Translations under genes and position numbers: made by a program
From: Singulisphaera sp. GP187
GTDB lineage: Bacteria > Planctomycetota > Planctomycetia > Gemmatales > Gemmataceae
Length of the DNA: 64,000 bases
Direction of reading: 5' to 3'
NCBI GenBank assembly: GCA_945905925.1
Contig: CAMDQN010000001.1
Location: 1 to 64,000 of the forward strand
Notes under the pieces: model-generated
Databases searched by the model: none
What the model was told of the DNA's origin: nothing
The model's input: only the letters and a program-made list of their open reading frames with translations
In this document: positions 1 through 64,000 of the stretch, in pieces
Numbering within the stretch: position 1 is the first letter of the stretch
Layout of the letters: the number at the start of each line of letters is the position of its first letter

Positions 1-63
1 GGTGATCATCTTGACGGCCGAGAGCTTGTACTCCGCCGCATACGTCGTTCGGGCGCGGGCCAT
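1..63 (-). mobile_element. 5' end of a transposase-like ORF (IS3-type OrfA / HTH_Tnp_1 N-terminus), cut by window edge
   Basis: Reverse-strand reading from ATG at 63..61 gives MARARTTYAAEYKLSAVKMIT, resembling the N-terminus of IS3-family OrfA (M-R-x-Y-xxEYKxxAVxxxx). Only 21 residues visible. Confidence 0.5.
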
Positions 64-95
64 TGGTGAACTCCTTGAGCAGAGTCTACACCGTT

Positions 96-2875
96 AACTT
101 CGTGTCCACCAAACTTGGGGAACCTCAAAGCACTGGGCCTACGTTCCGCCGAAGCGCCCTCCAGTTCCCGTTAGCCGCGAGCCGCAGGCGAGCGGGTTTG
201 TTCGCAACCCGATCGACGCGTTCGTCCTCGCGCGACTATCGAAAGAGGGGCTGAAGCCTGCACCGGAAGCCCCGCGCGAGATCCTCATCCGCCGGCTGTC
301 GCTCGACCTCATTGGGTTGCCGCCGACCCCGGCCGAAGTCGACGCGTTCGTGAGTGACAAAGCACCAGATGCCTACGAGAAGGTCGTCGATCGGTTGCTC
401 GCATCGCCGCAGTTCGGGGTGAAGTGGGCTCGCCCGTGGCTCGACGCCGCACGCTACGCCGACTCGCACGGGTTCCAGCGCGACGACCTCCGCGACCTGT
501 GGGCGTACCGCGACTGGGTGGTGAGTGCGCTCAACGCCGACATACCTTTTGACCGGTTCACGATCGAACAACTCGCGGGTGATCTGCTGCCCAACGCGAC
601 GCAGGCTCAGAAGATCGCGACCGGATTCAACCGCAGCGCGCCGACCAACGTGGAGGCCGGATCCGACCCCGAAGACACCCGCGTTAATCAAGTGTTCGAC
701 CGCGTGAACACGCTCAGTACCGTGTGGCTCGGGAGCACGCTCGAATGCGCGCAGTGCCACGACCACAAGTACGATCCGTTTTCGCAGAAGGACTATTACC
801 GGCTGTTCGCGTTCTTCAACAGCACCGCGATCGAAGCCGACCGCGCCAACCCGAAAGTACCGGGTTCGATCAAGTTCCTCGGTCCGGTGATGGAACTCAA
901 CGACCCCGCGGCGGACGTCGCGCGGATGAAACTACAAGTCGAACTCGCGACCGTGACGAAGAAACTCGCCGCCCGCGCCGAAGAACTGCACGCGCCGGAC
1001 GCGGTGTGGGAATCTGCAACGCGCAAGGCCGTGGCCGACTCGCCCCGCGAACACCTGCTCGAAGTGACGCGGTTCGACTCCAGCGGCGGCGCGACGCACG
1101 AAGTCCTCAAAGACGGCTCGGTGCTGCTCAGCGGTGATCCGCCCGATAAGGACACGTACACGGTCACGGCGAAGACCAACCTCGTCGGCATTCGCGGGTT
1201 CAAGTTGGAGGCGCTCACGGATTCGTCGCTGCCTGGCAAGGGACCGGGTCGCGGCGACGCCGTACGCCCGAACTTCGTCCTGAACACGTTCGCGGTGACG
1301 GTGTCTAAGCCCGACGGCAAGCCCTCAGTCGTGAAGTTGAAGGCCGCGAAAGCCGACTTCTCGCAAGCGAACATGCCGGTCGCGGGCGCGATCGACGCGG
1401 ACCCGAAAACGGCGTGGGCGATCAACCCGCAGTTCGGCAAACCGCACTGGGCGGTGTTCGGAACCGACGCGCCGCTCGGCTTCGACGGCGGCGCGGTGTT
1501 CACGTTCACGCTGGTGCAGGACTACGGTGGTGGTCGCACGATAGGGCGACTGCGCCTGTCGGCACTCACGGGCGGAACCGACACTGCGATTCCATCCAAG
1601 GTCTCGGACGCGCTCGCGGTGGCGGCGGAAAAGCGGACCGCAGCGCAGCAGAAAGCGGTTCTCGATTACCGGCAGTCGCAAGACGCCGAGTCCACGCGGT
1701 TGCACGCGGAACAGCGGAGGCTCGAAGCCGGTTTGGTTCAGGTGCCGACCGTGAAGACGCTCGTGATGCAGGAACTACTCGCGCCACGACCGACGACGGT
1801 GTTCAAGCGCGGCGACTTCCGCGCGCCCGGCGAACGCGTCGAACCGGGCACGCCCGGCGCGCTTCACGCGTTCGACCCGAAGGCCGAGCGGAACCGGCTG
1901 GGCTTGGCGAAGTGGCTCGTGTCGAAGGACAACCCGCTCACTGCGCGCGTGACCGTGAACCGACTGTGGGCAGAGTTGTTCGGCGCAGGGTTGGTGACGA
2001 CACCAGAAGATTTCGGCGCGAAGGGCGAACCCCCGACGCACCCAGAGTTGCTCGACTGGCTCGCGTGCGAACTGCAAGAACCTACCCCCCAGGCCCCCCT
2101 CCCTGAAGGAAAGGGGGAGAAAAGCCCGGCGTGGTCCGTGAAGCACCTGCTCCGCACCATCGTCCTCTCTTCGATCTATCGGCAATCCGCGCGCCTAACG
2201 CCCGACCTTCGCGCCAAAGACCCGGAGAACCGGCTGCTCGCACGCGGCCCGCGGTTCAGGCTCGACGCCGAAGCAATTCGTGACAACGCGTTGTCAATCG
2301 CGGGGCTGCTCAGCCCGAAACTCGGCGGTCCGCCGGTACGCCCGCCGCAGCCGGAAGGGTTGTGGGTGAAGGTCGGCGGCGAGCGGTACGACTACGTCGT
2401 GAGCGCCGGCGAGGACAAGTACCGTCGCGGGCTGTACGTCGTCTGGAAGCGGGGCGCGCCGTACCCCGGTTTCGTTGCGTTCGACGGTCCGGCCCGCGTC
2501 GCGTGTCGCGTCGCGCGCCCGCGAACGAACACACCGCTGCAAGCGCTCACGCTGCTCAACGATCCTGTCTATGTGGAAGCCGCGCTGAGTTTCGCGAAGC
2601 GAGTCGTCACCGAGAAGCCGGACGCGACAACGGACGATCGCATCGCACATGCCTTCCGGCTCGCGGTGGCACGCGAGCCCGGCGCGAAAGAGGTCGCGGT
2701 GCTGAAGGCGCTGTTCGACGCCGAGCGCGACGCGATGGCACGCACCCCGGCTGCCGCAAAACAGTTAGTGAAGGACTTCGCCGCGCCTGCGAAGGTGCCC
2801 CCGGCTGAGTTCGCCGCGTGGTACGCCGTCTGCGTCGCGCTGCTGAACCTCGACGAAACCATCACGAAGGGTTGA
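96..2875 (+). pseudogene. DUF1549/DUF1553 (planctomycete PSD1-type) protein, 5'-truncated
   Basis: Open frame upstream of the listed ORF (317..2875) reads ...KHWAYVPPKRPPVPVSREPQASGFVRNPIDAFVLARLSKEGLKPAPEAPREILIRRLSLDLIGLPPTPAEVDAF, typical DUF1549 entry, but it is closed by TAA near 93..95 with no ATG and no signal peptide or CxxCH domain. The rest is DUF1549/DUF1553. Confidence 0.6.
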
Positions 2876-2880
2876 CCCCG

Positions 2881-4290
2881 ATGAACGCACTCACCGCGAC
2901 GCGCCGACAGTTCTTGCGCCGCTCCGGGTTGGGGTTTGGCTCGGCCGCGCTCGCCACGCTCCTCGAGGAATCGCCCCTTGCTTGCGCGTCGGGCTTGTTG
3001 CCCAAGCCGCACCACGCGCCGAAGGCCAATCGCGTCATCTACCTGCACATGATCGGCGCGCCGTCGCACCTCGACCTGTTCGACCACAAACCGGAACTTA
3101 AGAAACGCGATGGACAGGAGTGCCCGGAGGAGTTGTTGAAGGGGCGGCGGTTCGCGTTCATCGGCGGGAAGTTGACGCTGGCCGGTTCGCCGTTCAAGTT
3201 CGCGAAGCACGGCAAGAGCGGCCTGGAACTCTCCGAATTGCTGCCGAACCTCGCGACCGTGGCCGATCACCTTGCACTCGTGAAGACGGTCCACACGGAA
3301 GAAATCAACCACGCGCCAGCGCAGATGTTCTTGCGCACGGGGTTCGGCCGCGGCGGGCGCCCGGCGTTCGGTTCGTGGGTCGCCTACGGACTCGGCTCGG
3401 AATCGCAGAACCTACCCACGTATGTCGTGCTGCTATCTGGTCCGCTCGGCGGCGCGGGCACGGCGCTCTGGGGCAGCGGATTCCTGCCGAGCGTCTATCA
3501 GGGCGTTCAGTTCCGCACCACGGGCGACGCGGTGCTTCACCTCGGCAACCCGCCCGGACAGTCACCCGAAGACCGCCACAGAATCCTCGACGCGATCAAG
3601 AGATTGAACGAGGAGCAACTCGACGCGGTCGGCGACCCGGAGATCGCCACGCGCATCAGTCAGTACGAACTCGCGTTCAAGATGCAGACCAGCGTGCCCG
3701 ACCTGATGGACATCTCGAAGGAACCGAAAGAGGTTCTGGAGTCCTACGGGGCGCAACCGGGGAAAGGGTCGTTCGCGAACAACTGCCTGCTCGCGCGCCG
3801 GTTGGTCGAACGCGGCGCGCGTGTAGTCGAACTGTACGACGCCGACTGGGACCACCACGGCGCCATCGCGACGCGGCTTCCCGCGAAGTGCAAGGACGTG
3901 GACCGCGGAGCCGCGGCGCTCATCAAAGATCTGAAGCGCCTCGGAATGCTCGACGACACGCTCGTCGTGTGAGGTTCGGAGTTCGGGCGCACGCCGCTGC
4001 GCCAGGGAGCCGACGGCGACGGCAAGGCGACCGCTCTCGGGCGCGATCACCACAAGGACGCGTTCACCTGCTGGCTCGCGGGCGGCGGGGTGAAAGGTGG
4101 AACCACACTGGGCGCAACCGACCCGTTCGGCTTTTCACCCACCGAGAACCCGGTCCACGTGCACGACCTCAACGCGACCGTGCTGCACCTGCTCGGACTC
4201 GACCACGAGAAACTGACGTTCAAGTACCAGGGCCGCGAGTTCCGCCTGACCGACGTTCAAGGTGTCGTGCAGAAACCGCTGTTGCGCTGA
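2881..4290 (+). pseudogene. DUF1501 family protein interrupted by in-frame TGA at 3970..3972
   Basis: TAT-like start MNALTATRRQFLRRSGLGFGSAAL; DUF1501 body to DTLVV, then TGA, then same-frame [43 protein letters not shown]...GVVQKPLLR. The family motif is DTLVV(W/C)xGEFGRTP. Confidence 0.7.
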
Positions 4291-4852
4291 CGCGCGGCCT
4301 GAGAATTGCAGGCGCTCCGTGTGCCGCGACGAGTACCGCTGCGCGGGGCGCGTGTGTCGCAGCGATGGAAGGTCTCGCGTTCAACGCACGCGAGGATCGG
4401 CGCCCGACGGACGCGGAACACACACTCAAACGAGTACTTGAGGCATTCTCCGCGTCGGCCGCGTACTTTCATTGCCAACTCGGCCATCATCACTGCGTCG
4501 GTGGCCGGTCACAGTTCGCGCTCGACCATCTGCACGAAGCAGCACGGCTGGATCACGATAAGTATTCAGATCATGCGAACCGGTTGATTCGGCAAAATCC
4601 GCACCGCGACATCCGGGTGCCTGCCTCGGCTGTCGCGGTAAGCCGCTAACCTCCCACCGGCTGGTGTTGCTTTGGAACATGGCGAGGAGGAATCCGTCTG
4701 CCAAGCAGCGCGGTCACCGGAAATCATCGCCTCGCTGCGTTAGGTTTCGGATCCCCGTTCGTCCCGAAACGATGAGCCATTTGTGTGGTCAAACGGATGG
4801 CGCGGGTGGTATTCTCAAAGCGAATTTCCCGCCTGATGTCCGAAGTTGCGTT

Positions 4853-7744
4853 ATGGCGAAGTCACACTTCTTTGCCTTCATCCTGCTAACGATCCTGATC
4901 CTCGGTCAGATCCAGGCAGCGGCCACCCGTGCGCAAGCGGACGGGCAGGATGCGAAGGATCGCACCGACCCGCCCGCGAAGAAAGACGGAGTCAAGGACC
5001 CGCAACGCGGCGGAGCGACCCGCCCCAACCCCTTACCGAAGTGGATTCGGGATTTGGATCTCGACGGGGACGGGCAAGTCACCCTCGACGAATGGCGAAC
5101 AGCAAAGCGCCCCCTCGCAGAGTTCACCGAGTACGACCTCAACGACGACGGCTTCATCACACTACAAGAACTCCTCCGGCGATTGCGTGCGATCCCCGAC
5201 TTGGTTCTCGACAAGGGTCGGTTGGCCCACGCCGGTGCAATTGAGGGGACTGGCGAGACGTATCGGGGCAAGACCGCATTCAAAGTGCTGCGGGTACGAC
5301 TGGACACGGGCAAGACGTACCAGTTCGACCTGATCAGTCCGGTGTTTCAGGCGTTCATCTTTCTCGAAGACGCTGATGGCAACCCACTCGCCGAAAGCGG
5401 GGCCGCTGGTGTCGGGGAGAACTGTCGTCTCACCTACCGCGCTACCTTCACCGGCACCCACCGCGTCGTGGTCACGAGTGTCGGCGGGTTCCGCGTCGGC
5501 GCCTTCAACCTTACGGTGAGTGCCCAGGACCGCCCGAGTCCGTTGCCGCAATGGTTCCGAGACCTGGACGAGGACGGGGATGGCCAGGTCGGTCTCAACG
5601 AGTGGCGAACGGCCAGGCGGCCCATCGCCGAGTTCAACGAATACGACTTCGATGGCGACGGACTCATCACACCACGAGAACTCGCACGCCGCTCGACCGA
5701 ACGGGCAGAACTGGTATTCGACAAAGGCAAAGTGACCCACGCCGGCGTGTTGGCGGAGCAGCCCGAACCGCACCGCGGGAAGACCTCGTTCAAAGTGGTG
5801 ACGGTGCGGTTGGAAGCCAGAAAAACGTACCGGTTCGACCTCGTCTGCACGACGACCCGGGCGTTCATGTTCCTCGAAGACCCAGACGGCACCCCACTTG
5901 CCGAGAGCGGTAGTCAAAATGCTAACGAGAGTTGCCGCCTCAAATATCGATCGACCCGGACCGGCCTCTATCAGGTCGTGATCACCAGTATCAACGGAAC
6001 TCGCATCGGGCCGTTCACCCTCTCGGCTCGTATCGAGGAACGCGTTGATCAACAGCCGAACTGGTTCAAGGAGTCGGACACGGATCGGGACGGGCAAGTT
6101 GCACTCAACGAATGGCTGATGGCAAAGCGCCCTCTCGTCGGGTTTAAAGAGTACGATTTCAACGACGATGGATTCATCACGCCGCAGGAACTCCTCCGAC
6201 AATTGCGCGCGGTCCCGGACCTGATTCTCGACAAGGGGCGATTGGCACACGCCGGTGTGGTCGAAGAAACTGACGAGGTGTATCGCGGCAAGACCGCGTA
6301 CAAGATCCTCACGATCAGGTTGGAAGCCGGAAAAACGTACCAATTCGATCTGTCCAGCGCGACATTTCAGTCGTTCATCTACCTCGAAGACACCGAAGAG
6401 TCCACACTCGCCGAAACCGGCAGTCGCGGTGTGGGCGACAACTGTCGGCTCGTATACTACGCCACCCAGACGGGTATCTGCCGGGTCATCGCGACCAGCG
6501 TCGGCGGAGTCCGCTTCGGGCCTTTCAAACTCGCCGTGCGAGACGGGAAGCCATCGTCCCTGCCCTCGTGGTTCGACGCCCTCGACACGGACAGCGACGG
6601 ACAGGTCGAGTTGAGCGAGTGGCGCACGGCCGGGCGTGCCGTCCCCGGATTCGGGGAGTACGACCTCGATGACGACGGACTCATCACCCCGCGGGAACTG
6701 ACGCGTCGCCGGGTAGCGCCAACGGAGTTGGTGTTGGAGAAGGGCAAGGCGACACACGCCGGGGCAATCGCAGAGAGCATCGAGATGTACCGGGGCAAGA
6801 CGGCCTTCACGGTCGTTACGGTCCGCCTTGAGGCTGGCAAGACGTACCAGTTCGACCTAATCAGCCCAGTGTTCCAGGCGTTCATCTTTCTCGAAGACGC
6901 GAACGGCACCCCGCGAGCCGAAAACAGCAGCCCCTTCATCGGCGGCAATTCGCGCATCGTGTACCGCGCGGCCCGGACCGGCACTTATCGGATCGTCGTC
7001 ACCAGTTTGGGTGGGTTCCGGGTCGGCCCGTTCACTCTCACCGCCCGCGACGGCGTCCTGCTGCCCGGGATGCCCCGCTGGTTCGCGGATCTGGACACGG
7101 ACGGGGACGGGCAAGTCAGCCTCAATGAGTGGCTGACCTCCGGGCGCGCATTCGCCGCGTTCAGTGAGGACGACCTCGACGGCGACGGACTCATCACTCT
7201 CCGGGAAGTGAACCAGAAGGCCGTCATTCGACCCGACCTGAAGTTCGAGAAGGGCCGACTGACGCACACCGAAGCGCTCGTGGCGGCGGGTGCGCCCTAC
7301 CGCGGGAAGATGGCGTTCAAGGTTCTGACCGTGCGGTTGGAAGCTGGAAAGTCGTACCAGTTCAGCCTGATCAGCCCCGCGTTCCAGTCGTTCCTCTTTC
7401 TCGAAGACGCGAACGGCAGTCCGCTGGTCGAGAGGAGTAGCCCGGGTACCGGGGCCGACTGCCGGCTCGTGTACCGCGCCACTCAAACGGGCACGTATCG
7501 GGTCGTCGTCACCAGTTTGGGTGGGTTCCGGGTTGGTTCGTTCACCCTCACCGCCCGCGACGGCGCCGTCCCTCCCGGACCGCTGCCGGCGTGGTTCCAG
7601 GAATTGGACATGGACGGAGACAGCCAGGTGGGACTCGACGAGTGGCGTACCGCCGGGCGCACCCTCGACGGGTTCCGCGCCTTCGATCCCAACGATGACG
7701 GGATCATCACGCCACAAGAGTTGCTCAGGAGCCTGAGCAAGTAA
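4853..7744 (+). CDS. Secreted tandem-repeat protein: EF-hand-like pairs alternating with PPC-like beta domains
   Basis: Signal peptide MAKSHFFAFILLTILILGQIQAAA; repeated LPxWfxdlDxDgDGQVxLxEWrta...YDlnDDGfITpqELlr plus GKTYQFDLISPxFQAFIFLED...YRVVVTSLGGFRVGPFTLTARD. Confidence 0.85.
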   Translation: MAKSHFFAFILLTILILGQIQAAATRAQADGQDAKDRTDPPAKKDGVKDPQRGGATRPNPLPKWIRDLDLDGDGQVTLDEWRTAKRPLAEFTEYDLNDDGFITLQELLRRLRAIPDLVLDKGRLAHAGAIEGTGETYRGKTAFKVLRVRLDTGKTYQFDLISPVFQAFIFLEDADGNPLAESGAAGVGENCRLTYRATFTGTHRVVVTSVGGFRVGAFNLTVSAQDRPSPLPQWFRDLDEDGDGQVGLNEWRTARRPIAEFNEYDFDGDGLITPRELARRSTERAELVFDKGKVTHAGVLAEQPEPHRGKTSFKVVTVRLEARKTYRFDLVCTTTRAFMFLEDPDGTPLAESGSQNANESCRLKYRSTRTGLYQVVITSINGTRIGPFTLSARIEERVDQQPNWFKESDTDRDGQVALNEWLMAKRPLVGFKEYDFNDDGFITPQELLRQLRAVPDLILDKGRLAHAGVVEETDEVYRGKTAYKILTIRLEAGKTYQFDLSSATFQSFIYLEDTEESTLAETGSRGVGDNCRLVYYATQTGICRVIATSVGGVRFGPFKLAVRDGKPSSLPSWFDALDTDSDGQVELSEWRTAGRAVPGFGEYDLDDDGLITPRELTRRRVAPTELVLEKGKATHAGAIAESIEMYRGKTAFTVVTVRLEAGKTYQFDLISPVFQAFIFLEDANGTPRAENSSPFIGGNSRIVYRAARTGTYRIVVTSLGGFRVGPFTLTARDGVLLPGMPRWFADLDTDGDGQVSLNEWLTSGRAFAAFSEDDLDGDGLITLREVNQKAVIRPDLKFEKGRLTHTEALVAAGAPYRGKMAFKVLTVRLEAGKSYQFSLISPAFQSFLFLEDANGSPLVERSSPGTGADCRLVYRATQTGTYRVVVTSLGGFRVGSFTLTARDGAVPPGPLPAWFQELDMDGDSQVGLDEWRTAGRTLDGFRAFDPNDDGIITPQELLRSLSK
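5033..7744 (+). repeat. Intragenic tandem repeat of about 510 nt (about 170 aa); five full units plus a sixth EF-hand segment
   Basis: LP-W motif starts at 5033, 5543, 6053, 6560, 7070, 7583 (spacings 510, 510, 507, 510, 513). Confidence 0.85.
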
Positions 7745-8132
7745 GGCACCCCGCCCCGCCGTCCCATTCGGACCACACGATGGCAATCTCGATCACGGGC
7801 CGCGCGAATAAGGAGCACTCGGGGATGAAGTCGATCGATCCGCAGGAACGCGGTGCCACGCAGTCGCACTCAACGCTCCGTTTGTTGCGGAACACGCGAA
7901 CCGCACACTGATTCGATCTCTTTCTTGAGGTAGCCGCTCCCTTCCGCCGGTGACCGGCCAACTTCTTGCGATTCGGTTTGTAGCTCTTGTCCTGCGTGAC
8001 TCGTCCCCTTGTGGGCTTGGGTCTTGCTTCCGTGCTTCCTGTCAGCGAGCATGAGCGACACCCGCAAGAATCGCGCGACGCGTCGCAGTCGTGCGTTCTA
8101 CCCGACCCAAGCACGCCGAAGCCAAGCCAAAC

Positions 8133-9548
8133 ATGAAAGACGAAGCCAGCATGAGCGACAACCTCCCGCGGCCCGCGGTTCCGCGTGTTCGCCGAGAACT
8201 GCCGGTTACCAGTCACGTTCCGCATCCCTATGACGGACCTCCGAGGGCCGAAGTACTGAGCCTCCGCAAGCAGTACCTCACGCCCGGCCTGCTCACCTAC
8301 TACCGCGAGCCGTTGTTAGTGGTCGAAGGCCACATGCAGTACCTCTGGGACGAAACCGGCACGCGATATCTCGATGGCTTCGCCGGGATCGTGAGTGTGT
8401 CGGTCGGGCACTGCCACCCGGAGATCGTGGAACGCGTGCGTCAACAGATCGGCACGCTTCAGCACACCACCACCATCTACCTCCACCCGACTATCGGCGA
8501 GTTCGGGCGTCGGCTGGCCGAACACATGCCTGCGGACAGCGGGCTATCGGTGAGCTACTTCACGAACTCTGGGAGCGAGGCGAACGAAATCGCGGTCCTC
8601 TCCGCTCGTGAATTCACCGGGAACGTCGATGTCATCAGCCTGCGGAACGGCTATCACGGCGGCACGCAAGGCACGATGGCGCTGACCGCCGTCGGCACGT
8701 GGAAGTTCAAGACCAGCCCCGTGGCGAACATCAAGCACGCCGCGCCGGGCTACTGCTACCGCTGCCCTTACGGTCTCACGTATCCGTCGTGCGACGTGCG
8801 CTGCGCGGAGGACGTGGAATCGCTGATCCGCTACGAAACGCCCGGTGCTGTCGCGGCCTTCATCGGTGAAACGATTCAGGGAGTCGGGGGCGTCGTGACC
8901 CCGCCGCCGGAGTATTTCGGCATCGTGTACGAGATCGTGCGGCGGTACGGTGGGCTGTGTATCGCGGACGAAGTGCAGACCGGGTTCGGGCGCACGGGCA
9001 CCGCGTTCTGGGGGTTCGAGAACTGGGGTGTGAAGCCCGACCTCGTGACGATGGCGAAAGGGATCGGCAACGGCGCTCCGCTCGGGGCGTGTGTGACGAC
9101 GCCCGAGATCGCCGCGATGATGGCGCGACGGGTTCACTTCAACACGTTCGGCGGCAACCCGGTGAGCGTCACACAAGGGCTGGCGACGCTCGACATCATC
9201 GACCGCGACGGCATTCAGCAGAACGCGCACTCCGTCGGTACTCACCTCAAGCAACGGCTCGTGGAACTCGCGGACCGTCAGTCGCTAATCGGCGAGGTTC
9301 GCGGAATGGGACTGATGTTGGGCGTTGAGTTGGTCCGCGACCGCACAACGAAGGAACCCGCGAACACCGAAACCGCTGACGTGCTGGAACTCGCGAAGGA
9401 ACGTGGACTGCTCATCGGTAAGGGCGGGCTTCTCGGCAACACGCTGCGCATCAAGCCGCCGATGTGCATTACGAAAGATGACGCGGATTTCCTCGTTGAA
9501 ACTCTCGACGAAGTGCTAACGATTGTGAACCAGCGAACCGTTTCGTAG
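8133..9548 (+). CDS. Class-III PLP-dependent aminotransferase (alanine-glyoxylate aminotransferase 2-like)
   Basis: YLWDETGTRYLDGFAGIVSVSVGHCHPE, NGYHGGTQGTM, IADEVQTGFGRTGTAFWGFE, MAKGIGNGAPLGA; start at 8133 or 8151. Confidence 0.9.
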   Translation: MKDEASMSDNLPRPAVPRVRRELPVTSHVPHPYDGPPRAEVLSLRKQYLTPGLLTYYREPLLVVEGHMQYLWDETGTRYLDGFAGIVSVSVGHCHPEIVERVRQQIGTLQHTTTIYLHPTIGEFGRRLAEHMPADSGLSVSYFTNSGSEANEIAVLSAREFTGNVDVISLRNGYHGGTQGTMALTAVGTWKFKTSPVANIKHAAPGYCYRCPYGLTYPSCDVRCAEDVESLIRYETPGAVAAFIGETIQGVGGVVTPPPEYFGIVYEIVRRYGGLCIADEVQTGFGRTGTAFWGFENWGVKPDLVTMAKGIGNGAPLGACVTTPEIAAMMARRVHFNTFGGNPVSVTQGLATLDIIDRDGIQQNAHSVGTHLKQRLVELADRQSLIGEVRGMGLMLGVELVRDRTTKEPANTETADVLELAKERGLLIGKGGLLGNTLRIKPPMCITKDDADFLVETLDEVLTIVNQRTVS

Positions 9549-9750
9549 ATGCAAGACAGACTTAACCACAGCGTAGTGATTATCAGTGACGAGGGGTCGA
9601 CTGGGCCCGCGCGTGCGAATGGGGGAACCCCCTGGCGGGATACCGGCCGTGGTGCTCCCACCAATGCCATTGTTCTTGTGCGGGGACCCAGCGGGACCGG
9701 GGGGTCAGTCGCCGAACCTGCTACCGGCTCATCGAGAAGTACCACCTCGC

Positions 9751-9778
9751 CGCGGGGAGCGAATGATTGCTCCCCGCG
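9751..9778 (+). terminator. Hairpin downstream of the aminotransferase
   Basis: cgcggggagc-gaatgatt-gctccccgcg perfect 10-bp inverted repeat. Confidence 0.35.
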
Positions 9779-9792
9779 ACCCGCGACATGTG

Positions 9793-10014
9793 TTATGCAT
9801 ATCCCGGCGCACGGTTCTCGGATCGCGTTGCCTCCGGTGAGGCGGTGGGTGCGGGGTACGTCGCGACCGCGCGTTCGCGGTACACCCAACACGCGATCCC
9901 TGCGCCAATCAGCGAAGCGATCGTCAGGTAGCCGACCGCGCAGATGGCGGACAGTGCAAGAATCTCCCAGCTCTGGAGGCCAGTTGGTAGTGGCACGTTA
10001 CTTCCTCCCTCCAC
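9793..10014 (-). CDS. Small single-TM hypothetical protein
   Basis: 73 aa with hydrophobic segment WEILALSAICAVGYLTIASLIGAGIACWVY. Confidence 0.4.
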   Translation of the reverse strand: MEGGSNVPLPTGLQSWEILALSAICAVGYLTIASLIGAGIACWVYRERAVATYPAPTASPEATRSENRAPGYA

Positions 10015-10067
10015 CGATTGAGGTTGTTGTGGAATCGACCGTGGGTGGCTCGCGGTCGCGACTCCGG

Positions 10068-10499
10068 TTACTTCAAGCTCCGGTCACGGTTCCGGCGTTC
10101 CGTTTCTGATGCGCAACGAATGCAGGTGCGGGAATAAGGCAGGACTTCGAGCCGTGGTTTGGTGATGGCATGACCGCACCGTTCACAGATCCCGAACGTC
10201 CCGTCGAGCAGTCGCCCAAGAGCGGCTGTGGCCTCCGCAAGAATCTGCTCCTCTGGGACGAGGAGTGTGCGTGCGACCTCTCCCTCGGCCTCCCGAACTG
10301 CACGGTCGGCTTCGTAGGCGTGATTCGGGTCCGCAGCCTGATCCCCATCCCTCGGTCGCAGTCCTTCGGCCTCAAGTTGAGCAACGACGTTGGACAATCG
10401 CGTGATCAGTCCGCGAAGCTGTTTGCGGTACGCCTTTCGCTCCTGCACTGTCAGTCGTGTATCAGTCACGGCCACTCTCCAGTAATGTGAAAGCGACAC
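10068..10499 (-). CDS. DksA/TraR-family C4 zinc-finger protein
   Basis: C-terminal FGICERCGHAITKPRLEVLPYSRTCIRC motif after a coiled region. Confidence 0.85.
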   Translation of the reverse strand: MSLSHYWRVAVTDTRLTVQERKAYRKQLRGLITRLSNVVAQLEAEGLRPRDGDQAADPNHAYEADRAVREAEGEVARTLLVPEEQILAEATAALGRLLDGTFGICERCGHAITKPRLEVLPYSRTCIRCASETERRNRDRSLK

Positions 10500-10774
10500 C
10501 TAGAGGAGCAACGTTTGTGCCAGGTTGTCGGATGAAGCTGAACCGCTGGGAAATCCAAGGAATTGCGTTGCAGTCTGATTCCGTAATCGCGCAGGTGTGC
10601 GAGCAGGGACGCTGTTGTGTCACGCCCGCACACGAGCGAGGAAGGTTACTTCCGACGAAAGAAGAGGAACAAATCGACCGCGAAGATGACGTTCCCCGCG
10701 AGGTTTTCCTTTTTCCTGGCTCGCGACTCGGCGTATCGTGATGACACCTTCCACTCCCAATTGAGGTGCCGCTG

Positions 10775-11992
10775 ATGTCCACAGACCGCCGCAAGTTCCT
10801 CAGTACCTCCGCGCTCGCGACAGCAGGCCTGCTCGTCGAATCGTCGCGCGGGTTCGCCGCGAACGACACCCTTCAAGTCGGTCTAATCGGCGTCGGTGGG
10901 CGCTGCAAGCACCTTCTGAAGTCGTTCCCGATGCTTCCCAACGTGAAGATCACCGCCGTGTGCGATGTCTTCGACGATAATCTCGAAGCCGCGAAGAAGC
11001 TCGCCGACCCGAAAGCGTTTGCCACGAAACAGCACGAGGAGTTGCTCGCGCGCAAAGACGTGGACGCAGTGTTGATCGCGTCGCCAGACCACTGGCATGT
11101 GCCCTTAACCGTGGACGCGTGCAAGGCAGGCAAGGACGTGTACGTCGAGAAGCCACTCACGCACGATCTCGCCGAAGGCAAAGCCGTGATCGCGGCGCAG
11201 AACGACAACAAACGTGTGGTGCAAGTGGGCACGCAGCAGCGGAGTATGACGCACCTACTCGAAGCGTACAAACTGCTGAAGGCCGGCGTGATCGGGAAGG
11301 TTCACAAGGTTCACTGCACCTGGAACCGCAACGCGAATCGCTTCCAGAAAGGCAAAGACCCGCTCGACGCGAGCAAGGTCGATTGGAAGCGGTTCTGCGG
11401 GAACGCGAAAGCGCAGGACTTCGACGCCTATCGATTCCGACAGTGGCGGTGGTTCTGGGACTTCGGCGGCGGCATCTTCACAGACCTGATGGTTCACTGG
11501 ATCGACGTGGTTCACTGGTTCCTCGACCTCGACCACCCGACCTCGGCCGCAAGCGTGGGCGACTGGTTCGCCGCGAAGGACGTGTGGGAAACGCCCGACA
11601 CGGTGCAAACGCTGTTGCGCTACCCAAAGCAGGAAGTGCAGGTGTATTTCGAGGGAACGTTCAGCAACAACCGTAACGGGGCGATGACGGAGTTCATGGG
11701 CAGCGAGGGCACGCTGTACATCGACCGCGGGCGTTACGAGATCATCCCGGACCGCGGCAAGAAGCAGCCCGAGCCGAAATCGCTGATTCTCGGCACCGAT
11801 CAGCAGAAGGGTTTGGACTTCTACGACAAGCCGGACGGCGAGTTACTCCACTTGACGAACTGGATCGAGTGCATCCGCGACCGGTCGAAGAAGGTGGCGT
11901 GTCCGGCGGAAGCCGGCGTGAGCGCTGCAAGCGCCGCGCACCTCGCGAACCAGTCGGTGCGCAGCGGTCAGGTCGCGTTGTGGAAAGCTTAG
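10775..11992 (+). CDS. Gfo/Idh/MocA-family oxidoreductase with Tat signal
   Basis: STDRRKFLSTSALATAGLL; LQVGLIGVGGRCKHL; ASPDHWHVPLTVDACKAGKDVYVEKPLTH. Confidence 0.9.
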   Translation: MSTDRRKFLSTSALATAGLLVESSRGFAANDTLQVGLIGVGGRCKHLLKSFPMLPNVKITAVCDVFDDNLEAAKKLADPKAFATKQHEELLARKDVDAVLIASPDHWHVPLTVDACKAGKDVYVEKPLTHDLAEGKAVIAAQNDNKRVVQVGTQQRSMTHLLEAYKLLKAGVIGKVHKVHCTWNRNANRFQKGKDPLDASKVDWKRFCGNAKAQDFDAYRFRQWRWFWDFGGGIFTDLMVHWIDVVHWFLDLDHPTSAASVGDWFAAKDVWETPDTVQTLLRYPKQEVQVYFEGTFSNNRNGAMTEFMGSEGTLYIDRGRYEIIPDRGKKQPEPKSLILGTDQQKGLDFYDKPDGELLHLTNWIECIRDRSKKVACPAEAGVSAASAAHLANQSVRSGQVALWKA

Positions 11993-12037
11993 CGCGTCCC
12001 CGGTGCGTTGCTCCATGTTGTGCGTATCGCGCCCGGC

Positions 12038-12145
12038 GCTGCCACCCCGGGCGTTGCCCAGGGCTGAGAAGTGTCACCCCTTCGGGGTGTATGCAGGCTG
12101 TAAGCCTGCGACTCCTCAGCCCTGGGCAACGCCCGGGGTGGCAGC
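12038..12145. repeat. Long near-palindrome between convergent genes
   Basis: gctgccaccccgggcgttgcccagggctgag...ctcagccctgggcaacgcccggggtggcagc with internal mini-hairpins caccccttcggggtg and gcaggctgtaagcctgc. Confidence 0.85.
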
Positions 12146-13467
12146 TATGCGTATTCACACGCCATAACCACCTCCGCGACACCGCCGCTCGCCGGCCACA
12201 ACTCCCCCGGCGAGCGCCCGGCCTTCAGCACGTCGCGGAGCGCGTCCAGATACGTCGCGTCTTCGCGCTGGCGATTCAAGCCGGTCGTCGCGATGGCGAC
12301 CACTTCGCCGCACCACTCGGCCAACGGTTCCCCGCGATGCTCCGCACGCAGTCCGCGACGCGCGACCGCTTCCGACAAGGGTCGCAATTCCTCCAACTTG
12401 AAACTGCGGGCCAGTTCGGTCGCGGCAGTGAGCGCCACCGAATCGTAAAGCAATCCCTTCCACACGGCCGGCACCGCGAGCGCCAGTGGCGTTGGTGTTG
12501 CGTCCGCACCACGCACTTCCAGAAACGTCTTCAGGCGCGCTTCCGTGAACATCGTCGAGAGGTGAACGTCCCAATCGTGCCGCGTCGGGAAGCGCCCGTC
12601 GATGCCGCGATTCAGGAACTCGCGGAACGTTAACCCCGACGCCGAGCGGAGCGATTCGCCATCCGTGAGGAACAGCAGTGGCACGTCGAGAACGAGTTTC
12701 ACCCAGCGCGAAAAGGACACTTCGCCCGCGAGCAGGTCTGTGAGTAGCCCACTGCGGTCCGGGTCCATGCCGTGCCAGATGTGCCCGCGAAACGACGCGA
12801 ACTCCGTGCGCTGACCCGCGTGCATCGGAGCGTTCGCGAACATCGCGTTCACGACCGGACTGAGCCTGAGCGCGACCGCGAACTTGCGCCCCGCGTCGGC
12901 CTCGTCCGCGTAGTCGAACGTGACCTGCGTGCTCGCGGTCGCCTTCATCATGTGAAGCGCGAACCGACTGCGCGTCGGAAGATATTCCGCCATCAGTTGG
13001 TGTCGTGGGCGCGGGTTCAGTGGGATTCCGTCTACTGCGCTGAATGGTGTAACCCCGGTCGCGATCCACGCGACCTTCGCGGGGTCCGTCACCGCGCGCA
13101 GTTCGCGCAGGTGCGCGTCGAGTTCGCTTCGCAGTTCGGAAAGGTGAAGCGACGGCGCGGTGGAGAGTTCGAGTTGCCCGCCCGGTTCCACGGAGATCGT
13201 AGACATTCCGCGTGTGAGCGTCGTCAACCGGCCCGCTTCGGAGTGCGGTTCCCAGGCGAAATGCGTTGCGAGCGCATGTAGGACGCGCTCGATGCCGCCG
13301 TCGAAACCGATCTGACGCCCGGTCGCGCGGTCAATGGCGATCTTCTCGAACTCCGCGCCGACGCGCCACTCAGACACTGGCTTCGCGCCTTCGTGGAAGT
13401 AGGCGATGAGGTCACGCTCCGTCACGGGCGTGTCGTCGATGCCGTTCCCTGGCAGATGCGTACTCAT
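12145..13467 (-). CDS. gshA: Glutamate--cysteine ligase (GCS2/EgtA-type)
   Basis: GAEFEKIAID, ISVEPGGQLELSTAP, MMKATASTQVTFDYADEADAGRKF, FRGHIWHGMDPDRSG. Confidence 0.85.
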   Translation of the reverse strand: MSTHLPGNGIDDTPVTERDLIAYFHEGAKPVSEWRVGAEFEKIAIDRATGRQIGFDGGIERVLHALATHFAWEPHSEAGRLTTLTRGMSTISVEPGGQLELSTAPSLHLSELRSELDAHLRELRAVTDPAKVAWIATGVTPFSAVDGIPLNPRPRHQLMAEYLPTRSRFALHMMKATASTQVTFDYADEADAGRKFAVALRLSPVVNAMFANAPMHAGQRTEFASFRGHIWHGMDPDRSGLLTDLLAGEVSFSRWVKLVLDVPLLFLTDGESLRSASGLTFREFLNRGIDGRFPTRHDWDVHLSTMFTEARLKTFLEVRGADATPTPLALAVPAVWKGLLYDSVALTAATELARSFKLEELRPLSEAVARRGLRAEHRGEPLAEWCGEVVAIATTGLNRQREDATYLDALRDVLKAGRSPGELWPASGGVAEVVMACEYA

Positions 13468-13678
13468 GGCGGCAATGCGCTCCGCGGGGCGGAGAGGTAG
13501 CCCCGCATCCTAAGTTACAGTTGGCTCCCGCGAACACCAAGCCGCACGTGACGGAGTCGGCTTTGCCCCGGCGCGAGGTAATCGACCACATTCGAGCGAA
13601 GTCGGTCGCGGTGGGGCGCGGATCGGGTATCATCGGTGTTGAGTGTGGCAATGCCTCGATCACTCACGAGGGCTTCTG

Positions 13679-14452
13679 ATGTCGCTCCCATTATCGCGCC
13701 GACAGTTCATCGGTCTGTCGGTCGCGGCGACCCTCGGTGCCGGCGGGTACGGACTGACGCGCGCCGTGCAGAAGGTGCGTGACTCCGCGAGCCACATGTC
13801 GGACGTCTGAAACCTCAAACAACTCGGGACGGCGGTCGCCTCCTACCAATCATCGAACGACGACAAGTTGCCGCCGGCGTACCTCCTGGGGCCGGACGGA
13901 CACCCGTGGCACAGTTGGCGAGTCCTCCTCTTGCCGTACATCGAGCAGGACAGACTGTTCAAAGCCTACCGGTTCGATGAACCCTGGAACGGCCCTAACA
14001 ACAGCCGACTCGCGGACCAAATGCCGAAAACTTTCGCGTTCAGCGGCGCACACCGCGTCGGCCTGACGACGACAAACTACCTCGCCGTGGTCGGTGCCGA
14101 AACGTTGTGGCCCGGCGCGGCACCCCGCAAGAAACGGGAAATCAAAGACGGAACGGACACCACGATTCTGATCGTCGAGAACAACGGCCTCGGGATCCAC
14201 TGGATGGAGCCACGCGACCTAAAGTTCACCACGATGGACTTCGGCTTCGACAGTCTGAACGGCGTGAGCAGTTGGTACGTCAGCCCGTCGGTCGTCACCG
14301 CCGACACCTCGGTTCGCACGCTATCGCGGATGATGACGCCCGAATCGCTACGGGCCGCGCTCACGGTCGCCGGCAGCGAGACGATCACGGACGGAGCCGA
14401 CGGCTGGACCGTCATTCCCGACGGCCGCGATCGCGAGCGGAAAGAGCCGTGA
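13679..14452 (+). pseudogene. DUF1559-family protein interrupted by in-frame TGA at 13808..13810
   Basis: MSLPLSRRQFIGLSVAATLGAGGYGLTRAVQKVRDSASHMSDV-TGA-NLKQLGTAVASYQSSNDDKLPPAYLLGPDGHPWHSWRVLLLPYIEQ...; both halves in one frame. Confidence 0.6.
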
Positions 14453-14455
14453 CGC

Positions 14456-15808
14456 CTACCCCGCACCCAACCCCACACCATTCAGCAGCGACGTGTTCAT
14501 GGTGCCATCGGTGATCGTGAACACGCCCGGGAACTTCGCGTCCCAGGGCGCGTTCGCGAGCGGGCAATACTGGCGCCCGTTCGACTCGATCGCGGCCACA
14601 CCCGGAATGTGCGCCGCGAGGCTCGCGGAGTGGATCAGCGACGCGCCCACGCACGTCAGGTCTTGCACGCATCGGAACAGCCCATATTTCTGCGCCGCCG
14701 CCGCAAGCAACAGCGTCTGCGTCTGACCTTTACATGCCTTGAACGCGACGCCGGTGTAGCCCATCTCCATCGACAACTTCAGCGATTCGAGGTCGAGGAG
14801 TGATTCGTCGATCACGACGGGTTTCAGCTTCGCGGCCTCGTGCATCTTGTTTTCGGGGTGCGCCTTCAGGTCGCGTGCAGTCGGTTGTTCGACGTACTGC
14901 ACGCGGTCGTACCCGGCTGGCGTGCGCACCTTGAGCAGTCTGAGGAACTCGATTAAGTACGCGACGTTCTGGCACCGCTCGTTGAAGTCGAGCGAGTACC
15001 ACCACGTTGTGACACCGCGTTGTCGCTGAACCTCCTCCGCGACCGTGTTCACTCGCACGCAACGTTCGACATCCCACGCGATGTCGTCGCCGTTCAGCTT
15101 GATCTTGAGGTGCGTAAGGCCGTCACGCGCAATCCATTGCGCGAGGTATTCGGGCAGTCCGTCGCCGACGGGGTTGGTCACGTCCGCGGGCGTTATCGGG
15201 TCGAGCGCGCCGACGAGATGGTACAGCGGCATGCGCGGTTTCGGCACTGGAGAAACGAAGTCGTGTAGGCGCAGCCCGTCGAACTCCGAGCCGAGGTAGT
15301 GGCCGAGATCGTTCGGCAGGAACTCCGGTGTGTAAGTGTGAAAGCAGTTCAGTTCGTGAAGTCTGCCGTAAGCGTCGTGAAGGGCCGCGTCGAACGCTGA
15401 CGCGACGACCAGCACCGCGAGTTTCGGCACTGGGTCGGCCAACTGGTGCAGCGCGGTGAAATCGTTGCCCGCGAGCAGCAGTTCCGGTTCCAGTTGGTGC
15501 GTGATGTCGATAGGGTGACCGCTCTGCCCACACCCACTGTAGTCGCCAGCGACACGCGATGCGAGGAACCTCATCGCGCCGAGCGTCTGGTCGTAGGTCA
15601 GCACGCGCGACGGGAACGCCCACACGTTCCCGAGTGGCATCGAACCGGATCCGGTCGCAGACTTCCCGGCACCGCTCTCGACAGTCATCCGCACGTTAAG
15701 GATCGTGACGCGGTCAAGCGCGACCCCGCCGAACTTGATCGGCGTGCGGTAGTGGAAGTCCTCGTATTCGAGGTACACGTCACGAATACGGATGTCGGTG
15801 CTTTTCAT
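14456..15808 (-). CDS. Enolase-superfamily (mandelate racemase/muconate lactonizing-like) protein
   Basis: HLKIKLNGDD, YVEQPTARDL, VVIDESLLDLESLKLSMEMGYTGVAFKACKGQTQTL. Confidence 0.75.
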   Translation of the reverse strand: MKSTDIRIRDVYLEYEDFHYRTPIKFGGVALDRVTILNVRMTVESGAGKSATGSGSMPLGNVWAFPSRVLTYDQTLGAMRFLASRVAGDYSGCGQSGHPIDITHQLEPELLLAGNDFTALHQLADPVPKLAVLVVASAFDAALHDAYGRLHELNCFHTYTPEFLPNDLGHYLGSEFDGLRLHDFVSPVPKPRMPLYHLVGALDPITPADVTNPVGDGLPEYLAQWIARDGLTHLKIKLNGDDIAWDVERCVRVNTVAEEVQRQRGVTTWWYSLDFNERCQNVAYLIEFLRLLKVRTPAGYDRVQYVEQPTARDLKAHPENKMHEAAKLKPVVIDESLLDLESLKLSMEMGYTGVAFKACKGQTQTLLLAAAAQKYGLFRCVQDLTCVGASLIHSASLAAHIPGVAAIESNGRQYCPLANAPWDAKFPGVFTITDGTMNTSLLNGVGLGAG

Positions 15809-15899
15809 TAGTGATCAGTGTACTGTGTTCTGACAAAACAAGATTATTACATTCTTCTGTGCGGACTGAACGCTACACACTCTGAACTGAAAAGTAGCC

Positions 15900-16637
15900 A
15901 TGATTCCCGACTGGCAACTCCCGCCCGGCGTCGATCGCGGGTTGTGGGACTACCTCCACGCAGCCGACATGGTGGCGGGCTACGACGAGCAGATGCGTGC
16001 GTCGCCACTCGCGCTCGCGGACATGGCGTTCTGCGAACTCGCGTTCCCCACACCGGGACGGCTCGTGGATTTGGGTTGTGGCACAGGCCGGTTGTGCCTT
16101 CACTTCGCGGCAAAGGACTTCGATTGTGTGGGCTTAGATTTGTCTGAAGAAATGCTCGCGAAGGCGCGCACGAACGTACCGAACGCGTCCTTCGTCAACG
16201 CGAACCTCGTCGAACTGTCCGCGCTGACAGACGCGTCATTCGACTACGCTGCGTGTCTGTTTAGCACTCTCGGGATGGTTCGCGGTGCCGAGAACCGCAC
16301 GAAGGTACTTGCGAACACGTTCCGCCTGCTGAAGCCCGGCGGGCGGTTCGTGCTGCACGTCCACAACCGGTACTTCCGCGGACTGGGATGGAAACGCGTC
16401 ACGGGGCAGCGGCTGAAGAGCTTCTTCGCGCCCGCCGGCGCCGGCGACATCGCGATGTCACAAGCCTACGGCGGTGCCCCGCTCACATTGCACCACTTCA
16501 CGCGTGGGATCGCGGAACGGTTGGTCGATTCGATGGGCTTCCGCGTCAAGGAGGTGAGTGCGATCGGGACCGACGGACGGCCCGCGCGCGGAGGAAACGT
16601 GTACGGCTGGTTGCTCCTGAGCGAGCGGCCGGCGTGA
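15900..16637 (+). CDS. Class I SAM-dependent methyltransferase
   Basis: LVDLGCGTGRLCLHFAAKDFDCVGLDLSEEMLAKAR; RLLKPGGRFVLHVHNRYF. Confidence 0.85.
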   Translation: MIPDWQLPPGVDRGLWDYLHAADMVAGYDEQMRASPLALADMAFCELAFPTPGRLVDLGCGTGRLCLHFAAKDFDCVGLDLSEEMLAKARTNVPNASFVNANLVELSALTDASFDYAACLFSTLGMVRGAENRTKVLANTFRLLKPGGRFVLHVHNRYFRGLGWKRVTGQRLKSFFAPAGAGDIAMSQAYGGAPLTLHHFTRGIAERLVDSMGFRVKEVSAIGTDGRPARGGNVYGWLLLSERPA

Positions 16638-16640
16638 CGG

Positions 16641-17396
16641 CTACTTCTTGTCGCCGGGCAACTTCACGCCCGGCGGCGGTCCCTTCAGCACAACCGTGTC
16701 CCACAAGCGGAACGAATCGCCCAGCGAGTCTGCCCTTCCGATGAGAACGATCACGTCGCCGACTTTGACCTTCTCAAGTTCTTCCTGAAACTTCTTCTCC
16801 AGAAGCGGATCGGCCCACGCCTTCACCTGCACGGTCCCCTTCCCGGTCGCGTCGGTGACGGTCCACACGACCTTGCTGTCCATTGTCTTCGCTTCGCTCA
16901 CCTTCACCCGCACCACCACCGATTTCTGGTCGTACTTCTTATCCGCGGCTTCTCTGCTCTTCTTGAACTCGGCGTCGAGCGCCGCGAGCGTGGTCGGAAT
17001 CGCGGTACTCGGCCCGACCTTCACGAACTCGCAGTCGTCGAGGACCGCGGACCCCGACGACTTCACCGCCTTCCCGCGAACGGTCAACTGCTGCCCCCGC
17101 GCCAACCAGCGGAGTTGCTCGTCCAACTTGGCTGGAACAGCGCAGAAAACCGGGTTCCCGACCTGGTTCGGCTTCTCTTTGAAACCGTTCAGCCAAACCT
17201 GAGAGTCGGGCACGGGGGCGTGCTGCACTGTGCCGGTGACCTCGACCGTTTTCCCGGCGTACTTCGCTGTGAACGCCTTCGGGTCGGTCTTGGCTTCTTT
17301 CGCGAACTCCTCGGCCTTCACCGTGAAGTCCGGCTTCGGGTCCGCGCCCATTGCCGGTACGGACGCGAGAACCATGAGTACGCAAATCGCTCGCAT
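16641..17396 (-). CDS. Secreted OB-fold (tRNA_anti-like) protein
   Basis: MRAICVLMVLASVPAMGADPK signal peptide; KYAGKTVEVTGTVQHA and VGDVIVLIGRADSLGDSFRLWDTVVLKG. Confidence 0.65.
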   Translation of the reverse strand: MRAICVLMVLASVPAMGADPKPDFTVKAEEFAKEAKTDPKAFTAKYAGKTVEVTGTVQHAPVPDSQVWLNGFKEKPNQVGNPVFCAVPAKLDEQLRWLARGQQLTVRGKAVKSSGSAVLDDCEFVKVGPSTAIPTTLAALDAEFKKSREAADKKYDQKSVVVRVKVSEAKTMDSKVVWTVTDATGKGTVQVKAWADPLLEKKFQEELEKVKVGDVIVLIGRADSLGDSFRLWDTVVLKGPPPGVKLPGDKK

Positions 17397-17419
17397 GAGA
17401 ACTCCTCGTTTAAGGTGAA

Positions 17420-19537
17420 TCACTCGCCCATCAACCGCCGTAGCACCTCGTCCGGGGCCGGTTCGTAGCTGTGCGGTTCCATACCCATCGCGGCGCGACC
17501 CTGACTCAGACTGCGCACCTCGTTCGCGTAGGTGAACAATTCCCGCAGCGGCACGCGCGCGATGAGTTCGACCATGTCCCCGGTCGGACTCATTTCCTGC
17601 GCGTCGATCTGCCCGCCGCGACGTGTCAGGTCGCCCAAGATCGAGCCGACGAACTGATTCGGCGTCGTCACGGTTACCTTCATGATCGGTTCGAGCAACA
17701 GCACGTTTCCCTGCGTCCCCTCGCGGTAAGCCCGGATTGCCGCAGCGACGAACACGTCCTCCGTGGACAACTGCGGGTCGAATCGCGCTTCGAGAATGCG
17801 CGCCTGCGCGTTCATCATGGGCATCCCGATTTCGCCGGTCTGGAGCGAGTCGGTGAGCGCCGTTTCCGCCGCCGCGAGGAACGCCACCGGAATCGGGTTC
17901 GCGTCCGTATTGACAGCGTTGAAGACCGCGACCGGCCTCTCGCTCTTGAAGTTCGTGAACGAGACCTTTAGTCCGGCAAACGCGGACTTGTCGCCGAGTT
18001 TTTCCAGCGTGACATCGACTATGCGGGGCGCCTTCAGCATCTCGCGATAACTCACGCGCGGTGGGTACGATTTGACCTTCAGCCGGAAGTCGCGTTCGAG
18101 CCGGTGCCGTTTCACTTCGAGGTGCAGGGTACCCATCCCACTCATCACGGTTTGCCCTTCGCTCACTTTCAACTTGAATGTCGGGTCTTCGAGTTGAAGT
18201 TGCTGGAGCGCGATCGCGAGTTTGTCCTTGTCGGCACCGCTCTCGGGTTCGATTGATTGACTCACCACCGCTTCCGCGAACGTGATCGCTTCGAGCAGAA
18301 TCGGGTGCGCGGTCTCGCAAAGCGTGTCGCCGGTCACGGTGTCCTTCAACCCGACGACGCACACGATGTCCCCGGCCGGCCCACTTTCGACTTCTTCGAG
18401 ACCGCGGGCTGGGTCCGCGTGAACGTGGAACAGCTTCGCGATGTTCTCCTTCACGTCCTTGCCCGGGTTGTACGCACGCATGTTCGACTTCATGATGCCC
18501 GAATACACGCGAATGAAAAACCGGTTGCCGTTCGGGTGCCACGACGCCTTGAACACCAGACCGCAGAACGGCTCCTTCGGGTCGGGTTTCCGCTTCTGCT
18601 CTTTCTTCCCTTTCGGATCGGTGCCCACCACCGGTGGCCGGTCGAGCGGACTCGGCAGGTACAGCGTGACCGCGTCAAGCAGCGGTTGAACGCCGATGTG
18701 TTCGCGTCCGCTTCCGGCGAGAACTGGATAGATGGTGCGAGTTAAACACTGCTCGCGGATCAGTTGGCGAACCTTCGCGGGGTCCGGGTCTTTGCCGTCG
18801 AGCACGGCAGAAGTGATTAAGTCTTTCTCGTCGTGCGCGGTGAGCGCGTCGAAGAGCTTCTCGCGGTACTCTTGGGCTTCGTCGAGGTTCTCTTCTGGGA
18901 TGTCCGTCACGCGCACCGTTTTGCCGAGGTCGCCTTGATCGAAGAACTTGGCCTTCATCTCGATCAGGTCGATCACGCCGCTGAACGGTGTGCGACTGTC
19001 CGCGGCGCCACCCGACCCGATCGGAATGACGATTGGCACCGGGCGCCCGTCGTCCGGGTTGCGCGTCAAACGCGAGTTGATGCTTGCGAGCGTGTGCGCG
19101 AAGTTCGCGCCGACCACGTCCATCTTGTTGACGAACACCATTCGCGGAACGCCGTAGCGGTTCGCCTGACGCCATACCGTTTCCGACTGCGCCTCCACGC
19201 CTTTCTGCCCGTCGAACACCACCACCGCACCGTCAAGTACACGAAGCGAGCGTTCGACCTCGGCCGTGAAATCGACGTGCCCTGGAGTGTCGATCAGGTT
19301 AACGGTGTATCCGGCCCACTCGAACGGCACGCACGCGGAGTAGATCGTAATGCCGCGGGCTTGCTCTTCCGGGTCGTAGTCGGTGTCGGTCGTGCCTTCA
19401 TCGACACCGCCGAGTTTGTGCTTGGCGGCGGCGTAGAACAGCAGGTGTTCGGTGGTCGTGGTCTTTCCCGCGTCGATGTGCGCGATGACGCCGAGGTTCC
19501 GCACGCGGGTCAGGTCCGTGCCCGGGTTCTTCGCCAT
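17420..19537 (-). CDS. fusA: Elongation factor G
   Basis: AHIDAGKTTTTEHLLFYAAAKHKLGGVDEGTTDTDYDPEEQARGITI; LIDTPGHVDFTAEVERSLRVLDGAVVVFD. Confidence 0.95.
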   Translation of the reverse strand: MAKNPGTDLTRVRNLGVIAHIDAGKTTTTEHLLFYAAAKHKLGGVDEGTTDTDYDPEEQARGITIYSACVPFEWAGYTVNLIDTPGHVDFTAEVERSLRVLDGAVVVFDGQKGVEAQSETVWRQANRYGVPRMVFVNKMDVVGANFAHTLASINSRLTRNPDDGRPVPIVIPIGSGGAADSRTPFSGVIDLIEMKAKFFDQGDLGKTVRVTDIPEENLDEAQEYREKLFDALTAHDEKDLITSAVLDGKDPDPAKVRQLIREQCLTRTIYPVLAGSGREHIGVQPLLDAVTLYLPSPLDRPPVVGTDPKGKKEQKRKPDPKEPFCGLVFKASWHPNGNRFFIRVYSGIMKSNMRAYNPGKDVKENIAKLFHVHADPARGLEEVESGPAGDIVCVVGLKDTVTGDTLCETAHPILLEAITFAEAVVSQSIEPESGADKDKLAIALQQLQLEDPTFKLKVSEGQTVMSGMGTLHLEVKRHRLERDFRLKVKSYPPRVSYREMLKAPRIVDVTLEKLGDKSAFAGLKVSFTNFKSERPVAVFNAVNTDANPIPVAFLAAAETALTDSLQTGEIGMPMMNAQARILEARFDPQLSTEDVFVAAAIRAYREGTQGNVLLLEPIMKVTVTTPNQFVGSILGDLTRRGGQIDAQEMSPTGDMVELIARVPLRELFTYANEVRSLSQGRAAMGMEPHSYEPAPDEVLRRLMGE

Positions 19538-19557
19538 GACACTGCTCCAAAAACGGA

Positions 19558-19659
19558 CTAACCACAAAGACACAGAGACGCAGAGAGAGTCGGAGGAAAA
19601 GAGTTCATTGGAAACTCTCTTCTCTCGTCTTCTCTGTGTCTCTGTGTCTCTGTGGTTAG
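19558..19659. repeat. Inverted repeat in fusA-rpsG spacer
   Basis: ctaaccacaaagacacagagacgcagagaga ... tctctgtgtctctgtgtctctgtggttag. Confidence 0.85.
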
Positions 19660-19680
19660 ATGTATTCTACCGAACTCGAC

Positions 19681-20157
19681 TCACCACGCGAAGTGGCTGA
19701 ACGCCTTGTTCGCTTCGGCCATCTTGATCGTCTGTTCGCGCTTGCTCATCGCTTCGCCCTGGCGCTGGAACGCGGCCATGAGTTCTTCGGCGAGGCGCAG
19801 GTGCGTGGGACGCCCAGCCTTCGCACGGATCGCTGCGAGAATCCACCGGATCGCGAGACTCTCGGCCCGCTTCGGCTTCACCTGCATCGGAACCTGATAG
19901 TTCGCACCGCCGACGCGCCGCGAACGAACTTCAAGCGACGGCTTGACGTTGTTCAGAGCCTCGGTGAACACGTTGATCGGGTCTGCGTCCGGCATGCGCT
20001 TCTTGATCTGAGCGAGCGCATCGTAAACCACCCGCGTCGCGACGGACTTCTTACCGTCGCGCATCAGGCAGTTGATGAACTTGCTCAACAGGAGCGAGCC
20101 GTACCGGGTGTCCGGGGCAAGTTTGTCGTAACTGGCGGTGCGTGTTTTGGAACCCAT
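19681..20157 (-). CDS. rpsG: 30S ribosomal protein S7
   Basis: S7 signature YGSLLLSKFINCLMRDGKKSVATRVVYDAL; position between rpsL and fusA. Confidence 0.97.
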   Translation of the reverse strand: MGSKTRTASYDKLAPDTRYGSLLLSKFINCLMRDGKKSVATRVVYDALAQIKKRMPDADPINVFTEALNNVKPSLEVRSRRVGGANYQVPMQVKPKRAESLAIRWILAAIRAKAGRPTHLRLAEELMAAFQRQGEAMSKREQTIKMAEANKAFSHFAW

Positions 20158-20168
20158 TTTCGCTTCAA

Positions 20169-20229
20169 GTGATGAGTAATGAGTGCTGAGTGATGAGGAG
20201 TGCCGAACTCAGCACTCATTACTCATCAC
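20169..20229. repeat. Inverted repeat in rpsG-rpsL spacer
   Basis: gtgatgagtaatgagtgctgag ... ctcagcactcattactcatcac. Confidence 0.85.
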
Positions 20230-20242
20230 TCATTACTATTGG

Positions 20243-20617
20243 CTACTTGCCTTCCTTCTTCGTGCCGTACTTCGAGCGGGCCTGCTTACGGTCGGACACG
20301 CCCTGCGAGTCGAGCACACCGCGAACGATGTGGTAGCGCACGCCCGGCAAGTCGCGGACGCGACCGCCACGGACCAGCACGATCGAGTGCTCCTGAAGGT
20401 TGTGCCCTTCCCCCGGGATATATGCGGTCACTTCGATCCCGTTCGACAGCCGCACGCGGGCCACTTTACGCAGCGCCGAGTTCGGCTTCTTGGGCGTCAT
20501 TGTCTTGACGACGGTACATACGCCGCGCCGCTGCGGGCACCCTTGAATAGCCGGGTGCTTCGGCTTGGATCGCTGCGGCACACGCGGCTTCTTGATCAAC
20601 TGATTAATCGTCGGCAT
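20243..20617 (-). CDS. rpsL: 30S ribosomal protein S12
   Basis: [12 protein letters not shown]...[74 protein letters not shown]. Confidence 0.98.
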
Positions 20618-20776
20618 TCGTCATGTCCTGCTAATCGTGCGGCGGCGGCCGAACGGGAATAAGTATGTTAGCGACCGGGCTTCGCGCGGGAAGAGGGTCT
20701 CAACGGATTTTGAGCGCGCCGCGTCTCTGACGCGCTCCCCTAGCGGACTCCGGGTCGCGGATAAACGGTGCCCACC

Positions 20777-25171
<4,395 letters not shown>

Positions 25172-25221
25172 ATTGCGACTCCCACTTGATCTTGTAGCGG
25201 CAGTTGTTCGTTGAGCCTAAT

Positions 25222-25245
25222 GCCCAGGGATTGCGATCCCTGGGC
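25222..25245. repeat. Short hairpin in rpoC-rpoB spacer
   Basis: gcccagggat-tgcg-atccctgggc perfect 10 bp. Confidence 0.75.
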
Positions 25246-25261
25246 GTGACGACGACACCTA

Positions 25262-28200
25262 CTAAACTCTCTTCTTCTCAAGGCACATGTTCAGCCCCAG
25301 TCCACGAATCTCGTGCGTGAGCACGTCGAAGCTGGCAGGCGTTCCCGCTTCGAGCGTGTTCTCGCCTTTCACCATGCTCTCGTAGATCTTCGTGCGGCCT
25401 TCCACGTCGTCGGACTTCACCGTCAGCAGTTCCTGGAGGATGTACGCGGCACCGTAGGCTTCGAGCGCCCACACTTCCATTTCGCCGAACCGCTGACCGC
25501 CGAAGCGTGCCTTGCCACCCAACGGCTGTTGCGTGATCAACGAGTATGGCCCCGTCGCCCGCGCGTGAACCTTGTCATCCACAAGGTGGTGCAGTTTGAG
25601 CATGTAGATGTAGCCAACCGTCACCGGCTGGTCGAATGCGTCCCCGGTGCGGCCGTCGTACAGCACGCTCTTGCCCGTCACCGACACGCCGGCTTCCTTC
25701 AGCGCGTCGCGGATTTCTTCCTCGGTCGCCCCGTCGAACACCGGCGTGATGGCCCGGAAGCCGAGCTTCGCGGCGGCGTACCCCAGGTGCGTTTCGAGAA
25801 TCTGGCCGACGTTCATACGCGACGGCACACCGAGCGGGTTCAGCAGGATGTCCACCGGCGTGCCGTCCTTCAGGAACGGCATGTCCTCTTCCGGCAGCAC
25901 CTTCGAGATAACGCCCTTGTTCCCGTGACGACCGGCCATCTTGTCGCCGACCGAGATCACGCGCTTCGTCGCGACGTACACCTTCACCATTTGCTGTACG
26001 CCACTCTGCAGTTCGTCACCACGATTCAACGAGTTGAGCTTGCGCTCCTGTTCGTCGATGAAGAACTGGATGCGCTCCCAGTGCCGGTGGTGGATCTTGT
26101 GGGCCTTCTTCTGGCTGTCTGGAGAGCGGATGTCGAGCTTGTCGAGTTTGAACTCCTTCGCCTGCTCCGCGACGACCTTGTCGTCCTTGTCAGACGCCAG
26201 TTGCTTGCCGGTGTTGGGGTCTTTCAGTTCCTTCTTGTCGAGCACGTCTTCGAGCGCCTTCACGAACTCGCGGAACTGCTCCGCGATCCGTTTGTTGAAG
26301 ACCGTCTCGATGTCCTTGCGATCCTTGTCGATTTGCTTCTTTTCGTCTTCGGTCATGTGTGCGCGCCGGCTGTACCGGTGCGCCGCGATGACGATACCTT
26401 CTGTGCCAGACTGCACTTCGAGCGAGTCGTTCTTCACGTCCTCGCCAGCGCGGCCGAAGATCGCGTGAAGCAACTTCTCTTCCGGCGTCAGTTCGCTGCG
26501 CGACTTCGGTGACACCTTGCCCACGAGGATGTCGCCGGGGCGCACATAAGTTCCAATCCGGACAATGCCGTGTTCGTCCAGGTTCGCAAGTGCCTTCGGC
26601 GACACGTTCGGAATGTCGCGGGTGAACTCTTCCTTGCCGAGCTTCGTCTCGCGAATCTCGATGTCGAACTCTTCGATGTGAATCGAAGTGTACGTATCGT
26701 TCTTCACCAGCCGTTCGCTGATGATGATCGCGTCCTCGAAGTTGTAGCCCTCCCAGGACATGAACGCGACCAAGACGTTGCGCCCGAGTGCGAGTTCGCC
26801 GCGGTAGGTCGCGGCGCCGTCGGCGATGATCTCGTTCTTCTTGACCTTCTGGCCCATCTTCACGATGGGCTTCTGGTTCAAGCACGTGCGCTCGTTCAAC
26901 CCGTGGTACTTGCGCAGTGGGTACTCGCGGACGATCTTGTCCTTCTCTTCGAGCTTGATGCGCTCCGCGTCCACGAACACAACGTGCCCGTCTTCCTGGG
27001 CGCGGACAAGCATACCCGAGTGGCGCGCGACATCGATTTCGAGGCCGGTCGAAACGAGCGGCGGTTCCGGGATCAACAGCGGCACCGCCTGGCGCTGCAT
27101 GTTGGAACCCATGAGCGCGCGGTTCGCGTCGTCGTGTTCGAGGAACGGGATTAAGCCCGCCGACACGCCGACCATCTGCTTCGGCGACACGTCGATGTAC
27201 TGCACCTTCTCCGCCGGGATCATCATCAACTCGCCGCTCTGCCGGCCGCTCACGCGATCGACACTGATGTGCGTGCCCTCGGTCTGCGTGTCGGCCGGGG
27301 CGAGCACCGCGTCGGCTTCCTCGTCGGCCCGCAGTTTCACCACTTCGTCGGTCAACTTCTTGTTCTTGACCTTCTTGTATGGCGTGATGAGGAACCCGTA
27401 CTCGTCGATTTCCGAGTAGATGCTCAGCGACGAAATCAGACCGATGTTCGTGCCTTCGGGCGTCTCGATCGGGCAGATGCGCCCGTAGTGCGAGATGTGA
27501 ACGTCGCGCACTTCGAAGCCGGCACGCTTGCGGTTCAAACCGCCGGGCCCGAGGGCCGACAGCCGGCGCTCGTGCGTGAGTTGCGCGAGCGGGTTCGTTT
27601 GGTCAACAACCTGCGACAGTTCGCTGCGCCCGAAGAAGTATTCGATCGCGGCGCTGACGCTCTTCGGGTTGATCAGCGAACGCGGACTCATGTCCTGTTG
27701 ATCGCGAATCGCCATGCGCTCTTGCACGGTGCGCCGCAGTTTCAGAAACCCCTTGCGGAGTTCGTCGGCCGCGAGTTCGTCGATCGTGCGCAGCCGCCGG
27801 TTACCGAGGTGGTCGATGTCATCGACGTGACCCTTGTGGGCACGCAGATCGAGCAGGTATTTCACCGAGTTGACGAAGTCCACGCTGCGGAGCGTCATCT
27901 CGGTTTCGGCCACGTTCTGGTCGAACTTGCGGTTAATGCGGAACCGCCCGACGCGCCCGAGCCGGTAGCGGTTCGCGTCCTGGAACTTCTCCTTGAAGAG
28001 TTCCTTCGCTTTCTCAAGTTGTGCCGGGTTGCCAGGCCGGAGCCGTTGGTAGATTTTGAGCAGCGCGCCTTCGTGCGTGTCCTTCGAGTCGTGCGCCGTG
28101 CCCACGTCCTCCGCGATCGCATTCAGGATGATCGGGTCTTTCGGGTACGGCATCACCGAAAGAATGTCCACCTGCGATGCCGAAATCTTGTCGAACTTGT

Positions 28201-29026
28201 CGGACGTGAACGGCTTGCCGGAGTCGAGGTAAACCTCGCCGTTCTCCGGGTCGATCACGTCTTCCACCGCGATGTACGGCATCACGTTGGCCTCAGGGTC
28301 GCCCACAAGTTTGGCTCGCGATTCCTTCGTGTGGATCTTCACCTTCACGATGGCGTCGGCGAAGAACTCACGCAGGATGTTCTCGGTGGAAGAGTACATC
28401 GGGTCCATCGCGCGGAGCAGCGTGACCGCGGAGAACTTACCCGACTGGTCGATACGAACACCAAGCGTGTCTTTCTTGGTCGCGTTGATTTCGATCCAAC
28501 TGCCGCGCTCTGGGATGATGCGGCACGAGTGCAAGTCTTTGTCCGCTTCGCGCGAAACGACGAAGTCCACACCCGGCGAGCGGTGCAACTGAGATACGAC
28601 GACGCGCTCGGCCCCGTTAATAATGAACTCACCGCCGCCGATCATAATGGGCATGTCACCGAGGTAGACTTCTTCCTCAACCGGTTCGCCCTCGGTCTTG
28701 CGCAGGCGCAGCCAGACGCGGAACGGCCGCCCGTAGGTGAGTCGCAGTTGCCGGCACTCATCAGCGTCGTAGCGCGGCTTGCCGAGTTCGTAGCGCAGGT
28801 ACTCCAACGAGATGCGCTTGTCGTAGCTCTCGATGGGGAAGATCTCCTGGAGAACTCCTTCGAGGCCGGTGTGCGTGCGCTTGTCGTAGGACACATCGAG
28901 TTGCAGGAACCGGTCGTAGGACCGGGTCTGCACGTCCGTGAGATCGGGCACATCGACGGCGTCGCCGAAGCGCCCGAAGTTGCGAACGTCCGTCGGGCTG
29001 ATGATCCGCACAGCCGGAATCGGCAT
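25262..29026 (-). CDS. rpoB: DNA-directed RNA polymerase subunit beta
   Basis: [39 protein letters not shown]; start [20 protein letters not shown]. Confidence 0.98.
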
Positions 29027-29424
29027 CGGAAAACTCCTTACCCACTTAGGGGAAACGGTGACGCAACGCAGGAGGCCCACCGTCACCCAGGTGGCAACGG
29101 GCCTTGCGTCGGTGAGCAGAGGGCGTTATTGAATAGTGCAGGAAATAGTCGCGACGCATCGATCGCGGGCAGTCGGGCCACAATGCACGACACCCACACA
29201 CAGACCCACCGCGGGGGCCGACGGGTTCGCGTGGGGGCTGTCAATTGTCATGAGCATGGTGTTGAATCGAAGAGGTACGACACATCGGAGCAAGTGGGTT
29301 GCGTGCATTTTCACCACTGGCTACGCGGAATCGCCCCACTCTACTCGCCTTCTGTGAGGAAGAGAGGGGAGCAGGAACGCGAGGGTCGTAACAGAGCGAG
29401 GCGGAAACCCGCCAACACGAATGA

Positions 29425-29464
29425 TACCCGGACGGGGCAGAAAAGTCACCCCATCCGGGTATTT
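29425..29464. repeat. Hairpin in rplL-rpoB spacer
   Basis: acccggacgggg...ccccatccgggt, flanked on the + strand by attttttt. Confidence 0.6.
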
Positions 29465-29521
29465 TTTTGCGTGACGCGCAGAACACCCACCCGGTACAGG
29501 CAGAATGTTCCGTTTTTCCGC

Positions 29522-29902
29522 TTAGCCGGCCGGCTTGATCGAGACCTTCGCGCCGGTTTCTTCCAACTTCTTCTTGACGTCTTCCGCGGTCTTCTTGTCC
29601 ACATTTTCCTTGATCGTTTTCGGCGCGCCTTCGACGGTCGCCTTTGCTTCGCCGAGCCCCTGGCCGGTCAGTTCGCGGACGACCTTGATCGTCTTCACCT
29701 TGTCGGCGAAGCTCTCAAGAATGACGTTGAACTCTGTCGGTTCAGCTGCGACAACAGCCGGACCGGCGGCAGCGGCGGGAGCGGCCATCACGCCGCCGGC
29801 TGCCGGCTCGATGCCTTTTTCCTTCAAGAGGTTCTTCAGCTCAACGGCCTGAAGCAGAGTCAGACCAGCGAGTTGTTCGCAGAGTTCAGCAACGCTTGCC
29901 AT
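29522..29902 (-). CDS. rplL: 50S ribosomal protein L7/L12
   Basis: [67 protein letters not shown]. Confidence 0.97.
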
Positions 29903-30028
29903 GGTTAGGTTTCCTTTTGAAAATTGCGCCGGGTGAAGCGGTCCGGCTGGGAGCGTAATAGCTGGTTCAGTAAACTCGCGGCGAACCGCGAGCGATGTTT
30001 TGATTGACAGTCAGCGTGCGTCGCGGGC

Positions 30029-30589
30029 TCACCCCGCGGTAGGAGCCGGTGCGCCATCAGCCGCCGGCGATCCAGCCTTCTCTTCGATAGTCTTGAGGAT
30101 GCTGGCGAGTTGAGCGCCCGGTCCGGCGATGGCACCGGCGATACCCGCACCCGGCCCGAGGATCGCGGCCACGATGCTACCGATGGCCTCCAGGCGCGTC
30201 GGGATGGTCTTGGCGAATTCGATCGTAACCGGGGTTCCGTCCGCGACCGCGGTCTTTTCCTTGATCTTGGCCGGCAACTTCTGGTCTGGGCGGAGTTGCT
30301 TCAGCACCGAGTCCACGGCGGTGCTGAGCTCTTTCACGCTGCCCGCACCCCAGCACAGGAGCGTCGGACCGGAACCCGGATCGACCTTCACGCCATTCTC
30401 GTCGAACACCTTCTTCACGAAGCTGTTCTTGACCATCTTGACGCGAACCTTCTTCTCGCGCAGACTCTTCCGCAACGTGTAGTCTGCGGCGGAGTCGAGC
30501 TTGAGAGGCTCCAGTAGAACGAAGTCCCGCACGCCCTTGAAGGTCTTGCGGAGATCGTTCAGCTCCAGTTCTTTGATCTTTTTGCTCAT
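30029..30589 (-). CDS. rplJ: 50S ribosomal protein L10
   Basis: MSKKIKELELNDLRKTFKGVRDFVLLEPLKL...VKNSFVKKVF; between rplA and rplL. Confidence 0.9.
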   Translation of the reverse strand: MSKKIKELELNDLRKTFKGVRDFVLLEPLKLDSAADYTLRKSLREKKVRVKMVKNSFVKKVFDENGVKVDPGSGPTLLCWGAGSVKELSTAVDSVLKQLRPDQKLPAKIKEKTAVADGTPVTIEFAKTIPTRLEAIGSIVAAILGPGAGIAGAIAGPGAQLASILKTIEEKAGSPAADGAPAPTAG

Positions 30590-30598
30590 GTCCGCTTC

Positions 30599-30692
30599 GT
30601 GTTTGGTGTTTCGTGTTTTGTATTTAGCTTTCGGCGTATCACATCAGGACGGCTCTCAGAGCGAGCCTCTTCCAGACAGAAACACCAAACAC
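30599..30692. repeat. Inverted repeat in rplJ-rplA spacer
   Basis: gtgtttggtgtttc ... gaaacaccaaacac (14 bp perfect). Confidence 0.75.
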
Positions 30693-30701
30693 TAAACACC
30701 A

Positions 30702-31550
30702 CTAGACGTTGAGCCGGATACCCGGCGACATGGTGGCGGAAAGCACCACCCCGTTGATGAAGTTCCCCTTGACGCCACTCGGCTTGACCGAGCGGACCTG
30801 TTCGACAAACGCGTTGATGTTCTCGACGAGCTTCTGCTCGTCGAAGCTCATCTTACCGACGCCCGCGTGGATCTGCCCGGTCTTGTCGGAGCGGTATTCG
30901 ACCTTGCCGGCCTTGAACTCGCGGACCACGGCGGCGAGGTCACCGTTCGCGGGGACCACGGTGCCCGCTTTGGGGGTTGGCATCAGGCCGCGCGGCCCGA
31001 GCACCTTACCGAGACGCGACACCATGCCCATCATGTCCTGCGCCGCGAGCGCGACGTCGAACTCAAGGAAGTTCTGCTTCTGAATGCGCTCGACGAGGTC
31101 CGCTCCGCCGACCACATCGGCGCCGGCGGCTTTCGCCTTCTCAACGTTGTCGCCTTGAGCGAACACCGCGACGCGAACGCTTTTGCCGATACCGTGCGGC
31201 AGCGGGATCGCACCACGCACCATCTGGTCGGACTGCGTCGGGTCGATGCCGAGGTTGATGTGAATTTCGACCGTCTCGTCGAACTTCGCGCGCCTGAGCT
31301 TCTTGAGTTCGGCGACCGCCTGCCGAACCGGGATCGGCCCTGCGTCGTCGAGCTTCTTGCCGACGTTCTTCAGGTGATTGCGGAGCTTCTTGCCGCGCCG
31401 CGGGGGAATGCCGGGTTTCTTCTTGGCCTGCGGCGCCTCGGCGACATCGGCCTTCTTCCCGGTCGGGGCGGGAGCCGCTTCGGCCGCCGGTGCCGCAGCA
31501 ACCGGTGCGGGTTCGCCGTCGGTCGCGACGGGTTCCTTATCCTTCGCCAT
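30702..31550 (-). CDS. rplA: 50S ribosomal protein L1 with Ala/Pro-rich N-terminal extension
   Basis: L1 core [27 protein letters not shown]; roughly 50-aa APA-rich leader. Confidence 0.95.
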
Positions 31551-31704
31551 TTCAGCAACCTCTCGAATAGCGGAGTTCGTCGCGGGCTGCGACTACGACT
31601 CCTCCCGACGCGCCGGAGCGCAGCGGTGGTGAGAAGATAACAGTTACGACGCTCGACGAATGTCGTCAACGCGCGCAGCCGGATTTCTCTTGACAGCCGT
31701 CCTC

Positions 31705-31765
31705 GTTGACCAGGACCCGGAGGCGAGTACCATGTAAAGGCATTCGCCTCCGGGTCCTGGTCAAC
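31705..31765. repeat. Perfect 22-bp inverted repeat in rplA-rplK spacer
   Basis: gttgaccaggacccggaggcga ... tcgcctccgggtcctggtcaac. Confidence 0.9.
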
Positions 31766-31774
31766 CAACCTTAC

Positions 31775-32242
31775 TTAGCCTTCGACCACCGTGATGCCCA
31801 TGCTGCGGGCGGTGCCCTCGATGATGCGGGCCGCGTGATCCACGTCGCGGGCATTGAGGTCGGCCTGCTTCTGGGTCGCGATGTCCTTGACCTGCTTCTT
31901 GGTGACGCTGAACCCCTTGTATTTGCCGCCCTTCTTCGCGTCGGCCGGGATCACTTCCTTGCCCTGCTTCTTCATGTGCGGGATCTTGGCCGCGAGCTTC
32001 AGGAGGATCGCAGCGGGCGGGCTTTTGATTTTGAACTCGAAGCTCTTGTCCGAGTACACGGTGATGACCACCGGCAGCATCAAGCCCTTCATCTCGGGCT
32101 TGTTAGTCTTGTCGTTGAACTGCTTCACGAACATGCCGATGTTCACGCCATGGGCACCAAGCGCCGGGCCAACGGGCGGGGCGGGCGTGGCCGACCCGCC
32201 GGGGCACTGGAGCTTCACCTGCGCTGTCACCTGCTTCGCCAT
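31775..32242 (-). CDS. rplK: 50S ribosomal protein L11
   Basis: [44 protein letters not shown]. Confidence 0.97.
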
Positions 32243-32357
32243 TGCTGCACCTGGAACGGATGATCTTTACAGAATAAACTGTTGTATTGTTCGCGCCACG
32301 CGGCGTGAAGGGCTAATCGCACCGTTTAGCGATTGTCCCGAAGGGGCGACGAGCGCC

Positions 32358-33371
32358 CTACACCTTCGCGACCTGCCAGTATTCGAGCTCCACGTCGAGC
32401 GGGCGCCCCCAAAAAGTGACCACGACCGTGATCTTCGGCGCATCGGTTGGGTCTTTGGGGAGGCTGATCTCCTTCACCTCGCCCTCGGAGTTGGCGAACG
32501 ACCCTTCCTTGATGCGAACGCGGTCGCCCTTCTCAAACTCCAACTTCACCTTCTTGTTCTTGTCGCCCTTCCCCGTCACCACGCCGGTGAGCATCTGCTG
32601 GACTTCGTGGTCCGGCATCGGTTCCGGGACCGGCGGCGTGCCGCGGAGGTTCAGGAAGTCACCGACGCCGCTGGTCTCGCGGAAGAGATACAGGATACGG
32701 TCGTTGAACTCTAGTTCCGCGAACAGGTAGCCCTGGAACTTCTTCTTCTTGCGGACAACCTTCTTTTCCTGCGTTGTGTAGTCGCCAGTCTTCTTGTCCT
32801 TTACGCGGACTGACTTCTTCTCGATGACCTCCTCGAACGGGATCAAGATCTGGCCGAAAGTTTCCTCAAAACCCTCGATCGCGACCTTCCGCAGGATCGC
32901 GGCCTTGATGGTGTCCTCGCGCCCGCTCTGAACCTTGATCGCGTACCACTTCTTCTTGTTCTCAAGCTTCGGCGCGACCGTCGCCTCCTCGGTCGGCGAG
33001 ACCGCCACGGTTAGGGCGGGATCGGGCGTCGCTGCCGGCTCGACGTGAGGATGCTCCTCGCTCGCGGTCGCGTCGGCAACCTTCGGCGCACGGGGTGCGC
33101 GTGGTTTCTTCGCGGGCTTGGGCGCCAGGGGTTCGGTCGCCGGTTCCTCGGCAGCGGGCGTGGCGGCTTCATCCGCCGGGGCTTCGGCACGGCTTTCCGC
33201 AACCGGTTCCGCCAGCGATTCGGTCACGTCGGCGGCGTTCTCCGCGATCTGTTGCTGAAGGTCCGTACCTTCGAGCACGAGTTCGGGGACCGCCCCGATG
33301 GTGTGCGTGTCCGGCACGGCGGGCTTCGGCTCGTCGCTCGTGATGTTGTCGGTGGTAGCGTGTTCGGTCAT
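32358..33371 (-). CDS. nusG: Transcription termination/antitermination protein NusG, extended N-terminus
   Basis: KKWYAIKVQSGREDTIKAAI...FQGYLFAELEFND...FEKGDRVRIKEGSFANSEGEV (KOW) after a low-complexity leader. Confidence 0.92.
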   Translation of the reverse strand: MTEHATTDNITSDEPKPAVPDTHTIGAVPELVLEGTDLQQQIAENAADVTESLAEPVAESRAEAPADEAATPAAEEPATEPLAPKPAKKPRAPRAPKVADATASEEHPHVEPAATPDPALTVAVSPTEEATVAPKLENKKKWYAIKVQSGREDTIKAAILRKVAIEGFEETFGQILIPFEEVIEKKSVRVKDKKTGDYTTQEKKVVRKKKKFQGYLFAELEFNDRILYLFRETSGVGDFLNLRGTPPVPEPMPDHEVQQMLTGVVTGKGDKNKKVKLEFEKGDRVRIKEGSFANSEGEVKEISLPKDPTDAPKITVVVTFWGRPLDVELEYWQVAKV

Positions 33372-33409
33372 ATTGGTTCGACCTTGCGGCCGCCTCGCGG
33401 GTTCCCGCG

Positions 33410-34450
33410 TTACCACTTCTGTTCCAGAACTTGACCTGCCTTGTCCACGTTGGTCGCGCGGGCGGGCAGCACTCCGACCGTCTGTCGGCTCAGCAGCCAC
33501 CCCCAGAACAGGTCCACGATGAGTAGGAAGAGCGTCATCAAGAGCGTGGTTATCAGCACCACAACGGTGTCCTGTGCGAGCCGCTTGCGCGTGGACCACG
33601 ACACCTTATTCATCTCGGCTTCGGTCGCGACGAGGAACTCGGCGAAGTCCGGTACGTTCACCGCACGGAACCCGATCCACAGCGTCACGGCGAGGATCAG
33701 CGCGGGGATCGCGAGCTTCGCTCCCCACATCAGCAGGATGGTATTTTTCGGGAGCTCGACCTGTTTGACCGGCACCTCGACCCCGTCCTTGAACTCAATC
33801 TTGCTGATCGTCACCGGAACATCCCGGACGTCGAACGGCAGGGCGAGCGTCAACGGGTCCGGCACGAGACCGGTGGTGTAAAGCGACCACGCGCCGGACC
33901 CGCCGACTACCAAGACACCCAGGATCGTGATGCGTCTCACCTTCACGCCCAGCGACCGCTTGTACTGGTGCGTGGAGAACCACCCCTGTTCTTCCAACAA
34001 CACCATCCATCGCTCGCCGGCCTTCCCGGTGAAGAACCGCACGGCGAGGTAGCCGAGGCCGAGAGCGATCGCGGCGCTGATGATCTGTCCAGGGACGCCA
34101 TCGATGTTCAGCGCGAACGCGCGGGCAACGAAGAAAATCGTCACCCCAGCCGAGATCATCAGGAACAGCCCACCGTGCATCCCGCGCGGCGTGCCATCGC
34201 CGGCGATTCGGCTCCCGAACCACAACAACCCACCAGTGACGGCCACGAGCGCGGGGAGCCAGCAGACCCAGTCCAGAAGATTGTCCTTTAGTGCTCGCGA
34301 AACGTACTCCGCCCACAGCACCGGGAGCAGGTAAAAGATGATGGCGAGCGACGCGCTAACGTAGACCGCGCCGAGGAGGCTGGCGATCGGCAGGCTCAAC
34401 GGCTGGCCCGGCGTCGTGGGTGCGGAACTGGGTTCAACGGCGGTCGCCAT
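33410..34450 (-). CDS. secE: SecE-domain preprotein translocase subunit with large multi-TM N-terminal extension
   Basis: C-terminal FLVATEAEMNKVSWSTRKRLAQDTVVVLITTLLMTLFLLIVDLFWGWL is SecE; located directly upstream of nusG. Confidence 0.85.
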   Translation of the reverse strand: MATAVEPSSAPTTPGQPLSLPIASLLGAVYVSASLAIIFYLLPVLWAEYVSRALKDNLLDWVCWLPALVAVTGGLLWFGSRIAGDGTPRGMHGGLFLMISAGVTIFFVARAFALNIDGVPGQIISAAIALGLGYLAVRFFTGKAGERWMVLLEEQGWFSTHQYKRSLGVKVRRITILGVLVVGGSGAWSLYTTGLVPDPLTLALPFDVRDVPVTISKIEFKDGVEVPVKQVELPKNTILLMWGAKLAIPALILAVTLWIGFRAVNVPDFAEFLVATEAEMNKVSWSTRKRLAQDTVVVLITTLLMTLFLLIVDLFWGWLLSRQTVGVLPARATNVDKAGQVLEQKW

Positions 34451-34704
34451 GCTCCGTCCTCTCCATCCCGTCGTGGGTGCGTCCCGATGCGCGATGCCAG
34501 GTGTGGCGGAGTCGCGGCGGGCGATGTTCTTGTTCTTGTGGCACGACTTGGGCCGCCTGTGCCACAAGGCGTTTGGTCGGGTCACATTGAGCCAACCGGC
34601 CGCCGAAAAGGGGTGGGCTCCCTGTTCGGCGGCCGGTTACGTATCGGCTACTTTTCCGGCGTCGGCGGGCCTCGCGCATCGCGCTCGACCGGTAACCCGC
34701 GACA

Positions 34705-34777
34705 GCACGAGCGGAGGGATTTGAACCCCCAACCGACGGTTTTGGAAACCGTTGCTCTACCGTTGAGCTACGCTCGT
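34705..34777 (-). tRNA. tRNA-Trp(CCA)
   Basis: Cloverleaf ACGAGCG...ACGGT-TTCCAAA-ACCGT...GGGGGTTCAAATCCCTC-CGCTCGT. Confidence 0.92.
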
Positions 34778-34782
34778 TCGGT

Positions 34783-34875
34783 AGTGTTTGGTGTTCCGCG
34801 TTTCGTACCGGACGGGACGCCTCGCCGTTCTCGCCGGGTATCTGCCAAAACACGAAACACGAAACACGAAACACT
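34783..34875. repeat. Inverted repeat between tRNA-Trp and tuf
   Basis: agtgtttggtgttccgcgtttcgt ... acgaaacacgaaacacgaaacact (24-nt arms, 3 mismatches). Confidence 0.8.
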
Positions 34876-34881
34876 GTCAGG

Positions 34882-36183
34882 TCAGACCAAGATCTTCGTC
34901 ACGACACCGGAGCCGACAGTCTTACCGCCCTCTCGGATCGCGAACCGAAGACCTTCGTCCATGGCGACCGGCATCCCTTCCATCAGTTCCACCGTGATCT
35001 TCACGTTATCGCCGGGCATGCACATCTCGACGCCCTCAGGCAGGGTAATCGAGCCGGTCACGTCCGTGGTGCGGAAGTAGAACTGCGGTTTGTACTTCGT
35101 GAAGAATGGCGTGTGCCGACCGCCTTCGTCCTTCGAGAGAACGTAGATGTTCGCCTCGAACTTGGTGTGCGGGGTGATGCTGCCCGGCTTGGCGAGCACC
35201 TGGCCGCGCTCGATGCCATCGCGGTCGATGCCGCGGAGCAGTGCGCCAACGTTGTCGCCGGCGATAGCCCGGTCGAGCGTTTTCTGGAACATTTCGATGC
35301 CCGTGAGCACCGTCTTGACACTGTCTTTGCGGAGTCCGATGATCTCGACTTCATCGCCGACCTTCGCGGTGCCGCGCTCGACACGCCCGGTCGCGACCGT
35401 GCCACGACCCTTGATCGAGAACACGTCTTCGATCGACATGAGGAACGGCTTGTCCTCTTCGCGCAGCGGGAGCGGCACGTAGGTGTCGAGCGCAAACATC
35501 AGGGCATCAACCGACAGCGAACCGGGGTTGTCGGTGGTCGCGTTTTCGAGCGCTTCTTTCGAGCGGCCGTACACGATGGGGATATCGTCGCCCTTGAACT
35601 CGTACTTGTTGAGCAGATCGCGGAGTTCCATAACGACGAGCGGGATGAGCTCCGGGTCGGCCTTATCGCACTTGTTCAGATACACGACCATGTTCGGCAC
35701 GCCGACCTGCTTGGCGAGCAGGATGTGCTCGCGGGTCTGCGGCATCGGGCCGTCGTCGGCGGCAACCACGAGAATGGCGGCGTCCATCTGGGCGGCGCCG
35801 GTGATCATGTTCTTGATGTAGTCAGCGTGGCCGGGACAGTCGATGTGGGCGTAGTGGCGACCCTTGATCGCATTCGCGTAGTCGAGCTTTTCCATGCCCG
35901 GGTAGTCGAGCAGGTCCTTATAGGGCAGCGCGTCCTGGCTGGCGTAGGTGCGGTCGTTGGATTCGTACTCGACGTGGGAGACGGCGATGGTGACGGTTTT
36001 GTTCGCGTCGCGGACGATGCCGCCCTTGGCGATTTCCGCGTAGGTCTTGAACTCCTTGAGCTTGTTCACGTGCGCGTTGCGCGCCATGATCGCCGCAGTC
36101 GCGGTCGTCTTGCCGTGGTCGATGTGACCGATGGTCCCGACGTTAACGTGCGGCTTAGTGCGCTCGAATGTCCCCTTTGCCAT
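34882..36183 (-). CDS. tuf: Elongation factor Tu
   Basis: [71 protein letters not shown]. Confidence 0.97.
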
Positions 36184-36266
36184 CGCTCCTCACTCCTCAA
36201 ACGGTAACTAGGTGTTTAGAGAGGGGTGCCGCCAAGGGTGGTGGCTCCCCGTTTCAGGTCCGAGAG

Positions 36267-36339
36267 AGCTGCTGCTGGGATTCGAACCCAGGACCTCCTC
36301 CTTACCAAGGAGGTGCTCTACCAACTGAGCTACAGCAGC
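36267..36339 (-). tRNA. tRNA-Thr(GGT)
   Basis: GCTGCTGTAGCTCAGTTGGTAGAGCACCTCCTTGGTAAGGAGG...CTGGGTTCGAATCCCAGCAGCAGC. Confidence 0.92.
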
Positions 36340-36445
36340 GTACCCAACATTCAAAGGTAAAAGGTCGGGGCCAAAAGTGAAGGGGCGTGCGTCCGCGGTC
36401 GGCGCTTTCCTCAGAACTTTTTCCCAGTTCCAGTTACCCGGCCAG

Positions 36446-36517
36446 AGCGGGCGATGGGATTTGAACCCACGACATCTTGCTTGGAAGGCAAGAGCTCTAC
36501 CGCTGAGCTACACCCGC
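36446..36517 (-). tRNA. tRNA-Gly(TCC)
   Basis: GCGGGTGTAGCTCAGCGGTAGAGCTCTTGCCTTCCAAGCAAG...TGGGTTCAAATCCCATCGCCCGC. Confidence 0.92.
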
Positions 36518-36614
36518 ATGAACCAAATCAAAAGTCAAAAAGAGGAGAGCAACAGGAAACCGCCGCACCGACCGAATTGCGTGTCTTCCTTTTGGCTGTT
36601 GACTTCCGAACCAG

Positions 36615-36697
36615 TGGGTAGGGAGGGATTTGAACCCCCGAATCCCGAAGGAGCCAGATTTACAGTCTGGTGCAATTGACCACTCTGCCACCTACCC
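36615..36697 (-). tRNA. tRNA-Tyr(GTA)
   Basis: GGGTAGGTGGCAGAGTGGTCAATTGCACCAGACTGTAAATCTGG plus long variable arm. Confidence 0.92.
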
Positions 36698-36757
36698 GTG
36701 AACCGTCACCGTCCTCCGCGAACACTTCTGTTGTATGACCCCTGACTGGGAGTGAAA

Positions 36758-36829
36758 AGCTCGCGGAGGGAGTTGAACCCACGACCTGCGGTTTACAAAA
36801 CCGCTGCTCTACCACTGAGCTACACGAGC
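36758..36829 (-). tRNA. tRNA-Thr(TGT)
   Basis: GCTCGTGTAGCTCAGTGGTAGAGCAGCGGTTTTGTAAACCGC...GTGGGTTCAACTCCCTCCGCGAGC. Confidence 0.92.
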
Positions 36830-36971
36830 AAAACGCTTCTCTTTTCAGCCCTTCCCGCCCCTCTCCGGGGGAACGGTATCCTCACAGTACACCCGAAACG
36901 ACACCCGACAAGTCCGACTTTCTCCTTCCTCCACCAGACAGGCCAACGGGACGAGAAGGTTCGCGGGCGGC

Positions 36972-37793
36972 TCACGGAAGTTGCAACTTCGGTTGCCACA
37001 CGAGTATTTCGCCCTTGCCGGGCACCGCGGCGTCGCCGATGTGGCGCTGGTAACCGCCCGCGATCGCTTCGTGTGGCAGTGCGAACCCGAGTGACGCGAG
37101 GTGCTTCGCGTAGAGGCCCATAAACGACGGGTTGTACACACACGCGGTCGCGAACGTCGGCATCAACTTGAGCGGTTTGAGGCTGATGATGGTGCCGCGT
37201 TGCATCCACGCGCCGGTGCGCTGCTCGGCTCCGCTCATCAGCACGATGGTGCCGCCCTTCATCTGAAGCCCGGCGAAGTCACGAACTGGGCCGCGAACCG
37301 CGATCAAACCGCGCTTCATTCTCATACCGATCTCGATCCCCGCGGAGCCTTCCACGAGGATTGTGCCGCCGCTGATGCCGCTCATGCTACCGCGATACGC
37401 GGACCCGAGTTGCGCGCCCGCGTTACCGCGAACGTGGATGATACCGCCGGACATCTCGCCACCGACCCAGTCGGTCGCGTTACCGGTCACTTCGATGCTT
37501 CCGCCTTTCATGTACGCGCCGACGTGCATTCCCACGTTGCCAACGACGCGAACCCGTCCGCGTGTCATGTTGCGGCCGATCCACTTCACTTTGGTGAGGT
37601 CGCCGCGAATCTCGACGTCGTCGCTCCCCTCCCCTTCCACTGTGAACATCTCATCGAGTCGAAGTTGGCGCTTGCCGAGCATCACGGGCAGGGCGCGAAC
37701 GTCCGCGTGCGGCAGCGGCGCGAGCACGTCAGGCGTGAGGATTTCCGCCTCAAGCGGCACCGTTAGCGATTCTTTGAGCGTGAGTGTGAGCAT
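36972..37793 (-). CDS. fhcC: Formylmethanofuran dehydrogenase subunit C (GXGXG domain)
   Basis: Beta-helix GGEMSGGIIHVRGNAGAQLGSAYRGSMSGISGGTILVEGSAGIEIGMRMKRGLIAVRGP. Confidence 0.92.
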   Translation of the reverse strand: MLTLTLKESLTVPLEAEILTPDVLAPLPHADVRALPVMLGKRQLRLDEMFTVEGEGSDDVEIRGDLTKVKWIGRNMTRGRVRVVGNVGMHVGAYMKGGSIEVTGNATDWVGGEMSGGIIHVRGNAGAQLGSAYRGSMSGISGGTILVEGSAGIEIGMRMKRGLIAVRGPVRDFAGLQMKGGTIVLMSGAEQRTGAWMQRGTIISLKPLKLMPTFATACVYNPSFMGLYAKHLASLGFALPHEAIAGGYQRHIGDAAVPGKGEILVWQPKLQLP

Positions 37794-37794
37794 G

Positions 37795-37862
37795 AGTAGT
37801 AGGCACACTCCTTGTGCCGTGGCTTGTGGGTGAAGAACGGCACACGGAGTGTGCCTACTACT
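37795..37862. repeat. Inverted repeat element, 26-nt arms
   Basis: agtagtaggcacactccttgtgccgt ... acggcacacggagtgtgcctactact, 1 mismatch. Confidence 0.9.
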
Positions 37863-39501
37863 TTGAAACGCACGCGTTGCACGCGTGGACTTCCAGCCCG
37901 TGAACGCACTCTTCGGTTACCGGGTAGTTCTCGAATGACATCGTATAGTGCTGCTGGAACAGCGGGCGAAGATAGTCCTCGATGGCCGGATCGTAATCGG
38001 GCCGCGTCGCGAATTGACTCCCTTCGATGGAGTTCCGAATCTCGCCTTCCTCCACGATCAACTGCCCGGACTTGAAGACGAATCTCGGGTAGGAGAACAT
38101 CTCCATCGGGTCTTTCACGTCGTTGAAGATCGCGATGTCCGCGTCCGCACCGATCCCGAGGTGACCCTTCTGCGCGAGGCCGAGCGTCCGCGCTGGAGCG
38201 GCGGAAGTGATGATCGCGATTTCGCCGAGTGTGTACTCGCGGTCGAGATCTGGGAGCACCATTCCGGCGCGTGCCTTGTCCGAGAACGCCTTCAGTTGCT
38301 CCTTGCGGAACTCCTTGTCCATCAACAGCCGCACGATTTCGGGGTAGCGCCAGAAGCACGCGCCGTTGGGGTGGTCCGTCGTGAGGCACACGCGCCACGG
38401 GTCGGTGATGAGGAGCATCAGTTCGAGGCCGACGGCCCACTGTATCGCGTTGACGAGGTTCTTTTCCTTGTAGGTGTAGGGCACGACGCCGCACCCGGTT
38501 TCGTTCTCAACGTCGAGGTTGCCCCACTTGCGACCCGTCAGTTCGTGGAGCAGGTGCTGCCACGGGCCGTCCGCGGTGATGGTAACCGTGTCGCCGAACA
38601 GCACCGCACCCGCGTCACAAGTTAAGTTCGGGTGCGTGTTGAAGTACTCCGCGATCGGCACAGCCGCGGACTTCATGGTGTACCAGTCGTCGCCGCCGTA
38701 GGCGTGGTACTGGAGATGCGCCATGTGGGCGCGGTTGCCCTCCAACAGCTTCATCGTTTCGAGCGTGGTGGTGTAGTTGCCCGGTGCGCCGAGGTTGTTG
38801 CAGTGAAGGTGAATCGGGTGCGGCAGGCTCAGTTGGTCCGCGATGTCGGCGAGCGCCTTGATGATCGTCGCGGGCGTGACCTTCTTGTAACCGGGCACGA
38901 CGTCGTTGAGGCCCTTGCAGTCTTTGCCCCACTTCCACCCCGCGACGCCACCGGGGTTCACGGCCTTGATGCCGTAAGCTTTCGCGGCCCACACCTGCCA
39001 CCCCGCGACCTGCTTCGCGCGCTCGAACTCGTCGTTTTCGAGCAGGTCGAGAATGATCTCGTTGTTCGCCATCAGCACGCAACAGCATTTGTCGATGATG
39101 GGTGTGTCGCGAAGTTCCTCGTGTGTGTGCTTGGCGGAGATGAGCGGCACGGCGGCTTCGTTCGCGGTGGTCCAGCCCATGCCCGCGTAGACGTAGCCCG
39201 TGGCGAACGTGGTGGGCGTGCTGCCCGCGATCCCCGCCCGGCACTGCGGCGTATGAAAGATCGGCCGCGCCTTGCGGTGCTGTTCGGGGATGAGTCCGCG
39301 AGCGAAGTTGAGCGCCGCGCCGCCGATGTGCGTGTGAACATCGACGCCACCGGGGAACACGATCATGCCGCGCGCGTCGATGACGCGCGCGCTGGCGTCC
39401 ACACTGGCGACGACCTTCCCGCCGGCGACGCAGACGTCTTGCACGACGCCATCGACGCCGTTCTTGGGGTCGTAAACTTTCCCGCCCGTGATCCGAAGCA
39501 T
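37858..39501 (-). CDS. fhcA: Formylmethanofuran dehydrogenase subunit A (amidohydrolase)
   Basis: MLRITGGKVYDPKNGVDGVVQDVCV...FPGGVDVHTHIGGAALNFARGLIPEQH; HPIHLHCNNLGAPGNYTTTLET; LTTDHPNGACFWRYPEI. Confidence 0.95.
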   Translation of the reverse strand: MLRITGGKVYDPKNGVDGVVQDVCVAGGKVVASVDASARVIDARGMIVFPGGVDVHTHIGGAALNFARGLIPEQHRKARPIFHTPQCRAGIAGSTPTTFATGYVYAGMGWTTANEAAVPLISAKHTHEELRDTPIIDKCCCVLMANNEIILDLLENDEFERAKQVAGWQVWAAKAYGIKAVNPGGVAGWKWGKDCKGLNDVVPGYKKVTPATIIKALADIADQLSLPHPIHLHCNNLGAPGNYTTTLETMKLLEGNRAHMAHLQYHAYGGDDWYTMKSAAVPIAEYFNTHPNLTCDAGAVLFGDTVTITADGPWQHLLHELTGRKWGNLDVENETGCGVVPYTYKEKNLVNAIQWAVGLELMLLITDPWRVCLTTDHPNGACFWRYPEIVRLLMDKEFRKEQLKAFSDKARAGMVLPDLDREYTLGEIAIITSAAPARTLGLAQKGHLGIGADADIAIFNDVKDPMEMFSYPRFVFKSGQLIVEEGEIRNSIEGSQFATRPDYDPAIEDYLRPLFQQHYTMSFENYPVTEECVHGLEVHACNACVSK

Positions 39502-40406
39502 TATTTCGTTCCCTGTCCGCAAATGATCTCGTTGTGGTAACGGACGTATTCTTCGTTGATTGAATGCCCGGCAACGAGCGTGAGGTCTTCGGCTGACAGA
39601 GTGCGCGCCCCGTAATCCAATTCGGCGTGATGATTCGGACAGACGCAGACGATATTGTCCTTCGTGTCGAAGCCCTTATGAGGGTTACCGAGAGGGCGCA
39701 TGTGATGAGCTTCAGCGTAGGACGAACCGTCGGGTAGTTTGATCGTGTGCTTGCAAATCTGACACTTGTAATTGTGGAGCGCCTTGACTTGCTTCGCCAA
39801 CTTTGTGTCTCGAAGGATCCGATATGCCGTCGATTTGTAGCGCGGCGGTGGTTGGGGGAGATCGCTGGCTTTCGGCGTGGTTGGAATCGCCCCTGTCTCG
39901 CCGTTGATTCTCTGGAGCGCATACCTCGCCGCACTCGGTGTACAGGAGGTGCCCTTATACTGCGCGAGCGTCGTCAGCTTTTTCGAGAGGTACGTCTGCT
40001 GTAAAGGATTGCCATTCACGTCATTGCTGTCCCACCCACCGACGACGTTGCGATACACTCCGTCATCCTTCCCCGAATATTTCTGCGGTTTGAACTTCGG
40101 ATCGAGAAAGCACCAGTGAAGTCTTCCTCCATGAAACGTGATCCAAAGCGTTGATCCGTCGTCTTCAAAAAAATGGCGCACTTCGTTGCGAGATCGGGAC
40201 GCCTCCCTCTCTGAATAGTCATCATCGAGGAAGCTTTGCCGCAGCTTGTCCCACTGTCCGTTGCAGCAGGCCGTGAAACGTGAAACGCGCGCGGTTCCGA
40301 ATCCAAGACGGATGATCCCGTTCGTTAAGCACTCAGGTTCCCATTCGCCGCCCGTACCGAGTTTGATGTACCGGACGATGCTCTTTGGGTTAATTGTTTT
40401 GGGCAT
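39501..40406 (-). CDS. HNH endonuclease
   Basis: CQICKHTIKLPDGSSYAEAHHMRPLGNPHKGFDTKDNIVCVCPNHHAELDYGAR; stop overlaps fhcA start (TAATG). Confidence 0.85.
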   Translation of the reverse strand: MPKTINPKSIVRYIKLGTGGEWEPECLTNGIIRLGFGTARVSRFTACCNGQWDKLRQSFLDDDYSEREASRSRNEVRHFFEDDGSTLWITFHGGRLHWCFLDPKFKPQKYSGKDDGVYRNVVGGWDSNDVNGNPLQQTYLSKKLTTLAQYKGTSCTPSAARYALQRINGETGAIPTTPKASDLPQPPPRYKSTAYRILRDTKLAKQVKALHNYKCQICKHTIKLPDGSSYAEAHHMRPLGNPHKGFDTKDNIVCVCPNHHAELDYGARTLSAEDLTLVAGHSINEEYVRYHNEIICGQGTK

Positions 40407-40454
40407 CTGCTTCGCCTCTAAAAAACGTTGCTCGGATCTCTGTTTCCCCGCTGG

Positions 40455-41819
40455 CTACGTAACCTGTGCCCCGGTTCGCGTGACGGGGTACCACGCGGGT
40501 TTCTTCTGCACGGCCGCGACGATCTTCTTCATCACCTCTTCGTCACTCGGGTACGGCGACTTCAGCGGCGGGCGTAGCGGCATCGGCACTTCGTCCATCC
40601 GGTACGCGGTGCCCGGCGCACTGATGCCCGCGACCGATGTCGTGATGTGAACCCGAGCCAACCGACTCGTGTGCGTTACCTTCGGGTCGAGCACGATCGT
40701 TGGCGTCCGCGTCAAATGCTCGATCGCGGGCTTCGGCATCGTCGCGCCGGGGTCGGCGCCGAGAACAAGTGTCGCGTCGTTGTCGCCGCGAACCAGGAGG
40801 TCGATGGTCGAGTATTCGCCCGGGTTGAAGCGCGGGTAGCCGCGCGTGAGGCTGATTCCGAACGGGTAAGAGAACGTGTACCGCATCACCACGTCGGCAC
40901 CGGTCACGTTCCCGTGACCGCGCATCGGCATCGCGACGAACTTCGTGTACGCGTTTAACTCCGCCGCGAGGATGAGGGCCGCGGCACTGTTCATGTGCTT
41001 GCCCCGCGTCATGGACAGACCCATGCCGAAGAACAACACGCCGAACTTCGCGGCCTTCATCCGGTTCACGAGGTCTTGGAGTTGCTCCAACGTGAGACCG
41101 GTTTCGGCGGCGGCTTCGGCGCTTACCGTCTGGCCCTTCACCAGCGCGCGGAGAATGGTGAGCATCTCGAAGTCTTTGCCCGGGCGCACCTGAAGGAAGA
41201 TGTCCGCGGCCTTCGCGCTCATCGTTTCGCGGATGTCAACGAGCACCATCGTGCGGTCTTTGCGACCACGCGGCAGGAACTTCCCCTTCTGCGTGAGGGT
41301 GTATCGCGTGAAATGCCGCGGGTGGCACTCGGCCGGGTTGCCGCCCCAGTAGATGATGAAGTCGGCCCGGTTCTTCACTTCGCCCAACGTACAGGTCACC
41401 TTACCGCCCAACTGGGCGGCTATTTCAGTGGGACCGTGTCAGAGGGATGTGTGACTGTCGATCACGCCGCCGACCAACTCCGCGAGCCACACGGCTTCGC
41501 GCTGGGCTTCGCAGGTGGTGTTGCTCAAGCCGTAGATCAGCGGCATGTTCGCTTTGTGAAGGAACTCCGCCGCCGCTTCGACCGCTTCGTCAACGGTGGC
41601 TTCCTTGCCGTCGATGAGTGCGTCGGGGTAGAGACGTTCTGCGGTGTGGTTCTTGAACCACGCTTCGCCGAGGATGCACGCGCGCTTGGTTTCGACGATG
41701 CGCGTGGCGTCGGCGTGTAACTCGATGTCGTCGCACACGCACCCGCAGAACGTGCAGGTCGCGTTCTTCACGATCTTGAGCGCGTGTTTCACAGGCTCGG
41801 TTGCTGTTGCGATCGTCAT
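40455..41819 (-). CDS. fwdB: Formylmethanofuran dehydrogenase subunit B, predicted selenoprotein (TGA at 41441..41439 read as Sec)
   Basis: N-half CTFCGCVCDDIELHAD...VWLAELVGGVIDSHTSL, then TGA, then same-frame HGPTEIAAQLGGKVTCTLGEVKNRADFIIYWGGNPAECHPRHFTRY. UHGP/CHGP is the catalytic Cys/Sec motif of FwdB/FmdB and formate dehydrogenases. Confidence 0.85.
41394..41435 (-). promoter_or_regulatory. Candidate bacterial SECIS stem-loop downstream of the fwdB TGA
   Basis: UGA CAC GGUC(CC)ACU GAAAUA GCCGCCC-AGUU-GGGCGGU AA GGUGACC: 7-bp apical stem (6 WC plus 1 GU), tetraloop AGUU 26-29 nt after UGA, lower stem GGUC/GACC plus ACU/GGU with a CC bulge. Confidence 0.65.
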
Positions 41820-41842
41820 GGTGTCGCGTCAATGTGGAGAGG

Positions 41843-42052
41843 TTACTGCGGCTTCGGTTCAGACTGCGAACCGCCCGAACTGGGCGGTGGGGCGAGGAAT
41901 GCTCAGCCGAGCGCGCGCCCACGGAAACTTCCGCGGATGCGTCGCGGCATGAACCGTCCAGGCTCGATCTCTTCCCACGGCGATTCCGTGGTGTCGAGAG
42001 GATGCGAAGCGGCCTGCTCTTGCGCGTCGGTCGGTTTGTCGTTGGTGTTCAT
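41843..42052 (-). CDS. Small basic ORF between fwdD and fwdB; 49 aa to TGA at 41905..41903, or 69 aa if TGA is read through
   Basis: MNTNDKPTDAQEQAASHPLDTTESPWEEIEPGRFMPRRIRGSFRGRALG-TGA-AFLAPPPSSGGSQSEPKPQ-TAA; absent from the supplied ORF track. Confidence 0.5.
41870..41888 (-). promoter_or_regulatory. Second SECIS-like stem-loop after the small-ORF TGA
   Basis: ACCGCCC-AGUUC-GGGCGGU, perfect 7-bp stem, loop 22-26 nt after UGA; almost identical to the fwdB apical stem GCCGCCC-AGUU-GGGCGGU. Confidence 0.45.
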
Positions 42053-42074
42053 CGTTGCTCCAAGAAGCACCCCC

Positions 42075-42151
42075 CCAACCCCTCCCTAAGAAGGAAGGTG
42101 GAGCCGGAGTTTGAAGTCCCCCCCTTAGGGGAGGAGTTGGGGAGGGGTTGG
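42075..42151. repeat. Inverted repeat element overlapping the 3' end of fwdD
   Basis: ccaacccctccc ... gggaggggttgg. Confidence 0.75.
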
Positions 42152-42478
42152 TTCCACCACTTCCACTTCCACGTCCCAGCCCTTCGAGGTCGGCATCCCG
42201 GTGCCGTCTGTGTCGCCGCCCATGAGCTGGCACGTCGGCGGACCGTAGGGCACGAACAACATCCCACGCGGCACGTTCGCTTCCTTGCACTGGAACTCCG
42301 CTTCACCGATCTCCGTTCGCACGCGAATCGTCGCGCCGCTCACGACTCCGAGTTCCATCATGTCTTCCGGGTGCATCGTCATCGTGCTTACGATGGTCTT
42401 GTACTCGTCGCCGTCCTTGCCGACGTTGATCTGAACACCTTGCTTGTTGGTACGAATCGGCATTAACAGGAAGTGCAT
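42125..42478 (-). CDS. fwdD: Molybdopterin dinucleotide-binding subunit, FwdD/FmdD-like
   Basis: HPEDMMELGVVSGATIRVRTEIGEAEFQCKEANVPRGMLFVPYGPPTCQLMGGDTDGTGMPTSKGWDVEVE. Confidence 0.8.
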   Translation of the reverse strand: MHFLLMPIRTNKQGVQINVGKDGDEYKTIVSTMTMHPEDMMELGVVSGATIRVRTEIGEAEFQCKEANVPRGMLFVPYGPPTCQLMGGDTDGTGMPTSKGWDVEVEVVEPTPPQLLP

Positions 42479-42586
42479 GACCGGCATCAAAAGTTCTCGC
42501 AGGGCGGGAACAGCCATATTATCGGTTGCGGCGTACGCGGCAAACGAATACACGATTCACTATTCCCACGCCGGAGAGAACCCGCC

Positions 42587-43519
42587 TTGCTAACCCTCAA
42601 CGCCGTCGAAATCCAAGACACGTTCGCCGAAGCGTTCCCGATGACCGCCGCGCGCGTGCTGGTCACCGCGGAGACGATCGGTTGGGCACGCACCGCCGGA
42701 CAAAGCGCCACCGGGTACGCGGCGAGCGTCATCGGCTGCGACGCAGAAGCCGGTATCGAGCGCGAACTTTCGCCTGACGAAACCCCCGACGGGCGCCCCG
42801 GCGTGTCGCTGCTGTTCTTCGGTTTCAGTCGCGACGCGCTTCAAAAGGCAATCGCGAATCGCGTGGCAAACTGCGTGCTAACGTGCGCGACGACCGCGTG
42901 TTTCAACGGCTTGGCCGGCGATCCGGGAAAGACGATTCGCGTCGGCGGCGTGCTGCGATACTTTGGCGATGGCTGGCAGATTAGTAAGCTCCTCGACGGC
43001 AAACGCTACTGGCGCATGCCGACGATGGACGGCGAGTTCCTCTGCGAAGACACGTTCGGCACGGTGAAGGGCGTCGGCGGCGGGAACTTCCTCATCCTCG
43101 GCGAAACGCAATCACAAACGCTCGCGGCAGCGGAAGCGGCAGTCACCGCGATCCGGCGACTTCCCGGCGTGATACTGCCGTTCCCCGGCGGCGTGGTCCG
43201 CAGCGGAAGCAAAGTGGGCAGCAAGTACAAGGGGCTGAAGGCGAGCACCAACGACGCGTACTGCCCGACGCTTCGCGGGGTGGTGAAGTCCGCACTCCCA
43301 GCAGGCGTGAACGCGGTGTACGAACTCGTTTTCGATGGCCTCGACTTGGCGACAGTGGAACGCGCGACCTGGGAAGGAATGCTCGCCGCGACAAGATGCC
43401 CCGGCGTGACACAGATCACCGCAGGCAACTACGGCGGCAAACTCGGCCCGCACCACATCCACCTCGCGAAGCTCATTCAGGGCGCAAATTCATCGACAGA
43501 CGGTTCGCGAGTCGGATAA
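42587..43519 (+). CDS. ftr: Formylmethanofuran--tetrahydromethanopterin N-formyltransferase
   Basis: IQDTFAEAFPMTAARVLVTA, TACFNGLAGD, GGGNFLILG, RCPGVTQITAGNYGGKLGPHHIHL; TTG start assumed. Confidence 0.92.
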   Translation: MLTLNAVEIQDTFAEAFPMTAARVLVTAETIGWARTAGQSATGYAASVIGCDAEAGIERELSPDETPDGRPGVSLLFFGFSRDALQKAIANRVANCVLTCATTACFNGLAGDPGKTIRVGGVLRYFGDGWQISKLLDGKRYWRMPTMDGEFLCEDTFGTVKGVGGGNFLILGETQSQTLAAAEAAVTAIRRLPGVILPFPGGVVRSGSKVGSKYKGLKASTNDAYCPTLRGVVKSALPAGVNAVYELVFDGLDLATVERATWEGMLAATRCPGVTQITAGNYGGKLGPHHIHLAKLIQGANSSTDGSRVG

Positions 43520-43574
43520 ACTGAGTTGTAAACGCAATCACTCGCGATCCTCCCGCCAACAGCCCCAACACACA

Positions 43575-46058
43575 ATGACCCGAATCGCTTCCGCGTTCCT
43601 TGTCATCGTTTTCCTTGTCGTTTCGCAGCACGCACCAGGGCAAGACCTCTCCGCTACGTTCAAAGCGAAGGTCGCGCCGCTGATCGCGGCGCACTGCGTA
43701 GATTGCCACGGCCCAAACGTGCAGAAAGCAAACCTGCGGCTCGATAACCTCGCGCCCAATCTTCAGGACCAGCGCACACTCGCGACTTGGGCAACGGTCT
43801 ACGACAAACTCGCAAGCGGCGCGATGCCACCGAAGAAGCGCGAGCGGCCCACGGAAACCGAACTCCGATCCGCGACCGGGTGGTTGCAAACGGAACTGCA
43901 CGCGGCTTCACTGAGCCACCAACAGAAGAAGGGCCGGGTCGTCGTCCGGCGGCTCAATGGCACCGAGTACGAGAACACGATTCGCGACCTACTCGGCACG
44001 CAGGTCAAACTGAGGGAACTGTTGCCGGAAGACAACTCCGTTGCGGGGTTCGACAACGTCGGGGCCGTACTCGACGTGTCCGCCACACACCAACTGCTGT
44101 ACCAGGAGGCTGCGGAGAAGGCGGTGATATCAGTGGTTCCGCCGCACCCGCCGATTCCGTTCACTGATAAGCGCACCGGCAAGGAGATGTCCGAGAAGGG
44201 ACCGAATTTCAGGCAGACGCTGACGCGGAGTTGCTTGCTCAAGGACGACGCGCTCATCGTTTACAGCAAGTTGCCGCGCTACGGGCTGTGCAGTACGGCC
44301 CCGGTTCCCGCTACGGGGCGCTACAAGGTGCAAATGTCGATCGCCGCGGTGGGCGCCGACGGCAAAGCGGTCCCGGCCGCGCTCATGGTCATCGGTCAGG
44401 GCCGCGAAGACGCGGTGTTGCGCGACATGCGCGACATTCCGCACGGCAAGCCGACAATCATCGAAGTGGAAATCGACCTCGAACGCCGACAAGCGTTCGT
44501 GGTGAATCTGCTCGCGAACTGGGATATCCGCGCCACCAAGAAATCCATTGAGGAGTACACTGGGCCGGGTCTCCTGATCGAGTGGATCAAGATCGAAGGG
44601 CCGATCGGCGAGTTCCCGCCGAAGAGTTACGCGACTCTCTTCACCGACGTGCCGTTGAAGCCGCGTTCAGTCGCGAAAGCGGAGAGCGAGGGAAAGGTTC
44701 CACCCAAGATCCCCGCGACGCGCAACGAGTTTGCATGGGCCAACGACCCGCTCGTTCCTACGAGTGCGAAGCCAAAGGAAGACGCCGAGCGGTTGATTCG
44801 CGCGTTCCTCCCGCGTGCATTCCGGCGCCCGGTGAGCGAAGAATTGCAGAAGCACTTCGTGTCGCGCGTTCACGACAAACTCGACAAAGGGTACACGTTC
44901 TTCGACGCGATGACCTACGGCTACAAGTCGATCCTCACTTCGCCGCACTTCTTGCTCCTGATGGAATCGGGGTCCGCGACCGCGCCGAAGCTCGACGACT
45001 ACGCTCTGGCTTCGCGGTTGGCGTACTTCCTGTGGTCCACGTACCCCGACGAAGAGTTGCTCGGACTGGCGAAGAAAGCGGAGTTGTCGAAGCCTACCGT
45101 GCTACGTGCCCAAGTGGAGCGCATGTTGAAGTCACCGCTCGCAAAGCGGTTCACCGAGAACTTCGTGGGGCAGTGGCTCGACCTCCGCAAGATCGATGCG
45201 ACCATCCCCGACCCGCAACTCTACGGCGACTTTGACGGCACGTTGCTCTGGGCCATGCCGCGCGAAACGAAGCTCTTCTTTGAGGAAGTACTGACCAACG
45301 ATCGGAGTCTGTTGGAGTTCGTCGATTCCGACTGGACGATGCTCAACGAACGGCTGGCGAAACACTACGGCGTCCCCGGCGTTAGCGGCAACGAGTTCCG
45401 CAAAGTGACGCTACCGCCCGAGAGCCATCGCGGTGGCGTGATGACCCACGCAAGCGTAATGAAGGTCACCGCCGATGGCACGCGCACGTCGCCGGTGCTT
45501 CGCGGGAAGTGGGTGTTGGATCAAATCATCGGCAAGCCACCGGCTCCGCCCCCGCCTGATGTCCCAAGCATTGAGCCCGACATTCGCGGCGCGACTACCA
45601 TTCGCCAGCAACTTGACAAGCACCGCAACACGGCGGCGTGCGCGACTTGCCACGTCCACATCGACCCACCGGGATTCGCGTTGGAAAACTTCGACCCGAT
45701 CGGCGGCTGGCGCGAATTCTACCGCGCCTCCACGCGAACGCCGAAGGGCATTGTGAATCTCCCGGGTTACACCGGGCGCGCGTTCTTCCGCGGGCCGGAC
45801 GTCGAGATCGGCGGCGAAACGCACGACGGGCAGAAGTTCAAGAACATCGACGACTACAAGAAAATCCTCCTCGCGGACAAGGACCAGATCGCGCGCAACC
45901 TCACGCAAAAGTTACTGGTGTACGCGACCGGAGCCGACATCCAGTTCGCTGACCGCGAGGTGGTAGAACAAACCGTGACAGCCCTCCGCGGCAAGAATTA
46001 CGGCTTCCGCACCTTGGTTCACGAGGTGGTGCAGAGTCGCGTGTTTTTGAGCAAATGA
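43575..46058 (+). CDS. Planctomycete multidomain cytochrome-like protein (DUF1587/1592/1588/1585 type)
   Basis: Signal peptide, CVDCHGP heme motif, VVVRRLNGTEYENTIRDLLG, ACATCHVHIDPPGFALENFDPIGGWR. Confidence 0.9.
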   Translation: MTRIASAFLVIVFLVVSQHAPGQDLSATFKAKVAPLIAAHCVDCHGPNVQKANLRLDNLAPNLQDQRTLATWATVYDKLASGAMPPKKRERPTETELRSATGWLQTELHAASLSHQQKKGRVVVRRLNGTEYENTIRDLLGTQVKLRELLPEDNSVAGFDNVGAVLDVSATHQLLYQEAAEKAVISVVPPHPPIPFTDKRTGKEMSEKGPNFRQTLTRSCLLKDDALIVYSKLPRYGLCSTAPVPATGRYKVQMSIAAVGADGKAVPAALMVIGQGREDAVLRDMRDIPHGKPTIIEVEIDLERRQAFVVNLLANWDIRATKKSIEEYTGPGLLIEWIKIEGPIGEFPPKSYATLFTDVPLKPRSVAKAESEGKVPPKIPATRNEFAWANDPLVPTSAKPKEDAERLIRAFLPRAFRRPVSEELQKHFVSRVHDKLDKGYTFFDAMTYGYKSILTSPHFLLLMESGSATAPKLDDYALASRLAYFLWSTYPDEELLGLAKKAELSKPTVLRAQVERMLKSPLAKRFTENFVGQWLDLRKIDATIPDPQLYGDFDGTLLWAMPRETKLFFEEVLTNDRSLLEFVDSDWTMLNERLAKHYGVPGVSGNEFRKVTLPPESHRGGVMTHASVMKVTADGTRTSPVLRGKWVLDQIIGKPPAPPPPDVPSIEPDIRGATTIRQQLDKHRNTAACATCHVHIDPPGFALENFDPIGGWREFYRASTRTPKGIVNLPGYTGRAFFRGPDVEIGGETHDGQKFKNIDDYKKILLADKDQIARNLTQKLLVYATGADIQFADREVVEQTVTALRGKNYGFRTLVHEVVQSRVFLSK

Positions 46059-46061
46059 TAC

Positions 46062-46100
46062 GCTTCGTGAACCAGGGTCATGAGACCTGGTTCACGAAGC
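46062..46100. repeat. 15-bp perfect inverted repeat in DUF1592-DUF1552 spacer
   Basis: gcttcgtgaaccagg ... cctggttcacgaagc. Confidence 0.8.
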
Positions 46101-46160
46101 CGCAACCGACTGCGTAACTCGTACTCGCGTTTTGACTTTCCCCGCTCAACAGGTGCCGCC

Positions 46161-47417
46161 ATGCCCCTCAAGCCACTCGACCGACGAACCCTCCTGCGAT
46201 CCGCGGGCGTGGCCATCGGGCTGCCAGTCCTCGATGCGATGCGCCCGGCCAGCGCCGCGGACGCGAAGAAGTCGCAATCGCCACGGCGGATGCTCCTCAT
46301 TGGCCGACCGCTCGGCATGTACACGCCGTTCTTCTTCCCTGAGAAGGCCGGCAAGGACTACGAGCCGAGCCGCTACTTGAAGGTACTGAAGGCGCACCGC
46401 GAACACTTCACGGTGTTCTCAGGCATGTCGCACCGCTACCCTGCGGGCCACTTTGCCGAGGTGGGATTGTTCACCGGCGTTCACCCGGACAACATCCGCC
46501 CGAACGAAATCCGCAACGGCATCTCGCTCGATCAAGAGGTGGCCTCACACGTCGGCGGCCAAACGCGGTTTGGCTCACTCGTCCTCGGCGGCGGCGACGC
46601 GGCCTGGAACCGTCGCGGCGTGCGCGTCCCGTCGCAACAGCGCGCGACACAAGTGTTCAAGCAACTGTTCATCCGGGGAACGCCGGAAGAAGAAGCACGC
46701 GAGATGCGCCGCATCCGCGACGGGCAGAGCATCCTCGACGACGTGCGAGAGCAGGTAAAGACGCTCAACGGCAAGCTCAACGATGCGGACCGCGCCAAAC
46801 TCGACCTGTACCTATCGTCTGTGCGCGAGGCCGAACAGCGGCTGCAGCAAGACGAGAAGTGGAGCAAGACACCGAAGCCCGAGGTGAAGGTCACGACGCC
46901 GGTCGCGGACTTCAGCGGTCCGCAGTTGCTCCAGCGCAGTAAGCAGTGGTTCGACCTCGTGCAACTCGCGCTGAAGACGGATTCGACGCGTGCGATCTCG
47001 CTCCACCTCGGCTCGCAAGAGCGGCCCGAGATCGAGGGCGTCACGCTCCCGCACCACGACGCCTCGCACCACGGTCAGGAGCCAAGCAAGCTCGAACAAC
47101 TGGCGCTCATCGAAGAAGCGGAACTGAAGGTGTTAGGCGAGTTCCTAGAGAAGATGAAGGCGAGTACCGAAGGCGAAGAAACACTCCTCGACCGCACCGC
47201 GATCTTCTACGCGAGCAACCTCGGCAATTCGTCGTCGCACGACAACAACAACCTGCCGATCCTGCTCGCTGGCGGCGGGTTCAAACACAAGGGTCACGTC
47301 GCGTTCGACCGCAAGAACAACACTCTGCTCGCGAACCTGTACCTGCGGATGCTGCACCAGATGGGCATCGAGGCGAAGTCGTTCGGCGCCAGCACGGGTG
47401 CGGTAAGCGAAGTGTAA
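46161..47417 (+). CDS. DUF1552-family secreted protein
   Basis: MPLKPLDRRTLLRSAGVAIGLPVLDAMRP; FSGMSHRYPAGHFAEVGLFTGVHP; SNLGNSSSHDNNNLPILLAGGGF. Confidence 0.88.
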   Translation: MPLKPLDRRTLLRSAGVAIGLPVLDAMRPASAADAKKSQSPRRMLLIGRPLGMYTPFFFPEKAGKDYEPSRYLKVLKAHREHFTVFSGMSHRYPAGHFAEVGLFTGVHPDNIRPNEIRNGISLDQEVASHVGGQTRFGSLVLGGGDAAWNRRGVRVPSQQRATQVFKQLFIRGTPEEEAREMRRIRDGQSILDDVREQVKTLNGKLNDADRAKLDLYLSSVREAEQRLQQDEKWSKTPKPEVKVTTPVADFSGPQLLQRSKQWFDLVQLALKTDSTRAISLHLGSQERPEIEGVTLPHHDASHHGQEPSKLEQLALIEEAELKVLGEFLEKMKASTEGEETLLDRTAIFYASNLGNSSSHDNNNLPILLAGGGFKHKGHVAFDRKNNTLLANLYLRMLHQMGIEAKSFGASTGAVSEV

Positions 47418-47448
47418 CTGCCCGATTCGATTCCACGGAGATTGCTCG

Positions 47449-48438
47449 ATGCCGCGAACCCTGGCCCTGTCCCTCGTCGTAACACTCGTCGGCCTGACTG
47501 CGATTGCCGCCGACCCCGCGCCCAAGAAGAACGAGTGGTATCTCGCGGTCGGGCACGGCGGCCACCGGATGCTGTCTCGCGACGGCAAGACATGGGAAAA
47601 GCACGCCTCCTGGGGCGAACCGAAACACGACCAGAACGACCTCGACGTGGCCGCGAACTTCAAGGGCGCGTTCTACGCGGGCGGCGGCTACTTCAGTGGC
47701 CGGCTCACAGCCACACGCGATGGCGAGAAGTGGTCGGACGGCGTGCTGCCCGCGAGTTCCCCGATCTTCGGCCTCGAAGTGATGGACAACGTGCTGTACG
47801 CGATCGACCTTCGCGGTGCGGTCTTCAAGACCGCCGACGGCGAGAAATGGGAACTCGTGGCGCGAGCAGAGATGCCGAGCAAGACGCACTGGATTCGCGG
47901 CACCGCGCAGGGGAACGGCCTCATCGTCGGCTCCGGCGACTTCGGCCCGGTAACCGTGTTCGATCCCAAGACGGGGAAGATCGCGGTCACGCAGATGGCC
48001 GGGCAGGTGGACAAGAACCCCGGCATCCGCCGCGTCGCGTTCGGGCATGGCGTGTTCGTGGTGGGCGGTCAAGCGGGGCTGTTGGCCGTCTCCAAAGACG
48101 GCAAGGAGTGGACAAACAACGCGGTCAACGCCGATCGCGGCGACGTGGTGTGCGTCGAGTTCACCAGCAAAGAGTTTCTCGCAACGTTCGCAAAAGGGAG
48201 CATGCGATCGAAGGACGGCAAGGAATGGACGAAGGTCGAGGGCACGGTTCCGCGCCAGGTCCGCCGCGTGAACGGATGGCTCTACGGATACGGTTCGCCG
48301 AGCAAGTTCAGCCGAAGCGCGGACGGCGAGAAGTGGGAAGCCGTGCCGAACGAGAAGGAATGGCAAGCCAAAGCCTACGCGTTCGGCGACTTATCCGGCG
48401 GCGAACCGCCGGCCGTTCCACAACCACCGAAGAAGTAA
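47449..48438 (+). CDS. Secreted beta-propeller-like (sialidase/photosystem-like fold) protein
   Basis: Signal peptide; recurring SRDGKTWEK, TRDGEKWSDG, TADGEKWELV, SKDGKEWTNN, SADGEKWEAV blades. Confidence 0.75.
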   Translation: MPRTLALSLVVTLVGLTAIAADPAPKKNEWYLAVGHGGHRMLSRDGKTWEKHASWGEPKHDQNDLDVAANFKGAFYAGGGYFSGRLTATRDGEKWSDGVLPASSPIFGLEVMDNVLYAIDLRGAVFKTADGEKWELVARAEMPSKTHWIRGTAQGNGLIVGSGDFGPVTVFDPKTGKIAVTQMAGQVDKNPGIRRVAFGHGVFVVGGQAGLLAVSKDGKEWTNNAVNADRGDVVCVEFTSKEFLATFAKGSMRSKDGKEWTKVEGTVPRQVRRVNGWLYGYGSPSKFSRSADGEKWEAVPNEKEWQAKAYAFGDLSGGEPPAVPQPPKK

Positions 48439-48535
48439 GTTGAGGGGGGTCCGATTGCTTCGCGCCTGGTAGCGCCTCTCCTGTGTCCGCTTCGCTCAAG
48501 TGTGCGTGTCGCACCGCGAGCGGACCACACGGATA

Positions 48536-51508
48536 TCACCTCGGCGGCAGCGGCACCTGTGACTTTCCGCTGATGTACGCTATCAAGTCGCGTACCTGCT
48601 CCTTTGTGAGTGCGTCGAGTTGCCCCTCCGGCATGATCGACAGCACCGAGTCCTTCACGCTCTCCACGTCCTCCAGCGCCACGATCATCTTCTCCGTCGC
48701 GGTCTGAACCACGAGCCGCGCCGGGGTGCGCTCAGTGATGATGCCGGTGAGGACACGCGAGTCCGCGGTGCGGACCACGGACATGCGGAAATCGCGCCCG
48801 ACTTCGGCGCTCGGGTCGATGACGTTTGAAAGCAAGTAATCGAACTCGGAGCGGTTGGAACCAGTGAGGTCCGGTCCGATTGTGCCACCTTCGCCGAAGA
48901 GCTTGTGACACTGTTGGCACGTCTTCGCGAACACGAGCCGGCCGTTGGCGAGATTCGCCGCCTTCAGCGCTGCGGGCGTGAGTTGCGCCTTGTACTTCGC
49001 CATCTGTTTCTGCTTGTCGGCGGCCGTCTCGCGAACCTCACCCCAAACGACATTCAGGCGAGCGGTGACCTTCGCGTCGTTCAACGCGAACATCTGCCGG
49101 GCGACGAACGCGGACACGTCGCCGCGCGGCACGCTCTTCGCCTCCACCGCATCGAGCAGCGTGAGGGCGTTCTCCGACCGCGCCGCGAGCGTCGCGACCG
49201 CGTCAAACTTCTCGTCGGTCGTCAAGCCCTTGTACACCGCAAGTATCTTCTTCGCTGTGTCGGCGTGGGCGTATGCGGCCAGTCCGCGAAGCGCCGCGCG
49301 TCGGGTCACCTTGTCCGCGAGTTGGTCGTGAAGGAGCGGCGCGAGGTCGGCCGCACGCTTGTCGACAAGCGCCTCGATCGCGTTCACTCGCTCAGCCGCC
49401 GGCGCGGACACATTTACCGCGATCTTCCGCAGATCGGCGAGCGCCTGCGGGTCGCCAAACAACAGCGCCAGCGCAACCGCGTTTTCGCGCACTGCGTGGT
49501 CGGCGCTCTTGCCGAGTCGTGCATACGCGGAGAACCAACCGTCAGGCATCTGAAAACTCTTGCGCCCGCGAAGCGCCTCGCGCGCCCCCGTCAGCAGATC
49601 GAGTTGACCTTTTCCCTCCGCGAGCGTGAGCGCCGCAACCAGCGGCGCGAGATCGCCCTTCACGCCCTTCGCGAGCGCGTCGTCGGCCACCCGGCGCGCG
49701 ATGAACTGCCGCACCAGCGGGATGTCGGACTTCAGCGTCAACACGAGAGCGCGCGACGGGTCGCTCGCAACAAGCGGTTCGATCGCATACCAGAGCATCA
49801 ACGGCAGGTTCGCGTCGGTGGCGTCCTCCGCGCGCCGCACCAACTCCTCCGCGACGGTCCACCGTTTCTCCAAAGGAAGGCGCTGTAGCGCGCACGCGAG
49901 ATACAATCGCACCAACGGCGACGGGTCGGACTTCGCCAGTCTCGCAAAGTGCTTGAGTGCCGTATCGGCTGGTGTGTCGCGTTCGCAAAGCAGTTGAATC
50001 GCCCACGCGCGTATGTGCGGGCGATTGTCGTTTAGCAATTCGATCAGTAATTCGGCACTCAGTCCACCAGTCACGTGGAGCGCCCACAGCCCGCGCAACC
50101 GCCCGCACACGTCTAGTTCCGTTGCATCGACGAACTCGCGAAGTTTCGCGTGTACTGCCTCGCTCGCTTTCGGCGCGCGGCTAACGGTGCGCTCTTGGAG
50201 AATGCGCCGCGCGTGGCGCACGAACCAGTCGTTCGCATGGCCCTGAAGTTCCACCAACGCCAGGTCGCTCATCTTCGTGAGGTCGAGTTCCGGCTTCCGC
50301 CTTCCGCCTCCCGCCGTTCCATCGTAGCTGATCTTGTAAATGCGGCCGGTGGCCTTGTCGGGCTTGAGCGTGTGACACTCGCCAGTGTCGGACCAGTCCG
50401 AAACGTACACACTGCCATCGGGACCGGTGCGCAGCGTCACACCCATGAACCACGGGTCCGCGGAGATCATAAAGTCTTTCCCGTGGCTCGCGGTGTAACC
50501 CGAACCCTTTGTCTTCAGGATGTCGTTGTTGATCCGCCGCCCGTGGACGTTGCACATGAACACCGTGTTGCGGTACTCCTTCGGAAACGAATCGCCGAGG
50601 TAAACGAGCGTGCCGCAGTGCGCGTGTCCGCCACCCATCGCGAGGACTTCGGGCGTTTCGCCACGAGCCGCTTGCCAGTTCCCACCGGGGAAGTGCAGGT
50701 GGTCCGCGATCGTCGGCAGGCGATCGTAGGCGTACAGGCTCGACGGCCGGTTTCGCCAGGGTTCGAAGTGTCCGCCCTGAACCACATGAAACAGGTGTGG
50801 GTTCACGCAGTTGGAAACGAAGCACGCGCCGAAGTCGTTGAAGTCCACGCCCCACGGATTGGTGGTGCCGTCCGCGAAGTTCTCGAACACGAGCCGCGTC
50901 GGGTGGATGCGATAAACGCCGCCGTCGCAATGGCTGCGCCTGTTCGCGGGGGTGCCCGGACGGCCCACTTCAGAAGGGCTGGTGCGTCCGTGCCCGCCGT
51001 AGAGCCAGCCGTCCGGTCCCCAGGTGAAGCCGTTCGCGAGGTTGTGCCGCGACTCCTTGTACCCGAACCCGTCGAACAACACTTCGGGCGGGCCGTCGGG
51101 CTTGTCGTCGCCGTCTTTATCAGGAACGAAGTAGAGGCACGGCGGGGACATCACCCAAACACCGCCGAACCCCACTTCGATACCCGTGATGTAGTTGAAA
51201 CCTTCGTGGAAAACGGTGCGATTGAGTTTCCCGTCCTTCTCTTCGAGGATCACGATGCGGTCCTTGCCGGTCGCCTTCCATTCACCGTAGTTGAGCGCCT
51301 CCGCGACCCACAGCCGGCCGCGTGCATCGGTGCAGAACGAGATAGGCTGAATCACGTCAGGTTCGGTGGCGAACACGGTCATCTTGAAGCCGTGAGGCAG
51401 GACGGATGTCTTCGCGGCCTTCTCGGCCGGTAGAGGTGCCGGCGTCCGATCCGCCGCGAGAACTGTGAACGGCGTGGTCAAGCTCAACAGAATAGCCCAC
51501 GTGCGCAT
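48536..51508 (-). CDS. PVC-type heme-binding CxxCH protein with PQQ-dehydrogenase-like propeller and HEAT-like region
   Basis: Signal peptide; GRLWVAEALNYGEWKATGKDRIVILEEKDG; CQQCHKLFGEGGTIGPDLTGSNRSEFDYLLSNVIDPSAEV. Confidence 0.9.
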   Translation of the reverse strand: MRTWAILLSLTTPFTVLAADRTPAPLPAEKAAKTSVLPHGFKMTVFATEPDVIQPISFCTDARGRLWVAEALNYGEWKATGKDRIVILEEKDGKLNRTVFHEGFNYITGIEVGFGGVWVMSPPCLYFVPDKDGDDKPDGPPEVLFDGFGYKESRHNLANGFTWGPDGWLYGGHGRTSPSEVGRPGTPANRRSHCDGGVYRIHPTRLVFENFADGTTNPWGVDFNDFGACFVSNCVNPHLFHVVQGGHFEPWRNRPSSLYAYDRLPTIADHLHFPGGNWQAARGETPEVLAMGGGHAHCGTLVYLGDSFPKEYRNTVFMCNVHGRRINNDILKTKGSGYTASHGKDFMISADPWFMGVTLRTGPDGSVYVSDWSDTGECHTLKPDKATGRIYKISYDGTAGGGRRKPELDLTKMSDLALVELQGHANDWFVRHARRILQERTVSRAPKASEAVHAKLREFVDATELDVCGRLRGLWALHVTGGLSAELLIELLNDNRPHIRAWAIQLLCERDTPADTALKHFARLAKSDPSPLVRLYLACALQRLPLEKRWTVAEELVRRAEDATDANLPLMLWYAIEPLVASDPSRALVLTLKSDIPLVRQFIARRVADDALAKGVKGDLAPLVAALTLAEGKGQLDLLTGAREALRGRKSFQMPDGWFSAYARLGKSADHAVRENAVALALLFGDPQALADLRKIAVNVSAPAAERVNAIEALVDKRAADLAPLLHDQLADKVTRRAALRGLAAYAHADTAKKILAVYKGLTTDEKFDAVATLAARSENALTLLDAVEAKSVPRGDVSAFVARQMFALNDAKVTARLNVVWGEVRETAADKQKQMAKYKAQLTPAALKAANLANGRLVFAKTCQQCHKLFGEGGTIGPDLTGSNRSEFDYLLSNVIDPSAEVGRDFRMSVVRTADSRVLTGIITERTPARLVVQTATEKMIVALEDVESVKDSVLSIMPEGQLDALTKEQVRDLIAYISGKSQVPLPPR

Positions 51509-51631
51509 GCCCGGCTCCAGATGGTTCGCGGTGAATGCTACCCACGGTAGCCCGCCCGGTAGCCGCTGTCACGCGTCTTCGACTCAGAACCAGAGTCTCA
51601 CGACCCTGGCCAGGCCAAGTATACTTACGCA

Positions 51632-52465
51632 ATGGACTGGAAACAGTTTTACCGTGCCCGGTTGGCGGAGAACCTCGACCCGAACGGAGACATCGTTCCG
51701 CCGTGGGCGCGGTTTCCGCATTACGAGCGGTACACGATCGGTTGGCGCATGGGATCGGGCGAGGACTGGCTGAGCTACTGGCATGTGTTCCTCGAGGAAC
51801 TCGACCCGACGTCCGACGTTCGGCTCGCGTACCTGAAGCGCCACCCCGCCGCGCCGGTGAACTGGGCGGAGCGCGTTTACGATGTCTTGCATCCGTCGCG
51901 AGAGAGAAACGACGAGGAAGAGGATTGGGTCGCGGTCCAGCGCCGGGCGGACCTCCTCCAGTTGGGGCTGATCGCGTCCGATGCCGCGTACCCGATCTGG
52001 CGGAGCCAACAGGCAGGCGTGTGCTGGCCATGGGAGTTCAGCGACGACCCCGAGACGCCAGAGGGCATCGCACGTCACTGGAGGCGCGACCTCTGGTTCT
52101 GGTCACGACCGGTCGTCGAGTTGCGGGGCAGCGCGATGTGGACCATGCCGGAAGTGCCCGCGAGCTGGCAAGCGTGCGCCGAACCGCTCGCAACCGGCCA
52201 GGTGCCGGATCTCGACCCAAGCCGCGGTTTGTTGTCGCTGGCTCAGATGTTCGCGGCGGGGAGTGTCGTTCCGCCGTGGCAACTCGGCCTCGATCCGACC
52301 GACTTCGCGGACTCGTTCGAGATGGACATGGGTTTCGTCGATGCGTTTCGCCTTTGGGGCATGTCGGCGTTTGACGACCGGGAACACTTGCAGCACTACC
52401 TCGACGCCACCAAACTCCCGCAGAACTGGGAAGACTGGATTGCCGAGCAGTTTCACGTCGATTGA
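51632..52465 (+). CDS. Hypothetical protein
   Basis: 277-aa Trp-rich ORF with balanced composition, no recognised domain. Confidence 0.65.
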   Translation: MDWKQFYRARLAENLDPNGDIVPPWARFPHYERYTIGWRMGSGEDWLSYWHVFLEELDPTSDVRLAYLKRHPAAPVNWAERVYDVLHPSRERNDEEEDWVAVQRRADLLQLGLIASDAAYPIWRSQQAGVCWPWEFSDDPETPEGIARHWRRDLWFWSRPVVELRGSAMWTMPEVPASWQACAEPLATGQVPDLDPSRGLLSLAQMFAAGSVVPPWQLGLDPTDFADSFEMDMGFVDAFRLWGMSAFDDREHLQHYLDATKLPQNWEDWIAEQFHVD

Positions 52466-52572
52466 CAACAGGTTCCGGAGCATCGTACCCGGCCCCCACC
52501 GCAACCGAAAACGAGCGCGGCGCGGTCCGGACCCGGTGGGACCGGGCCGCGGAGAGGCACAACTTCGGCGGA

Positions 52573-52794
52573 TCACGCAGCGCGATGGGCCGCGACCCAC
52601 AGCATGTACGCGACGCGGTCGTTGAGCTTCTCCCGCTGGCGACGGTGGATATGCACGTCCCGCCAGGTGTAATAGAGACTTGCGATGACGAGGCAGGCGA
52701 TATTGCACGCGAGCAACTGGAACACGAGCACACTCCACTTCCACGGAAAGGCGAGTTCTGGGGTGAGGGTTCGCGAGCGGTTGACTGCGAACAC
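52573..52794 (-). CDS. Small hypothetical membrane protein
   Basis: Hydrophobic WSVLVFQLLACNIACLVIASLYY. Confidence 0.35.
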   Translation of the reverse strand: MFAVNRSRTLTPELAFPWKWSVLVFQLLACNIACLVIASLYYTWRDVHIHRRQREKLNDRVAYMLWVAAHRAA

Positions 52795-52938
52795 CCGAAC
52801 CGTAGGTCACTCACCAAAGTGGTCAACCACGAGTGCCGAAAATGGTCCGGGTACTGCCGATTGAAGTGACGGCTTTTTCGTCAGTTCTCATGTGTCCGCT
52901 GAAAGTGGGAAAAATGCCGCTGTGAGTTGACTGCAGAG

Positions 52939-53655
52939 TTATTTTGTGTCGGCCGAAGGTATCAGTTCCCCGCGCAGCCCGCTCAGACCCTCACTACCGA
53001 GCCGGACCAGGGTGCCGTCCACCTCGACCTCGAAAAGGTCGTCGAGTTCCTGATAGGAGAGAACGCGAACGCGCGCACCGGGGGTCAGTCCCTGCGCGCG
53101 CCAGTGGCGGAGCCGATCGGGGTTGTCGTCCTGTGCCTCGCGCACGACAACCGTGTCGCCCGACCGGAATTCGGAGAGGCGTTTCAAGTTCCGCGCCTTC
53201 ATTTCGCCGGTGCGTGACGGGATCGGGTGGCCGTGCGGGTCTTCGTGCGGTTCCCCGAGGTAGTCGGCGAGTGCCTGTTCCAGGCGCGGCGAGATAGCGT
53301 GTTCGAGCGCCTCGGCCTCCGCATCGACTTCGCTCCAGTCGAGTTTCAGGACTTGCGTGAGGAAGAGTTCGACAAGCCGATGCCGGCGGATCACGCGAAG
53401 CGCTTCGGACAGTCCCGTGGGAGTCAGTTTCGCGCCGCTCTCCCTCGTGTACTCGATCCATCCGGCGTCCGCGAGGCGTTTCAACATACCAGTAACGGAA
53501 GGTGCTTTCACGCCAAGCGCGCTGGCGATCTTCCCAGACGCGACGCCCGCGTCGGCGCCGCCCAGTTGGTGAATCGCTTTCAGGTAGTCTTGAACGGCTT
53601 GGGTCGGCTGGTCGGCCACGCCGAGACTCCGTATGTGGGGTTCGCTCCGTGTCAT
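52939..53655 (-). CDS. DtxR/MntR-family metal-dependent transcriptional regulator
   Basis: VQDYLKAIHQL...SGKIASALGVKAPSVTGMLKRLADAGWIEYTRESGAKLTPTGLSEALRVIRRHRLVELFL; C-terminal FeoA-like domain. Confidence 0.9.
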   Translation of the reverse strand: MTRSEPHIRSLGVADQPTQAVQDYLKAIHQLGGADAGVASGKIASALGVKAPSVTGMLKRLADAGWIEYTRESGAKLTPTGLSEALRVIRRHRLVELFLTQVLKLDWSEVDAEAEALEHAISPRLEQALADYLGEPHEDPHGHPIPSRTGEMKARNLKRLSEFRSGDTVVVREAQDDNPDRLRHWRAQGLTPGARVRVLSYQELDDLFEVEVDGTLVRLGSEGLSGLRGELIPSADTK

Positions 53656-53703
53656 CCTACCGAACCCGGACACGCTTGCACCGTGAGGAGTTGATGAATC
53701 GCG

Positions 53704-53820
53704 GGGGAGACCTCCCCCAACCCTTCCAACAGGAAAGAAGAACGGCACTCGCTCTTGGGAGTCGCTCGCGACTTCAGCCTCTCCTCCCTGCGGGGAATGG
53801 TTGGGAGTGGGGTCTTTCTC
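53704..53820. repeat. Imperfect inverted repeat upstream of the DtxR gene, abutting the lpxB 3' end
   Basis: gggagacctcccccaacccttccaacagg ... cctgcggggaatggttgggagtggggtctttc. Confidence 0.6.
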
Positions 53821-54964
53821 AAGCGACGTGACGAACCTGCACCGACTCGACTGAGCCGAGCAGGAACGCGGCGGCACGGTCGCACGCGCCGGGCACCGCG
53901 GCGCGCGCACGCAGTTCGACCAGTCGGTTCACGGCGACCGCGTGCCGGACCGGATCGTTGAGCCAACCCAAAATGTGCCCGGCGATGTCGGCCGGCGTGT
54001 AGCGCGAGCCGGAGAGTTCCGGGTACAGTTCTTCGTTCAGCAGCAAGTTCGGAAGCGACATATACCGCACTTTGATGATCTTGGACAGCGTCCACGCCGC
54101 AACCGCGCCAACGCGGTACACGATCACCGCCGGCTTCGCTCGGTACATCAGTTCCAGGCTCACGGACCCGGACACCGCGATACACGCTTCGGCCAGTTCG
54201 ATAACCTCGGGCGTGCGCCCGACGTGAACCTCGACCGGCAAGCCGCTCGGCACGATCGCGCGAACCACATGGGCCTGAGCCGCGTTAAACGCCGCGACCA
54301 GGAACCGCGTGTTGGGGCGGCCCGTGTGGATCTTCTGCGCCGCGGCGAGCATCATCTGCGCGTTCGCCGCAACCTCACCGTTGCGCGATCCCGGCAGTAT
54401 CGCGACGCGAGTTCCCGACTTAGCTCTCTCTTGTGCGAGGAAGGCGGGGTCGAGTTGTTGCTGCGCGAGTTCGTCAAAGTACGGGTGCCCGATGTACTGT
54501 GTTTTCACGCCGCGCTCGCGGTACCACTCGTCCTCGAACGGGAGCGCAGTGAGGACACCAGTGAAGTACTTGCGAACGGTCCGCACGCGGCCCTGGCGCC
54601 ACGCCCAAAGTTGCGGCGGCACGAAGAAGTACGTCGGCACGTTGAGGTCGCGAAGGCGTTTCGCGAGTGCGAGGTGGAAGCCGGGGTAGTCAATCATCAC
54701 GACCGCGTCGGGCTTCTGCTTGCGGATGTGCCGCACGGCGAGGTCACCGATGTGGTAGAAGGTCGGCAGGTGCCTCACAACGTTCCTCAACCCCATCACC
54801 GCGAGGTCCGCGAGCGGGTAGAGTAGTTCCGCACCGGCGGCGCGCATCCGGTCGCCGCCGAGTACGGTGATCCGTGCGTCGGGTTGTTTGGCGAGGATGG
54901 CATGGATGAGGTTGGAACCGTGCAGATCTCCGCTCGGCTCCCCGGCGCTCAAGAACAGTTTCAT
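53819..54964 (-). CDS. lpxB: Lipid-A-disaccharide synthase
   Basis: MKLFLSAGEPSGDLHGSNLIHAI; MIDYPGFHLALAKRLR; YFFVPPQLWAWRQGRVRTVRKY; SGSVSLELMYRAKPAVIVYR. Confidence 0.95.
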   Translation of the reverse strand: MKLFLSAGEPSGDLHGSNLIHAILAKQPDARITVLGGDRMRAAGAELLYPLADLAVMGLRNVVRHLPTFYHIGDLAVRHIRKQKPDAVVMIDYPGFHLALAKRLRDLNVPTYFFVPPQLWAWRQGRVRTVRKYFTGVLTALPFEDEWYRERGVKTQYIGHPYFDELAQQQLDPAFLAQERAKSGTRVAILPGSRNGEVAANAQMMLAAAQKIHTGRPNTRFLVAAFNAAQAHVVRAIVPSGLPVEVHVGRTPEVIELAEACIAVSGSVSLELMYRAKPAVIVYRVGAVAAWTLSKIIKVRYMSLPNLLLNEELYPELSGSRYTPADIAGHILGWLNDPVRHAVAVNRLVELRARAAVPGACDRAAAFLLGSVESVQVRHVA

Positions 54965-55059
54965 CGTGGCGTCCTTGCCATCGGTGTCGTTGTGGTACAG
55001 CACTCCGAAGCTGTCGCGTTCACCGGTCTGGAGGCCGGTGCCACGAAAGGAGAAAAGAA

Positions 55060-55497
55060 TTAACCCTTCACGGGCGGGGGGGTCGTGGTGTTGACCGCGG
55101 CTGCCGGACCCGTGGCCGTGACGCCACACCCGCGGCCCGGCAGATCGGCCGTCTCCGCGACGCGCCGGTAACCGAGCGAGTACAGCACTTCAAGCACCTC
55201 GCTCCACGTCGGGAACGGGCGCCGGTTCTCGCGCTTGTACCGGTCCATAGCCTTCATGAACTCGGTTTCGTCGTCGGTGTAGTCTCGCTCACAAGTCGTT
55301 GGATCAATGAGCCGACGGCGCTCGCTCAACTTGCGCTTGGCGGCGGCGTTATCGGCGCGACGGCGGTCCGTCGCAATGGGGATGTTGCGCTTGCGGCGTT
55401 CGTTTTCTGTCGCAGTCGCACCGAACTCGCGTTCGGCTTTGACTTCGGGCGCGGCATCAGGCGCTGTGGGTTGCAGAGCGTTAATCGGATTCGACAT
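55060..55497 (-). CDS. Hypothetical protein
   Basis: 145 aa, charged, [36 protein letters not shown]. Confidence 0.6.
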
Positions 55498-55903
55498 TAG
55501 CGGTGCCTCTCAGCCGTTGGGGGGAAGGCTGGAGCCAGGCCGCGGCCAACCGTGGCCGGTCGCACGTCCTGCGCGATCCTAGTGGATGAACAGGTTTTCT
55601 AAGAGTACCCGATGAACGGGATGTGTCAACCAAAATTCACGTGCCGTCCCAATTCTCTGGGGAATTATTGTAGAAACATGTACCAACTCCCGAGGCGCAT
55701 CTGAGAGGTGTGAACCGCCTCCGGTGCCCGTCGCATGGTTCTGATTGTAGTCATCGTGATCCGCATGATGTCGGCGTCACGGGTGAAGTGGCCGGACAAC
55801 CACTCGTGCGTTTTCAGGAAATGTGTCGCACCTCAACGAGCCGCGACCACCGCCAGCCTGGACGCGAGTTTCCGCGTCGTACTGCCGGTGCCGTGGCGCT
55901 TGG

Positions 55904-55970
55904 GGTCCGCCGCTCCGCAGCGGTCTGCGCCTTTGTTCAACGAGGAGGAGCCGCCGCGGAGCGGCGGACC
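55904..55970. repeat. Inverted repeat downstream of the ABC operon
   Basis: ggtccgccgctccgc ... gcggagcggcggacc. Confidence 0.75.
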
Positions 55971-55990
55971 ACATTGAACACCGGACCACA

Positions 55991-57001
55991 TCAAGACACT
56001 TTCCCTTGTCGCCAGCGGTTCAGGCTCACGTTCGCGATCAGCAGCGCGCCAATGAGGATGTATTGCATCTCAACCGGAACATTGAAGAGACTCACGCCGT
56101 TCTTGATGAGGATCAGAATCAGCACGCCGAGCATCGCGCCAACGACGGTGCCCTTCCCGCCCGACAGACTCGCGCCGCCGATCACCACCGCGGTAATCAC
56201 GTCCAGTTCCAGTTGCTCGCCGAGCGTCGGGTTCCCGCTGTTGCTGTGCGCGAACATGATCACGCCCGCCCAACCTGTGAGCAGCCCCGCGAGCGTGTAA
56301 ACGAGTAATTTTGTGCGCGTCACGTTCACGCCGCAGAGCCGGGCGGTTGCCTCGTTCGAGCCGACCGCGTACAGGTGCCGCCCGAACACCGTGAGGCGCA
56401 ACAGCACCGCCGTGAGAATCGCGAGCAGCACGAGCGACCACAGCCCGGGATTGGTGAACTCGGTTTGGGAAGATGCTACCGTGTTTACCCATTCTGGAGT
56501 TCCACCGTCTTTGAAAGGGAGCACGGTTCGCCCCGCGAGCCACGTTGCGACGCCGCGCGAAACGCCAAGCATTCCGAGCGTCGCGACGAACGGCGGGAGT
56601 TGTAGTTTCGTGACGAGCAACCCGTTCGCGAGACCGCACACGCCGCCGATGCTCACGCCCGCCGCGACCGCGACCAGGCTATTCGTCGGTGACGGCCCGG
56701 ACGCAGCGTACATCGCGGTGTAAACGCGCATCGTGACGACCGTGACGAGCGCGACCGTCGCGCCGACGGACAGGTCGATACCGCCGCTGATGAGGACGAG
56801 CAGCATCCCGAGCGCGACGATTGCGGGCACGGTGCCTTCATGTAGCAGCACGCGCAGGTTCCCGAGGCTCAGGAACGTACCGAGTTCGCCCTTGATCGCA
56901 ATGAGCGCGGTGAACAGCACCAACACCGCGATGAACCCGACCCACGGTCCGGTCGGGAGGCTGAACGGCTTTGCATGCGGAACTGGCGGAGAGGTTGACA
57001 T
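55991..57001 (-). CDS. Simple-sugar ABC transporter permease (RbsC-like)
   Basis: LISGGIDLSVGATVAL; VYAVGSNEATARLCGVNV-type motif (LYAVGSNEATARLCGVNVTRTKLLVYTLAGLL). Confidence 0.9.
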   Translation of the reverse strand: MSTSPPVPHAKPFSLPTGPWVGFIAVLVLFTALIAIKGELGTFLSLGNLRVLLHEGTVPAIVALGMLLVLISGGIDLSVGATVALVTVVTMRVYTAMYAASGPSPTNSLVAVAAGVSIGGVCGLANGLLVTKLQLPPFVATLGMLGVSRGVATWLAGRTVLPFKDGGTPEWVNTVASSQTEFTNPGLWSLVLLAILTAVLLRLTVFGRHLYAVGSNEATARLCGVNVTRTKLLVYTLAGLLTGWAGVIMFAHSNSGNPTLGEQLELDVITAVVIGGASLSGGKGTVVGAMLGVLILILIKNGVSLFNVPVEMQYILIGALLIANVSLNRWRQGKVS

Positions 57002-57019
57002 TGCGAACCATTCGTTGTG

Positions 57020-58507
57020 TTAAGCGCTGCCGGTTGCAACCGCAATCACCTGTTCCGGGGTCCATTCACTCACGGGGCGCACGGCTGAGAGTTTGCCCCG
57101 ACACATGACCGCGAGCGTGTCACATACGCCGAACAACTCCGGCAGATAACTGCTCACGATAAGCACTGCTTTGCCACTCGCGGCGGCTTCACCGATCTGC
57201 TGGTAGATGTCGGCCTTGCTGCCCACGTCCACGCCCTTCGTCGGTTCGTCGAGCAGGAGAACGTCGGCGCGCTGGTGGAACAGGCGCGCAATCGCAACCT
57301 TCTGTTGGTTACCGCCGCTGAGTTCGCCGACGGCCTGATCCGCGTCGCGGAACTTCACGCCGAAGCGGGTGAGGACTTCACTCAGCGCCGAACGCAGCCG
57401 CGACCGCGACAGGAACCCGAATGTCGCACCATCACCCAAACGACTGAGCGCGACGTTATCGCGAATCGAGAGTTCGAGCGCCAGACCTTCCTCCTTGCGG
57501 TCTTCGCTCACCATTCCGATGCCCTGCCCGATGCGGTCCGCGGGCGTGGCGCGTTCGCTGCTGTACACACCAACTTTCACCACGCCGGCGCGCACGGGGT
57601 CGAGGCCATACACCGCGCGAAGCAACTCCGTGCGCCCGGAACCGACGATGCCCGCGACGCCGAGAATCTCGCCGCTACGCAGCGCGAGGCTCACGCCGTT
57701 CGGCATTTCCTTGCCACACACTTCAGTTAGTCCGAGTACTGGAGCGCCGATCGCGTGGGGGGTTCTCGGGTACTGCTCCGTGACCGCGCGCCCGACCATC
57801 ATTTCAACGATCCGCTCGCGGGGAACTTCCCCGACGCGCCCGCTGCCGACCGCCAGGCCATCGCGCAGCACCGTGAACCGGTCCGCGACGGCTTCGAGTT
57901 CTTCGAGAAAATGGCTGATGTAAACGACCGTCACACCCTTCGCTTTGAGCGACTTTATTAGCTCGAAAAGCCTCTTCGCGTCGGATTGTGCGAGCGCACT
58001 CGTCGGTTCGTCGAGAACGAGCACCTTCACATCGGAGAGCAGCGCGCGAGCGATCTCAACCACCTGCCGCCCGGCGGGATTGAGCGAAGACACCGGCGCG
58101 TCGGGGCGAATCTCCGCGTGGCCGAGTTGTGCGAGCGCGGCCGCGACGCGTTCACAGTTGGTGGCAGCCGCGAGGAACCCATAACCACTGCACTCCTGAC
58201 CGAGCGTGACATTCGCTTCGACGGTGAGGTCCGGACAGATCGCGAGTTCCTGGTAGATCATCGCGACGCCGCGATCGCGTGCCGCGTGCGGCCCGGGCGG
58301 GCGGAAGCGCGCACCGTCGAATTCCATCGTGCCGGAATCGGGTTGTTCCGCGCCCGAGAGCACCTTCATGAGTGTGGACTTGCCCGCGCCGTTCTCGCCG
58401 ACGATCGCGTGAACTTCGCCCGGCCGCAGTTCGAGATCAACGCCGCGCAGCGCGGCCGTTGAGCCGTAGCTCTTGCGAATGCCAGTCATTCGAAGGCGCG
58501 GCGTCAT
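57020..58507 (-). CDS. Simple-sugar ABC transporter ATP-binding protein (RbsA/MglA-like, two NBDs)
   Basis: GENGAGKSTLMKVLSG, LVLDEPTSAL, SGGNQQKVAIARLFHQRADVLLLDEPTKGVDVG. Confidence 0.95.
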   Translation of the reverse strand: MTPRLRMTGIRKSYGSTAALRGVDLELRPGEVHAIVGENGAGKSTLMKVLSGAEQPDSGTMEFDGARFRPPGPHAARDRGVAMIYQELAICPDLTVEANVTLGQECSGYGFLAAATNCERVAAALAQLGHAEIRPDAPVSSLNPAGRQVVEIARALLSDVKVLVLDEPTSALAQSDAKRLFELIKSLKAKGVTVVYISHFLEELEAVADRFTVLRDGLAVGSGRVGEVPRERIVEMMVGRAVTEQYPRTPHAIGAPVLGLTEVCGKEMPNGVSLALRSGEILGVAGIVGSGRTELLRAVYGLDPVRAGVVKVGVYSSERATPADRIGQGIGMVSEDRKEEGLALELSIRDNVALSRLGDGATFGFLSRSRLRSALSEVLTRFGVKFRDADQAVGELSGGNQQKVAIARLFHQRADVLLLDEPTKGVDVGSKADIYQQIGEAAASGKAVLIVSSYLPELFGVCDTLAVMCRGKLSAVRPVSEWTPEQVIAVATGSA

Positions 58508-59565
58508 GGTTTCGGTTTTCCGTTCGGACCGTATCGCAGTTCATCGGTGGTGCGAGTCGCCTGGGTCGCTGGGTCGTACAACCGCAACGTGGACACGGCG
58601 TTCAGGTTCTTCTCCGTGACTAGGTACTCGCCCGTGCTCTCGCTCATGTCGGTGCGACTCTTGTTCACGTTCACGCCCCGAAGGTGTTGCACGCAGTACC
58701 ACGTCGACAGATAACCCATCCGGTACGGGTCTTGAAGAATGCTCCCGATGATGTCGCCTTCCTGAATGGATTGCAGCAGCGGCTTGCTCGCATCGAAGCC
58801 CATGAGTACGACCTTCTTGTTCAAGCCCTGCGAGCGCAGCACATCGGCCGTACCAGAAGCCGAGGATTCGTTCGGCGCGAAGATGCCGTCCACGTCCTTG
58901 CCGTACTGGAGGATCATTGGGCCGGCTTCGCGCATCGCCGAGTCGCGTGTCGCGCCGGCGTACTTATCCGTCGAGAGCCACACCACGCCCGGGCAGATGT
59001 CGTTCACCGTCTTCTCGAAGCCACGCTCGCGGTCCTCTGTCGCTTGCGAGCCGACCGCGTAACGGAACAGGATCAGTTTCGGCTTGTCCTTCCCTTGCTT
59101 CTTCAGTTCGCCGATGAGATGGTGGGCCGCGAGGCACCCGCCGTTGTAGTTGTTCGTCGCGACATACTTCACGAAGTGGTTAGGGTCGTCGATGCCGGAG
59201 TCGATGATCACGACCGGCACGCCCGCATCCGCAGCGCGCTTCACGCACGCGGTCATCGTCTGGCTGTGCTGTGGCGCGAGAACGATACCGCTCGCGCCGG
59301 TCGCGACGCGCCGATCCACGATGCGGATTTGTTCCATCGCGTCACGCTCGCGGAGCGGGCCGTCGAACATGATCCGCACTCGCGTGCCATCTTCGGCTTC
59401 GAGATCCGCGGCACAGCGCAGCGCGCCACGGTGTACCGACTGCCAGTGCTCGTGTGTTAGGCCCTTCGGAATCACCACAATGGTGAATTGCTCGTTCGAC
59501 GGCCCGCCACACCCAAACACGAAGGGGAGCGTGGCGGCGAGCAGAAAGTAGAGCGGTCGCGGCAT
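58504..59565 (-). CDS. Sugar-binding substrate-binding lipoprotein (RbsB-like)
   Basis: Lipobox FVFGCGG; periplasmic binding protein features VVIIDSGIDD; ATGA overlap with the ATPase gene. Confidence 0.9.
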   Translation of the reverse strand: MPRPLYFLLAATLPFVFGCGGPSNEQFTIVVIPKGLTHEHWQSVHRGALRCAADLEAEDGTRVRIMFDGPLRERDAMEQIRIVDRRVATGASGIVLAPQHSQTMTACVKRAADAGVPVVIIDSGIDDPNHFVKYVATNNYNGGCLAAHHLIGELKKQGKDKPKLILFRYAVGSQATEDRERGFEKTVNDICPGVVWLSTDKYAGATRDSAMREAGPMILQYGKDVDGIFAPNESSASGTADVLRSQGLNKKVVLMGFDASKPLLQSIQEGDIIGSILQDPYRMGYLSTWYCVQHLRGVNVNKSRTDMSESTGEYLVTEKNLNAVSTLRLYDPATQATRTTDELRYGPNGKPKP

Positions 59566-59677
59566 GGTTCGCCCGGGAGTGTGTTCGCAGAGGGTACGCG
59601 GTTCGCGGGCGCGGGTCAAGTTTTCGCCACACACGAGTCGATACAACTTTCTTGAGTGATTCTCGCGAGCGCCATTC

Positions 59678-60304
59678 ATGCCGCCCGACACGCAACCGCC
59701 GATCAACCTGATCCGCGTCTTCGACTTCTACGTGACGCTGATGTTCGTCATCAGCCTTGTACGCCGTTGGGATGTGTATTTGGCAGCAGTGCGCATCCTG
59801 ATCGGCGTTCGCGGGCGCTGGCCGAAACTCATCTCGCGTCTCAGTGAACATCGCAGTTTGATACTCAACTGGTCGTTCTTCCGGCCCGCGATCCTCGCGC
59901 TGATCCTCACGGTCGTGCAGTTGATCGTGTCGCGGCTCATCTTCCCGCTCGCGATCTTAACCGGGCCACAGTTGCGCCAGGAGTGGTGGTGGGTGCCGAT
60001 CATCCTCGTGCCGATGCTCGCAGTGGACATCTACTTCGTCGTTCGCGTGGGTCGTTTCGACCACGACGAAACGGTCAGGTACTTCGACCAGGCGGAAACC
60101 TGGCTTGGCTGGAAGGGACCGCTCGTTCGCGCACTCACGCTCGGCATCGTGAACCCGCAAAAGATGGTTGACGAGGAAGTGAAGAAGAGCCTGCAAGACT
60201 ACCGCTCTTCCTTAAACGCGTCACTGTGGTGGGTGTCGGCGCAGATCGGCTTGCGGCTGCTGTTCGGCCTCACGCTCTGGACGGTCTGGGCGATTCACTC
60301 CTAA
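59678..60304 (+). CDS. Hypothetical multi-TM membrane protein
   Basis: Several hydrophobic helices; 208 aa. Confidence 0.6.
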   Translation: MPPDTQPPINLIRVFDFYVTLMFVISLVRRWDVYLAAVRILIGVRGRWPKLISRLSEHRSLILNWSFFRPAILALILTVVQLIVSRLIFPLAILTGPQLRQEWWWVPIILVPMLAVDIYFVVRVGRFDHDETVRYFDQAETWLGWKGPLVRALTLGIVNPQKMVDEEVKKSLQDYRSSLNASLWWVSAQIGLRLLFGLTLWTVWAIHS

Positions 60305-60341
60305 TATGCTGGCTCTGGTCGTACCAAGTGAGGACACTCCG

Positions 60342-60830
60342 ATGGCCGGCGAACTTCGGACCGCGTTGAACCACGCGATCGGCGACGAACTCGACGCGGC
60401 ACTTTCGCGCGTCGTTCACTGCGTGAACCAACTCACCGACGCGCAGGTATGGTCGCGCCCACCGGCGGGCACGAACGCGATCGGCAACCTGATTCTGCAC
60501 CTCACGGGGAACGTGCAGCAAATCATCGCGAACAACCTCACCGGCGCACCGGACACGCGAAATCGGCCCGCGGAGTTCGCAGCGCATGACGCGATTCCGA
60601 AGGCGGAACTGCTCCGCGCGCTGACGGACGCGGTCGCACAGGCGAAGACCGCGTTGACGGCAGCGAGCGACGAGCAACTCGCGACCGCGCGCCGCGTCAA
60701 CAACTTCGACTGGACTGGCATCCAGGCCGTTGTGCGCAGCGTTAGCCACTTCCGCGGGCACACGCAAGAAATCATCCACATGACTCGAACCACCCTCGGC
60801 GACAGTTACCATTTCGCCGGGCCTCGCTGA
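60342..60830 (+). CDS. DinB-family (DUF1572-like) protein
   Basis: NLILHLTGNVQQIIANNL; SVSHFRGHTQEIIHMTR. Confidence 0.75.
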   Translation: MAGELRTALNHAIGDELDAALSRVVHCVNQLTDAQVWSRPPAGTNAIGNLILHLTGNVQQIIANNLTGAPDTRNRPAEFAAHDAIPKAELLRALTDAVAQAKTALTAASDEQLATARRVNNFDWTGIQAVVRSVSHFRGHTQEIIHMTRTTLGDSYHFAGPR

Positions 60831-60847
60831 CTCGAAGAGATCGCAAC

Positions 60848-61291
60848 ATGACGGACACGGAAGCAGCACCCAAGCCGCCTTCGGCAGACGAAGTGAACCG
60901 ACTCTGGCAGCACGGGATGCACGAGGAGCGACTGTTCCACGACCGGCTGAACTACTTCTCGTTCCTCGAAACCGGGCTGCTGACGATCTGCGGCATCATG
61001 TACAACAAGGAACCCGCGATCGGGTTCTTCTTGCCCATCACGGTCGTCGGGATGCTGTTCACGCTCCTGTGGATCGCCATTCAGACTCGCCACTGGGCGT
61101 ACTGCGAGCACGTTCACGCGCGTATCTGCGTTCTCGTGCCTGAGTACAAGGCGACGCTCGACGGGTGGACCGGACCGGGCGGGCGCAGTGGGTTTTCCAT
61201 CTCCAAACCGCTCGCGCTGGCGGTACCGGCTCTATTCGCGTGTACGTGGGTCACGCTTCTTATCTGGTTACTGGTGCGTGCAAGCGGCTGA
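60848..61291 (+). CDS. Hypothetical membrane protein
   Basis: 147 aa, hydrophobic helices FFLPITVVGMLFTLLWIAI and ALAVPALFACTWVTLLIWLLV. Confidence 0.6.
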   Translation: MTDTEAAPKPPSADEVNRLWQHGMHEERLFHDRLNYFSFLETGLLTICGIMYNKEPAIGFFLPITVVGMLFTLLWIAIQTRHWAYCEHVHARICVLVPEYKATLDGWTGPGGRSGFSISKPLALAVPALFACTWVTLLIWLLVRASG

Positions 61292-61294
61292 GAA

Positions 61295-62299
61295 CTACCA
61301 GCCATCTGGTAGTGTTGTCGAAGGAAAGATCGCGCGTGCATCCCTGAGCATTTCGCGCCGGGCGTTCGCGTCGTAGCGATCGGAGAAGTGGAACAGGATC
61401 AGCCGCCCGATCGCGGCGTTCGCGGCCATTGACGCGACCTCTTCCGCAGTCGAGTGCATGACTTTCGCCGCGAGAGCGGTGTCCGCTGCGCGGTACTGAC
61501 TTTCGCACACCACCGTATTCACCCCGCGGAGCCACGGCACGAGTTCATTGGCGGTCGCAGGCGTCAGCCGAAAGTCGGTGAGGTACGCGATCGAATCGCC
61601 CGGCGTGGTGACGAGTAGTTCCGCTTGCAGCACGCCGAGCGGATACGCCACGCTCCCGATCTCTATGGTTTCGCCCGGCGCCGCGACCGGTCCGCGAAGC
61701 CGCTTCAGCCACGGCCCCGGCTTGAAGCCCTTCGCGGCGAGCTTCGCGGTATCCACGTTCACGCGATCAGCCTCGCGCACCAAATAACCCACCGACGGTG
61801 TACCGTGATCGAGCAACATCGCGTCCACCGTGAAGCCATCAGCCCTGATGATGGTGCGGTTGGGGCGTGGGAGTTCCGGTTGTGCGTATGCCGTGCGAAA
61901 GCCTTCCTTCGGGAGAAACCGCGCCGTGCGAATCGCTTCCGGTGCGATCTCGCACACGAGCCACTCGCCTTCTTGCTTGTCGTCCACGAGGTTCCACATG
62001 AACCCGCGCAGCCGATGGTGAATCACCTCGCCGCTGCCGTGCGGAACCCAGATACGGTTGCCCTTCGCGGTGCGGTCGAAGTTCAGTCGAAAGAACAAAT
62101 CAAAACCCGACACGTGATCCATGTGCAAGTGCGAGAAGCACAAGTGATCGACTTCGCGCAGTTCGGCGGGACCGACTTGATGTGGACAGCCGTCGCCGCA
62201 GTCGAACAACAACCGCGTTTGTGACTGCCCGGTATCGACCTTCACGAACAGCGCGTTGTCCCGTCCCGGTTGACCGAGAACCTGGAATGTGAGGGGCAT
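61295..62299 (-). CDS. MBL-fold (ribonuclease Z-like) hydrolase
   Basis: LFDCGDGCPHQ, FSHLHMDHVSGFD, ILFHFSDRYDANAR. Confidence 0.85.
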   Translation of the reverse strand: MPLTFQVLGQPGRDNALFVKVDTGQSQTRLLFDCGDGCPHQVGPAELREVDHLCFSHLHMDHVSGFDLFFRLNFDRTAKGNRIWVPHGSGEVIHHRLRGFMWNLVDDKQEGEWLVCEIAPEAIRTARFLPKEGFRTAYAQPELPRPNRTIIRADGFTVDAMLLDHGTPSVGYLVREADRVNVDTAKLAAKGFKPGPWLKRLRGPVAAPGETIEIGSVAYPLGVLQAELLVTTPGDSIAYLTDFRLTPATANELVPWLRGVNTVVCESQYRAADTALAAKVMHSTAEEVASMAANAAIGRLILFHFSDRYDANARREMLRDARAIFPSTTLPDGW

Positions 62300-62332
62300 G
62301 ACGAAGCTCTTATTTAGGAGGCCCCCAACCGC

Positions 62333-63838
62333 TCAATACTTCACCCAGCCGTTGTACTCCATCAGCTGAAGGAGCCACGGGTTCCGCCACGGGTTCCACG
62401 CAGGGTAGAACACACTCAGCACACCGAAGCCTAACAGCACCGCGCAGAGCAACCGCCCTGCCCCGTTGCGCGCCAACCGGTCCGCGGCCGGAGGAATCGC
62501 GATCACCCAGAGCGGTATCAGCCAGAACAGCCATCGGGGGCCGCTCGTGTTACCACCGTAGTTATAACTCTGTGTGCGCGTCAGGTAGAAGCAGAACACC
62601 GTGATGGAGATTACCAGTGTCATCGCGGCGAACAGTTCAGGCGTCCAGCCGGTGGTCTTCTTCGCGCCGAACAACTTCCGCACCGCGGGCGCGCTCTTGA
62701 TGGCGGTGAAGAACAAACCCGCGAACGCGATCAACCACACCGGCGTGAGGCTGAACCACCCGTGATGCCCGAACGATAGGTGGAACGCGTACACCGACGT
62801 GGATTCGTTGTTGAAGTCGATGCCCTTCGCGGCGGGCGTGCCGCGCTTCGCCCAGTGGCTCCCGGCGAAGTCGTACCATGGCCCGCCGAACTCGCTGTAC
62901 GCGGGGAGCAGTTTGCCCATCGCCGCGTAGTTCGTGGCGAACAGCGCCGCGAATGGCAGCAGCGCGCATGGCACGAAGAACATAAGCGTGTTGCGCGGCC
63001 GCGCGACGAGCAGCGGAAGGAATAGCGCCGCGAAGAAGCACAGCGATGGCAACTCGAACGTGGCCGCGAACGCCGCGAAGAACCCACAGATGCAATAGCC
63101 CGCGGGGGTCATGTCGCGGTTCTCGCGAATCGCGCGCAGCAATGGATAACTCGCGAACAGCACACAATACGCGGCCGGCAGGTGATTGTTCAGCGTACCG
63201 GAGAACGTGAGCAAAAACGTGCCCAGCGCCGCGACCGCAAACGCGAGCAACTTCCCGAAGTCGGTCTTCCCGGTGATGTCGAGCAACCGACCCAGAAGCA
63301 GAAGGTAGATCGCGAACGGGAGCACGTTCCACGTGAGTACGATCGCGGGAATCACGAGCCAGCGGTCGCGCACGATGTCCCACCCGAGAGTGCGATTGAG
63401 CAACCAGTACTCGCACGCGACGAGCGTCGCCATAAGTGGCGGTTTGCTCGAATAGAACTCCTTCGTGTCGGGGTTCATCACGATGTCGAGGCTTCGGTAG
63501 CCAGGGTCCGCGACGATGCCCTCGTCCTTGTACTTCGTGAGGTCGTTCGGGTCGGGATAGGTGCGATTACCGATGACGAATGTGCGGTCGTGAACGAGCG
63601 CGCGAACGGTGGCCCAGCGCGATTTGTCGTTGGAACTGAATGTCGGAATCGGGTCCGGGCGCGTGTCGGGCCACCTGCGGTCAGGCTCGGAGCCGTACCC
63701 GCCCGGCTCCGCGGCCTTGTAGCGGCTCGGCTCGATCACGTTCTCGGCGCCGACGGTCTTCGCGGCAGCAATGGCCACCGCCATGACCATCAGGAGAAGG
63801 AACACCGAGCGGCGCATATCGGTCGAGTCGGCGGCCAT
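62333..63838 (-). CDS. Polytopic integral membrane protein (glycosyltransferase-39/C-like)
   Basis: 501 aa with about 10 hydrophobic helices and N-terminal signal/TM. Confidence 0.65.
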   Translation of the reverse strand: MAADSTDMRRSVFLLLMVMAVAIAAAKTVGAENVIEPSRYKAAEPGGYGSEPDRRWPDTRPDPIPTFSSNDKSRWATVRALVHDRTFVIGNRTYPDPNDLTKYKDEGIVADPGYRSLDIVMNPDTKEFYSSKPPLMATLVACEYWLLNRTLGWDIVRDRWLVIPAIVLTWNVLPFAIYLLLLGRLLDITGKTDFGKLLAFAVAALGTFLLTFSGTLNNHLPAAYCVLFASYPLLRAIRENRDMTPAGYCICGFFAAFAATFELPSLCFFAALFLPLLVARPRNTLMFFVPCALLPFAALFATNYAAMGKLLPAYSEFGGPWYDFAGSHWAKRGTPAAKGIDFNNESTSVYAFHLSFGHHGWFSLTPVWLIAFAGLFFTAIKSAPAVRKLFGAKKTTGWTPELFAAMTLVISITVFCFYLTRTQSYNYGGNTSGPRWLFWLIPLWVIAIPPAADRLARNGAGRLLCAVLLGFGVLSVFYPAWNPWRNPWLLQLMEYNGWVKY

Positions 63839-63850
63839 ATGTGTTCTTTA

Positions 63851-63960
63851 GTAGGTACCGCTTGCCGAGCGGCACAGCTCTACAACTCGAATCGTTTCAG
63901 TGGGTGTCCGCACCGCTCACACGCGGGCCGACCCGTGCCGCTCGGCAAGCGGCACCTACT
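63851..63960. repeat. Inverted repeat element, 26-nt arms
   Basis: agtaggtaccgcttgccgagcggcac ... gtgccgctcggcaagcggcacctact, 1 mismatch. Confidence 0.85.
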
Positions 63961-64000
63961 CCGTGCGCTCCGCGACGCTGTACGGGTCGTTGTCGAGCCA

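Follow-up and report, generated by a model that had tools for sequence, protein, structure and literature searches.

Introduction

In archaeal FwdB, the B subunit of formylmethanofuran dehydrogenase, the column of Cys118 holds the tungsten ligand, and the histidine after this ligand and the arginine of the PMRGH motif are active-site residues. Bacterial SECIS elements, which direct the insertion of selenocysteine (Sec), form a hairpin shortly after the UGA and carry a G in the first loop positions. FwdB, with its UHxP motif, is listed among verified selenoproteins (PMC13188914), and in the bacterial complex that has been characterised FhcB contains no Mo or W and acts as a scaffold (PMC10100899). 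For planctomycetes, a 2016 report presents fmdB of planctomycete P2 as a selenoprotein gene in the operon fmdD-fmdB-fmdA-fmdC, together with Gly FmdB homologues in three planctomycetes, including Gemmata obscuriglobus, and the genes for Sec insertion in G. obscuriglobus and I. pallida (PMC4807772). Additionally, fwdD has been stated to be absent from Planctomycetes (PMC5020050).

Here an operon of this kind is described from a planctomycete window, meaning the whole stretch of 64,000 nucleotides that was analysed (Table 1). The initial annotation of this DNA had proposed a genuine, potentially redox-active Sec-FwdB; the genuine Sec-FwdB holds, as a member of a kind that was already described in PMC4807772 and is not a first, and the redox activity stays a proposal, with no FwdF above cut-off. 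What is new is the stronger sequence evidence for recoding, the distribution across a whole clade, the correlation with FwdD and a linked small gene.

Table 1. Features of the fwd locus, with positions counted from the first letter of the window
Feature	Position	Strand	Evidence or remark
fwdC, GXGXG subunit	36972..37808	-	TIGR03122 259 bits
fwdA, amidohydrolase subunit	37858..39501	-	TIGR03121 691 bits; aligns to 5t5i_A
HNH-domain gene between fwdB and fwdA	39501..40406	-	Pfam HNH_2, just below cut-off
fwdB, formylmethanofuran dehydrogenase subunit B, 454 aa with predicted Sec127	40455..41819	-	TIGR03129 498 bits; full-length alignment to 5t5i_B, 8rja_B, 9sfi_Q
SECIS hairpin (predicted), stem GCCGCCC/GGGCGGT, apical loop AGUU	41403..41420	-	loop about 25 nt after TGA
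in-frame TGA read as selenocysteine, residue 127	41439..41441	-	equivalent to Cys118 of 5t5i_B
small ORF, 49 aa (MNTNDKPTDAQEQAASHPLDTTESPWEEIEPGRFMPRRIRGSFRGRALG), between fwdD and fwdB	41903..42052	-	only with Sec-fwdB
fwdD, molybdopterin-dinucleotide-binding subunit	42125..42553	-	NF042908 73 bits; Pfam Molydop_binding 39 bits; longest frame, true start probably nearer 42475
ftr/fhcD, formylmethanofuran:H4MPT formyltransferase, divergent neighbour	42473..43519	+	TIGR03119 452 bits; longest frame, true start probably downstream

The fwdB frame and its in-frame TGA

As the initial annotation described, two abutting open reading frames lie in one frame and are parted only by a TGA. Readthrough translation gives 454 residues in which this TGA is the single odd codon, with TAG as the terminator, and the product matches TIGR03129 from end to end, above the cut-off of 327.8 bits. 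In gap-free alignments residue 127 falls on Cys118 of the tungsten enzyme 5t5i_B, which bears out the proposal that the TGA stands at the metal-ligand Cys/Sec column, and on the X within SVXHGP of 9sfi_Q, which is presumably Sec. Aligned to 5t5i_B, the frame also keeps the Sec127-His128 pair, the Arg of PMRGH and the four cysteines of the 4Fe-4S motif (CTFCGCVC and RAC).

The same codon recurs widely. The best FwdB match contains one TGA in 62 of the 298 genomes of the class, and its position is codon 127 in every class locus that was read; a second genome collection overlaps the first in part, with many MAGs common to both, and all of its 80 nearest loci have the TGA at this codon. Identity of the TGA-type proteins to that of the window is 73-98%, before as well as after the codon, and they have IDSHTSLUHGPTE or close variants of it. 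With the same TGA at the same codon in 62 genomes and 80 loci, neither chance nor sequencing error accounts for it.

The SECIS hairpin and the selenocysteine machinery

The UGA is followed by 19 bases and then by CCGCCC-AGUU-GGGCGG, with a seventh pair below, and the UGA with the next 48 nt folds with a minimum free energy of -21 kcal/mol (z -2.38). The AGUU loop, with its G early in the loop of a hairpin close downstream, has the bacterial form and is invariant in 62/62 and 80/80 loci of the two partly overlapping sets. All six inner pairs are formed in 61 of 62 loci; where the stem varies, G-C has mostly become G-U, and a double change from C-G to U-A occurs at one locus (L097). Leucine in the loop is encoded by TTG in every case, although TTG makes up only 17% of the Leu codons in these genes. 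Three sister copies without Sec encode the same AAQLGGK peptide with CTC (L051), CTT (L057) and CTC (L198), and these natural variants are the best control for a constraint on TTG in the loop. Judged by fold, loop and conservation, the hairpin is a bacterial-type SECIS.

The initial annotation had pointed to selA, selB, selC (tRNA-Sec) and selD as the genes to look for, and all four are present in the host genome of the window (6.47 Mb, 96.6% complete): a tRNA-Sec with anticodon UCA, SelA (555.6 bits), SelB (365 bits, pieces joined) and SelD (387 bits). A further sequence (L002, G000:C5:83745-83849) lies above the Rfam tRNA-Sec cut-off with 49.8 bits and is possibly a tRNA-like remnant; ARAGORN calls no tRNA there, and it was set aside as a second SelC.

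The host genome encodes a second selenoprotein, the formate dehydrogenase alpha subunit FdhA (669.9 bits, above the cut-off), with a TGA in NRTUHAPS; NuoEF-like genes come after this Sec fdhA, and an fdhD-like frame, identified by eye, lies beside it on the other strand. At L111 (G000:C142, 4592-9372) the Sec formate dehydrogenase is split, such that the catalytic part is without the N-terminal 4Fe-4S segment (TIGR01591 positions 1-50), and this segment is found at the end of the downstream NuoG-like protein.

Across the class, SelB scores above the cut-off in all 62 TGA-FwdB genomes against 151 of 298 overall (hypergeometric 2e-22) and against 15 of 29 Cys-FwdB genomes, the last count read by hand from tables (Fisher 7e-9); since the 62 genomes are related, both P values overstate the independent evidence.

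Two other readings of the TGA have to be weighed against recoding. An assembly or sequencing error, a pseudogene, or two proteins made by termination and re-initiation would agree with the two frames that ORF callers report, a split that the initial annotation had foreseen, but the same TGA stands in the 142 loci of the two partly overlapping sets between conserved flanks, the loop codon is invariant and the downstream frame could start only at a TTG within the SECIS region; such readings were rejected on these grounds and are left with a very slight probability. Slighter still is that of a genome-wide reassignment of TGA, for example to Trp or Gly, which an in-frame TGA in a conserved gene might suggest: within the window TGA is the ordinary terminator of EF-Tu, FwdC and the small ORF, a tRNA-Sec (UCA) is present and the aligned residue in relatives is Cys, and the normal use of TGA as a stop contradicts this reading. 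Taken on conservation and context, the TGA of fwdB is a real selenocysteine codon.

Distribution and phylogeny of FwdB copies

Comparison with orthologues, which the initial annotation had suggested as a check, showed TGA or Cys at the Sec column. A second FwdB clade, 53-61% identical, carries TGC or TGT in DTTTSVCHGPSG, and further FwdB copies have Gly, Thr, Ser or other residues at this column, among them the Gly copies of large isolate-like genomes of the same genus. The degenerate copies with Gly, Thr or Ser retain the 4Fe-4S motif, and the motif is therefore not diagnostic of redox activity; of the initial claim about these cysteines, their retention was observed, and their value as a sign of redox activity was lost.

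A tree of 120 rows places all TGA copies in a single clade (support 98) with no Sec loss inside it. Its nearest outgroups are the Thr copies, the Ser copy and one Cys copy; of these, the Thr copies and this Cys copy stand in tandem with a Sec gene. Several rows have long branches, which leaves the deep joins unsure.

Several single loci differ in their arrangement. Tandem fwdB genes occur with a Thr copy ahead of the Sec copy (L051 and L057, in G191 and G130) and with a Cys copy after it (L072, in G146), in each case an apparent duplication followed by Sec loss. A single-contig relative from a sister lineage (L198, G185) has a Ser copy (TCG) as its only FwdB. Sec-FwdB is also found on contigs of MAGs labelled Acidobacteria (L142, L155, L173, L174), nested in the planctomycete clade, which would reflect either gene transfer or misbinning.

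The operon and its subunits

The genes are arranged in the order fwdD - small ORF - fwdB - (HNH gene) - fwdA - fwdC, with ftr divergent. FwdA, FwdC and FwdD complete the subunit set of formylmethanofuran dehydrogenase around FwdB, the metal-site regions of FwdA are kept relative to 5t5i_A, and Mch is present elsewhere in the host genome. The HNH gene is lineage-specific and probably lies outside the enzyme; elsewhere only a broken copy was found (L054/L115, G138), which suggests that it is probably a recent selfish insertion.

The gene fwdD lies upstream of fwdB at 135 of 141 Sec loci (contig ends account for at least part of the other six), at 24 of 29 Cys loci and at none of 27 degenerate (Gly/Thr/Ser) loci, where a flank of only 1.5 kb was covered for each and some entries are the same gene fetched twice. 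Given the present operon, the stated absence of fwdD (PMC5020050) is not true of the Sec and Cys types. As a marker of redox-type FwdB, FwdD discriminates better than retention of the 4Fe-4S motif.

A small ORF linked to Sec-fwdB

The small ORF between fwdD and fwdB ranges from 42 to 54 aa across its members; the N-terminus varies, and conservation lies at the end, which reads W-E-E-I-x-x-G-R-F-M-P-R-R-x-R-G-S-x-x-G-R-A-L-G-stop. Mean entropy is 1.34 at third codon positions against 0.38 at first and second positions, as expected of a coding gene. A profile built from 14 members finds matches in exactly 62 of 62 Sec-FwdB genomes and in none of the 236 others of the class, with the next best matches at E ~1e-3. 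Outside the class, five more genomes of the same phylum carry it, and FwdB is of the TGA type in all four whose contig reaches fwdB. At the G185 locus, with only the Ser copy of FwdB, both the small ORF and fwdD are missing.

Searches of Pfam, NCBIfam and PDB returned no relatives of the small ORF, a single-chain prediction gave an uninformative short beta hairpin (mean pLDDT 65.5), and no such small protein was found in a literature search of open-licence papers; the gene is apparently undescribed. The likeliest role of its product would be that of a dedicated part of the planctomycete Sec-type Fwd, as a small subunit or an assembly factor needed only with Sec-FwdB, to which we give about an even chance. 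As all Sec copies belong to one clade, much of the link between the small ORF and Sec is accounted for by descent together with the operon.

Dehydrogenase or scaffold

It is very probable that this FwdB is a bacterial selenoprotein, made full-length, that works within a real formylmethanofuran (or methylofuran) dehydrogenase. What the sequence itself shows is the signal for recoding, the Sec machinery, the conserved site and the set of subunits; the metal, chemistry, direction and electron acceptor proposed on this basis stay conditional. The hairpin about 25 nt downstream would direct SelB and Sec-tRNA to decode UGA 127, which would yield full-length FwdB. In this protein Sec127 would ligate Mo or W, in a bis-pyranopterin site that FwdB and FwdD share and that lies next to the 4Fe-4S cluster. 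With FwdA, the amidohydrolase, and FwdC, the protein would form the formylmethanofuran (or methylofuran) dehydrogenase, where FwdA would hydrolyse the formyl carrier to formate and FwdB would oxidise formate to CO2, or the reverse. The complex would be the last step of the H4MPT route, into which Ftr and Mch feed.

Alternatively, Sec-FwdB may be made and yet serve mainly as a scaffold in an Fhc-like complex that carries out formyl transfer and hydrolysis to formate, while a separate NAD-linked formate dehydrogenase performs the oxidation. The known FhcB is such a scaffold (PMC10100899), the Sec FdhA with NuoEF-like partners could supply the oxidation, and no FwdF was found above the cut-off in the 96.6% complete genome (best 43.6 bits, cut-off 375). 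The missing FwdF also weighs against the dehydrogenase reading, as does the finding that no ferredoxin or polyferredoxin gene is conserved beside the operon in relatives. The scaffold reading is nevertheless rather unlikely, as Sec and SECIS are kept without exception across the clade, whereas FwdB copies outside the Sec clade do lack Sec. FwdD also accompanies the Sec and Cys copies and never the degenerate ones, which favours a true Mo/W formylmethanofuran dehydrogenase for the Sec form; where FhcB is without a Mo/W ligand and without FwdD, this locus has both a Sec ligand and fwdD.

The known bacterial Fhc makes formate. Planctomycetes have scaffold-like copies as well as full Sec copies, which in some cases stand in tandem and occur together even in a single genus. 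With both copy types at hand, a true CO2-forming (or CO2-fixing) formylmethanofuran dehydrogenase in bacteria outside methanogenesis becomes testable, as does the origin of the scaffold form, and the linked small protein offers a concrete new target. Where TGA is treated as a stop, gene prediction would overlook the key subunit in roughly one in five of the genomes sampled from the class.

Comparison with known systems

The closest described systems are the Sec-FmdB of P2 (Rhodopirellula) and of a Lake Washington fosmid, which share with the present locus the active-site UGA, the operon fmdD-fmdB-fmdA-fmdC and the Sec machinery (PMC4807772). Unlike those, the operon described here lies in a Gemmataceae-type genome and has an HNH gene that parts fwdB from fwdA; the accessible text of PMC4807772 carries no mention of a small ORF between fwdD and fwdB.

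The archaeal FwdB/FwuB proteins (5t5i_B, 9sfi_Q and the Sec form of Methanopyrus kandleri) agree with the planctomycete protein in the Sec/Cys column, the 4Fe-4S cysteines and the FwdA and FwdD partners, and differ in that FwdF was not detected in the host genome and that the SECIS, of bacterial type, comes shortly after the UGA. With bacterial FhcABCD the operon shares homologous A, B and C subunits and an adjoining Ftr/FhcD, whereas FhcB is without Mo/W (PMC10100899) and the degenerate planctomycete copies are without Sec/Cys and fwdD. Finally, the bacterial Sec formate dehydrogenase FdhA resembles Sec-FwdB in its UHxP motif and its SelB-dependent recoding, and differs in being a separate enzyme linked to NuoEF-like subunits.
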